A stretch of DNA of 64,000 nucleotides from contig JAVTVX010000005.1 of the NCBI GenBank assembly GCA_033439265.1, positions 2,056,001-2,120,000 of the forward strand. Reading direction: 5' to 3'. This document shows positions 1 to 64,000 of the stretch, piece after piece. The position numbers and the translations under genes are program-made. The stretch is from Dillenia suffruticosa. Taxonomy: Eukaryota; Streptophyta; Magnoliopsida; Dilleniales; Dilleniaceae. Position 1 is the stretch's first letter, and each line of letters starts with the position of its first letter. The notes beneath the pieces were generated by a model. It worked only from the letters and a program-made list of their open reading frames with translations. It had not been told where the DNA came from and did not search any database.

Positions 1-3000
1 CACTTCGGTTTTGTCATACGGGCAGGTACTTGATTATGCCGCTTTAAGAGAAAAATTGTTCGGTTGTAGTTTTCTGATGGAACTAATGAAACTCACACAA
101 TGTTAAATTATCTTACCAGACTGGAAGTGGGAAAACTTACACGATGTGGGGTCCTCCAAGTGCTATGCTTGAAGGTCAGAATGCTAATAATGACCTGGGA
201 ATCGGTCCCCGCATTTTTCAGATGCTGTTCTCTGAGATTCAAAAGGTTTGTTTTTGTTGTGTGCTAGATCAGTTAATTTGAGTTGTGAATGCTGGCGCTG
301 AATACCTTTTGCTGATTTCCTGTAGGAAAAAGAGAACTGTAATGGGAAGCAGATTAATTATCAGTGTCGTTGTTCTTTCCTCGAGGTAATCATTCTGAGT
401 GCTTGTGCTTTTTGCTGAAATGAGGAAAATGTGCATGTCATTGCTTGCATGTCACAGGTATACAACAATCAAATTGGGGATCTACTCGATCCAACTCAGA
501 GAAACCTCGAGGTGAAAGTCTATGGTGCATTTCTTTCTTCCCTGCTATTTGTGGATTATGACTGTACTGATTGCCTCTATTGCTGACCATGGTTCGTTCG
601 GGTTTGATTTTTCCAGATTAAGAACTACCCTAAAAATGGATTTTATGCTGCGAATTGTATGGAGGAGTATGTGAATAGCTATGATGATGTGATACAAATA
701 TTGATCAAGGTGGGAAATTAGAATCCACGATTCTATATTATTTGCAATATCCCTTTTCAAACTCCTTGGGTTTAAATATTGACATGTTTGATTTGACATT
801 TTAAGATACCATTGAGGAGGCTTTAGTTTGTTATTCTATTCTCTTGAGTCTCTCATTTTTTCCCCCTCAATGTGATGCAGGGGCTTTCCAGTAGAAAAAT
901 AGGAGCAAGAAGCATAAACCCCAAAAGTTCTAGATCTCATATTGAGTTTACTTGCATCATTGAGTCTTGGCGCAAGGTAAGTCGATCATTGATCTTCACT
1001 GTTCTATTTATCTCATTTAACTTCATATAACAAATGAGATTCTCTGTTTCAAAATATCCACTTCCCATGCATGAAAATGCTAAATTCAACTTGTTAATAT
1101 ATATTGCTCTTGCATCACACGAATTAGTTTTGAAACAAAGAATGTCTGCATCATGTCCTGCAATGCTAGATTGTCACTAATAGTTCTGTATTACTAATAT
1201 TTTGGACTAAATATGGACTTTATTGATTATGCTTTTGCCACAACAATGTAGATTAACAGAAAAATTCGTTTTCTTATCCTGACTAAAATCCACATGGTTC
1301 TGCACTTGGAAGTGTAAATCATTTTCCTTTACCTTTTTGTGCTAATCTTTGCAAAGGTAGTTGACCAACTAATTTATGTTTATTTTTCTTACCAGTTTTG
1401 TACAAATGTAGAAACCATGATGCTTTAGTATGAGATCCTAAATAAAAGAAAAAGAATTCCTTCTTCTGTCCCTATTATTTTAATTGACTGTGACAATTCC
1501 GTTACTCACTCTCTCTGGGAAACTCATGCCACAGGATGCCTCATCAAAATGCTTTAGTAGCTCAAAGTCAAGCAGAATTAGTCTTATTGATCTTGCTGGA
1601 ATGGACAGGAACAAAATTGACGATACCAGTAAACAATATGTGAGGGAGGATAGAAATGTGAGAAAGTCCCTGGCACAGCTTGGGTATGTTTCTTTAACTT
1701 CTATGACAAGGATCTCATTAGCTATTCTTGGTCCATTTATGTATGCATCTCATTACTATTCAAGATCAGAACTTGGGAGGTTCAGATTCTGCTGTCTTAT
1801 CGCATCTACTTGTCAGATGTGCTTTCTTTCCCAATCTGGTCAGTTTTCAAATGGACTTGCTTTTTGGCTCTTGGTTTTGCTAAAGGGGTTGCCATTATAC
1901 TTGCATATTAAATATAAAACTTCCCGCTCCTTATATTTAACTTTTCCAATTAAAAAGATCTCATGTTCAGGTCGATAAGGGTTTTCAACAAATTGATTAC
2001 TTGCGTTCACTTTTTAATACAACAACAACAACAACAACAAACTGAATCTTAATCCCAATAGTTTGAGTTCGACCATTTAAAAGACAAATATGAAGATAAT
2101 TAAAATAAATAAATAAATACAAAGATAAATGAATTAAGAAAAAATAAATAAATAAATATAAACAAAACTAAAAATAAAATAATATTATATACTATAAAAT
2201 ATGATAGTTTAATTTGTGCGGATTGTTCTACGCCACTCATTCCTATTCAAAGTCATCTTCTCGTCTAAACTCTTAACTATCATGTCTTTATGGATAACTT
2301 GCATCCAACTTTTTAGTGGTCTACCCCTACGTTTAACTAGATCTCCTATATTTAAGCTCTCGGTTCTCCTAACTGGTATGTCTTTGGGTCTTCTTTGCAC
2401 ATGTCCAAATGACCTAAAGCGACACTCTTGCATCTTATTCACAATTGAACTAACTCTCAATTTATTACCAATCTCTTCATTTCTAATTCTATCTCTTTTA
2501 GTTTTGTTACACATCTATCTAAACATTCTCATTTCTGCAATGGCCATTTTTTATTCTTGTTACACATTTTTTATTCAGTGCCACATAATAGTGTAGGTTT
2601 AACTACGGTTTTATAGAACTTTCCCTTCAAATGCATTGGCATCATACTATCACAAAGAATTCCGGACGTCTTTCTCTATTTCATCCAACCCACTTGTATC
2701 TTATGGTTCACATTCCCATCTACATTGTCATCATTTTGAATGATAAAACCTAAATATCTAAATCGTTCACTTTTTTTATATATCTTGTCCATCTAACCTG
2801 ATCGTTTCTTCATCATTCTGATGACTGATGCCAAACGTACATCTTATTTACTCAGTTTTCAATCTATTTTGTCTAAACTCTCGAGATTCCAATGTGACCC
2901 TCCATAACTCTAATTTAACACTAATACCCTCCATAGTTTTATCAACTAACACTATATCATCTGCAAAAATCATACACCATGGTATTTTATTTTGAATGTT

Positions 3001-6000
3001 TTTTGTAATTTCGTCTATTACTATTACAAAAAGAATGGGAGTTAATGTCGATTCTTGATGGAGTCCAATGTTAATGGGGAAGCTATCGCTCAAATGTACA
3101 TTGGTTACATTGGTTATTCATCTTGTGTTCACTTTCTAATATAAAAAATATTATCATAAGCAAGCGAAAAGCATAGAATGCACCAGAAAGGAAAGTATTG
3201 AATGCACCAGCAAGGATGCGCAGGGCACCCAGAAGAAAATACTTGTAGCGTTATCTATCTCTACTGTACTGGGTCTGATACGTCATTCTCCATATAATTA
3301 TTCCTCTATCACACGTCCCATCTTGCCAAAAAGAGCGTCTAAGTCCACTTAAAATATGAAGTCTAATTATTAGTTTCTAGGATCAGAGAGTATCGTAGTA
3401 GTAAACTGGTTTACAACTGGTGATAGAATCTTCTACCGAACAGTTTGGCCATGGGGAGGTTGTGCCTTTCTATTCATATCTATATTTTTTTAAACTTGTC
3501 TGTCTGATGGCTGCAGGTGCTTGGTGAATATCCTTGCTGAAGATGCTCAATCAGGAAAGCATGATGTCCAATACGGGCGTTCTGTTTTGACACAGTTAAT
3601 GCGAGAAACACTTGGTGGAAATGCGAAGCTTACTGTTATCTGTGCAGTCTCTTCTGATAGCAGGTTAGTTGATTTAAGCTGTACTGGCTACTAAGGGTTG
3701 GTAAAACTTAAATAACTACTGACCTTAGCAAGGGTGGTGATTTATTTCTTAAGTGAGTAGCCATGGGAGTTCCTAGAAGCTGGCCTATTTTACTTGGGGC
3801 CAGACTAAATGTATATTAGTTCACTAAGATATACGAATTAGTTGAATTTGACTTATTATAAGGAAATGGAGTATCAGCTTTTCTGAATATGGGCTACCTT
3901 TCCTGAATGTAGGAATGCTGCTGAAACGCTAAGCACTCTTAGATTTGGGCAACGGGCAAAATCCATTCATAAAGAGCCAGTAATAAATGAAATATCTAAG
4001 GATGATGTCAATGATGTCAATGATGTCAATGATCAGATACGCCAGCTAAAGGTACTACAGGCAAAGCAGTTATGTTTGTAGTTTTTTTTTGTGAAATTTA
4101 TCAGATAAGAATAATAAAATAACAACGCCTCCTTCTTTTCACAGGAAGAACTTGTAAGAGCCAGGTCAAGTGCATATGATTCAGTCGGGAGTAAGAATGG
4201 TGGCTTCCAAAGGCAAAATGCACGTGAAAGTCTGAATCAGTTGAGGAAGAGCCTCAATCGTACCTTGATCCTACCTCGGATAGATGGCAATTCAGAGGAA
4301 GAAATACATGTTGATGAAGAAGATATTAGAGAACTCCATCTTCATCTCAAGCAGTTGCAAAGTTCTTGTGAAGAAGGGTCCAAAGATCACTCTGACAGTA
4401 GGGATTCTGCCTCTTGTCTTTCTATGGAAGAATGCGATGAGACTGATGTGAGAAGTTTACATGACATAAGCTGTCTGCCTGCAACTGATGATGATGAAGA
4501 GGAATTCAGTTCAGTAAAATCTATGGAGAAGGAACTTCTTTGTATCCCAAGTGCCTCTGGACTTGCAACGCGAAGTAGCCTCTCAATCACGTCATGCCAT
4601 CAGTCTGCTGTTCTCCAAGAGCCAACATTGTCAGAATCTCCTAAGATTGGAAACTGTCAGAGGAATAGCGTAGCCTTCTCATCAAGTTTTCTGGCAAATC
4701 AAAATCCAGAGTCATTGGAGCTTAAGTCAAGTGTTCCACAACAGTCACACAGATGTGCTAATAGTATTCGCTCCTCTTTGCAGTCAAGCAAGATAAGTCC
4801 ATGCCCAACTGATTCCTTAGCAGCTAGCCTTCGTAGAGGCTTACAAATTATTGATCATCACCAAAATAACACATCAAGTAGATCTTCAATTGCTTTCTCT
4901 TTTGAGCATCTGACCTTGATGCCATGTCAAGCTGCTGACAAAGCAAATGCTTCAGTTCAAACATTCCCAGAAGAAAATAAGTCATCTCCAGTGAGAATGA
5001 ATGCTCCTTTCGTTTGTGCATCTTGCCGACAGAAAGTATATGATGATTCTGATGAAGTTGACAATTGCTTAAAGACACGAATTGCAGCTGTAAATGAAGC
5101 TGGCAATTCTGACATTTCCAATGATCAAGTGCCTGAAGTATGTATAGATTTAAATGGGGATTCTCAGAAGTGCATAAAATTTGTTGCTCTTTGTGTGCCT
5201 TATTTGTTCATTTGTCCGTTTCATCTTTATCAGGAAGCACTTCTAGAGGCAATCAGTAGAGAGGAGCTTGAGCAAGTCTGCAAGCACCAAGCAGCTAAAA
5301 TTGAGCAGCTAAATCATCTCGTATGAGACTTCTTTTCCAGGACAGTACCCATGTCATTAAATTGCAGTTAAGTTTTAGAGTACTTATCAATCTGAAATAT
5401 GCAGGTGGAGGAATACAAACACCAGAAAGAGATGACTAAAAAGCGTGATCAGGATATCAAAATTTTTTCGGAGGCCTCAAAGAATGAATTAGCACTGGAG
5501 GACACAGGGAACGATGAATGCAAGGTCAGTTACCACCCGCTACAGTTACTTCACTTTAGCCTCTTTTAATTATTAATGTTCACCCGTTTTCAAAGTGCGA
5601 TATATGCAGCAGTTGAAATTTTGTTCCAACTTTCTTTGGCTGGTTTTTGCAGCTTATGGCATGCGATTCTCATGAGAATAGGAAAGAAGTTATAAATGAA
5701 AGCTGTGATATCAAAGAAATGCAGGAAGGGTTGGATAACGAGTACAGGGAGAAGTGCTTTGATGAAAATGAGAAGGAAATGCTGCTTAAGGAAATTCAAA
5801 GTTTAAGGAGCCAGCTGCAGTCAAAGGGCGATGTGTGTTTGAGTAGGTCTGTTGAGAAATTGAGATCCTCTTCTATGTTGTCGAGATCGTTCCAATTGAG
5901 GAAAAGTGGTCTGAATTCTCAAGTTACTGGTCAGGAAGAACTTGTAATAGAAAGACAGAGATGGATGGAGATGGAAAGTGATTGGATCTTGCGAACTGAT

Positions 6001-6825
6001 GAACTGAGAATTGATCTTGAATCCAGCCGCCAGCGTGCAGAGAAGGTGGAGACAGAGCTGAAGTCGGAGAAACACTGTAATGAGGAGTTGGATGATGCTC
6101 TTCACAGAGCTGTTCTTGGGCATGCAAGAATTGTAGAGAACTATGCTGATCTTCAGGAGAGGTACAATCAGTTGGTTGAAAAACATCGGAGAATAATGGA
6201 AGGAATTGCGGAGGTGAAGAGAGCAGCTGTAAAGGCAGGAGCAAAAGGAGGTGGTTCCCGCAGAACTCTCGGCCTTGAGAAGGGAGAAAGAGAAGGAAAG
6301 AGATTTTCTGAAGAAAGAGAATACAAGTCTTAAAATTCAACTGAGAGACACTGCAGAAGCAGTCCATGCGGCTGGAGAACTTCTTGTAAGGCTGAGAGAA
6401 GCCGAAAATGCAGCTTCCTTGGCAGAGGTAACTGGACTTTTACTGCACCTATTCCTAGAGTTACTATTGTTAGGCTTAGGAATTTCATCTTTCCAATACA
6501 AGTTTCTTTGGCGTACATATAATTTGCTGTTCAATATTAAAATAAGAAGAATAATAATAATTTATTGTTTCTGCAGGAGAATTATTCAAATGCCCAACAA
6601 GAGAATGAGAGGTTAAAAAAACAAGTGGAGAAGCTGAAGAGAAAACACAAGATGGAGATGGAAACGATGAAGCAGTATCTTGCAGAGAGCAGACTGCCTG
6701 CATCAGCTTTGCGACCACATTATGGAGAGGACTCTCATGAAACTTCCAGCAGCTTTGGCCCATTTACAGACGATGATCAAGCATGGAGAGCAGAGTTTGG
6801 ATCAATATATCAAGAGCATGTCTAA
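1..6825 (+). CDS. KIN-12F-like kinesin, 5' end outside window
   Basis: Plus-end kinesins of the KIN-12 class act at the preprophase band and phragmoplast in plant cytokinesis. Fourteen exons are visible: 1-25, 120-245, 326-385, 458-511, 617-709, 881-976, 1535-1683, 3517-3663, 3913-4051, 4145-5137, 5234-5320, 5405-5524, 5653-6427 and 6577-6825 (TAA). Motor signatures in order: P-loop [15 protein letters not shown] split by the first intron, switch I NPKSSRSH, switch II DLAGMDR (usual DLAGSER), [26 protein letters not shown]. The neck reads [20 protein letters not shown], then a Ser-rich stretch and long coiled coil; the end is [17 protein letters not shown]. Switch II and the usual SKLTRLL region are divergent, as I recall for KIN-12F. 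In exon 5653-6427 the frame moves by one base near 6250 (see finding), so either the copy is damaged or the sequence has an error. Family identity is strong; the exact KIN-12 subclass is inferred. Confidence 0.9.
2001..3141 (-). mobile_element. 5'-truncated RTE-type LINE in kinesin intron
   Basis: The insertion occupies about 2020-3122 inside the intron 1684-3516, opposite to the kinesin. On the minus strand a reverse-transcriptase piece at 3093-2848 shows [13 protein letters not shown] and the catalytic FADDIVLVD motif, and 2514-2209 shows the C-terminal [10 protein letters not shown] and RGRPLKSW motifs. The 3' end is a GGGATTAAGATT-like terminus followed by a TTG-repeat tail, seen on the plus strand as CAA repeats at 2020-2041, typical of RTE elements. 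Flanking near-identical 19-bp direct repeats, 2001-2019 and 3123-3141 (17 of 19 matching), are read as the target-site duplication. Stop codons between the two ORF pieces show it is dead. Confidence 0.88.
4004..4030 (+). repeat. 9-bp coding minisatellite in kinesin exon
   Basis: GATGTCAAT occurs three times in tandem (4004-4012, 4013-4021, 4022-4030), adding repeated Asp-Val-Asn to the kinesin neck just after the motor core. Changes in copy number keep the frame. Confidence 0.95.
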
Positions 6826-7942
6826 GGTCCTAAATCCCAATTGAGTTCAGCCTTTGCATAACAATATTTTGAAATGATTTGCCGGCTTGCACAAGACCTT
6901 ACTCGGGTCCAGCATAGTATTCATTCATACTATTATCTCTCTTATATTCCTTTTTCCTTAATTGATTCAATATATGTTTTCTTCACTCCTATCCCCCGAC
7001 ACAGAATTATAATATGTTCATTCTTCTGTTTTCAGAAGCTTGTAATAACAAAGATTTGAATTGCTGTTGGTTTTAATAGAAGGTCTGCCATTGTCAAGTA
7101 TTAAAGGCATTTCTTTAGACTGTGTACTCTGATGATGTTGAGGCAATCTAGTTCCAAGGTTTGTATTTTATCTTGAAGTATCGTATTAAGATCCTATATG
7201 CAGTCTCTAAGGAATTTGTGTTGGTTATTATGAGAAGTATAAACCACAAGAAACTCATTGTTTCTGACATGAGGGCTTTGCCATGTGTCAGGTCACATCT
7301 ATATTTTAAGTTGTTGTTGTGTGCCTTTTTTTTTTTTTCAAACATTCCATTTGCTTTAAAATATGATTATACACATAGATAATCTTTATTTTGATTTATA
7401 ATTTCTTTGAGAATTTTTATTTTTCATTTGACACAATTCGACTATGCTTAGAGCCATGATTTGTCGTTTTTGACGTTCGTAGATTTATAATTATTATATT
7501 ATTATCTTATGATTCAATATTTTTGATAATTATCATTGTGATCCGAACAAAATTCATCTGAGTATGTATTGCTCTGTAAGGGAGAAAAAAAAAAGGAATA
7601 GATAGATTAATCTCCCTTTTATCCATTGTCATTACCCTGGAAAAACGAAAAAGCAAATGTTTTTCTTGTTCAACTACGGAGAGTTCAAGGAGACAATTTC
7701 TCACATAACAGCACACCTTAAAAAAACAAAAACAAAAAGGAAAAGGAGTAGGAAAAGCACACCACACCCACGAAGGCCACAAATACCAAAAACGCCGTCG
7801 TTTTTTACAAGGTAAGCGGTCAGCTTTCTTGGCATTATGCAGGTACAAAAATCATAGAGGGCGGAGAGAGATACAAAGCAGGAGCAAGAGAGCGAGTTTT
7901 GGAGTGGGTTTGGGACTGGGGGAGAGTTAGGAACTGAAAGTG
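6826..7942. other. Kinesin 3' flank and PRAT gene 5' flank
   Basis: No gene is supported here. The first few hundred bases are probably the kinesin 3' UTR. The last part is the upstream region of the PRAT gene, with oligo-A runs (7587-7596, 7720-7746) and the near-palindrome AAAAACGCCGTCGTTTTTT at 7788-7806, which may be a promoter element. Purine-rich DNA just before 7943 is likely 5' UTR. Confidence 0.5.
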
Positions 7943-10900
7943 ATGGCGGAGTCTCCAAACCCTAACACTGAAAATGAATTAGCCGACAACCCTAACACTA
8001 ATTCCATCTCTCCAACACCAACAGACTCGTCATATCTTGACACCTCCGGTCCTCCCACAGTCTGCTTCTTCCGCTTCGCAGCCGATTCGGCTGCTGGTGC
8101 TTTCATGGGCTCTATTTTCGGCTATGGTTCTCTCTCTCTCTCTCTGTACATATATATATTATGATTTCTGTATGCGAGTACTTGATTTCAATATTTTAGT
8201 GGAAATGCATCCTCTGGATCATATAAAGAGATCCATAGAGTTGGGAATTCCATCCTAACTGATCATATCTGAAAATTGTGATATTCTCATGCTTATTTCT
8301 GTTTCAAGTTTGTAACTTGCTAAGTAGATAAGTTATTTTTTTCTTTGCGTTAAGAGATTACAGAGATTAGAAATGAGAGGATTGTGCTGAGGAGAAAATA
8401 GAGAAACCTTGAATTTGAAGAGGAAACATGTTAGAAACCAGAAAAGGGAAGTCGAAATTTTCACTTCTTGCAGGTTGTGGATTTTTGCAAATTACAAGAG
8501 AAAACCTTTGAACTTGTTGGATTTTGTCTCTCTCTCTCTCTCTTTTTTTATTTTGGGAATTGAAGTGTTTGGTGGAGGATACTTCTTCGAATTTGGGAAG
8601 GGAGAGCTTTAACGAGGAGGATAGTGCAACGGGGGTGGATGGAATATATGCAAATGCAAATTGAGATGAGGAAGAACAGTGTATGCTTCTCCGATTCAAT
8701 GTCAACTTGGGCATTGTTCAGCGATAAGGGACCTTCTCATGATTGATGTTTTGTGTGGGGAACAAAGTCAATCAAGAAGAGAAACTTTTAGAGGAAGATA
8801 GAATGTATGGAGTCCTATGGGGGTTAGTTGATCATGGACATTATCCTGATTCTCATTCAAATGCAAATACAATGCAATACTTTATTCCTGTTGGTTGGTG
8901 GGTATCCATTGAAATTAGCTCTCATTTTCCTACTAGCTATACTTTTTTTTCTTTCCTTTTCTTTTGTAGGAGAAAGAGCCTTGGGAGTGAATATTTATCA
9001 GCTTGAGTAGTTCAGAATTTCTATATGTGTGCTAGGATAGGGATGTGTACGAATTTAGCAACCTGTGTTTATTCTCTAGTCACAGTTCTTCCCAATTGAA
9101 GAACCTATCAGCTTTGGAGTCCAAGAAAAACCCAATAATCAAAAGATCCTTGTTCTAATTGTAGAATTTGTATTGACAATGGCCAAGATAGGATCCATGT
9201 GTAAAAGGAAGTGGAATTTGGAGCTGGGTTATGAGCCACAAGAGCAACTTCTGTTTTGGTTCCATCTTTACTGGATATCTATACCTTACAAGTCAGTTAG
9301 TATTTCGTGCCTTTGAACAACCGAAGAATCAAATGGTCATGGATGATTTGGATGGCCATAAATTCCTCCAAAATGAGCATGATTTGGTTTGGAACGCCAG
9401 CGTGTAAGCCAATGTGTATTTCCTCTTAATTTTCTCAGTAAATTTAGCTTCCCATGCTTGAGCTTTTTCTGTTTACATTGCTAAACAAGCTATACATTTG
9501 TGATTTGAATATTAGAACTTCACGTTCCAATTTTTTCTTGAACAAGAAATTTTATAAATGCATATTTGTCAAGACATGAATAGTATTCTCGCAAAATTTT
9601 GTAAATGTATATTTGTGAATATATATATAATTAGATGGAGGTATCAATTTACAAAATATATTGGGTGAACACCATGACTCGACTACTGAGAATCGGAAGT
9701 TCATATAATTATCTTTCTACATCCTTAAGAATGACTTATATCAGCCTTTGTGACAATAAATGTCTATTTGCCGCAAAACATCTACTTTCTTATTGTTTGT
9801 TAGGCTTGGGACAATCAGGCATATTTTTAGAACACTATTCTTAACCACCCCCCCAGGGGAAAATATTTTGTATGTCATAGATGAAAAATAAAATTGCATT
9901 AGATGTAGTAGAAAAGTACGTAAGCCTGAAAGGGTGAGAAATTCTTGGAGGCAAGAGGAGCAAAGTGCAAAAATTGAGAACTAATGAAGACTGCTTGCCT
10001 TTCCCTCTTCAAGCCCGTGTAGACTATTAGTTTAATCACTCTTAAAGACTTGGAATGTCAGCCACAAGAGAAGCATAGGGAACAATTTTATCTCAAGTGA
10101 GGGGATGACCAACAGTCTAATTTTTAAAAATCCTAGCATCTTTCTTCCTTGAATTAGACTAAGGAATAGCTCCAGAGAGTGCACATGGATAGCAAGAAGT
10201 GGCTTTCCCCCTGCAAGACCTTTTAATTTTTGTGAAAAGCCAATTAGAGGGGACTTTTAGGACAGAGCCTTGGATTTTCACAATTAGTAAAGAGGTGGTT
10301 CCACATCTCTTAAGTGACGCAAGGGAAGGGTATAGAATGGTTAGATCTTAACAATTAGGGCTGGAATAGGGTCATTGTGGTTGAGACAAAAATAAAGAAT
10401 TAGGTTTAAGGAAATCGAATAAAATTCTTTGTTAACGGATAAAACAATACCTTATAAAATGACTATTGTTGTCTTTTTATACTAATTAGGACATATACTT
10501 TAATTCTAGACTAAAACTTTCTAATTAATTAAAACTTCTTAATCAATTAATAGAGCAGAAATATAACCAAATAAAATTGAGATTTCGTAATAGAAACCTA
10601 AATAAAGAAGGAAAACCAATAAAAAATAGAAACTCTCTAATTTGTTTGCATGCTCGTCTCTAAGTTATAAAGCAATGTAAAGACATGCGGTCTCTTTTTC
10701 TAAATCCTTGCGACACATAAGGCAAACATCTTATGAGAGAGCTTAAAATGTTCTCTTTAGATAAAAAATCATTTGCATTGATCTTGTTAAGCATCATAGG
10801 CCAAGTAAAAGCATACTTTTAGTGGGCATCTTTATGTTCCAAAAAAACCTTGGTTAAAGGAAAGGGGATTAAAGTGAAGGCAAATAAGATGATGAAAAAA

Positions 10901-13270
10901 ATATTTGCAAGATACAATTAAAGCATACAACAACAACAACAACCTGAATCTTAATCCCTAATTTTGAGATCGATCATTTGAAAGACGAATACAAGAGAGA
11001 TGAAAACATACATAGTTAAAAAAAAAAATCTATAGAAACTTAAAATGACGAGGTGTTTTAATTTATTTGAATTCTCCTATGTCACTCATTTCTATCTAGA
11101 GCTATCGCCTTAACTAAATCACCTATATTTATTTGAATTTACGGATAACGTGTATCTATGTTTTCAACGGCCTATCCTTACATTTTATTAAATCACCTAT
11201 ATTTAAGTTCTCGGTTCTCCTAATTAATGTGCCTTTGGGTTTCCGTTGCACATGTTCAAACCACCTCAAGTAATATTCTTGCATTTTATCCATAACTGAA
11301 TTTATTTCTAACTTAGTACGTATCTCTTCATTTCTAATTCCATCTCTTCTAGTTTTACCCTGTAATCATCTAAATATACTCATTTCAGCTATACCTATTT
11401 TATACTCTTATTGTTGTTTAATGATCCAAAACTTGGTGTCATACAATAGTGCAGATTTTACTGCGACTCTATAAAACTTCTTTTTTAAATGCAATGACAT
11501 CATGTAATCGCAAATAACTCTAGATACCTTTCTTCATTTTATCTAATCTATTTAAATCCTATAATTCACATCTTCATTTATATTATTATCGTTTTGAATG
11601 ATGAATCCAATAAAAAATATTTACTTTTTGGTACGTCTTCTCTTTCTAATTTAATCGTTTTTTCGTCCTTCTGATGATTGTCACTAAACGTACACTCAGT
11701 TTTTTATCAATTCATTCTAAAACCTATGGATTTCAGTGTAGTCTTCCATAGCTCAGTTTTGTACTAATATCTTCTCTCGTTTCATCAATTAGCACTATAT
11801 CATTTGTAAAAAGCACACAACATTTTATTTTCTCTTGAATACTCTTTGTACTTTCATCTATTATTATTGCAAAAAAGATATGACTTAATGTTGAATCTTG
11901 GTGAAATCCAATGTTTATTGGAAAGTTATCACTTAAACCTCCGCAAGTTTTTATATTGGTAGCAGTTCTCTTGTACATATCTTTAATGAGATTAATGTAT
12001 TTCAAGGAAATCCCCATCTTCATCAACGTTCATCACAATACGTCTCTATAAAGCCTATCATATGTTTCAATGAATGCCATATGTAAGTCTCTCTTCTATG
12101 CTTTAAATGTCTCTATCAAATGCCTTAACAAGTGAATTGTTTCGGTAGTGGTTTGCTCCGACATTAATCTAAATTGATTTTGAAACATATTTATCTCAAA
12201 TCTCTATCTATGCTTTATCACTTTCTTCCATAACTTCATAGTATGACTCATAAGTTTAGTTTTTCTATAATTGGAATAATTTTGTATATCTCATTTATTC
12301 TTATATAATGGTACAAGTGTGCTCTGCTTTCATGTTTTGGGCATTTTATTGGTTTGTTAGATTTTGTTAAAAAGATTCATTAACGTTATTATTCCAAATT
12401 CGCCTAAATATTTCCACACCTTAATAGGAATGTCATCTAGTCCAATGGTTTTATTCTTCTTCATTATCTTAAGGTCCCCTTTAATTCATGGATATGAATT
12501 TTATGTTTAAAGTCCCTATTGATCTCTTCTAGTACTTTAATGCTAAAAAGATTATCAAAATAATCTCTCTATCGTTTTCTTATGTTCTCATTCCTTACAA
12601 GTATACTATTGGCTTCACTCTTAATACACCTAACATCATTTAGATTTTTTTTCTTCCTCTTTTTTAGTTTGGCAATTCTGTAAATCACTTTTCTCCGTCC
12701 TTAGTTTCTAATCTCTTGTATAATTCGTTATATAACTTATTTTTTTGACTAATGAATAAGTTTCTTTATCTCTTTTTTCGTACTTTTGTATTTTTAATAC
12801 ATCGCTACTTCTGTTACTTTTAAAGTTTCTATGATACTCTCATTTGGTTAGTATAACAGTTTGAATTTTCTCATTCCACCACCATGACTCCTTGCCTATT
12901 GGAGCCTGATTTCCTAGATACGCCGAGAACCTCAGTACCTATACTCTTAATATTGTTACACATCTCTTTTCACATTATTTCCGAATCATCATTGACGGAC
13001 CAAGTTACTCTTTGGATTAACTTGTCTCTACAAGTTGTCTTTTTTTTTTTCTTTCAAATTCTATCACTAAATTCTTGATTCCACAAATGGACGATACTTC
13101 TTTTGTCTTTTATACACACGTATATCTAAAACTAATAGTCTATGTTGAGTTGTTACATTTTTTTCCGGTATTATCTTACAATCTTTACATATCACTTTAT
13201 CACCTCTTCTGGTGAGAAGGAAATCTATTTGGTTGACATTCGACCTTCTTCTATATGTAACTATGTGCGA

Positions 13271-13301
<31 letters not shown>

Positions 13302-15221
13302 GAAAATGGTGTTTACGAGTACCAACCAAATTGAATGCTGTTACAAATTCTAAAATGGTACTTCTCGTCTCATTCCTACATCCAAAACCAAAGTTTCCAT
13401 ATACAGCTTCAAATCCCTCATTATTCTCTCCATGTCCATTTAGGTCTCCTCCAATAAATAATTTTTTTCCACTAGGTATGATTTGTATAAATTCATCTAA
13501 ATCCTCTCAAAATTGATTTTTATTAATTACATCTTTAACTATTTAGAGCGCACACACACTGACTATATTGATTAAGTCTTCTCCATTAACTAGTTTGGCA
13601 AGCAAAATTCTATCTCTTTTCCTTCTTATCTTTGCTACATTCTCTAGTAAGTCCTTATATGCAATTATTACTACCTCATATTTAGTTTTATCCCTATATG
13701 TGTACCAAAGTTTATGATTATAAAGCTCTACTACTTTAGCCTTCTCTCATATTCACTTAGTTTCTTGGAGACACGTGATGTTAATCTTTGGTCTGTTGTA
13801 TCAGGGCTCCAAACTCTAGTATCAAGATATTTGGAAAGAGATGTTCTCATTGTAGCTAGGAAATGGGGAAGGAAAACTTTATAGCTTCCCTATCATTAAC
13901 AAACAAAAATTCCAAGAGACTATTGTGGGGCTGACAATGATGGTAATCAGAAAATTATTGTTTAGTTCCCAAGGGGATAGTTTAGTGATCACAACCCCCT
14001 CTTCCAATTAGTGATTTCAGGTTCAAATCCTAGTGTAACCAAAAAAAAAAAAGAAAATTATTGTTTAGAGGATATACAAATCAATTAGTATCACTCTCTT
14101 TAGACGAAAGTAGCCATGCCCCCCCCCCCCACCAAAAGAAAAAAAGAGACTTGTAGATTTCTATTGTTTGCTTTAACATTATTAAATGAGGAACGAGTGT
14201 TGTCTAACTTGAGCATATGTTTCAGGCTCAGGATTGATAAAAAGGAAGGGCTTTAAGGGATCCTTTGCTGAGGCAGGCTCTTCTGCTAAGGTATGGGGAA
14301 CTCTTTCTATTTATGATCCTAAACTGGAAACAGAAAGGTGAAGTAATCCGCCCCACACCCCACTCCACACCACCCCCTTTGAATCCAGGCAAGAACCTTC
14401 TTGCCTGATACACACAAGGTGGCAAAAGTGGTCTGGGAGTTTTCTTTGAACCTCATCTATTATTCACTCTACTATTGAATCTTTTCTGCATCAGACATTT
14501 GCAGTTTTATCTGGGGTTCACAGTTTGGTGGTCTGCTTTTTGAAGAAGCTACGAGGAAAAGATGATGGTACGACATCTCTACATTAGATAGATTGCTGCA
14601 TTACATTACTCTTTTATCTGCATGCTTAATTGTTTCTGTATCCTTTTTGTTGCTGCAGTATTCAATGCTGGAGTTGCTGGATGTTGCACCGGCATTGCTC
14701 TAAGCTTTCCTGGTAATAGCCTCACTGGTAATAAGTACTCTTAAGTATGCATGCCTTAGGGTTTAGTCTGTCCAAAAGAGTGCAATAAGGCAGTGAATTA
14801 TGCTGCCATGTTTATGTGAATGTGTATCTGTTCACGTTCATATATCATTCTCACTGAGCAGAGATGTGGTAGTTGAGCTATCTTCTGGACATATGCAGAC
14901 CTCTGTGTGTGTGTTTTTGTTTGTCTTTAGTGGGAGAATTTTGAATTTTTTGTTGAAGCTTATTCTAGTTAGTTATGCTCTTCAGGTGCACCACAGGCTC
15001 TTCTTCAAAGCTGCCTCACTTTTGGGGCATTCTCATTCATCATTGAACGCCTTAACAAGCAGGAACCAGCTCTAGCATATCAGCATCCAAAGCAAAATAG
15101 CAGTCTGTCATTTGTACTCCCTTTGGCTCTTCCTGTCCCTAATCATCTGAAGGACGCCTTCTCTTCGTATTGTCAATACTTGAGAAAATCCAAAAACGGC
15201 ACATCTCCATTTGCTCCCTAA
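7943..15221 (+). CDS. PRAT (Tim17/22/23) family protein, TIM22-2/HP20-like
   Basis: Five exons: 7943-8126, 14226-14290, 14495-14567, 14659-14712, 14986-15221 (TAA); together 612 nt, 203 residues. All junctions are GT-AG and keep frame. PRAT proteins form preprotein or amino-acid channels in the mitochondrial inner membrane or plastid envelope. After a polar Asn/Pro/Ser/Thr-rich N-terminus of about 40 residues come glycine-rich membrane segments: [19 protein letters not shown] (from R44), [35 protein letters not shown] and [17 protein letters not shown]. The PRAT pattern R-x3-D-x6-small-G-x3-G fits R44, D48, G56 and G60, with Met in the small-residue position. Sequence and layout resemble the Arabidopsis proteins often called TIM22-2/HP20 (At4g26670, At5g55510, from memory), for which a chloroplast envelope role was reported; the organelle is therefore uncertain. 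Intron 1 is about 6.1 kb because of a LINE and a SINE. The ATG at 7943 starts the only open N-terminal frame; an in-frame GTG precedes it. Confidence 0.92.
8127..10920. other. First part of long PRAT intron
   Basis: This is intronic DNA between the first PRAT exon and the LINE starting near 10928. It has a short CT run at the donor (8129-8142), another at 8529-8542, and small chance ORFs without recognisable motifs. I see no further gene. Confidence 0.6.
10928..13830 (-). mobile_element. Near full-length but decayed RTE-type LINE
   Basis: Lying in PRAT intron 1, this element reads on the minus strand. From its 5' side: an endonuclease start with NIT-CLQETK followed by a stop where Trp is expected (about 13795-13760), then [20 protein letters not shown] (about 13470-13400), a WWNEKIQ motif near 12870, and reverse transcriptase at 12026-11733 with [18 protein letters not shown] and a catalytic box changed to FTNDIVLID instead of FADD. 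The 3' end at 10928-10943 is CAA repeats on the plus strand, preceded by the same GATTAAGATTCAGG-like terminus as the kinesin-intron copy. Many stops and frameshifts show it is inactive. The 5' border near 13830 and any target-site duplication are not resolved. Confidence 0.85.
13274..13301. repeat. Poly-T tract inside the LINE
   Basis: A run of 28 T lies inside the endonuclease region of the LINE (poly-A on the element's own strand). It is not the element's tail, so it is a later expansion. Confidence 0.9.
13949..14068 (+). mobile_element. 86-bp tRNA-like SINE with 17-bp target duplication
   Basis: The body 13966-14051 is flanked by perfect 17-bp direct repeats AGAAAATTATTGTTTAG at 13949-13965 and 14052-14068. 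It contains an A-box-like GATAGTTTAGTGATCA and a canonical B box GGTTCAAATCC, and ends in an A12 tail, so it is a plus-strand RNA polymerase III retroposon in PRAT intron 1. Its short length makes it a very compact SINE. Confidence 0.88.
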
Positions 15222-16549
15222 TAAACTCAGGATTTCAATGCGTTACCCTGATCTTCGTTTGTTTGTTAAATTTGGCGATTAATCACTTCGTAGTGTGATT
15301 GTGCAACTCAATCTCAAGCTTCATAATTCCAAATAACTGTTTGTCCGTGGCCCTATTAATGTGCATTTTTCATTCTGGTAGGGGCATCAAATTCAATTTC
15401 TGATTTTCTGCTCGTCAGACAAATCCAGGGCTTTTGATATATTTTGGGTATGTTTTGTTTTAACTTTAGCTGAGGACTTACGGTCACTTATCGGTATTTT
15501 AGTAGTCTAATTGATATGTAAAAAATGACCAAAGAAAACAAGTCTTCGTTTATTAAATTTATTTTATTATATAAAATTTAGAAATATGATATCAATAACT
15601 TTTTTATAAATAATTAATTTAAATATATATTAAAATATGATGCAGATCGTATAATTATTTATAACTTAAAAAGAAAACAAAAATTTTTCAACTATTTCAA
15701 AAAGACAATCAATTAATTTAAGTATACATAATAATAATAATTTAAATCTTATTTTATAAAAAATTAAAGAGTAAAAATAGTAAAAAGTAAAAAGTAAAAA
15801 TCTAATATGGGTAAAATAATTTTTAACTATTTAAATTTATTTATTTTCATTAATATAAAAATAATAAATAGTAAAGAAAAAAGAAAGAAAAAAGTTCAAA
15901 ATATGTTTGAAAACAAAATAACATATTTATCAAAATAATTCTGGCAATTTGGGCAAAGAATAACTTAACTTCTAATAAATTTAACATATACTCACCCAAC
16001 ATGGTCTCCGATCTCCTTGGTTGTTTTAGAAATCATTCAACACATCGATCCCTTTTAGGCGAATGACTGCATGTCACATTCATATATAATCACATAAACA
16101 TCTCATCAAAACATGTTTAAAAATATTTTACAAATCTCAACATGTGAACCGCTTTGGACCAAACACTTACTTAAATTCATAAAAAGCTCTTAAACCAGGA
16201 TAACTAATGCCTATATCAAAACCTCCATACTAACCCATATGTGTATGCTCAACCAAATCACTGCGAGGTGCTAAACAACATGCCCTCTTTTGATTATCAA
16301 AAGACAGAGTTAGTATTTTCCAAACTTGTCTCAAACAATATTATTAAAGTTTCACAATATATGCAAATATTTATATCCATATGTTTGATGTTGGCTTAAG
16401 GTAACAACAAAAATAGTGTCTAATATATGAGGAAAATTTTCAAAAAAGACTGAAATGGTTGTGCTTAAAACCTAAACTCATTAAACAGTTCAAAAACTGT
16501 TTAAAGGCGATTGAAATACACATCATTCTATATACGCAAAGAGGACTTG
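15222..16549. other. Intergenic, AT-rich
   Basis: PRAT 3' UTR at the start, then AT-rich DNA with short homopolymer and AAT-type runs (15720-15900). No gene, RNA or element is recognised. Confidence 0.6.
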
Positions 16550-17905
16550 ACTCATTACCATTCAATTAACGACCAACTTATATCCACCCAGATAAGTGAT
16601 TCGTTGATTCTCAAAGGAAAAATACAATCAACGTGACATAAACATTGTCTTATGATTTGATATTTAAATAGTGACTTCATTGATTTTGAAAATTTTGCCT
16701 ACTCTTTACCCGCAATAAACGCCAGAGAGTACTTGGCTTAGCAAAGCTAATAAATATGGCCAATTTTTGGCTTAAAAGACTAGCATTATGTGGGGGCTGA
16801 ACAATGCCTTCAGCTTCACTTCTATCCAATATAATGGAATCAGACCTGATAGATGTCCCCACATTGGACATGACTTTGTATAGCGTCTCCCCAATACTTA
16901 TCCTTCCAACTTTAAGTAAATCAAATAATATCTAAAAAAAATTCAATATTACTGATAGTTCTTTTGTATTTTTTTCATATTATTAAAATCTATGATAGAG
17001 GGATCATAGTTAAAAGACATCAAAATCAAAAAAAAAAAAAAATTATTGTGAAAATATGCACTTGAGAAAGCACAAGTCACAAAGGTTAGTGCATGAGAGA
17101 ACTAAATTTTATATTTAAGGGAAAATAACGCTAATTTGTTAGATAGAAATAAGACTTTAGCTTAATCAACATGTTTTGTTACTATTGAAACAGTCAAAAG
17201 AGCTTGTTTGAAAGATTTATCTTTCATTATCAAGACAAAGATTGATTTAGAGTCATCGATAATCTTAGTTTATGTATTCTTATATGTCCTTGCAACGTAG
17301 AAGAACGGGTCATGCACGTCGGGTAAAGGTGATCTTGAGAGCTCTCCCTAACTTCATGTCTACCCTATGCTAGGGGAGAGGGCTCAAGACTTATCGTTTC
17401 CCTTCTTTATATTTGCTATTAGCATTAACCCGTAACGAAAATTAATTACTATATCTACTTTAAAAATTTACTTTGATATAAATTATTTTTTTTCCAAATT
17501 AAACAAATTAATTTTTTTCTTCCTAAAAATTTTAATAATTTAACTTTATTTCTCATGTTAGTTATTTTATGATATTGTATTTGACTTATTACCATTCAAT
17601 TAATTGTTAAGCTGTATCTATCCAGTTCAGTGATTCGTTGATTCGCAAGAAAAAAATTACAATTGAAGTGATTTGAATGCTCTCTTGTGATTTGATATGT
17701 AAAAGTCACTTTTGCCTGCACTTTACCCAATAAACACGGAAGAGGACTTGACTTAGGTAAGCTGCTGTTAATGTAAATAAACGGGTCATGCACGCCTGCG
17801 GAAAGCGACCTGAGAGCTCCTTGACTTCATGTCTGGCCTGAGTTGCCGGACGGGGCTGAAGGTTTATTGTTTCCCTTCTTTATATTTGCCGTTAGCATTA
17901 AATTA
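16550..17905. repeat. Diverged two-copy duplication upstream of the RLP
   Basis: Two blocks occur twice in the same order. Block A is at about 16552-16740 and 17578-17765 (shared words CATTACCATTCAATTAA and AGTGATTCGTTGATTC). Block B is at about 17303-17430 and 17778-17902 (shared AACGGGTCATGCACG, TTCCCTTCTTTATATTTGC and TTAGCATTAA). In the downstream copy A and B touch; in the upstream copy about 560 bp separate them. This may be duplicated 5'-flank DNA of receptor-like protein genes, because block B carries a TATA-like TTTATATTTGC; no coding frame is seen. Confidence 0.65.
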
Positions 17906-18100
17906 AACTCGTTAGTTTCTCTATTTAAAGGTTTAATTCAATTTAAATTATTGTTTTTTTTTAAAATTAAACACCTCAATCTTCTCTTTTTAAAAAGTTT
18001 AATAATATAACTTTGTTTTTCACTCTTTAATTTAAATATATTATTTTATTTCTATCTAAAAAATTATTTTATTTTATATTTTCTCTCTCTAAGCATATTG

Positions 18101-18141
<41 letters not shown>

Positions 18142-18665
18142 ACATAGTTCCTTCTCTTAAAAAAAGAAAAAAAAAACTTATGTTAAAATTTATCTTTAGC
18201 ATATTAATTTTAAGTTTTGTTCCCTTAGAAGATTAAATTAAAATTTTTTTTTTCATTAGAATTAGACATATTAATTTTTCTAAGAAAACCAATTTATTTA
18301 AAATTTCTATTTCAAAATGCATTGATTTTAAATTTTCTATAAAAAAATAGATTTTATCTATTTAATATTAATTTTCTCTTTCTAAATCTTTTAAATTTAT
18401 TTTTTATTTTATCTCTTTAATTATTTTGATTTTAAATTTCTCCTCTCTAAAAAAATTCAATTTAGTTTTCCTCAACTTTAGAACTGATTAACTACTACTT
18501 TTTCTGATAGACAAATAATAGTGATTCGAAGTTCAGTCCTTTTCACACTATCGTGGTTCTGTAACTTATCATTTGATTAGTCAACGGACTGGTGTAGTTT
18601 ATGAAGGGGTCTGTGTTTGTGTATTCCACCTGTCACCACCAAAATCCCTTCTCTTCTACTAATTG
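17906..18665. other. AT-rich RLP upstream region with TA repeat
   Basis: Strongly AT-rich DNA with a TA dinucleotide repeat at about 18104-18138. A W-box-like core (TTGACT on the minus strand) lies in TTAGTCAACGG near 18576-18586, which would fit a defence gene, but such cores are common by chance. Confidence 0.5.
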
Positions 18666-21600
18666 ATGATGATGAGGTTCCTCAAGCTCTTCCCCTCTTT
18701 TATGTTCCTTTTTCTTGTGTATTTCTCCTCTCCTTTGGTCAATTCCTCTTCTTCCTTACGCCAGCTGTGTGTTTCCAATGAAAGCCGCGCTCTGCTCCAA
18801 TTCAGACAACTCTTTTTGTTTGATTTAAGTGCCTCACCACCAGGGTGTTATAGAAAATACTCAAAGATGGTTTCGTGGAAGGAAGGGACCGATTGCTGCC
18901 AATGGGATGGGATTGCCTGTGATGCATTCACCGGTCATGTAACTAGCCTCGATCTCAGCTGTTGCTTGCTTCATGGTACCATATATTCCCACAACTGCAG
19001 CCTCTGCCACCTTTCTCATCTTCAGAGCCTCAACCTCGCTTTCAATGACTTCAATTTGTCTCGAATTCCACCGTGTTTTGGCAGTTTCACCAATTTGATA
19101 CATCTCAACCTCTCTTATTCCAACTTTAGCGGCGAAATCCCTCCACAACTATCTCATTTGTCTAAACTGGTCTCCCTTGATCTTTCTTCTTTTTGGGATG
19201 ATACCCTGCACAGTGCAAGTAGCCTGGAAAGGCTAATTCATAATTTTACTCAACTGAGGCATCTTGACCTTGGCGGAGTATCTGTCAATTCTATTATACC
19301 CAAGTCATTAATGAATCTGTCTGCTCTCAACTATCTTAGTCTCAGGGGTTGTGGATTGAAAAGTAAATTTCCCACAGATATCTTCCACCTGCCAAATCTA
19401 CAATATCTTGATTTAACTGAAAATTATAAGCTTACTGGAAAACTACCTGAGTTCTTCAATGATAGTAGTCCTCTGAGGCAGATATTTCTTTCCTCCACCG
19501 ATTTCTATGGTGAAATACCTAATTCGATTGGCCAACTTAAATCTTTGGAATATTTGGATCTCGGGTTTGCAAATTTTTCAGGCTGTATTCCAGAATCGCT
19601 AGGCAACAATTCAAAATTAAGTGTTTTGTCCCTAGATCATAACCACTTTGGCGGTGAGCCTCCTTCGTCTCTTTGGAGGATCGAGACTCTTACTGGCATT
19701 GATCTTTCATCAAACACCTTTGATGGCAAAATTCCTGATAATTTTTCTACCCTTGGAGTATTATCTTCTCTTGAATTATTTGACAACAGTTTCACGGGTC
19801 AATTTCCCCATTCAATTGGAAATCTAGCACTACTTGAGTTTTTAGACCTTTCGGATAATAAATTATCAGGTCCCCTTCCATCTCAGGTATTTGGGCATCA
19901 CTGGAGGAAACTATTTCTGTATGGGAACCAGCTCACTGGTATCATTAATCAGCTTCATACCTCCAGTAAGTTGCAGTTGATCTCATTGAGTAACAATAAT
20001 CTTCGTGCCCAATCCCAACTTCCATCTTTAACCTCCAGACCCTTTCGTATCTTGATCTTTCGTCAAATAATTTAACTGGCCCAATCCCAACTTCCATCTT
20101 TAACCTCCAGACCCAACTTCCATCTTTAACCTCCAGACCCTTTCGTATCTTGATCTTTCGTCAAATAATTTAAGTGGCCCAATCCCAACTTCCATCCTCC
20201 AGACCCTTCGTATCTTGATCTTTCGTCAAATAATTTAAGTGGAATCATTATGCTGGATAGCTTCTCTAAACTTCGATCTCTGAATTCCCTTGATCTTTCA
20301 CACAACTCTATAACAGGCTTTCAGCTATTTCCTACCTATAATATATGGTCTTCTCTTCAATTTCTGGACCTAAACTCAAACAAGTTACAAGGCTCACTTG
20401 GTTCCCTCCCAATCCCATCAGAGAAAATAATTTACTACTCAGTTGCGAACAACCAGCTCACTGGAGAGATTTCCACATGTTTTTGCAACAAGAGCAATCT
20501 TGAATTCCTTGATCTGTCAAACAATAACTTGAAGGGCGCTATTCCGCCATGCCTCAGCAATTCCAGCAGCTTGTCAGTGTTAAACCTTCAACACAATAGC
20601 CTTGATGGGGCCATCCCAAGAATGTGTTCACATGGAAATGGAATAAAGCTGGAGACACTTGACTTAAGTTACAATCAGTTGCAAGGGCAGTTACCTCGGT
20701 CCTTGGTTCACTGCAAATTACTTCAACTTCTGAATCTTGGAAACAACATGCTTGTTGACACTTTTCCTGCCTGGTTGGCAACTCTTCCTAAATTACAAGT
20801 GCTTCTCCTTCAACATAACAGGCTCCATGGGTCAATAGGGAATCCCCGCAGTGAGGTTGCCTTTGCTAAATTAAACATCATTGATGTCTCTGACAACAAC
20901 TTCACAGGTACACTGCCATCAGATTACTTCAAAAGCTGGCGTTCAATGACGGCTAATGACAAAAATAGGTCCAACTGGAAATTCTTGACCATTTCCTCCA
21001 ATTTCTACTATTCCTATACTGTCACTCTCATAAACAAAGGGCTGGAAATGGAGCTGGTGAAGATTCTCAACACTTTTAAGGTGGTCGACTTATCAAACAA
21101 CAATTTTCAAGGGGAGATCCCAAAATCCGTTGGACAACTCAAGGCTCTTTGTGCCCTCAATTTCTCCAACAATCACCTCACCGGTAGCATTCCCACAGAA
21201 TTGGCAAAACTGAAAGATCTCGAATCTTTGGATCTGGCGAGAAACAACTTGTCAGGAATTATTCCTCCTGAGTTAGCAAGCTTGACATTCCTTGAGGTTT
21301 TAGACGTCTCGCACAACCATCTTCAGGGTCCGATTCCACGAAGTCGACAATTGGACACATTTTCAAACACTTCTTATCTGGGGAACCCTGGATTATGTGG
21401 ATTTCCATTATCAAAACCATGTGGCGAAACACAGGTGACACCACAACCGTCCTCAGAATTGGATCAAACCCAAAACTCAGAATCCATAATTTATGACTTT
21501 GATTGGAAAGTTGTAACAATAGGGTATGGATGTGGAATGGTGGTTGGTGTGATAATGGGAAATTACATTTACAACCGGAAGCAAGAGGCGATTGTGAGAT

Positions 21601-21668
21601 TTTTCCGCGTTCGGTTGGGCAGGCAGAGTAAGAGATTGAGCAAGAGCAGAGAAGGAAATAAGTGTTAG
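18666..21668 (+). pseudogene. Cf-type leucine-rich repeat receptor-like protein, frame broken
   Basis: Receptor-like proteins sit in the plasma membrane and sense extracellular ligands through LRRs, signalling with partner kinases such as SOBIR1. One exon, typical of the class. The first open part (18666-20075) has a signal peptide (FLKLFPSFMFLFLVYFSSPL), an N-terminal cap ending SWKEGTDCCQWDGIACD, and about a dozen 24-residue LRRs (LxxLDLSxNxxxGxIP). The second (20250-21668) has more LRRs, an island region near 20930-21050 (SWRSMTANDKNRSN), the last LRRs, the segment NPGLCGFPLSKPCG, an acidic stretch, a membrane span (VVTIGYGCGMVVGVIMGNYIY) and a short basic tail without a kinase. Between them, 20006-20240, tandem copies of one LRR unit carry three one-base-type shifts that sum to zero, leaving stops at 20073 and later. 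The start has three ATGs in a row at 18666. Real pseudogene or assembly error in repeats cannot be separated here. Confidence 0.85.
20010..20245 (+). repeat. Tandem LRR-unit duplication with indels
   Basis: A unit of about 72 bp containing CCAATCCCAACTTCCATC and TATCTTGATCTTTCGTCAAA is repeated three times, plus an extra partial copy (about 26 bp) near 20115-20140. The last copy lacks a 6-bp TTTAAC and one T. The frame steps through all three phases across the block and returns to the original, consistent with slippage or unequal crossing-over among LRR repeats. Confidence 0.85.
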
Positions 21669-22559
21669 TGCCCATCTTTTTTCCTTTTTCTTATTGTTTC
21701 TTTTTTTGCGTTCTTGAAATTGATTTTATAATGTTTAAGTACCTCTTTTTTTCTAACTTCTATTTAAAATCAGGTTAAAATTTTTTTAAAAACTTATTTT
21801 AGAGAAGGAAAAAAAAAAGCGAAAAACCTTTTATCCTTGTAATTTTTTAATGATGAGACTATAAAATTATCTTTTAACTATTCAACGATTATAATTTTAT
21901 CATATATATATATATATAAAGTCAAGAAAATATTTAAATATTTATGAATATTTAAACTATTTAAATAAAGCCAAAAAATATTGTCATATATGTGTTTAAT
22001 TTAACTATTTACGAAATTCATAAACATTTTAAAATATTTATAAATTTATAAATTTATGTTTAATTTATGAATATTTTATAATTAGTTATGAAACTATTTG
22101 TTCTATGAACTATTTATAAAACTTTAGCATCAACTCTTTATTGTAACATTATTAAATATTAGATGTAATATAAGATGTTTTATTAAATAGTCTATACATA
22201 GAACAAAAGTTTTTTAAAATAAAATTATTAAATAATTTATCATTTATGTTATAAATTAAAAATAAGAGTTTTAATATAAAAAGAGAGTTAATTCAAATAA
22301 ACTTTAAGTATAAATGTTGTTTAGGAAAAATTGAAATTCTGAACCCTTAGTCATATATTTTTCACGTTGAGGGGAATGTTACGTATGATTGTTTACTAAA
22401 ATGTTCTTTTCCTTTTGTTTTGTTTGGTGAACAGGAAGAATCAGAAACACAAAGTTGCAACAAAACTGATGGGTCTATTGGGTTATTAATCTTAAAAGTG
22501 AAACTTAAAATCTATTTTTCTTTTTTAATCATTTCTAAATTTATTTTTTAAATAACAGA

Positions 22560-22615
22560 TCTCAAATTACTGGGATGAAGCCTCACTTTGTTGTTGTCGT
22601 CGTCGTTGTTGTTAT
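22560..22615 (+). mobile_element. RTE LINE 3'-end stub
   Basis: TCAAATTACTGGGATGAAGC followed by CTCACTTTGTTGTTG and degenerate TTG/TCG triplets matches the 3' terminus and TTG tail of the two larger LINEs in this window, here on the plus strand. It is a very short 5'-truncated copy; borders are approximate. Confidence 0.6.
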
Positions 22616-22897
22616 AATAAATCAAAAGGTTTGAAGATCCTTTACTAGTTCATGATCAACATTGAAAATACAGCGAAAGTTTATTACATTTATAAAATAT
22701 AAATAAAAATTTGTGATTAAGACATCGTGTGTAATGTCTCTTTAGAAAATATAAGTAAAAATTCAATTATGCAAAGTTTAAAGCATCAAAATTGTACAAT
22801 AAAATAAAATATATAAGTTGTACCTTTCTTCATGATCAACATTGAAAAAACAGCGAAATTCCTTTTGCAATCTTACGATGTCAGGTTCAAACTCTTA

Positions 22898-22985
22898 CCG
22901 GCTGTCAATGGGATAGAACATATGTTGTAATATATCGGAATGGCTGTGAATGGGATAAAACATATGTTGTATTATATTGGAAGGA
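22898..22985. repeat. 43-bp tandem duplication
   Basis: Two adjacent copies of GGCTGT(C/G)AATGGGATA followed by AACATATGTTGTA(A/T)TATAT(C/T)GGAA, differing at a few sites. Function unknown. Confidence 0.75.
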
Positions 22986-25513
22986 TGAAGAGTCCCAGCC
23001 AGTGTTTATAAGGTTCCAAATGACCATTCTCATCACTTCACATCTACACTCAATCGCATTAAATTTAAGATACACAAGAATCTATGAATCACACTCAACT
23101 CATTAATCATTTGGATTCATATTCATCTCTTTTAAACCAAAATACCAATAGTTTGGTTTGGGAAAAATAGAAAAAGGATATCAACTAAATAGTTGTCCAA
23201 AAAAAATCAAACAATCTCTCCCTTGGCCAACATTTAGTTGTTTTTTGAAAACTTTTTATTTTAACGCAATGAATTCCAAGCTATTGATGAAGTTTAATAA
23301 GTGGCCACAATTTGAAAACAATTATTGTTTTACGGATAATACCTTGATCTAGTCTCATAGAATAATTAACGTAGAATCATGTTAACCAGTGCACCCTTGA
23401 GTGACATATGACCAATCCATCTTTACAAGTGTTAACATCTAGACTTGCATATCTCCATTGTGGAAGTGCAAGAACACATTAGCATCTAACATGTGGCCTC
23501 ACCAATGTCGATTAGTCCTTGATCTCACTATCAACCTAGTTGGGGAGATCACGATTTCTTTATCAACATGCTTAACCAAACTAAAGAGGTCCCAATCTCT
23601 GTATCCAAATTTCTTAAAAGGGCCAAGAGATCAATGTATATCTCAATCAAGATACCTTGAGATTACAATATGGTGTCATAATGAATCATAGTCAACAATA
23701 TTTAAGATAGACACAGATATCTTAAGATTAAACCACTTGACAAGTCACTCAAAAATGTGTACATATATAGACAAAAATTCAATATCATGTGTCATTATAC
23801 AATTAGTTCAATGAAAGTAATAAATAATCATATTACAACAAAAGAGGTAACAACATAAATGACTCCTACTGTATAAAATGATCTAACAATGCATAAGCAT
23901 ATTCTCCAAAAAGAGTTCTAATGCATTATAAACTCCCCTTTGGGAATAGAATGCAACATGTTAGTAAAAACTCTTTTAAAATAAAATCAAACGAGAAAAA
24001 ATTTTGAGAAATTTATCCCTTTTGAAAGATAAAACTTTTTTTTAGATTAAAATATATTCGTCTGAAAAGATTTCAGAATAAAAGTACGTAGCTGTTCAAG
24101 ACAAATAAAATAAGTCAATAGATAATTATGGTAAGTGCAAAAGTATCTCGAAAACTTTGGTTGTGAGAGAGAAAAATGAACAAAGATGAAGAGAGAAAGG
24201 GAAATGAAATTATCACTTCATGGTGGTTGGAAAACACTCTAGCAAGGGAAAATGGGGAAGAAAAAACACTGGGCAAATAGAACAGAGGAAGTAGATGTGT
24301 TGCATCTGTGGATGTTTTTCTTGCTTGACCAATGAGTAAAAGTTCAACCCGTAAAGAACAAGGCATCAGCTGATATAAATTTAGCACTTAGACTATGAGA
24401 GCTGCAGATACGAACTTTGATGTGACAGTTAAACACTCAAAACTTGTTAACTATGAGTCTGTGTGACCCAATATGCATAATGAAAATGCAGAGTCAGTGA
24501 TTAGTGCACTAATTTGACCGAGTCTGGAAAACATTTTACGTTTAGTCGATGGTGGTCCAAGAAATTTTTCTTGGTGGGATAATTTTAGATTTCTTCTTTA
24601 AAATATGTATAATATAAAATTTGAAAATTGGGAATACTTACCTTTGAAAATCCATTATGTCCTTTACAACAAAAGTTATTTTTAAAATTTTAGGGGGTCA
24701 TAGCACTCCTCCCCCAGGCAACCGTTGCTCTTAGTATAAAACATATACTACGACCATGATGGAAAGTCATAGCACACCATCTTCTACCTAGCTTGATCCA
24801 CTTCTTGCAAGAAATGAGTGGCCAGGTAAGGTGTATCAGAAGTGACTTCAGATTCAAAGGCATATAAATTTTTTTCCGAAGTTGTGGTGAAGGAAAAACT
24901 CGCAACTCATTGATAACTAAAAGCTATAGTTATTTGAAAATTCCCATGAAATTTTCTGATATATTCTTGCAGTTCCCCCGCCCCCCCACCTTTTCTTTAC
25001 ACCTTTGGAAATGCCGATATTTTGACAAGGTAGAACTGTATTAATTGGTAAGATTAAAGTGTTTCTAGGATTTTCAGAAAATAACGCAATTCAAAAGTTT
25101 CTGTTAACTTATGACATTATTTGCAAGAGAAAACTACATGGAAATCAATCTAATCCGCAAGTGCTAGGGAACCCCTTATCGCAAAACCAAATGAAGGAAA
25201 AAATAGAAAATAATAATGCCATAAAACCTGTGAGGCACGGACATGAATGTGGGGCACAAGACATGACATGACAGGCCCAAGTTTGGCTTTAGCCTAAACC
25301 TTTGGACGGCTGGCACAGCAATGGTTTTACTTTTGGTACATAGCAATGGTGATTTATGACCATTCAGTTTAATCTGGTTTTCCGAAACCACAATCGATTG
25401 AAAAAGGAAAAAATCTAATGAATACCCAGAAATGAAATTGAAGTCACATTCCTCTAGAAGTGATTAATTGAGGATCAATTTGAGAAATAAAAAAGAGGGT
25501 GTTGAGTGGTTAC

Positions 25514-25720
25514 CTCATTTGGGCTTGTTCTTTCTTCAAATTCAATCTCTTCATTCCTGCAGAACCAAATTCTTGTGGAGTGTTTCCCAAACTTTGAAAC
25601 CTTGAAACTTGAGATTTGTGTTTTCTTCTCATCACTGAAGCAGGGGCATGTAAGGCTGTGCTGAGGAGAGTTTTTGAGTGAAATATGAGTACCCCATGAA
25701 CCAGCGACTGAAAAAGCCAT
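25514..25720 (-). CDS. Possible first exon of a plastid-targeted protein
   Basis: From the ATG at 25720 an open frame of 69 residues runs to a good donor (AATGAG/GTAACC) at 25514. It starts MAFSVAGSWGTHISLKNSPQ and is rich in Ser, Lys and Arg with few acidic residues, like a chloroplast transit peptide. A GA repeat at 25784-25815 (CT repeat on this strand) fits a plant 5' UTR. I cannot find convincing downstream exons, so this may be a truncated gene. Position next to the divergent eS8 gene recalls the Arabidopsis pair RPS8B and a plastid sugar-transporter-like gene (At5g59240/At5g59250, from memory), but the transporter body is not seen and the resemblance is weak. Chance ORF remains possible. 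Confidence 0.35.
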
Positions 25721-25783
25721 GCTTGCTATTGATATTGATAATACTCTTACGTAGTGAAGAGAATGGTTCAGCTTATGTAGCCC

Positions 25784-25815
<32 letters not shown>
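25784..25815. repeat. GA microsatellite
   Basis: GAGAGA run with one GGGA interruption, lying just upstream of the putative minus-strand start at 25720. Confidence 0.9.
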
Positions 25816-25899
25816 GTGTTGTGTGTTTTGGCCCTTCTGGATGTTCCGGTTGTCGGTCGTGAGAGAATAAAGAGAGAATGAGCTTTCATTCTGCGAATT

Positions 25900-27480
25900 T
25901 AAAGAAAGTACCATGCTGGAATTGGGTGCTCATTTTCGAATCTTCCTGTATTGTTTAGGAAAGTGGAGATTAAAAAATTAGATAGATTTTTAATATAAAT
26001 ATTTATTAATATAATAACTTAAATTATAAAGAAATTTAAGTTATACATTCAGAACTTCGTATTACTTATTTATTTTAATTAAAATTATTAAATATAATAA
26101 AATAAAATAAAGTAAACCCAGACCATCTCCCAAATTGGTTGAGATTTTGGGAATTCGTGAGGCGCTCACATTGATTACGAATACTGGAGGATGCAGCGGC
26201 CATTATAGGGTCAGATGCAAAAGCGCCGATTCTTCACCGTCTTCTTTTGGCCTAATCGTTGGGGTTTATAAACCCCTTGCTTCTGAGACTATCGAGACAT
26301 CTTGAGGCTCTTGTCCTCTTCTTTTTATTATAAAGGCTTTGTTTGATAGGTAAAAGAAATTATTGAAATATATATATCTTTCATGCTCATGTATAGATCT
26401 CTCCATAACGGAGAGAGATCAAAAAACTCAAAGTGAAAGTGGACTCCCAACCCAAACGGTGATAACGGGAAAGGGCTTAACCAAGATTTTTTTTTTGTTT
26501 GATCAGTATTTAATAATTAATTTATTGGTTATAATTAATTCGATTCAAATTAATTATGGATCTCGTTCAGGAATAATTTTTTTTTATTTGTTTTTATTAT
26601 TTTTAAAATTTAAATTTAAGGAATTTATTGCTTTTGTCATCGGAAAAAGGAGGATCGATGGGGCTTAACCAAGATGGAGGGCGCATGATCAACAATATCT
26701 TCAAAAGGACAATTGTGTCTGCACACTAATTCGCAATTAGTTCCTTACGGCCAAATTGTTTGGCTTTTGCACGGAATACAATGGACTCCCTGAATATAAG
26801 TTGTTTTCTGTTGAAGATGGGGCTAAGCACCTCTGGTGTCACTAATCTTGTCCCTCAAAATCAAAAAATAACTCAATCTATTAATTTAGTTTTATGAATT
26901 ATTTTTAATAGGATTAATGAAATAAAATGAAATAAAATAAAATAAAATAAAATTGCAAGTTAGTAGTGCCCTCATGTTTTTTCATGTAATCTTTTAGTTT
27001 TATAAATTTATAAAATTAAATATTTTGCCATGCAAGTCTGAGACTAACATAAAAAATTTAATAATAACCTCTTAGTATACATATTTTTTTTTTGCCTTTT
27101 TTTTTTTTTACCATTTTTCTTAGGCATTGAACCCCACTTTAATTGTAAGGTGTTGCTGAGAAGGCAAAAAATGTAAGCATGTTACTATTTGTTTTATATT
27201 TGGATCGATCGATATTTAAACTCATATTTTGATTAATTGAATTTGAATTATAATCGGACTCTCTTTTATAAAAAATTTTTTAATATAGATTTTTTATTTT
27301 TAAATTTTAAATCTAAATTTTAATTAAGAAATCTTAACGTAGATGCACGCCTGTTAAAAAACTTAGGGAAAACTTTTTCACAATCAAGTAATAACAATAA
27401 TAAAATAGATAAGTAAATAAATATATAAGAACTTGCGAAGTAAAGGGTGAAATTCAATTGGCCGAACCCTGAATGCCTGC
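25900..27480. other. Intergenic between putative exon and eS8
   Basis: AT-rich DNA with AAAAT-type repeats (26925-26952) and poly-T tracts near 27075-27112. The stretch 26120-26320 is less AT-rich but carries no recognised gene. Confidence 0.5.
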
Positions 27481-27497
27481 AGTGGCAAAGTTGTGAA

Positions 27498-27583
27498 AAG
27501 GCCCAACATATAAGGACACAGAAGAAAATTTATCACCACACGCTAGGGTTTTAATTGCAAACCCTTCACTAGCCGCAACCCTA
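27498..27583 (+). promoter_or_regulatory. Site II and telo-box motifs of the eS8 promoter
   Basis: GGCCCAA at 27500-27506 (site II element TGGGCY on the other strand), a TATA-like CATATAAGG at 27506-27514, TAGGGTTTT at 27544-27552 (inverted telo-box) and CAACCCTAG near 27576-27584. Site II plus telo-box is the usual promoter signature of plant ribosomal protein genes, coupling them to cell proliferation. Confidence 0.75.
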
Positions 27584-27637
27584 GTGTCTTGTGCGGAGGC
27601 TCACGCTCTCTATCTCGTCGTCCCATCCTCTGCAACC

Positions 27638-27672
27638 ATGGGTATGTGTATCGTTCATTTCATTTGTCAATC

Positions 27673-27711
<39 letters not shown>

Positions 27712-30700
27712 CGTGGTTAGCTATGGATGTTGAGTCTAAAACCTTGTGTCTATATGGACAGGTATCTCACGTGATTCCATGCATAAGAGACGTGCGACTG
27801 GAGGCAAGAAGAAGGCCTGGAGGAAGAAGCGAAAGTAAGCTTTTCCAATTCCCATGTCGGTCTCCCCTTTCTGTTTTTTATAATTACTTGTTTGTTATCT
27901 TCTGATTTTGGGGTATTTTTTTGTTGGTTTTGTGTTCGTGAGCTTGGAAAGTGTATATATATAATTTTTTTCTAATTGTGGAGTTTCTATGGGGTTGGCC
28001 TATTTTCTGTTAAGATTGCTTCTTCAAAATCTTTGTGAATCGCATATGGATTCGGTCCGTTGGTCTGTGCTTGTGAGGTTGAAAATTTGTTATTAGCTCA
28101 CTTTCGTGCTTCTGTTTCTGGCATTTTGTGAAGTTGGCTTTCACTGAGTGAGTGAAAGAGAGAGTGAGCTTTTCAATTCTTAAAAACTCGTGGGCTGTAC
28201 GGATCTGATGATTTTGAACCATGGATAATGTTCGATGTTGTTTCTCTTGCTTGAGATGAAGAAGAAGATTGCTTTTGATGCCGTTGGAACTTGTCATTGA
28301 CAGGTTTCGTGCTATTGATTTATGGTCACTTTGTGTTTTGGTGTGTGGTGTTTGATAATATTGGTCATTAGAGTTGATAGTTCTTTTCAAATCTTTGAAA
28401 TTTCTCCCTGGTAATACCAATTTGATAATTTTGAAACATGGGTCATTTTGGTTTTTGCTGTTTGGTGTGTGGTTTGTGAAGGTACGAGCTAGGAAGGCAA
28501 CCAGCCAATACAAAACTGTCGAGCAACAAAACTGTTAGAAGGGTTAGGGTTAGAGGAGGTAATGTGAAGTGGAGGGCTCTGAGGCTTGATACTGGCAATT
28601 ATTCCTGGGGAAGTGAGGCTGTGACCCGCAAGACTCGTATTCTCGATGTGGTTTACAATGCCTCAAACAATGAGTTGGTTAGGACTCAAACTTTGGTGAA
28701 GAGTGCCATTGTTCAGGTTGATGCTGCACCTTTTAAGCAGTGGTATTTACAGCACTATGGTGTTGAGATTGGTCGCAAGAAGAAAGCTGCTGCTACCAAG
28801 AAGGAGGCTGAGGTATGTCAGATATGACCCCCTCTCCCAGTTTGGTGTTTGCATAGCTTTATTGACTTAAATTTCATATTCTTCTCATTAGGTTACTTGA
28901 ATTATGCCAGTTGTATAGGTCACTTGACTTGGATTGACTAGAAAAATTCCAGATGTTTATGTTAAACATAGTGGTACAGGTAAACTCACGTGGGATGGCA
29001 ATGTTAGCGAAGTTCTATGGAATTGTATCTTGGGAGAGTCAGCCAACTAAGACTGTTCTTTCCCATCAGAACAAGCCAAGCATCAGTTCCTCTCTAAACA
29101 TGCATCAATATAATTCCATGAAACTTTGCTCATCAAAATGGTCATACTCATAGATACAGAGCTGTGAGCTGTACATGTTTTGCTCTCCTTTTCAATGGAA
29201 TTACTAACATTAAATGTCAGCTATTTACATTTTCATGTCCTGCTCAGAGATACCTTCAGATCCTCTACCCTATGTAGCAACTTGCAGCTGCTCATCTTGA
29301 ATGCATATATGCATTTTTTTTCTTGCACATGAATAATAAAACAGCTGCTCATCTTGAATGCATTTATGCATTTTTTTTCTTGCACATGAATAATAAAACA
29401 AAATCACCAGTCTTCTTAAAAGACAATGATAATATCTTATATCTTGTGGAACTTTATCTTGTGTATGCTCAACAATTCTGAAATTTTGGATTTATTTAGG
29501 ACTTGCTTCCTCGGTAGAGGGCTGCAGCTGTTTCTGTCTATGGGTCTAGTTTAGCGATAACATGGACTTTTGTGAATGCTTTTCGGTTTTAGTTTCTGCT
29601 TCTATACTCCTGGATCTTCTTGTTTTCCTTCTGCTTGAAATGGAAAGGGTGTTTTTGATTAATTTTATACTCTTTTGCCATCCATACTATATTTTCCCAG
29701 TTACCTAGCTTTGCCATTGGCAAGATTGCATGCCAATAATCCATGATGTAGAGAAACAATAATATCTTCAAAATACTGTTTTATTATACTAATGACAAAA
29801 CATGGATCATCATGGTGAGGACACTTGGTTAGTGGGCTGTGTAAGCTGAATGTTAAAATTTATTTGCTTATAATTGAGAAGGGCATTACAATGCGTGTGT
29901 ACTTTTTGTGGTCTGAATAACAGTATGGTGATGCTACAAATTTGTATGTTATAATGCCAGCATCATGTGTAAATTTAGGTTTTAACCTGGATTGTGCACT
30001 GCAATAGATTGCTGTATGGCATTTATGCATTAGGACTGAATTGAGCAATTCACTTTCTTTATCATGTTATTCTTAGGTTACTATTGACTAAGTGGATATG
30101 GTTTGGAAACTTTTGTTGTAAGTTATCATGGGGATAACAGCTATTCATGTGACACTATGATTCATTCATCTTGCTAGTATCTGTAGGAATTTGACTGCTG
30201 CTTTCGTTGTTACTTAATGAAATGTTTATTTATTGTTGCTAGGAGGGTGAAGCAGCCCCTGCCCCTGAAGAGACAAAGAAGAGCAACCATGTCCTCAGAA
30301 AATTGGAGAAACGTCAACAAGGCCACAAGCTGGACCCACATATTGAAGAGCAATTTGGCAGTGGTCGGTTGTTAGCTTGTATTTCTTCACGACCTGGTCA
30401 GTGTGGCCGTGCTGATGGGTAAGTAATATTTCAGAGCTTTATTTGGTTTATTTATTTTTTTGGAGGTAGGAGTGGTTTCCTTCATGTTCTGCCTGAACAA
30501 ACTCTATATCGGTCAAATGTAGCCCCAGCTTGTTGCAGTGTTTGTATTATCACTATGCATCCTTCTCGTGTTTGTATACCCACTATGCCCATTGATGTAT
30601 GTTGCTCATCCCTTCCATAATGGCTTGGTGGTTGGAGTTCAATTTTTATGAGCTTCTTTTGGGAAAGCCTTTTGTTGTTTGATTTAGTAAAGACTAGTGG

Positions 30701-30854
30701 TTGATGGTCACATATCCTTGTTCTTGAGAGTTTTTTTGACAGTAGCTTAGATAATAATCGACTTTGTGACAGATACATCTTGGAGGGAAGAGAGCTGGAG
30801 TTCTACATGAAGAAGATCCAGAGGAAGAAGGGGAAGGGTGCTGGTGCAGCTTAA
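27638..30854 (+). CDS. RPS8: 40S ribosomal protein eS8 (S8)
   Basis: Structural protein of the small cytosolic ribosomal subunit, bound to 18S rRNA. Five exons: 27638-27641 (only ATGG), 27762-27834, 28482-28812, 30243-30418 and 30773-30854 (TAA); 666 nt, 221 residues, the normal plant length. The product begins [20 protein letters not shown] and contains the eS8 signatures [51 protein letters not shown] and [20 protein letters not shown], ending in a basic GKGAGAA tail. An Ala/Glu-rich insert ([17 protein letters not shown]) before the C-terminal part is usual in plants. A CT repeat (about 27680-27709) lies in intron 1. No damage is visible; the gene looks active. Confidence 0.97.
29285..29398. 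repeat. 57-bp tandem duplication in eS8 intron
   Basis: Two adjacent 57-bp copies starting CAGCTGCTCATCTTGAATGC (29285-29341 and 29342-29398) differ by a single base (ATATATGC versus ATTTATGC), so the duplication is recent. Confidence 0.93.
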
Positions 30855-32450
30855 AGTTTTGCTTTTTCACTGTAGTCATTTCGATCGGATACTAAGTTTT
30901 TATGTTTTCCCTTCTTGAAATTAGATGAGTTTTGGTCAAAGTTGAGTTGGTTATGTCATTTTTGTGGATGATATCAATTTGTTATGAGTTATTTGCTTCT
31001 AAGATTATCTTGGTGGAATTGCTGCAGTAGTTTGATAATTGCCTTAAGAGGCTTACTTAGCTATGCTTAAGCCCTCATCCCTGCAGTATGGTAGCAGTAA
31101 CCTAACATCATATTATCAATTTATGCATTTGTTATCTTTATTGTGGACAAAATAGCCTATAAGTTTGATTGCAATCTACGGATATTATGATGTCATGGAT
31201 GGGGTTAAATAATCTTGCCTGGCAGAGGAAATCTAATGCGTCATGGGTGGTGATTCTCTGAAAATGCCACCGCAGCGACTGCTTTAGAGATGGCCATTGT
31301 TTTGTTCTGGTAACAACTTCGTCTAGTCCTATTGTGTTTTTTTTTGGAGGGGGGGGGTGCAAATACGAATCTGGGTCGATTCTGTAAACAAAATCCATCT
31401 GGTTCTGGTGCTGAGGATGCAGGCGAAGTGTCAATCCGGTGCACTTTGGGCCTATAGGTGGCGCAAATGCAATAGGAATGAAGTTGTGCCCTCAGCAAGA
31501 AAACTCGTTGCGACGTGAGGCATGCGGATGATTTTGATAGGCCAAGTAACGCACAATCTTGGCTAACCATTTGTGACTGATGTGCCGTTACGAACGTACG
31601 TTAGAATAGATGACTTTTATCTCAGACTCTGAGACCTTACCCTCTTTTGTAACTTTGGGATTGCTCAAGTAAATTTGCCTCGCCTCTCCAGGCGCATATT
31701 TGATAACATGCATATAGAGAGAGGTCTTTTCCCGGAGGGAGATCTGAAAATCAAAGAAGTGATGGTGGGGTTTGTTATTTATGTGGTGGATCGCCAATAG
31801 AACCTTCAACAAGGGGCTGTTTGATTGTGCTCTTTCGTCAATGGAATGTTGGCGTTAGGGTTCTGTTGTTCCTTTCCTACTATTCCGACTGGTGAGCTTT
31901 TGGGTTTTCTTTTTGTTTTCTGCTGCAATCGGTCGGTTTGTCTCACCTAGCCCGCGTATGGTCCACCCATGCTGGTTGGTTTTCGTTTAGTTTGTAAGGG
32001 GTTGTGGTTATATGCCTGTAAGTCTTGGGCATTTACTTCGGCCTTTGTTCTCTTGAGCTAGCGTCCCCTTAGACCCAAAGAGGGGAAAATACATATTTAT
32101 GATTGTTTAATGAGAAAAATATATCAAAGTTAATAATAATTCTTATTTTTGTTTTTCATGTTTGTCCTCGAATATTTGCTAATTCCTTCCATTCTCTAAT
32201 ATTATCCCATTTAAAAATGATCTAATATCAACACATTAAATCTTCAAAATAAGGCAAGAATATATGATAAATAATTCATCATAATATGCGGGCGTCGGGA
32301 CATTTTTCTTGTTCAAGGGGAAAATGAGGGACAAATGATAATTGGGCTGTGGGGATTCACTCCAATTCAAACACGCCCTAAGAAAATTTGAATCTTCCTT
32401 TCCCCTTTCTCTTTCTTCTCTCTTTCGACTTACAAATACGAAAGTTGAAT
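30855..32450. other. Intergenic after eS8, origin unclear
   Basis: eS8 3' UTR, then a region (31140-32090) of more balanced base composition than most spacers. The minus strand has open stretches (31241-31570 and 31588-31812) that match nothing I recognise; a T10 run meeting a G9 run lies at 31338-31356. It may be a decayed transposon or gene. Confidence 0.45.
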
Positions 32451-32505
32451 ACATTCTGGGTCAAATCCTTGGGCGTGGATCGATTCTGGCGAGTCTTGTT
32501 TACCG

Positions 32506-32633
32506 GTAAGCAGCCGTCGTTCTCCTACTGTTTGATGAAACTCCTCTGAGAGCTGCTCTTTATTTCTTTATTTCTTTTTTTATTTTTTTTGGAAACTATT
32601 TGTGATGATGGGGTTCTTTCGAATGATGTGTAG
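32506..32633 (+). other. 5' UTR intron of the small membrane-protein gene
   Basis: Donor GGTAAGC at 32505-32511 and acceptor GATGTGTAG ending 32633, with a T-rich tract at 32569-32590 between. It leaves a 60-nt leader segment before the ATG. Inferred from signals only. Confidence 0.6.
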
Positions 32634-32693
32634 GTATAAAGCCGTAGGTTCTCTCAAACAAACGTTAGACATAGTCGCTAAATTGGGCAGAGG

Positions 32694-32891
32694 ATGGTGG
32701 GTTGCTACCCTTCAACGCCAAAGAAGATGGCAATGACAATAGGATACTTCATGAGTGGGGCTGCCCTTTTTGTATATGGTGTACATCTCTCATATGTCTA
32801 TGTTGCTCCTCAGCGCGCTCGAATCCAAGCTCGAAATGATTTCGTCAAGGAAAAGCTTATGAAGAAATATGGCAAGGATACATGGCCTTAA
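32694..32891 (+). CDS. 65-residue single-span membrane protein, unknown
   Basis: The ATG at 32694 opens a complete 65-codon frame ending TAA at 32891. It starts MVGCYPSTPKK, has one hydrophobic span of about 20 residues (MTIGYFMSGAALFVYGVHLS), then a positively charged tail with YVAPQRARIQARNDFVKEKL and KYGKDTWP. Short N-terminus, one span and a basic amphipathic tail resemble small subunits or assembly factors of mitochondrial inner-membrane complexes, but I do not recognise the family. The leader appears to hold an intron, 32506-32633 (donor ACCG/GTAAGC, acceptor TGTAG/GTATAA), a common arrangement for constitutively expressed plant genes. Clean ATG, clean splice sites and no neighbour in frame argue that it is real. 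Confidence 0.75.
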   Translation: MVGCYPSTPKKMAMTIGYFMSGAALFVYGVHLSYVYVAPQRARIQARNDFVKEKLMKKYGKDTWP

Positions 32892-34111
32892 CTTTGGTTT
32901 CTTTTTCATGACTTCAGTTCCATTATTATTGCATGGTTATGGAGGTGGGAGTTCTTTGCGTCTCACCAGTCGGGTAATTTTCGCTTACTAGAAATGAATA
33001 ACAGTGGTACCTCACAAAGATCTTCGTTAGTGTTGTAGAGTCAAGACTCTAGAGGAATCAAGTCATTTCTGCCTAGTATTGGTTATGATGCAATATTTGT
33101 TACATTAATATTAGAATTGTGGCCTGCTAATTATATTGTTTGTAGGAATAAACTTCGAACTTGAATGGTTATATGCCAAAACACATTTTTGGACATTTTG
33201 AACCACTCTATTGAATGATTTGTTTGTCTTTGTACCTAAGAAATTACGGTTGAACTACAAAGCAGTTGGTGTATTTGGTTCAAGTTATCATGTTTCTATG
33301 CGTATTGTAAACTGATCTTCGGATACCCTGGCCTCTCTTCCAACCTTTTCTTTTTGCTCCCATTATCGGGTCAAATGAATCACATATACTAGTAGTAAAT
33401 AAACAGAAAACTCTAGATTTGTCAGGGCAAGGATTGACTGAAAACAGTGAGCCTGGGTCAAAACTGCTGAGGAACGTTTGAATTCATTGCAGCCCTAATT
33501 GGTGCCTTTTATTAGTTCAATTGGGATTGCTTAGTTAGTCTAATATATTGATGGTTTATAGGCATTTTCCCATTTTATGAGAAGGTATTTTAAGGATTCC
33601 CTTTTTAGGACCTGTTTAATTTTAGTTTGTTTTGAAAGGCTAGTTTGGCGCATCTGGTTCTTCCAATTTCCAGAACCAGACATGAAACGTGGCATCCATG
33701 GATGAGCCTGCATTTTAGTTCCGGTGTCTCTTGGAATTTCTGTCTACAGTGAGGTATAACATAAGCTGAGTGCAGAGGGATCTACAAGACCTACCTAGGA
33801 TGCCACTCCACTGTAAGTGGCCATTGCATAAGTGATAACCTATCTTTGTAGTGCCTAATGCACTATTTTGTTTAGGCTTATTTGCTTATGTGGAAGAAGC
33901 ATTGGTGCCAATTCAAATTCATTTACACCAATTTAGGTGCCTAAAAGACTTGAATAGAATACAGAACCTTATACCAAGTGTTTCTACTAGTAACATAGTG
34001 TAACCCAAAACTTATCCCTGCAATATTGGCTGGTAAACAAGTTATAGATACAACAACCATAAATTATAAACCCCAGCAATTAGAGCTTATACATGTATGC
34101 ATCTAACAGTC
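32892..34111. other. Convergent intergenic region
   Basis: Lies between the 3' ends of the small membrane-protein gene and the MO25-like gene. It should hold both 3' UTRs; no gene or element is recognised. Confidence 0.6.
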
Positions 34112-37100
34112 TCACTGATGATCTTTTGCATCTAGTGAAGATATTTCTCTTATGACTTGTCCCTTGTCTGCATCAAACTGTTCATCCTCTGCGGAAATCA
34201 AAACGGAGTTTTTTAATGAGTAAAGAAAGACAATTGCCTACACATTATGAATAACTATTATGACAATAATCTTCAAAACCACCTTTGTCAGTATTCAGTT
34301 CTCCTAATAAGCGTAGAAGCTTGCTTTTGTTGGCGATGAGTATGCTAATGATTTCAGGAGGCTTTTTTTGATTGGCAACAAATAGCTGTTATACGGCACA
34401 GGTAGATGGTAAATCAACTACGTAAAACTCCTACAATTGCGTGGCAAAATCCGAGGGTAGCAAAAGTACCTTAAATACATGAAAAGCTTCTATCTGGATG
34501 CTTTTGCTAGATTCCTACAAATGAAGAAGTCCACAAAAGTGAATGCACACTTCATTTCAACACCAGGTAATAGAAAAAATAAAGTAATCAACCAAGGGCA
34601 GATTCCACTTCTTAAAAGATCATCATGCCAGCTGAAGTTATAATAGTCATGGCACAGATCAAAGGTTGGTCGATAGAGCGGGACTACAACTGTTGCTTAA
34701 TGGAAATCTAAAGGGTGAAAATTTAAATGTCAACTTCAAAAATAGATGATTCTGCACAGGTTCTCATGATCTTGGGAAAGTACAAAGTCTTTAAACAGAT
34801 TATTTTCCCCTTTCAATTACTCCAACCAAATGAGACTCAATTTAATTTGTTCATATTAAAAAAGGGGTATGGAGAAGAAAAACTTAGTACCCTGAGAAGA
34901 TTCATTAGTAGCCTCAAGTTATCCTTTGAGCTAACATAGCGAACCATCACAGCAGAATTTGACCGATCAAGTAGAATGTCTCCCAACAGCTGAAATAGAT
35001 TAGAGGTCATTAGTATAGAGATTTGTCCAAGACTCTTTAAAAAGGATAGCTTAAGTTTTTTAGCAACCTTCATGGGTCATATCAGAATCTTCACAGCAAG
35101 GAAAGGCATGAAACTTGACGAGAATTAACAGTACCAAGATGATAAGATTTTCCAATTTTTTCCTTTACATTCATTTGTCTATCCATTTTTTCGTTTTGCC
35201 TTTTTTGGCTTATCATGGGGCTTGGTATTTCTTTCAGCAATATTATTCTACAAAAAAGTTCATATAATAAATCACATTGTAACTTTAGGGTCTTTATATT
35301 CTTTTGATGGATATTCTAAAAGAAGGGTGAACATCATCCCAATTTTCCAAATATCTTATGTACCTTGACAGCTTGTCTTCTAGTGATGTAATTGGTCGAT
35401 TCCAACAGCCTTGAGTTATATTCTGCAAAAAACTGAAAACAAGAGATGAAAGATGAGTGCAATGCTAAAGCTAAGTTTCTTATAAGAAACTAATAAATAG
35501 AGAAGGTCCTCAACAAAGTCCCATTCAAAATCTACATTTTCAATTATTAACCACAGCAATCAGTAGCAGCAGAAGCTAAACCCCTAAATGCAAGTGAAAA
35601 TTTGGAATTACCATAATCTCCCAAAAATTGGAAAAATGGATCGCATAGGCATTAGAGCCACAATGTGCTTGCTTTCAGTCAACAGTTTTTCATGGTGTTT
35701 GTATCACATGAAACTATCAATTATCATAGTGAACATGTTGAACTTGAGAAAATTAGTATTTGATTGATTTAGAGCGATCAAGAAAGTGCAAACGGATGAT
35801 AAGTAACATAAAGTAGCAATTGTTGGTGGAATGGTAAAATGAAGGTTCAAGTAAATGTAGTTCTTCATTTCATCCAAGCAATATGACATGTATTTCTCAA
35901 TAGATTTACATACCCAGTCAAAATTTGAGGAAAGAAATTCAGCTACTGTTGATTTGTGCCTGGTCAGAAGCTCCTGCAACAAACAAAATTAGTTAGTATG
36001 AATCCAAACAAGTGGAGCACAAAGAAAAGACGCAATAAGTGCAAAAACTGTCAAGTCCATAAAAATAGACAAGTAGCATATTCGACAAAAAGGCTTTGAT
36101 GCAATATGAGTGGGTAGTCTTCATTTTTTATCTCATTATAGTGGCTGAATGGGGGAGATAGCAAATAAGATTTCCATTAAGTTTTCACACAACAATCAAA
36201 ACAGACTTGTCTTGATCTTGACCGTCTCTTTTAGAAGCATTGAAAAGATAAGTCATTACATGATGAAGAGTGGCCCCTCTACCCTAAATGCCAAAGGCCA
36301 TTTTAAATTGCAAAATCAAAGAATGCCACAGTTCCTGATTGATTTGCCCATCAAATTAGCAGAAAACAAAGATTCAAATTGTTTTCAACCTATTCCCGAT
36401 TGATTTGCCTTTCTTAAACTCATCCTGCAAATAGCAATTGGGATTGACTAACTCTGAATATCCACGGTCATCCCTGAATATAGGAATTTCACAGAATTTC
36501 TACTGCAGTTATGACTAGTTATTCCTGGGTAACTTACTTGCGGCTACGCTTCATGCAATCATGATTCACATACTTAACCTTCCATACTCTATAAGTCAAA
36601 ATTTTCTCCAAACCCTCTTTAGGTGAATGTTAAGTGTCCATGACGGCCTTTTTCTAATAACTCACCCTGCCAAACTAAGAATTGAGGAAGAAATAAAAGA
36701 CACTATGAGTCCAAACAAAGTCTATGGTGTATCAACCCAGATTATATACTGGGTTGAAGGTTGCAGAACAATTTCACTTCAAACCACAAGTAATGACACT
36801 CAATAACTGCAGAATCCATAGTAAATTATTTAACCCGATCAAAATTTCTGATAATTGGTGTGGTCTAAGAATAGGAAGATATAATGTCATAACATGTAAG
36901 TGGAGTATTCATTAGATCACCGAATGCATAGTTGTTTAATCAAGAAAAGTGTTTATTGTTCCTATCCAGTGCCATTTTCACTCAATGTGCCCTTAGGACT
37001 AGACCCACTGCTTTTGTTATTGTAGGATTTATGAGTTTGCCTCCAAAGAAATTGGCATTGTATAAGTAACAAGTGCCAAAACTAAAGCAACAATTTCCGC

Positions 37101-40100
37101 AACGCAGCCTGATCTATCCCTAGAACCATCTCATTGGAACTACTGAATAGCATAACATAGTTCTTCAAATATGTAGCACTCTGGAGGCATAGTCTGTGCA
37201 GTTAAAGATATTGTGGATTCTATAGTTTCAGTTGTGGACTGAGACTGACACTAGCATGGTGTTTGAGTTGTGACCACAATTAGTTTCTTCTACAAGGTGT
37301 CTACACTGATGGGAATAGTGAACCAGCCAATCTGAGGACTTGCAGCCACAAAATTCAGATGTTTCAATTCTAAACTCGGATTCACACAGTCAAAATTTAG
37401 AACTTTTATTGAGTTTCGCTCTTTCCTAATCAGCCATAGGCCCTACTGATATCATTAGGTAGAAGATCAAAGGTCATTGCAAGAATAAATTAGGAGTCAG
37501 ACAGAATCTATTTAAAGGGTCCTTATATGCTTCGAGATAGATTTTGATATAAAATGAAAGATAAGAAAATCAGACAGTTCCTTTCTTCTGTTGAATTTCA
37601 GAAGTTATTTTCATACTTCGAGACTAGTTTCTGAGTTTATTCAAATCCGTCCAAGTATTCTCCATCGTATTTTATCCATCATTTTCCCATTTTTATTCTA
37701 CTTATTTACTGCTGTCGTCCTCTGCATCATACACTACAAGTGAAATAAAAGCTAAGAAGCATTTCCTCATAAAAATAACATAATCCTCCAAGAAGCGCGC
37801 AGATAGAGATAACCGATATGGACATGCAATACAACAAACTTCCATCAAGTAGGAAGCAGTATGAGGTATCGCAAGATAGTATAAATAGAAGTGAACTTCT
37901 TTTTTTGCTTGTCCCCCTGTTTTTAGCATTCCCAAAGTGCTTCGGCAGCTAAAAGATAGGTATGGCAGTCCAAATTTAACCCTCCAATATTTCAATATTG
38001 TCCAAACAGTCATTTAGTCAGAAGCCCACAAAAAGTAAATTAGATATTCTTTTAATCTAATAACATCACAACTTAATTGAGTACAACTTGATATCCTTAT
38101 TGAAGTACATATCAATTTAATATTTCTACCAACCATCTGATCAATAAAAAATAGCATAAATAGATAAATTGTACTCAAATTAGAACAACCACAAGCTAAT
38201 AGTCTTCCTAATTATTTGAAAACCAAACCAACATATCTAAATCTATGAGTATATACCTCCATGTTCTTGTATTTTACCAAATTTTTATATTTTTTATTTG
38301 CAGACAGAGACAGAGACAGAGACAGAATGAACCTTAAAAGTTGCTGCAGCATCGGCAGCAATATCAAAATTTGGAAGCTGAATATAGTCGAAGAACTTTT
38401 TCATGTGTTCTGATTGCAATATATACCTGTTAAACAAAAGCGAAAAATTAGATAAAATAACGTTACAAGGAGCACAGCTAAGTGATTTGATCACCGCCAG
38501 ATGCCAGTTCATGAATTTTGTGTGCATGCAAGGAGTAAAAGAAGGAAACAAAGAAAAACAAGAAGAAAGAGAAAGGTTTGTTACTTATAGAAACATTCAG
38601 GCACAACTAGAGGTGTTAATGACACCGGGTAGTGTCACGGGTACCCGTGACACTACCCGGTCAAAGCTCGAGCCCGGGCTTGGTCAAACCGAGCTTGAGC
38701 CCGAGCTTGGGCTCGGGCAGCTGGGTATTGAGCTCAAGCCCAGCTGTGTCGAGCTCGAAAGCTCGACGAGCTACCGGAAATATTTTAATTTTTTTTAAAA
38801 AAATAATTTTTATATATAATTATATATATGTTTTTAAAAAATTTATATATAAAATTATATTTTTAAGTATATTTTTTAAACATATTACTTGTACCACCCA
38901 ATGACACTAGCCGACGACACTACCCGGTGACACCCAATGACACTTCGAGCTCGAGCTCGAAAACATACAAACTCGGCGAGCTCGAGCTCACCTAAAGTAC
39001 ATCGAGCTCGAGCTCGGGTATTGTGATACCTGCGCTCGACCCGGGTGTCATAACACCCCTAGGCACAACTGAAATTATTTACAAATTCGTAGACAAAAAA
39101 GAAGCAAACCGAAATTCAAATCACAAACCAACCTTTGTACTTGTACTTACCTTGCAACAACTTGATGGCGTACGCACTCTCTCAACATTCCACCATAATG
39201 TAAAGCCATCCCAGGATCTTCATACCTGAAAAGTTTTGCTTAATCACTGAAATTCAGCAGGTAATATCCTTTTAGGACACATGAAACCAAACAGTATGTT
39301 CAATGATTGATGTATAGATGGTCAAAAGGAACAGTCAGAAGGATAAAAGTCGCTTGTAGATAAGGAAGAAACTTGCAAGTAAAATAAAATAAAAGAAAGC
39401 ACAAGCTTCCAGTTTAATTTGATATCCTCTAAAGAAATCTAGTGTTCAAACACCAAAAAGTTACTTATTTCTAATATGGCCACTCAACTGAATATTAAAT
39501 GAAAAAAGTTTTCGCAGAGGCTCTGGGTTTGACAAATGCAGGCAATTAAAAATTAATGACAACGTAAGCCCCATCGGTTGTTGTCACTAATTGTTAGAGA
39601 TCTTCTTGAAGTCAAACACTTACAGTAATCAAGCAAGAAAACTCAAAAAATGATGAGGACAATGCACGTACAGTATTTGGACTTATAAGAATATGGATGA
39701 AATCAACTCCAGCTCCACAAAGTGGTAATCATTGAAATATATATACAATTTCCATGTGATAAATTAAAATAAAAACGAGGAAAATTTTTGCTTCAGAATA
39801 TCAAACCAAGAAGTATCTTACCCTGATACCAACAGATCCATGAGGTCAGTGTTTGCTGCCAAGTAATCAGAGGCGATTAACCGTGACTGGACTGGTTGCC
39901 TTTGTAAATTAGCGACCACTTGGGTGGCATCTTTACGGGCCTATAGAATTGATCTTTTCATGATAAGAAACATCGAGAAAAAGAGTACAAAAAAGGGAAA
40001 ATAATAGAAGTGTAATATGCGTTAATGAGTGAAGCAGATGATGAACAATATGTAATACTCTCATTTCATCTTTCTAGTTGGCATGATTAATGTATCACTA

Positions 40101-41242
40101 GATTCTGTTCAACCATCACCTCTAAATTCAGCTTTGGGAGAAAGTTAATGAGAAGGCGCAGCGTGTTCTCCTTAAAAAACTCCTGTGTCAATTGTGCACA
40201 AGCTTCCGCAACTGGATCAGATTCACTATTGCCATAAAGAACTGACTTGATATCACGTAAGACCTTACATAATTCAGCCATCTGAATATATGTCATTCCA
40301 TAAATAAGGAAACAAGATTAGAACATAAAATGCACAATTCTGGTGCCAAAGAAATCAACAAAATTTGCAACATGTAAGCAACGTAACAGGAAATCAGAAA
40401 CTTTAGATGGCAATTGGGTCTGCTTTTGCTCTCAAAAAAAGTACTTATTTTACCTCAAAATGATTTTCTCAACAATATGGGGATTACTTTGTCAATAATC
40501 TACCAAACCAACTAGGAAAGAAAATCCCGCAAATGCCCTGGAAATCAGAGAATTAGCATGTTCTGTGTCATTGAATGATTCTTCTGCTTTTCCCTCATTT
40601 ATTTTCCTAATTACTTATAATTTAATAGGGAATTCAGTAAATATTGAACCGCCACACGCCTTGCCATTTTCATTTTCCGAAATTAAAATTTAATTCATAT
40701 TCCATGCAACCAAATGTAGCCTAATCTAACTATAGGCTCTAGCTGTCTTTACATGCCTTTAGGCCTTAGCTTAAAATCAATGACAACCATTTTCTCAATA
40801 CCAAATGCTCAGAAAATCAAATATCTTGCACCAAAAAAATCACAATCTCAAATGCATGGCAATCCACATAAGTAAGAACTCACAATCACATTCCAGAAAA
40901 CAATCTAAACAAATGTTGTTTTGGGGGTCAATAAATGAATTTACTCAAGATAAATGAAATCATTTTTTTCCCAGAAAATGAAACTGGTGAAACTCTTAGA
41001 ATTATAATAAAGCACGACAGGACACTTGAATCATTACGAAAATTTGTTTCAATAGAAAAAATGCTTCAATTATCATACATATTATTGTCATGCAATTAAA
41101 CATTTGATTCGCAAAGAAAAAAAAAATGCTAGCATAAACCAAAAATGAAACCATTCAAAATTCCAAAATTGTTCAGAAACCAATATAAAAGTGCAAAATT
41201 GACAAACCCAAATCCCAATTTCCAATAATGTGAATCAGCACA

Positions 41243-41281
<39 letters not shown>

Positions 41282-41405
41282 TAAAATTGAATTTAGTGGT
41301 GCTCTTGTTGGAAGCATCATGGGAGTCAAGATAGATGAGGAGATCGCGAGTTTGACGAACGAGATCAACTGGGGTTCGAGGCTTCGATTTGAATAGACCT
41401 TTCAT
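34112..41405 (-). CDS. MO25-like (CAB39 family) scaffold protein
   Basis: MO25 is a HEAT/armadillo-like scaffold that activates STE20/GCK-type kinases; plant copies act in cell polarity, growth and division. Eleven exons on the minus strand: 41405-41280, 40281-40120, 39940-39822, 39225-39151, 38426-38333, 35973-35914, 35432-35364, 34989-34891, 34514-34470, 34385-34283, 34188-34112 (TGA); 1029 nt, 342 residues, the usual family length. It begins [20 protein letters not shown]. Family blocks include [79 protein letters not shown] and [15 protein letters not shown]. All exon joins keep frame and no lesion is seen, so it is probably functional. A GA repeat sits immediately after the first donor (41249-41278) and a 452-bp MITE lies in the fourth intron. 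Confidence 0.96.
38599..39070. mobile_element. 452-bp Mutator-like MITE with 10-bp target duplication
   Basis: The body 38609-39060 is flanked by perfect direct repeats AGGCACAACT (38599-38608 and 39061-39070). Terminal inverted repeats are AGAGGTGTTAATGACACC at the left and AGGGGTGTTATGACACCC at the right end (read inward). A 9-10 bp duplication with such ends fits Mutator-like elements. The inside is GC-rich at both ends, with many CGAGCTCGAGCT words and an AT-rich centre, and has no transposase, so it is non-autonomous. It sits in the MO25-like intron 38427-39150. Confidence 0.85.
38624..38661. repeat. 38-bp perfect palindrome in the MITE
   Basis: ACCGGGTAGTGTCACGGGT is followed at once by its exact reverse complement, ending at 38661. 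There is no spacer, so single-stranded DNA or RNA could form a hairpin of up to 19 bp. Confidence 0.95.
41249..41278. repeat. GA microsatellite at MO25-like donor
   Basis: GA repeat directly abutting the first exon's donor; on the gene strand the intron begins GTCTCTCTCT. Confidence 0.95.
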
Positions 41406-41797
41406 TGTTGAATTGTATTTGCTTTTCTCTTATGTGTTAGGGAAAATTATTCAGGAAGAAAATTGTAGGGTTTGAGACAGGAGAGGAAAAGGGTTTAGTG
41501 CAGAGATTGAGATTTGGGTGGTGGATTGTCTTAAAGAGCAATGACATTGTGTTGCAAGTGGCTTTTCCATATACGCCTTCGCTTCTCTGCTGTATTTTGA
41601 GTTTTCCGGAGAGAGAGAGAGAGAGAGAAAGAATTTGGATGTTAATGAATTTTCATGGTTATATTTAGATAGTCACCAAGTTGTCACTTGTGGATTAAAT
41701 GGCGGGGGAAGCTTCTGTCTGGAAAATATTAGCTACTCTATTTTAGTTTTTATATAATATCTTTTAACCATTTAAAAAATTATTAAAATATAGGATT

Positions 41798-41832
<35 letters not shown>

Positions 41833-42167
41833 CTTTTATAAAAACTTAATTTCAAATTTTGCAAATAAATCTAACTGTAATTTTATAATTTCAAGAAACT
41901 GATATATGTCTTAGTTACTCTCTTATCATAACACGAATTATAAATGTATTTTTGATTAATTTGTAAATATATATTTAAAAGAGTAGTAATTAAAACTTTT
42001 ACTATAATAATAATCTTATATCTTGATGGTTGCTTGATTACTATTCTTAAAAAAGATAAAAAAAAAAAAAGGCAATTTGGAATAGGACAGTGCAGTGGGG
42101 GGCAGCGCTTAGAAGCAGAAGAATCATGAAGATACTAACTTTACGAACAGAACAGTGTCAGACGCCA

Positions 42168-42200
<33 letters not shown>

Positions 42201-43440
42201 TTTATCACATGAATTCATCTTTTCTTCCTCTTTAGAATCCAATCCACCACAAGAGGTCTCTGCAAAAGCCCACTTTCCCCTGGCATTATCCTCACAAAAG
42301 TTGAGTTCACTTTCCACCTGAAAAACTCACATAACAACTATGACCTTTGCATCCAACACACGTTATGAATCCCTTCCCCATCCACTTCTCTCTCTGTCTG
42401 TCATTTCCTCCTCTATTTTATTATTGTGATTGGCTACAACTTTGTTCCCAACAATTTTCAAGACATGAGAACTCACCAATTTTGTCAACAGTGACCAAAT
42501 GCTATAAAACTTCTCGAAAACAATTTTTGGGGCAGTCCTACGTTTTATTTTTATATTTGTTCTGATTTAGTTTTAAATCATTTTTTTAATTAAATTGTAA
42601 ACATATAAATTTAGTTACAATTTCGGTGTCCTATGTAACATTGATGTGACTCAGTTGGGTCATGTGGCGAGAGAGAGAGGGAGGGACAAAAAAGGAAGAG
42701 AAAAAAGTTTGTACAATGATGGTGAAGAGATATCATCACCGGCGATCAACGAGTTAGACTAAGATACAAAAGATCGAGAAAGAAAGGATATCCCCGGCGA
42801 AGACAGGAAGGGAAAGACAGAGAAATAAAGAGGGAAAAAGAAAGAGAGAGAGCGAGCAAATCGCCTGCGAAAGTTAGCAAACAAACTGAACGCATATGAG
42901 ATAGTGTAGATCGATCGAGTGAGAGGGATTAGAAATTAATCGAGATTGATTAAGAAAGAAGGCTGAGTACGAGAGAAATAATATCTTTTTTTTTTTTTTA
43001 TTATAATGAGTTTTGAATTTTGAATAATGAGATTGAAAAAAATGAATATAATTAATAAACTGGTTTTTTAGGGATCAGAAAACTAATATCAATTGAGCTC
43101 GGAAAGGGGAGAGTTTTTTCAACATCAATCAAGAAATATAAATCAAATGAGAGAGAGAGAGATTGGAGATCGAATCGATCTCTTTCTTTTTCTGCATCTT
43201 CTCCCTCTTCTTTTTCTAATTTTGATGTGCTCATCTTTCTTCTTTTTTTTTATCTCTCTATTTATCTTTACCGTGAGTGACGTGACGTCCGCTCTTTCTC
43301 TCTCTTTTCCTCTCTTCTTTCTATCTTTGCCTATGCGGCCGGCGGTCCAATCTCTTTTTTCCTCTCCATGTCTCTCTCTCTCTCTCTTCTCTCTCTATCA
43401 ACAACGATGACGTGTGTTTTGTCACCAATGATGTCCTAAA
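41406..43440. other. MO25-like 5' flank and CT/GA-rich low-complexity DNA
   Basis: The first part is the MO25-like promoter and 5' UTR. A TA repeat lies at about 41804-41830. From 42175 to 43400 purine-rich and pyrimidine-rich tracts dominate (CT run 42178-42202, GA-rich 42668-42990, CT-rich 43180-43400). Open frames there are artefacts of CT repeats. No gene recognised. Confidence 0.55.
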
Positions 43441-44299
43441 AAATGTCCATATACTCCCTTTAATTGTTAATATTGCTCTCTCTGTATAAAAAATAATATT
43501 AATTTGGTTCATAATTATCATTATTTTTATCATTTTTGTTAATGAAATTTTATTAACATGATATATACTATTATTATTATTATACAATATTTAATATATA
43601 TTGAGATAATATTGAAAGCATATTTATTATATATACTATAACATATTAATTACTCTTAGTATTAGAGATTGGATTATATAAATGCAACTCTATACATCTA
43701 TTCCATACAGAATAATACATAACATATTTCTCGATTATATTTTTTTCTCTTCATTTTTTAAGAAATGGTCCCTAAAAATTCAAATCCTAATAAACTATTT
43801 AATTATTGGAACATTTCTTTTATGTTTCCAATAATTTTAAATTTTTAAAACTTTTATCATATTTACTTTCTCACCTCACACATTTCTTTCTTTTTCTTTT
43901 TTATTCTTTTTAAGGACTTTCAGTTGAAGAAAAATAAAGAATTTTAATTACTAATTTTTCAATTTTTCAATTTTATATTTTACATAATTATATTTTTATA
44001 TTTTTAGTTTTAATATATATGAATTTATATATTTATAAATTTACATATATACTTTGCCCTATGAAGTGAAATCCTGGCTCCGCCACTATTTTTTTTTTTT
44101 CATTTTCTCCGAGTCCTCTCTCTATCTTCGCTACGAGTGATATCCATATATTTTCTCTCTCTTTATGCTACTCGATACTAAATTAAAGCACGAGAACGAT
44201 GCGAATGCCATATAGAAAGCCACATGATTTATTTAGCAAGATGTGGAGTCTATTTGTAATTTGTTACAAGATTGGAATTTTACAAAATTTATACTTTTC
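43441..44299. other. AT-rich spacer
   Basis: Very AT-rich DNA with ATT/TATA-type repeats; no gene, RNA gene or element recognised. Confidence 0.55.
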
Positions 44300-44525
44300 A
44301 ACTTAATAGTTTTTCGGTCAATGCTAAGTTAGTCTAATAGGATATAACGCTAGATTTCTTAATTAAGATTTTAAGTTCAATTCGTGACTTGAACATAGAG
44401 TAGACTATCTTGAGAGGGTAGCCCCCTAAATGGACCACTATAAGTTCTGAACTGGATTAATCGAATTATAAATCCAAATTTCGATCGGTATAATAATAAT
44501 AATAAAAAAAACTTAATAGTTTTTC
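44300..44525 (+). mobile_element. 194-bp SINE with 16-bp target duplication
   Basis: The body 44316-44509 is bracketed by perfect repeats AACTTAATAGTTTTTC (44300-44315 and 44510-44525). It has a B-box-like AAGTTCAATTCGTGAC near 44371-44386, a middle with TAGCCCCCTAAATGGACC, and a GGATTAATCGAATT segment before an AAT/A-rich tail. The middle and 3' parts resemble the element at 56980-57165, so both belong to one family. Confidence 0.82.
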
Positions 44526-44650
44526 CTTCCTTTTTTTTTTTCTTGTTTAGAACTACATTAGATAATGGGATAACAGTTTAGAAGTGTATGTATAATTATT
44601 CTTTTTTATAAATAATGTATTTCATCGAGAAATTCTTTTTCCTTCCTCCC

Positions 44651-44879
44651 AAACAAGCTGTAGCTTCTCCTGGGGTCACTGTTTTGGAGGACCCCCCGCA
44701 AGATCTTCTTAAGTTCCTTTCTGCAGATGCTTCAGGAGTGGGGGCTCGTAGGACTAGAGTTTTTAGGCCTCCTTCTGTAGTGGGTTTCGGCCCTTAATTT
44801 CTTGTTGGGCCTTTTGTTGCGTTTCCTTCTTACCAAAAAAAAAAAAAAAAAAAAGAAGAAAAAAAACAAGCTGTAGCTT
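44651..44879 (+). mobile_element. 197-bp retroposon with poly-A tail and 16-bp target duplication
   Basis: The insert 44667-44863 lies between perfect repeats AAACAAGCTGTAGCTT (44651-44666 and 44864-44879). It ends in a poly-A/AAG tail from 44834. The body contains the end of an open frame (FLSADASGVGARRTRVFRPP) and TTGTTGGGCCTTTTGTTGCG before the tail, like other plant L1 3' ends and like the copy at 58227-58457. It is a 5'-truncated L1 copy or a retrocopy of an mRNA 3' end. Confidence 0.8.
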
Positions 44880-45259
44880 TTAAGGAAAATATAATCTTCT
44901 TGACAAGTCATGGGTAGAAAGCTCCCAGTAATGTGGTCGTATCATAATAGTCTAGCTCTCCGGTGAGTGTGTTTTATTTATTTATTTTTCCTTTTTTTTT
45001 TCTTTTTTACGACTAGATCTCTGTTATAGGCACCTAAATTGTTGGAAGATGAATTATTAATTCATCATAAATCATCGACTCATAAGCTTTTCATCCCCAA
45101 AAAAAAATAATCTATTTTCATCAATTGCTTTGCAAGTTTTCTTTTCAATTATCCAATTGTTAGAAGCTTGCCAATACTTCAAGTCCGCCATGTTGGGCCC
45201 AATTCATGTTGAGTTATTCGATTAATCAGATTCTAATTTAGGGATTGATTCTCATAATA

Positions 45260-45345
45260 TTTGTTTTTTTATTTATAAAATTTAAATTTGAGATTTTGAT
45301 GAAAAAAATCTAATATTTTATTACTAAATCCGTAGGATATTTATC
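45260..45345 (-). mobile_element. Degenerate SINE-like repeat
   Basis: On the minus strand, CTACGGATTTAGTAATAAA..., AATCTCAAATTTAAATTTTA and an A-rich end resemble a second copy near 55010-55085 and partial copies near 27265-27340 and 48315-48385. No target duplication is visible; family status is tentative. Confidence 0.35.
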
Positions 45346-45929
45346 TAATTATACTTTAACAAAACAATATTCCAAGAACACCATGCTTTATTTGTCATGT
45401 ATAAAACTATATTGATATACTTTGAGAAGCCAATTCCTTTCATTCTTTTATGAAAGTGCAACCCTAAAATAATTAAGGATCTCACGCTTCAAAAGTAAAC
45501 CCTAATATTGTCACTTCCTTTGGAAAAGTAATTTGAACCAATAACTAAGCTATTAGTTTATAGAAAAACGAGGAAGTGCAGAATCGAACATCAAATCCCA
45601 ACTATAAAAAGGTTAGCAGAAATTGTTTTCAATGACAATGTTCTAAACCTTTTTCTGCGAAATGAAAAAAAAAAAAAAAAAAAAAAAACTTTTTTCATGC
45701 CAAATACTAGAGCTTAGCATACGATTCTCTCTCCATATTAAATTTTTTTTTAATGTCCTGTCCTAATTCTTCTTATCTGTCAACCGTACATGGGATTCGA
45801 GTTCGCCAAGTGTTGCAGTTTTTCTACCTGAAGCAATTGATTGTCTAACTTGTACAAGTGATGGTATATAATATATTTCTAATTTAAACAAATTCTTTAA
45901 CTAATGTTCGTCAAATAAACAAAACCCGT

Positions 45930-46853
45930 CACTATCAAAAAATGCAACGACCAAAAAATTTATCGTTAAAAATCTATTTTCTATCATCGAAAAGTATTAA
46001 CGATAAATTTTTTCCGTGTTAAATCCGTCACGGATAATAATCCCGTTAATTATCAACGATAAATTTTTTTCTGTCGTTAATATCAATAAAGGATTAACAA
46101 CGAAAAAAATCTATCTCTAAAAAAATTAAAAATAATAATAAAAATTAAAAAAATCAATGAAGAACCCATCCATCACTGATTTTAAGAGTACTAAAAAATA
46201 AATAAATTTTACTCCAAATCTCCCCCGACCCGCCACTTTAATTTCCTCACGTTAGAACTCGAGCATAGTCAACATCTCATCACCAACACAACCACCCAGC
46301 CATTCCTATCATCTTATCATATTATTATTTTTTCACTTATTATCTTTTAACTCATTTTTAATAATAATAAAATTATATAAAATTATATTTTTTTTATAAA
46401 ATAATAAAATAATTTTATAAAAGCTTAAAATAAAATAATAAAAAATTAAAATAATAAAATAATATTATCCTTCTACAAAATAAAATTAAAATTAAAATAA
46501 TTAATATTAAATAAAAATTAAAAAATTAAAAAATTAAAAAAAAATTAAAAATAAAAAAAAATCAGTCGCTAATCTATCGGTAATCCGTTACTAATTTTTT
46601 CGTCGGTAATCCGTTGCTAATTTTTCCGTCAGTAATCCGTCGGTAAAATTTTCATCAGTAATCCATCAGTAATTTATCGCTGATGAGTTTATAAAAAATT
46701 AAAAAAAAAAATTTGAAATTTTAAAAATTTTAAAAAATTTTAAAAATTTTAAAAATCCATCGGTAATATTTTCGTCGGTAAAATTTCTATCGCTATTACC
46801 AACGGAAAAAAATCCATCGATAATTTTTCGTAGCTGAAAGTCCATTTTATAGT
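45930..46853. mobile_element. Non-autonomous DNA transposon, CACTA-like
   Basis: The ends are imperfect inverted repeats: (C)ACTATCAAAAAATGCAACG at the left and ACTATAAAATGGACTTTC read inward from the right. Both flanks hold many short subterminal repeats such as CCGTCGGTAA, GTCGGTAATCC and their inverses (dense at 46563-46690 and 46755-46835), around an AT-only core. This organisation is typical of CACTA (En/Spm) derivatives. The right end reads TAGTA rather than TAGTG, and a 3-bp target duplication cannot be confirmed. No coding capacity. Confidence 0.6.
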
Positions 46854-46859
46854 AATGCT

Positions 46860-49312
46860 TGTATATACCAATGTTTAAATTAAGAAAATATTTTTTATAT
46901 AAAATATTGATATTCGATAATTACGTTGAATCCAATTAAATTCAGTTTAAGTCAATAAATTAAAAAAAAATAATTTGTATAATAATTCATCTAATCATGT
47001 TCCCAACTTGTTTTGCTAGATTTTAAAATCAACACGGAAAATTTTGAGAATTTTTCTCATAATATCTTTTCATCAGAGTTAAATTTTGAGATTCTTAAGG
47101 TGAGAGGCAAACACTCTTGCATCCTAAGTTATATAACGTACGAAAGGAGAAAGAAGTTAAAAGGGTAGTGATTTGTGTTGTCTAGTGTAAGGCTGCTAAT
47201 TTTATTTAGTTTTGATCGAAATAGTTTATTTTTTAATATCTTATTAGCTAAATACGTTTTGATCAAAATATTTTGAATATGTTTATTTCGTTTTGATACA
47301 AAATTATAATTTTAACAAAAAAATAGAAACAAAATTGTAATCTTATCCATAAAGAACCTAAGGAATGTAATTATAATTTTATCTTCATATGATTATTAAA
47401 TTATAATTTTAACACTTAAATTTTGACCATATGGAAATATTTTAAAATTTGAAACTTATTTTTAAATATTTAATGCTGATATTATATAATTTGAAATTAA
47501 TTTTATTTATAAATTTCAATTTCAATTCATTTATATTAAATTATTATTTTAAAATATATCTATTTTATATATAAAGGATCTTAAAATAAAATTCTAGAAA
47601 TATTTTATTATTAAAATATGTCATACCAATAAAAAAAAAACAAAAAAACAAAAAAACAAAACGGCAATGAGAAAAGAATTGATAAACTTAGTTTAATTTA
47701 TCGAGATTACCTTTTCCTATTATTGAGACGGTACAATCACAAATAATACACACACAATTACAAAAATACCCTCGCGCGGAAATATATATCACGTGAAGCT
47801 CCAACTCCCAGCCTTTCTTTTCCCCCACAAAAAGGTGCGAACCACTATTCGACTTTACCTTGCCTACACAATCAATCATGTTATAAAGGCAACACGCAAT
47901 GTTTGAACACATTAATGACGATCACACCAAACGAATATAATTTAATAATTAATATTTTAATTATTTTTTTAAAAGTAATTTTAAATTTTATTAATCATTC
48001 TAATTTATTTTATTATTATATAAGAGAAAAAAGTCATATATATGCTTTTATAGTGGAAAATTATTATTATTTTTTTGGTTGAAAGGAAAATTATTATTAT
48101 TATTATTATTATTATTTCAATCACACTCTCAACACAAACGAAGAATTGCCGTATTGATATCAATGTATAATTTCTTTAGTAGGCAATCACCTTTTACGTC
48201 ATTAGTAAAAGAAATGTTATTGGTTTAATTTTTTTTTATAATTAATCGATAATTAAAATCATATTTAATTAATTTAATTTGAGTATCGTCAAATTTAATT
48301 TAAAGAGTTAGAAGATTTTTTAATATAAATTTTTTTTATTTTTAAATTTTTAATTTAAAATTTGATTAAAAAATTTATTATAGTATTGTGAAATTATTAA
48401 AAGCGTTGAACCGGTGGGTCTTTTCATGCTATACGATCAATTTATTAAAAAAAAAAAGTTTTACATTTTTGGTGGATAATTGTCACCTTCATGTAGAGTG
48501 ACCAATCAATGCCAAATTGATACGTGGACCTAACCCCTCCTCATCCTATGGGAACAAAGCAAAGGGGTTTCTCTCAAAATTATCCTCTCTGTGCAGTTTT
48601 TTTGTAACAGGAATCCGAGGAGTTGGCATCATTTTATCTTCCATTTCTTACCTAAATTTTTGCAAGGCAAGCACAGCCACAAAAACCCCGCAGAGGATTA
48701 TCTGTTTGCCACAAAGAAGCTATGTAAGCATCTTCTTCCTGAAATGGGTAATGCCACTGTCCGTAAAAATATTATTCTCCTCAGAATTTTGTCTTCTTTG
48801 TTTTGTTTCTGGGATGATCGGATTTTTTAACTTTTTTTTGTATGGAAAAAAGACCATATCAAAATTGGAAAATGCTCATTGTTAACATATTGAAGAACAA
48901 TGTGAATTAGTAGAGGCCCAAAAAAAAAAAAAAAGAGAGAGAGAAATGTTTCTTATTTCCTTTTGCTTTCTGAATTTAACATTATTTATTTCTTATTTTG
49001 TTGGGTGACAGTTTTTACCAATTATTTCTTTTATTGCAATTTAGCTTCAGCCTTTTGGGTGGAAAGATCACCTGTGTGTGTTTTCTTTTTCTTTTTCTTT
49101 TGTTTTTTTGGATGAGTGTTAAAAGTTCTTGCATTTTCTTTATGTGAAAAAAAAAAAAAAATTTCTTAATATTTTAATTCCAGTCATAAGATATGACTAA
49201 ATTATTCTAACGCAGACGAGTTTTGAGATTAGGATTTATTTTTATCAGGTTGAAGCAGTAAAAACAATCTTAAAAGAAAAGCTAGCAACATGGTTTCATT
49301 GAAGAATCCCAA

Positions 49313-49357
<45 letters not shown>

Positions 49358-50850
49358 CTCTTCCCCCTCTCTCCCCAACTATTTGTATCTATTACAATGA
49401 ACACAAACTTGATTAAAAGGATGGTAAGACTAGAAGATCTTGTCTTAACCTTTCAATTTGTTGGTGGGAAAAAGTAAGGGAGGGAGAGAATGTTAAGAAG
49501 TAAATCTGTTTCAAGGTAGATATAATTATGTATCCAAAAACCTTTTACCATCCAAGGCTATTTAATACTATCAAGTAGGAATTAAAAAAAAAATTAAGGA
49601 TGATAATATATATCATTTTACAAATTCAACGATTTATCGTACTTGCTATTTGTAGAAAAAAAATTTTACCTTTATTTTTCATAATTGAAAGATCTTTCAA
49701 AATTCTTACCATGATTAATAGTGACAAATGATAAACTTTTAATTTGATATAGGATTTTTTTTTTTTTTGGGTTCTTTGTAAAAGCTTAGGTTTGTCGTTT
49801 TATCATTGTTACTGCGAGAAAAGACCTTTGCAGCACTGCTTTCATAAGAAAGAACAATTTGTAGACTACTTGCAAGACAAATTTAAGATAATTCCTCAAA
49901 AAACAAATGAAAAGAAAAAAAAAACCTTGGATTCCACTTCTATTGCTCCCAAATTTTTAAACAAATTCATCTATCTTTGTTTGGAATCGTCATGACATCC
50001 ACTGGGACTTAGAATTTTAAAATCCAATGCGAAGTCAACTGTGTGAAAAAAATATATGTAGGTATATATAGATATATATATATTATATCCTTGTTGATGT
50101 TTGCTGTGTCTTTATCAACAATGCCCCAGGTAAATATGCTTCCTTGACAAATTGGATTCAAACCTTTCTGAAAATTCCCCAACTTCAGTGGTTTTATGAT
50201 TTATCACCATTTAGTGTCTAGAACTGTCATTTTCATGGATTGAGGTTTCACAAAAGTGAGGCATCAAGTTCAAAGTTAGTGTTAGGGTATTTTTTTTTTT
50301 AAATGCTTTTTGTTAGATACCAAAACCAATAGATTTTCCACTCTCCACACAGTGCCCCATCTTAATGATAGTCCCCCCTCCCCCATCATTCTCTTTCTTT
50401 AAGGTTCGTTAAGATTGATATAGAATTGACCCTCCAAAGGATGCATATTTGGCTATTTTTTGAAAGGGTGTGTAGTCCTCCTCACTACCTATCATGAAGA
50501 AAACCACCATAACCTTTTTTTCAGCTTTTTTTTTTCTAAATGGAAAAGGTGTTATTTAAAATATATATATTATCATAAAATTTTCGTATACTTTAAAATA
50601 TCATGTTTGAATCATTTGTTCGAGGGTAAACACCTACTACAGTTTCATCGAAGTGCCTACTAGCCACCATAGTCTTATTTGGTCGAACATGAATACTCCT
50701 TTCTCCTTATATTACTCGAAATTCAATAGGAACTTCAATCTCATGCAGTGTCATCTCTTCGTCAAAGTGTACATGCTTTAAAGAGTAATTTTCTTGTTTG
50801 GCGGATGCATGTAATGGCTGGATAAGTTAATACTCTGATCAATGTTAATA
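46860..50850. other. Gene-poor AT-rich stretch
   Basis: Mostly AT-rich with ATT repeats (48088-48117), a TC repeat (49318-49354) and several poly-A tracts. A G-box CACGTG lies in TATCACGTGAAG at 47787-47798. The segment 48500-48800 is less AT-rich and looks like a gene flank or short exon (possible acceptor TGTAACAG at 48603-48610), but no protein family is recognised. Confidence 0.45.
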
Positions 50851-50989
50851 AAAGCTTGAACATGGAATGCAAAATATGCTTTTTCATTATATTTGTACCG
50901 AACAAAGCAACTTCTTCAATTTACAAAACACACAACACAAGCTATGTACATCACGCACCCACTTTTATTCTTTCAACCGGGGAGGGAGG

Positions 50990-51210
50990 GAAAGAAAGAG
51001 AGAGAGAGAGAGAAAGCCGCTTGCAAAACACACTTGAGAAAACACTTTCCAGAGACAAAAAAGAACAAAAACCACTTTTGACACACACACTGGGAAAGGG
51101 TAACTTTGAGAGAAAGAGAGCCTTTTGCAAAACACACGTGAACAAACACTTTCTAGAGATAAAGAAGAATAAAAACCGAAATTGACACACATACTGGGAA
51201 TGGGTACACA
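50990..51210. repeat. 104-bp tandem duplication downstream of FPF1-like gene
   Basis: TTGCAAAACACAC begins two copies 104 bp apart (51021 and 51125). Both continue AAACACTTTC-AGAGA, AAGAA, AAAAACC, TTGACACACA-ACTGGGAA-GGGTA with scattered differences, and each is preceded by GA-rich DNA. They lie just past the stop codon and so probably fall in the FPF1-like 3' UTR. Confidence 0.85.
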
Positions 51211-51264
51211 GTGAAGGACCATGCATTCTTCTCTCGCATGCTTAATCCGGAGTTTAATTTCGTT

Positions 51265-51600
51265 TTAGGAGTCTCGTACGCGGAAGATGTTGGGATTCTT
51301 AATGACAATATCATACATCTGCACTGAATTAAACTTGGCAAAGTCCTTAGGAAGAGAAATTAAATCAATGGAGGAGTGCTTGTGAAATTCGAGTCGGTCA
51401 GAGGCACCCCCATAGTACCTCTCCCAACCCAAACTCGTTAGAATTCGCTCCAATGAGCTGTACGAGGATACCACCTCACCTGTTGGCAAGTGTACCAATG
51501 CCTTTCTCTGGCCTGTGCTAGACTGTCGCCCTTCTGCTGGGTCTGCTGGATTGTCAACCAAACGAATTACACCATCCTTAAATACCCAGACTCCGGACAT
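51265..51600 (-). CDS. FPF1-like protein (FLOWERING PROMOTING FACTOR 1)
   Basis: FPF1 proteins are small plant regulators; in Arabidopsis overexpression speeds flowering and gibberellin-type growth responses. The biochemical role is not settled. Single exon, 111 residues, matching the family's usual length of about 110. It begins [20 protein letters not shown] and carries the family core [47 protein letters not shown] and YDIVIKNPN, ending FRVRDS. An ATG 27 bases upstream in frame (51627) would add a Lys-rich MFKKLKKNK; the internal ATG at 51600 matches the conserved family start. A TATA box lies about 100 bp upstream. The gene looks intact. Confidence 0.96.
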
Positions 51601-51696
51601 TTTGTTTTTTTTTAATTTTTTGAACAAGATTTTCTCACACTCGTATGGAAGAGGGAGATGTGATTTTTGTTTGAGAGATTGGGGGAGTGAACTGGG

Positions 51697-51704
51697 TATT
51701 TATA
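51697..51704 (-). promoter_or_regulatory. TATA box of FPF1-like gene
   Basis: TATAAATA on the minus strand within GCATATAAATACCC, about 97 bp upstream of the chosen ATG, leaving room for a leader of about 65 nt. Confidence 0.75.
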
Positions 51705-51759
51705 TGCATCCAACCATAACCAAAAACAGAGAAAAAATACTGCAAAGAGAGGGAATTAA

Positions 51760-53140
51760 AGTGGGGTCAGGGTGATGATAGGGCATGTTTGGCTTTTGGT
51801 ATGGAATCTAGATATCGTAGGTCCCATAGGGTTTAAATATAATGGTACCATGGTGCATTGGATGTGTGATTTAGAGCACAGGTTCCTTCCGTTTGTGTGG
51901 GTTAAAGAAGAATCTTATTTTGTGTTTTGGCTTTTACGATAGAATCTTGGAATCAATATTTGAATTTTCTTATTTTCTTTTTATGGATTGACCTATATAT
52001 ATATATAACTCATCAAAATTTAATCAGAGTGGATGATAAGAACACTTGTCCTCACGTGCTGTCCACGTGAAGTGGAGTTTGAGAGGGTGGGACATATATT
52101 TTAGGTCACACCCCATTTTAAGACTTTTAGGGCCGTTTTTAATTTTGTTGTGTTCTGAGCAGAGATTTCGTCTCATGTCGGCCATTCATTTTTCATGATT
52201 CTTTTTTCTAAAAATATTAAATTTGATGTGTCAATAATTTTTAAAAATAAATTACAATATATAATATAATTTTTAATTAATAAATCATAATAGATAAAAT
52301 ATTTCTCACATTTGTCTTTTTTAGTTTAAAAGCCACAAAATTGACAATATATAAAGTGAATCTTAATAATTATTATTTTTTAATGTATAAATTGTTTTGA
52401 GTTTAAGTAGTCCTAATGCAACTTGGTTTAATATTTTCATTTACTAGTTTTTTATACTTGTGCAATACATAGGACTCCGTTTAAAGGATTTCCTATTTCT
52501 TCTAAGAGAGACTTGGAGTCTCTGGCTGATGAATGCGTAGTAAACAAAACGAAATTAATGATTTTATTTAGTTATAATAATATTATTAGCATATATATAT
52601 ATATATATATTTTAATAAAAAATCTTGAGTACTAGAAATGAAAAATCTCACGGCGCTTGATTTAGTCCTTAAATTAGGTTTCACGGATCATTCAAACTAG
52701 ATCAGTTCAGTGATAGTCAAATAAAATAAATTATCATGAACAAATTATTGAATAATTTTATGTGATTTTCACTCATAACAAAATAAAATAAAATAATTAA
52801 TAATATGTTAGAATTATAAAATTAGTTACCATTTCTCAATAAAAATGAAAAAAAAAAAAGAACCATATAAGGGATAATTTTTGGAGGTCACGAAGGTTGA
52901 CATTTTGTTTAGCTAGCATCACATTGACACAGGCTGATGACATGTTGATGAAATTTTATTATTAGGTTGAGAGATTACCTAGTTGATTTTGCGATGGGTT
53001 GGACTTTTGACAAACACCAAAAACAACTGATGCCTCCAGACTTGTCAAATTCTTAAACCTTGATTCATTTACATGTGCCCCAGAGCCACTCACTCTATTC
53101 CCCCTAAGCCTTATATTTGTCGAGTTGTCGGCACCTTCCG
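51760..53140. other. FPF1-like upstream region and AT-rich spacer
   Basis: Holds the FPF1-like upstream region; an ACGTG motif occurs twice in CTCACGTGCTGTCCACGTG near 52051-52070, which could bind bZIP or bHLH factors. A TA repeat lies at 52590-52612. No gene seen. Confidence 0.5.
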
Positions 53141-53147
53141 ACTCCTC

Positions 53148-53242
53148 TTTTTTTTTTTAAGATAGAAAGACTCAAACACAAGATCTTTACAAAAAGAAAA
53201 GAAACAGTACCAATTAAGTTATAACTTATTAACCAATTCCTC
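53148..53242 (-). mobile_element. Small tRNA-like SINE
   Basis: On the minus strand: AACTTAATTGGTAC (A-box-like), CTTGTAAAG(A) words, a B-box-like TGTGTTTGAGTCTTTC, then an A-rich tail. CTTTTTGTAAAGATCTTGTG matches the same place in the copy at 58019-58111, so both belong to one family. Target duplication not clear. Confidence 0.6.
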
Positions 53243-56209
53243 CATTCTTCTTTGATAAGCAAAAACACAGTATAAAAGCGCCAATAAAGGGGCAACAGAA
53301 GTACAAAGAACTTGCAATACAAGGGTAAAACAACAGAGGAAGAAATACATCCAACTGTCTTACGGAAATATTATAGAAAAGGTGGACATAAAATTTAAAA
53401 GTTTATAAAATCTGAAACTAAAAGATATTTCACTTGAATATGTACAAATATTTTATATCGACTAAACTTGGTATCTGTACTCGTTATTAAGATAATCGAT
53501 ACAAGTTTAGAAAAAATAAATATTTGATGCAACTTTATTAGAAACCAAAAAAAAAAAAAAAAAAAAAAACTGCTATCTCTATTTATATAATATAACTCCA
53601 AATTTAATTTTGGGCATAATTAACATTAAAAAATTAGAAAGACTAATTATAATTTGTTTATTATAAAATTGTTGAATCTAATAATAATCATTAAAAATTA
53701 TAAGAGTTTAAAAGTTAGTGGATGTTTTTTTTTTCCCTTAGAAAGGGCAACAAGTATTCTATGTATTCTTTTTGGGAAAAAGAGATCTTTACAAATTTTA
53801 TATTTAATTAAATAAACTTTAATAAATTACTTTATAATTTTAATGGGGGCAATTGTTTCTACTAGAAAAAAAATTGTATATCCTTCATCCACCAATATAC
53901 AATTTTTAATTTATTTTACTCATAATATTTTCCAATTACATAAATATTTATGTGAAGATATAAAGCTTGTAAAAAAAAAAAGTTACAAAAATTTCTTAAT
54001 AAATAGGTGTAAAGCAGTTATCACATTAATAAATTCAAATAGAAAATGCAAGCGAAAAGGCCGATAAATGTTGCATCGATATTAAACCAAGTCTTGCTAC
54101 TACTAGGAGCAAAGGACCACAAACCTAGATTGGGGCCGTGCATAGATGGGCAAAGGGTGTCTAAATCATCTTGCAAAGGACCACATGCGGGTGAGGGTTT
54201 TTTCCTTGATTGTGCACTGCAACTTTGAATTTGAAATAAAAGGTGTGCCTCTCACGTTTGATCAAGATCAGTATGACTTGCACATTTGAGACAACCCTCA
54301 AGTTGATTTATAGCTTTTATGGGTAGAAATCAACATTTTAATGTCATGAAATTTTTTTTAGAAAAGTCAGGGGTGACATAATCTGGTGATTGTATATCTT
54401 TAAATTTAAATATTAATTATTAGGGTTTATTATCATGAGATCTCAAGTCCACAAACCTCCTGAGATATTAAAATAAGGATTTTTTTTTTCACAAAAAACA
54501 TATGTTTCTCATGTTTATTAACCTAAGATGTTCATAGAATAAAGAAAGAAAAGGAATTTATTAGAGGAAGTACTAAGCAATGATTGAACACATCTTGGAC
54601 GATGATTGGCGTCATACCCAGAAACCCTTTGTTCATACAATTCCCGATCATGATAGCAACTGAAGAGGTCATTTTCCTATGAGAGATTTGATTTAAAGGT
54701 ACTCCCCCCACTTGATCCCCTACTCCCGGGACCATATCACAAGGCCCTTTTTAAGACACTACAGTCGGGGTGTTGCCCACATGGCATCACATGGGCTCAA
54801 TGGTCCTCCATCCAAATGGGACCTTTCAATTTTTTGTGGCTTGCCTTTTGGCCATTTGTCTTGTCAAATCCATCATTGCCATATAATATGAAACGGATAT
54901 CTTTCTTATTCACATTTTTCTTTTGGACATCTAATCATTAAAATTTTAAAATTTGATTAATTTAATTAAAATAATTATAAAATTCAAGTTAAGAGTTTAC
55001 ACTCATAACGCTTATTTTTTTATTTTTAATACTCGAACTGAGATTTTAATTAAAAAAATTTAATAATTTATCATTAGACCGTAGGTTTTCTTTGTCACAT
55101 TGTTGTACCAAGATCCACGAGTTTGTAGGTTTTCTTTGTCACGTTGTTTTGTTTTGCTTTGCTCTTCTTTGTCACGTTGTTGTACCAATTTAAAACTCCC
55201 CTGGAAACTACAATCTCGTTTTAGCTTCGCAACACTTGAAGACCATATTGGGTTGGACAAGAAATTTTTTCCAACTCTTTTAACTGAGTATGGTTGGGAT
55301 TGGACCAATGAGATGCCAAGTGTACGAACTCAAATGAGGCTCAACTTCTGAATCACGACTTCTACATTACATACTGGGGTTGGTTGTCATTTTGTGAACC
55401 CTCCATGGACCATATAAATTGTGATTTTTAGAATTGCAGTCCACCTTTACTGCCCGATATATCCAAAGGAAGGGGCCTAGAGTCTAATACAGCCGCAAAT
55501 CAAGGTTTGTGGTCCTTTGACATTGTACCTCTTCGATCGAACACACCCTCCTACTTGTGTAGGGTCTTGAAAAGGATAACTCTCAACTTGAATGCTCGTA
55601 AGCTTCAGGTGTCAACCTCCGCTGAAAAGGTTTCGGCTTGGGAATACGAAAAAGGTTTTGGTTTTCAGACTGATTAAAGCAATTTTTATCATTTTGCCTA
55701 AAACTGGTGAATTTTTTTTTTTTTTTTAATAAATACTTAAGCTTTGGAATCTCGAAAGAACAGTTCCTTCGCGATTCCAACTTTTAAAAGGTTTAACGTA
55801 GAGTGGAACTTACTTTTTATTGGAGTAAATGTTAACCTATACTTTATTTGTAAAGTTCTCAATCACAACCAAACAGAATTATGATCAACAGCTCAATTCA
55901 AGATTTCACGAAAACTGATATTTGTTCGATTTTAAACCCAATTAGCCCTGAGGATTGGAGTGTACCCTCCATAGAGAAATGCTATTTGTGCCGAAGTGTA
56001 AATGCCACAGATAACGAAATTCAAAATAATAATAAATAGGTGCCTAAAAATTTCAAGAAAAAAAGGATCTTAAGGGGAAAAAATTTTCTCATCAGCCAAG
56101 AGATGCTTGTTAATACCTCTTTTTTTTAAGCTTCAAATGCTCTTTATTAGAGTTTAATTGATGAAACATTTAGTTTGTACACAATATTAAAATTTAATTA
56201 ACTTCAAAG
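53243..56209. other. Intergenic, no recognised gene
   Basis: AT-rich DNA with poly-T/poly-A tracts (for example 53547-53569). Near 55081-55195 the words GTAGGTTTTCTTTGTCAC and TTGTCACGTTGTTGTACCAA are repeated. A degenerate SINE-like copy lies at about 55010-55085. Segments such as 54530-54760 and 55090-55350 are open in one frame but match no family I know. Confidence 0.5.
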
Positions 56210-56327
56210 CTAATTTAGCTTTTTTTTTTAAATTTTTATATTGGGAGACTCAAACTCGAGGTTTTAGAGGAGGGAGAGAGGGATGGTGCTAGTTGAACTA
56301 TAGTCCGTTGGCCTAATTTAGCTTTTT
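56210..56327 (-). mobile_element. 88-bp SINE with 15-bp target duplication
   Basis: The body 56225-56312 lies between CTAATTTAGCTTTTT repeats (56210-56224 and 56313-56327). On the minus strand it starts GCCAACGGACTATAGTTCAA, has an A-box-like TAGTTCAACTAGCACC and a B-box-like CGAGTTTGAGTCTCCC, and ends in an A-rich tail. Size and layout match the copies at 58019-58111 and 53148-53242. Confidence 0.8.
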
Positions 56328-56971
56328 ATTTTTCTCTAAGTTATTAACATAAAGCTTCACACAAGGGTTGCATTTGCATTGCACGTATGCAATTTTATAC
56401 TTTTTAAATAATATATATCTGAAATCTTAAATATTTTTTTCTTGGAACGACTTTAATTTGGCAAGAAAACTCGTATATATCTGGAACACTTGTTTGTAAT
56501 TATATATACAATTCTTTAGCATGCTACAATTAGAACTTTGAAGCCAGCTGAAAAAAGGACGTGCTTTTGAAAACCTTTTACTTGTTCAATGACCTTCTTG
56601 GAGATTTTTTAAACCGTGAGAAACTAATATCAAATATTGAAAATGAGGCATTGAATTTCATATTCTTTACATGATTCATGGTAAAACTCTAACACTGTGA
56701 AATGAAAATGTGTCGTCCTATAGTCTCCGTCCAATGGCGGACCTAGGTTGTGTTCAAGTGGACAATTGCACCCCTTGAATTTTTTAAAATTTTAATTAGT
56801 GTTTATAATTCATATTTATTTTATACCCATTTAACTATAATTTTGAACCCCTACTCATGTTTATTGTTTGAACAAATATCTTGTAAATTTTTTATATCCC
56901 CGACCTTTGGTTCATAGGTCCACCACCTTCTCCCTCCACAATTGATCAAAATACCTCGAACTTGCGTGGCC

Positions 56972-57173
56972 ATAGACAACACTTGTTGGCATAGGTGGGA
57001 GGGGCACCTTCGTCCCTTAACCAGGTCGGAAGTTCAACTCCCTCTGAGTACGAAAAAAATAATATTGGGAGATCTGTCCCCCAAAATGGGCCCTGCTGCT
57101 ATCTATTCAGATTAATCGGAGCGAAATTTTGGATACTGGGTGATGGCCAAGCTAAGATACCAAAAATAGACAA
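56972..57173 (+). mobile_element. About 186-bp SINE related to the 44.3-kb copy
   Basis: The body, about 56980-57165, has an A-box-like GGCATAGGTGGGAGGGG, a B-box-like GTCGGAAGTTCAACTCCC, then CCCCCAAAATGGGCC and AGATTAATCGGAGCGAAATT, the same order as in the element at 44316-44509. A possible 8-bp target duplication ATAGACAA flanks it (56972-56979, 57166-57173). There is no clear poly-A tail. Confidence 0.65.
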
Positions 57174-57584
57174 TAAATAATTGATCCAAGGTTAAAGTAT
57201 TGAACTTCAAAATTGGACATGTTACTATGGAAGCAAAATCAAAATCATCATTGACTTTAATAAATAGCATTTTTGTCTTAAATATAATCTTAGGAAACTT
57301 GTCCTGGAAGTTATAAATTATTAAAAAGAAAAATAGAAAAATATTAGGTTGTAATATATGGAAAAAAGAAGAAAAGGAAGAAAAAGAAAAGGAGGATTTA
57401 ATGGGAGTGGAATCTAAAGATGACCCCTCCAACATTCACGGCCGGAAAGGTAATTCAAAATCCTGCATGCCTTTAGGCGTCCAAAGCCTCGAGGAAGTAC
57501 ATGGTGTTTGCTTGTCTGTCAGCCTCACTCGAGGTCCAAATGACACCGACTCTGCATGGATGTCGGAATCACCGTGTCGTATTC

Positions 57585-57645
57585 TGCTTTCTATTTCTCT
57601 TAATCTTAGCCAAAAGGCCAAGAAAGATATGCTTTCTATTTCTCT
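57585..57645 (-). mobile_element. 3'-truncated U2 snRNA retrocopy with 16-bp target duplication
   Basis: Perfect direct repeats TGCTTTCTATTTCTCT (57585-57600 and 57630-57645) bracket exactly 29 bp, 57601-57629. On the minus strand the insert contains CTTGGCCTTTTGGCTAAGAT and aligns from position 2 with the conserved 5' end of U2 snRNA (26 of 29 by my recollection of plant U2; all three differences are C to T). The first U2 base, A, is supplied by the flanking repeat. It stops about 30 nt into U2 and has no poly-A. Confidence 0.75.
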
Positions 57646-57687
57646 ACTTATTCCTTTTTGCGACTAGAGTCTCAACATTCTCTACAC

Positions 57688-57692
<5 letters not shown>

Positions 57693-57721
<29 letters not shown>
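57693..57721. repeat. GA microsatellite
   Basis: Uninterrupted GA run, about 14 units. Confidence 0.95.
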
Positions 57722-57723
<2 letters not shown>

Positions 57724-58005
57724 GTAGAAGATGATTTTAATTTTGAACAAAATGGAGTAAGCTTCTCGTATCTTTATAGAACTTAGATTTTACATGGGTT
57801 TTTTTATTTGGGGGTCGAATCTCTTTCACTCCGGTTCCTGGTTTTGCTTTGAATTTGGATAATGCATTTTGACTGCGAAGTCCTTTTCTTGGTCTATATA
57901 AACGTCAAGAGAATCTTACCGTCACCGATCCAAAATCCTCACCCTCCATCCTTTATTATCCACTTTGATCATCGGTCTTTTTCGATTTCTGATTCTGAGC
58001 ACTTG

Positions 58006-58124
58006 CCGATAAAATTCTTTTTTCTTTTTTTTTTGATGGAGGGTCGAACATAAAGTCTTTACAAGAGGGGACGGAGCTAACGGAGCTAATTGAGATAGAT
58101 CTCATTGGCTACCGATAAAATTCT
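58006..58124 (-). mobile_element. 93-bp SINE with 13-bp target duplication
   Basis: The body 58019-58111 sits between CCGATAAAATTCT repeats (58006-58018 and 58112-58124). On the minus strand: ATCTCAATTAGCTCCG (A-box-like), CTCTTGTAAAGACTTTATG, a good B box TGTTCGACCCTCC and an A-rich tail. Same family as 53148-53242 and probably 56225-56312. Confidence 0.85.
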
Positions 58125-58215
58125 AATGTCGAATAAGTCCCTATCAATTTTCAAATATTTAACTTTAGGACAGTTAATTAATTTGGGCCTTACCCAGGTC
58201 CAACCATAGACGGCC

Positions 58216-58468
58216 CAAACCAATATTTTTTTTTTTTTTTGGTGGGAAGGTGGAAAACAACACAAACAAACACAACAAAAGGCCATGCCCAAAGACCAGC
58301 CCAGCCCGACTACACTACATAATCAGGCTTTCTATTACAGACTCTACAAAACTCTACCCCTAACCTGTCTTCCTTTAATAACCCAAGCATGGATGTCGGG
58401 GGAGTCTCAAGCAAGGACAGTCTCAAGCAAAGATGATATGCGCAATTATTCGCCTCTCAAACCAATAT
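58216..58468 (-). mobile_element. L1-type LINE 3' end with 11-bp target duplication
   Basis: The insert 58227-58457 lies between CAAACCAATAT repeats (58216-58226 and 58458-58468). On the minus strand it ends GGCCTTTTGTTGTGTTTG ... CCTTCCCACC followed by a poly-A tail, a typical plant L1 3' UTR. No domain is recognisable in this short 5'-truncated copy. Confidence 0.75.
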
Positions 58469-58469
58469 C

Positions 58470-59752
58470 AAGAACGGTCGGAAATGACCACATTACTGAC
58501 CCCCTTCCAAATAAAAAAAAGAAAAAAACTTAACTGAATTAACTATGAGCCACCCATGCCTAATTAATAACAACCCATTTACTATTAAATAAGGACTTTT
58601 TTTGGTTTGAATAAACACTTCAAAAACAGAAGAATTTAAAAAAAAAAAAAAAATAGAAACCTCCTTTTTCAGCAAGTATTTTCTCTTCTATTGTTTCATA
58701 AGTTGAAATCCGAGTAAAGCATAAAAAATGATGCTACTCATAAGGGACGCGTGTCATGCTTTTATTAGTTATAAAAAAGATTACGGGATTCGCCAAAAAG
58801 ATACGTCCAATAAGATTATGCCACATGGGGCCTAGCGAACAGATGGCCCTGCTGAGTACGATTTCGCCCTATTTCTTCCTGGGATTCGAGGATGGTTTTC
58901 ACACTCGAGCACAGAAACAATACATAGGCCTAACCTTAAAAAAGGGTATACAAACCTCCGTAAAAGGTGCAATCTAAGACAGAACATTATAATATTCAAA
59001 CTCAAATGAGGCATTCATCAAATCTAAAAAAATCTACCCAAAATAGAGGGTAAAAATCACGAATTAAAAAAAAAAAAAAGGGCTATCACCGGCAACAATT
59101 TTGCAATCAAAATTTCTTTTATCTGACATAAGGCCCCAATGTTGGACGAGAGAGAGAGAGAGAGAGAGAGAGGAAGGTACAGGAGAAACTACTTGGGGAG
59201 CAATGAATCCTCGAGGAGTCGACCATTTCCTTGGTGCATGTTTTGAAGTTTTTTGCAAAGTTGAGATGCCAAAAAAACAACAACAAAAATAGCCTTTCAA
59301 CCACAGGATCCGAGCAAAATCTTTCCCTTATATTTTCAAATTGTTTTTTGAAGTGCACCTTTGTACAACATCCACAGCCCTGTACTTGAGCAACAATGAA
59401 GGAAATTAAAATGATATAAACAACTCATAGAAGAATCCTTTGAAGTACAATAAAAACTATGCAATGCATCTCTCCATCCCAAATAATTTTGTCAGACCAG
59501 TTGCGATCAAAATCATCAGCAGATAAAAATATTAAGTCAAAGCCCCCAATCCAAAATGGTCTTTACTTGTTTGGTAACTCACCTGTGTTGTCCAATAACC
59601 CGCAAGCATCCTCAGTGCTAGAAAAATAGAAGCAATTAGGTAAATTTCTTTCAAACGATAAAAACTCCAAAGCTAGAGGCATATCTGATTTCCAGCTCTC
59701 TATTTTGATTGCTGAAATGGAGGGACTAGGCTTCCACCCCAGTTAGATGTTA
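58470..59752. other. Spacer before the xylosyltransferase remnant
   Basis: Several A tracts (58636-58652, 59066-59078) and a GA repeat (59150-59172). The last 350 bp would be the xylosyltransferase 3' flank. No gene recognised. Confidence 0.5.
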
Positions 59753-61519
59753 TCAGCATCCAAGATTTCTCATTATGCTGCTAAGCCAATAAATTACCTC
59801 TTCAGGTTTGGCAAATGACCCGGGCAAATTAATGGCATGATATTCCAACCCTTTCCACTGAGCAATCAATTGAAAATGTGGGCGTCTGAATTGGCTACTA
59901 ATTATCTCAAGAATTACAGTTTTTGGTGTTGCTGATACTATATGAGTGAAACCTGCCCCATGAGCTCCAATAATGACGGAAGCATCCTGAATAGCTTGGA
60001 CTTGCTCTTTCAATGGCATGTGTCCACACAGTCCATTGACAAGGATTATTTTACATTCCAAATGATTAGAGACCCAATCTTTTATTGAATTAAACACTTC
60101 CTGCTCATTGCTAAGCCTTGATTTTTTGCCGTGATGTCATGGATGAGCTAGATAGTCTTCCCATCTAACAAATAGGACATTATGACCGGAAACTGGCTTT
60201 GCAAACCGGTGCCTATCAACTGGAAACCCAAAGGCTGCTCTAATCATTTCTCCGAACTCAGATAGCCGTGCAGTTTTGTGATCATCTGGGGTTTGCCAAA
60301 GATCATGTGCATATGCTCCTTCACAGTTTGTCTTCAGACAACCCCTTGAATAAAGCAGTCTCATATCCCAAGGGTGACAGAATGGCATGACATAGACAAA
60401 CAGGCTCACTAAAGTTTTTTGCATACGTAACACTTGGGAATAGAAATTTCCATGTTTCTTCCAATTGTCTGAAAAAGTTGTAGAAATACTTAATTATGTC
60501 AGGATTGTGCATGCACCATAATATGATCTCCATTTACAAACAGGCAAAATAGCATTGGAAATGTAAATAACTTGACAAGCAAAAATTGGACTGAGATTTT
60601 GCAATTAAACACCGAAAAGACTGAAGCAAGCAAAGGACAAGACAATAAATTCTAAGTACATTAGGGAGGGCAACATACACAATCACAGATTCCTACAGTC
60701 TACAGCAAGCCCAGAACCCGGAACTCACAAGCAGCTTGGCAGATTCCAATTCCAATAGCGCAGTATAGATGGCATTGGTGGGAGGAAAAACAATGTTCAT
60801 ACATCCAATGAAGTTCTTCACTACGTGTGGTGGCATCCAGCTGCCTGGCTCTCAAAGCGATATACATAAACAACCTATTGGATGCTGTCACTTTGAAAGT
60901 AGATTACAAGGGTTAAGCATGATATTTAGAATAATAAGCGCAAGTCGGTCCAGATGCATCTCTTTAGGATGTTTTATGGTGACATGTTTGGGTAGAAGGA
61001 AAGAAACAAGAAGTGAATAAGTTCTTTACTGGCTCTTCCGTAAAAACATTTCTACTAGATCCAGCCCCACGACAGAAAGGGAAAATGCTACATAAAAATA
61101 AAGAAAATGGTATAAAATATTTGACATTCTACATTTAGCAGATTGGAGCACTCAGAACCATATCAAGCCACTGAGTCATGACAAACTTCTGTTGTTTCCT
61201 ATATACACTTTCACTCTAAACAGTGCTATCCAAATGAAAACACTTCAGGATAGTTTTATATTTGCAGACAAAATTGCACGAAGCACCATGGAGTTAATAA
61301 GAAAGCAACATCTCACAAAAGTACGCAACCAACCAATACTAAATACACTTACCGTACAATAACCATCAACAAAAACCACATGTGGTCGATTAGGCAAGCC
61401 CGTAACCCTTGAACTCACATAAGCACTGTAACAATCTGTGACTGTGTGAAAGACATTCGCATACTCAAAGCGCGTGACCAAAAGTGTTGGCTCCTCAATC
61501 CACAGCATTTAGGGTTAAA
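59753..61519 (-). pseudogene. XYLT: Beta-1,2-xylosyltransferase (GT61) remnant
   Basis: XYLT is the Golgi enzyme adding beta-1,2-xylose to the N-glycan core. Two exon-like regions remain: 61519-61353 (WIEEPTLLVTRFEYANVFHT, VSSRVTGLPNRPHVVFVDG, donor ACG/GTAAGT) and 60468-59753 (LSPLGYETALFKGLSED, SEFGEMIRAAFGFPVDRHR, QAIQDASVIIGAHGAGFTHI, HFQLIAQWKGLEYHA, ending NLGC and TGA). Lesions: one base seems missing just before WIEEP near 61502, placing stops in frame; the join to the second exon is out of frame unless two bases are lost; another frameshift lies near 60320 (SEDK / CEGAYAHDLW); and a TGA at 60139-60137 falls after EDYLAHP where Arg is expected. The normally conserved VTDWYSAY reads VTDCYSAY. 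The N-terminal half, with the membrane anchor, is not found up to 64000; it may lie outside or be lost. Family identity is strong, and a pseudogene is the best reading. Confidence 0.88.
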
Positions 61520-61741
61520 CTGTCAGAGATAAGAAAATTATTGATTAATATTAAACCAAGGATAACATTTTGAAAAATTAGAGGCAATTGTTACAGGGCT
61601 GTTTAAAAATTAATTAATTGCATTAAATTGTAGTTTTGGGGTGGAGGGAACCTGGAATCAAATAAGAATCAAGCATTACAAGGTAATGCAAGATGGTGTC
61701 TTATTATTTTTAGTACCTGGATTGTAAAAAGATGTAAGATA

Positions 61742-62060
61742 CTTTTTTTTTAATAGGAAACAGCAATTCATTAGACAAAAAGCTTTGAGAAGGCGTACAT
61801 GCAAACCAAAGCATCAGTGAAGCAATAAAACTGGTCACTATCTCATTTGCAAAAAACGATTTGGCCAAAAATCCCCAAAACGAAAAGAACATGTAGCAAC
61901 CCATCTACAAAACCACTAAAGGTTTTCAATCCCATAAAAAATCCTCCCATTCTGCTCCCTCCACACTAGCCAAAAGATAGCAAGAGCTATTAATTCAATG
62001 ATCCTCTTCCATGTACCAAATTTCAAGCCACTCCAAGCCCAAATCTTATTCTCGCCTGAG
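61742..62060 (-). mobile_element. L1-type LINE fragment, C-terminal zf-RVT region
   Basis: On the minus strand an open stretch reads WSGLKFGTWKRIIELIALAI then FWLVWREQNGRIFYGIENL, the typical W-x2-W-(K/R)-E-(R/Q)-N-x-RIF end of plant L1 ORF2, followed by a 3' UTR and an A-tract (T run at 61742-61750). It lies upstream of the xylosyltransferase remnant. The 5' border and target duplication are not resolved. Confidence 0.75.
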
Positions 62061-64000
62061 TTCGAAGCCACCCAACTAATATGGATGAAAGAATAAACTT
62101 TCTTGCTAAATTTGAAATTTTATAATGAATGGACCACCCCTAAACAAGGTAACCATCAACTAAAACTATGAAGCATGAACATTTCAAAATGGAAGCCAGG
62201 CCCGTGTCCAACATCCAGAAATCTCAAAATCTCCACGTTGCCTATCAACATCTGACTATTCTTTTCAATGCTGGATACTTCTTGAACAATGCTCAAACAC
62301 TTCTAAAACACATTACAGAATTATTATTGCTGAAAATAAAATTCTTATATGGTTTTAGTATACCCATAAGAGTCTCTCCTATAAATAAATGGTAATATTT
62401 GAAAAATATAAATTGCCTATGAGCTAATTTTGAAATACTTCTGAACTTAATCAATGCTATCTAAACAATACACCTAGGTAAATAAAGATATAATTAATTT
62501 ATGACAAATCCTAGCCTTCCAACTATTCTGAAATTTGAACTGTCCACACGTCCATCTGGCTATCTGTGCTTCTTTGACTGAAAATTTTGGTGGTTGTGAA
62601 GGTTGTCAATTATCACTGCCAGCTAGGTGTTATGAAAGAACATATTTCTCCAAAGCTGAAGCTGATGTAACTATATGTACATAATTTTGCAGCTTCACAC
62701 TCCCCATTGTGTGGACCAGGGCAGTGCAACAAACCAATTAACTCGAATTCCAAACTGATACTGAATCTACCGAAGGAACAAATCTACCAACCAACCCATT
62801 TAACTGAATAAATTATTTCAGGCGGGTGGATTGTGGGTTGAAACATGGTAACCTGAAACCCCACTGAGTCGCTCGACCAAAACCAAGTATAAAATTGATA
62901 TTTTTCTCATATTTACCACTCTTTTGCCTTAGCCTTTGATCCCTCCCTCCCTCCCTCAAAGACAAACCAATCGTAGCCCCAGACCACACCCACCTCACTG
63001 ATCAAATTCAAGGGTAATAGATCACAGCATCTCATATCCAAAATTGAATAATGATATTTCAATCCTTTTTTAAATGTATACATTTGATTGATCATATTGC
63101 TTAAATTCCGCCTCTTTCTTTTTACCAACTTTATCTTGAAGGACAAGTCCCTTCAAAGATTTAAATTTTTTCTATCAAAAAAAGTAAAAAAAAAAAAGGG
63201 TTTCTGTTCAACCACCTAATTCAAAATTTATCTAGAAGGAAAAGCTCTTTCAAAGGTTAAAGGTTTTTATTTGGTATATGCCTCTTACTTGTAACAAAAT
63301 GAATATAACTAGTAACAAAGTTTAGGGACCTATTTGTGAGAGGCCTAAAGTTCAGAGTTATTTGTGATTTTAGCCATAAACGAAATAATAATAAAGTTGT
63401 AACCATCAAATGATGACTTTGGTGATTGCAACAACTAACAGTTTTGGCAGTTCATTAACTGTCTTGGCTATCTTGAAAGCACTTCAAGTTTTCTGCTTAT
63501 TCATGACATATAAGGCTCCATCACTACACACATAAATCAACATATCCCCCTTCTCTTTTTCCTTACAATTTACTTTCAAACAACTTCAAGTGTCAAAGAC
63601 ATCTACTACTCATTCCTATCAACGACTTCCTTTTTATAATTTTGGGGGGGGGGGGGGGGGGTTTCAATATGATCAACTAAATTTTACATGGACAGTATGG
63701 AAGTAAGAAAATATATCTTTCCCTAAAGAAGTACTAATGGAGAGAGGAAAGGACAACACCATCTAATGTATCCTCTATTTGGCACAAGGATGCATTAACC
63801 TAAATTAATGCACGATTTCAATAAGCAGCAGACTCTCATTAACCTAATTGTTTTCCATTAGAAATCCATGTTGACAGAAAATGTTTACTATAGGTATCCT
63901 CTGCATAACCACTTAACCTTTTCCCCATAAAGCTGATGATCTACCACCATCATCCCATCAATAGCCATGAGATATTAATATTTCATAATTGGCAATTCTT
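62061..64000. other. Right end of window, no recognised gene
   Basis: Neither strand shows the missing xylosyltransferase N-terminus or another gene. A CCCT repeat lies at 62940-62956 and an 18-base G run at 63644-63661. The remainder is ordinary AT-rich sequence. Confidence 0.5.
63644..63661. repeat. Run of 18 G
   Basis: Uninterrupted poly-G, able in principle to form a G-quadruplex; also a hard spot for sequencing. Confidence 0.9.

Follow-up and report, generated by a model that had tools for sequence, protein, structure and literature searches.

Mammalian tailless retropseudogenes derived from U2, U6 and further RNAs are well documented, and the class was reportedly treated by Schmitz in 2004. 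A screen which also covered plants (Noll et al. 2015, PMC5322556) obtained only eight U2-derived tailless copies from maize and applied a minimum length of 30 nt. The elements of that report resemble those described below: they are complete at the 5′ end, truncated at the 3′ end and devoid of an A-tail, they carry a target duplication and an overlap at the 3′ junction, and U2 is a source. They differ in that U2 matches number in the hundreds in the single dicot analysed here, with ends at nt 30-37 in the 88 copies that were read, and in that U6 copies of 20-24 nt in this dicot are shorter than the 30-nt minimum. For mammalian snRNAs, PMC4476161 describes a target-primed start inside the RNA, with L1 initiating within the snRNA; the 3′-truncated pseudogenes covered there share with ours the truncation within short segments, homology at the junction, duplications, and U2 and U6 as sources. 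L1-like retrocopies in dicots (PMC4838847) are also L1-like insertions with duplications but have mRNA templates and poly-A tails, whereas the U2 copies reported here are tailless. U2 is also involved in the Utopia LINEs, but in these (PMC4640811) the U2 genes are the target while here U2 RNA is the template. Other plant reports of tailless U2 copies were not found beyond PMC5322556 in our search, most of the subscription literature lying outside it. The maize copies mean that a plant precedent exists in print; an earlier note on this DNA had known of no plant case this short. The kind of copy found here is thus known; what is new is the number of copies, their shortness, and their end behind the 5′-terminal stem-loop in a dicot.

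The stretch analysed, referred to as the window, comprises 64,000 nucleotides from Dillenia suffruticosa (G000:C5:2056001-2120000, in a 596-Mb genome of 37 contigs). Repeat comparison identified a perfect 16-bp direct repeat (16/16), TGCTTTCTATTTCTCT, on the plus strand at 57585-57600 and 57630-57645, with a spacing of 29 bases. These are the target site duplications on the 3′ side and the 5′ side, respectively, in the U2 sense. Upon pattern matching, nt 1-30 of U2 snRNA had a single match in the window, at 57601-57630 on the minus strand, with three mismatches (27/30 bases), while none was found in 100 dinucleotide shuffles of the window. U2 and the insert differ by the substitutions C4>T, C11>T, C29>T. 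Thus, the description in the earlier note of 29 bp of the U2 5′ end between perfect 16-bp repeats, with all three differences being C to T, is borne out. Its extent requires a small correction: T57630, the first base of the right repeat, doubles as the complement of U2 A1, and the insert, with this base included, represents nt 1-30. The U2 match extends to nt 32, because the AG (in the U2 sense, minus strand) at 57599-57600 counts both as repeat and as U2 nt 31-32. This AG is likely the priming overlap.

The insert is complete at its 5′ end, beginning at U2 nt 1, which it has in common with the repeat. Its 3′ end is at nt 30-32 of about 190, while tailless retropseudogenes are defined by a truncation of at least 10 nt from the RNA end. 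The 16-bp duplication lies within the range of 8-35 nt for target duplications of this class. As had been stated, there is no oligo(A) tail, the duplication directly adjoining the U2 sequence, and target and U2 overlap by 2 bases (AG) at the 3′ junction. The characteristics of a SINE, an internal pol III promoter and an A-rich or LINE-like 3′ tail, are absent from this tailless 30-nt insert. In a search of 401 bases, the Rfam U2 model (RF00004) recognizes the insert with 26.1 bits (E 0.002). This is below the gathering score of 46, as the insert covers only some 30 of the 192 positions; a scan of the entire window at gathering scores gave no Rfam hit. The window insert is a 3′-truncated, tailless U2 retropseudogene with a target duplication. 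Its cut site, GT/AGAGAAAT, was compared with the L1-type site TT/WAAAAWW. While no further exact 16-mer of the TGCTTTCTATTTCTCT type is present in the window beyond the pair, eight other sites match with up to three mismatches (expected mean 1.97 in all), and therefore the target is a pyrimidine-rich sequence of a common type.

Several other features were annotated in the window. A gene for a receptor-like protein (18663-21668) consists of two open frames separated by a 98-bp tandem duplication (20014-20196, 98% alike). A flowering-promoting-factor-1-like gene (51265-51627, minus strand) adjoins a 104-bp imperfect direct repeat (51004-51206). The protein matches of these two genes are from plants, those with a name being eudicot among the ones inspected, with 35-51% identity for the former gene and 56-77% for the latter among the 120 listed for each. 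The nearest gene found to the right of the insertion is that of a glycosyltransferase 61 (PF04577), represented by an exon-like frame at 59753-60136 on the minus strand. At 57001-57060, visual inspection suggested a box B resembling that of a tRNA with an A-run after it, which may be the end of a SINE; ARAGORN reported no tRNA gene there and none across the window.

An empty site was searched for by joining both window flanks by a single repeat and comparing this query with the genome. The window itself was recovered in two pieces (100%), and the sole continuous match beyond it is at G000:C2:3750057-3750257 (86% alike). There, GTATTC leads into TTTGCTGCCTGTTTCTTTACTC with no U2 sequence in between, and the repeated stretch occurs in one copy (12/16 bases alike). 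By its sequence, this C2 paralog is the pre-insertion site with one repeat, and it bears out the view that the window carries a 3′-truncated U2 retrocopy with a target duplication. The insertion most likely reached C5 later than the duplication that connects C5 and C2. Tandem slippage had also been considered as the origin of the repeats and was rejected on account of the empty site. At a second locus, a U2 copy is found within a tandem array of the host sequence with at least 10 units (G000:C5:4690919-4796971, L054-L060). Ten units matched the joined flanks of this copy, seven over 215-217 bases and three over 167 bases (92% alike), the latter being without the extra 48-50 bases. As judged by these match spans, seven units carry the insert and three apparently do not, and the array represents a natural before/after series.

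The Rfam U2 profile search of the genome revealed at least 46 places above the cut-off, a lower bound since 46 of 40961 candidates were scored. Three loci (L002-L004) have exact U2 5′ ends, ATACCTTTCTCGGCCTTTTGGCTAAGATCAAGTGTAG, while L005-L009 are 79-84% alike when compared with L002. The U2 reference sequence was confirmed in the host U2 genes and in a plant-type U2 gene from a MAG contig. Comparison with the host's U2 genes had been proposed in the earlier note; these genes confirm the source of the insert through the 5′ ends of L002-L004. The gene on the MAG contig (L001:1762-1838) has the same 5′ end and promoter elements, and the contig is filed as Trichormus, a cyanobacterium; this is probably a contamination. 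In viral contigs, the U2 5′ pattern was not found. A cluster of divergent U2-like genes with drifted nt 1-30 is located at G000:C19:7156314-7184853 (L008-L011, L014, L017, L018, L023). It has retained upstream what we take to be promoter-like sequence, TCCCACATC and a TATA-like stretch.

The window copy is not isolated and belongs to a large class. With up to three mismatches, U2 nt 1-30 has 414 matches in the whole genome (199 plus 215), while the reversed sequence, used as a control, has none. This compares to only 20 matches for U2 nt 39-68. Exact matches number 122 for nt 1-20 versus 64 for nt 1-30. We read 100 of the 414 places (64 exact, 36 with one mismatch), a sample which is the least mutated quarter and non-random because the listing was ordered by mismatch. 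Together with the window this gave 101 rows, from which three U2 genes and 10 rows repeating an already counted host locus were subtracted, leaving 88 independent copies. In each of these copies, the exact match to U2 stops at nt 30-37, the 30-base pattern being blind to shorter ends; the most frequent end points are nt 32 (29 copies), nt 33 (29 copies) and nt 34 (10 copies). One copy, L091, shows further U2 similarity downstream and thus represents an internal deletion, not a plain truncation. The flanks of the 88 copies are mutually different, while U2 always starts at nt 1 and ends in one stretch. An extra, cap-derived G was sought at the 5′ junction of 16 copies, the counts being G 14, T 14, C 9 and A 7.

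Duplications were called when an abutting copy scored at least 10, with random positions in the same loci serving as the null. Such a duplication is found in 61 of the 88 copies but in only 29 of 1760 null positions (Fisher p 5e-70). More than half of these (38 of 61) are perfect and the commonest length is 16. A scan for other U2 5′-end fragments with flanking duplications had been suggested in the earlier note. For 27 of the 88 copies the duplication is below the threshold; several of these look like decayed repeats and were left out of the count. Copies lacking a near duplication were also examined as LINE chimeras, with no result. L112 (G000:C1:2055205-2055834) has U2 nt 1-32 followed by 127 other bases, with an 11-bp repeat 159 bases away, and is possibly a U2 chimera or due to chance.

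The 30 bases of the window occur, with up to two mismatches, at 21 places including itself. Among the other 20, of which three were already within the first set, nine have a duplication score of at least 10 and some are part of longer U2 copies. The change C11>T, at a CpG, is present in 17 of the 21 places, a bias which is built into the query. Among 35 copies with a single mismatch, C>T and G>A (in the U2 sense) occur 7 times each, so the three C>T changes of the window are not explained by a general bias. They appear to be later mutations.

Our 5′-end screens covered U2, U1, U4 and U6. There are 80 matches for U6 nt 1-30, 50 for U1 nt 1-32 and 31 for U4 nt 1-30, the low U1 and U4 figures being place counts only. 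Of the U1 matches, 28 are in one tandem array of U1 genes (G000:C11:3425615-3471991), mostly at a spacing of about 1.56 kb. From the U6 nt 1-30 matches, 20 places with one to three mismatches were picked by hand; half of them have a duplication score of at least 10, and among the remainder at least four are U6 copies of greater length. U6 nt 1-20 occurs exactly at 93 places. The first 20 of these outside the nt 1-30 list, which were thus selected as short, end at nt 20-24 (nt 21 in 12/20), and 16 of the 20 have a duplication score of at least 10, compared to 41 of 1000 null positions. The duplication begins at U6 nt 20 (AT) in 12 of the 20, despite an adjoining A-run. Therefore, the class takes in inserts of 20 to 24 bases, still shorter than the window copy.

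For 54 scorable U2 copies, the start of the duplication overlaps the end of the U2 match by 2.19 nt on average, compared with 0.18-0.67 in 17 sets with shifted flanks. The leading bases of the duplications correspond to U2 nt 31-34 more frequently than expected by chance. When flanks are shuffled among copies, the overlap still averages 0.85, with a maximum of 1.5; it is therefore partly a shared preference for AG/GT sites and partly specific to the junction. The overlap above chance suggests that the cut target DNA served as primer, which leads to the picture of a target-primed start inside the RNA that is drawn in PMC4476161 and PMC5322556. Mammalian cut sites resemble TTTT/A, according to the former source, whereas the cut motif is weak here and shows no clear TT/AAAA: among the 61 duplicated copies, a T precedes the cut in 25 and a purine follows it in 50. 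The genome contains at least 150 LINE-type zf-RVT domains (scored among 2940 candidates), and some of the frames without stops exceed 1000 aa, the longest having 1393 aa. The observed duplication lengths match those of LINEs. Stop-free LINE-type frames thus exist for the LINE machinery suggested in the earlier note, but no insertion was tied to one of them; L1-type machinery is our candidate for the agent.

We propose the following series of events. A LINE-type (probably L1-clade) endonuclease would cut the target, and the exposed DNA 3′ end would pair over about 2 bases with U2 RNA at the AGUG (nt 31-34) that directly follows stem I. From there, reverse transcription would proceed through stem I to the U2 5′ end, and repair of the staggered cut would generate the 16-bp duplication. 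We are confident that the window carries a tailless U2 retropseudogene which arose by LINE-type target-primed reverse transcription within U2. The direct observations are the U2 copy with its duplication and empty site, recurrence throughout the genome, a narrow end point, and the overlap between duplication and U2, while LINE agency and the use of intact U2, not a fragment of it, for priming are what we infer. In the Rfam consensus of U2, the putative priming stretch is just behind stem I; the U6 end is behind the 5′ hairpin of U6. The U2 truncation zone is unpaired in the U2 consensus and in a fold of nt 1-32 but paired in a fold of nt 1-69; in the latter, nt 30-36 pair with nt 2-7, and the priming stretch is therefore not necessarily accessible. 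In the U6 fold, nt 16-21 pair with nt 25-30, which places the U6 end in a predicted second hairpin. That the priming stretches of U2 and U6 would be unpaired in the cell is an assumption of the model.

The same insertion route may have used a different template, namely a discrete decay piece from the U2 5′ end (about nt 1-32), and likewise U6 nt 1-21, which would be capped, protected by its hairpin and joined to the cut target by its own 3′ end. In 58 of the 88 copies, exact identity with U2 runs out at nt 32 or nt 33, and the prevailing U6 end at nt 21 and duplication start at nt 20 beside the A-run (12 of 20 for each, in a sample selected as short) are also in line with such pieces. However, a fixed distance from the hairpin would yield equally narrow ends, and such pieces were sought in human libraries with no success (PMC5322556). 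Both the narrowness of the ends and the choice of U6 nt 20-21 over the A-run speak for either pieces or a fixed hairpin distance. We consider a decay piece as template to be a serious possibility, if somewhat short of an even chance. It is conceivable, though rather doubtful, that the LINE reverse transcriptase of this lineage prefers the 5′-terminal stem-loops of snRNAs (stem I of U2, the 5′ hairpin of U6), either because it docks to the hairpin and initiates a set distance behind it or because stable RNA remnants ending in a hairpin serve as templates.

Self-primed reverse transcription, the cDNA being integrated afterwards, is the classical proposal for 3′-truncated snRNA pseudogenes and was brought up in the earlier note. 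It is very unlikely here, as overlaps between target and U2 at the junction are expected from target priming instead, and the overlap values argue for the latter. An origin at the DNA level, either as filler DNA at a repaired break or through a repeat family that carries the U2 5′ end, would be in line with the 10 of 98 non-gene rows that have been duplicated along with their host locus. But starts at nt 1 combined with duplications of 10-21 bp are unexpected for filler DNA, and 88 copies with differing flanks, separate duplications, a uniform start and one end stretch make any such origin similarly improbable; a repeat family carrying U2 was rejected because of these flanks. That a chance direct repeat surrounds a chance U2-like stretch was considered because the window contains 23 exact repeat pairs of at least 14 bp at comparable spacing, including the pair at 57585-57645. 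Given the U2 match that the shuffles failed to reproduce, the empty site and the recurrence throughout the genome, we attach next to no weight to this explanation.

In summary, target-primed reverse transcription within U2, probably by a LINE-type element, appears to have left hundreds of U2 copies in a dicot, compared to the eight from maize that are the sole printed plant count we found. These copies are usable as presence/absence markers. With this many clean insertions, one can read how plant LINEs choose a template, prime and cut their targets, as no poly-A tail blurs the junction. Copies this short can change promoters or untranslated regions unnoticed. If the preference for stem-loops should be true, there would be a standing class of 20-37-nt retroposons with hundreds of copies, which repeat screens with a 30-nt floor would largely miss.
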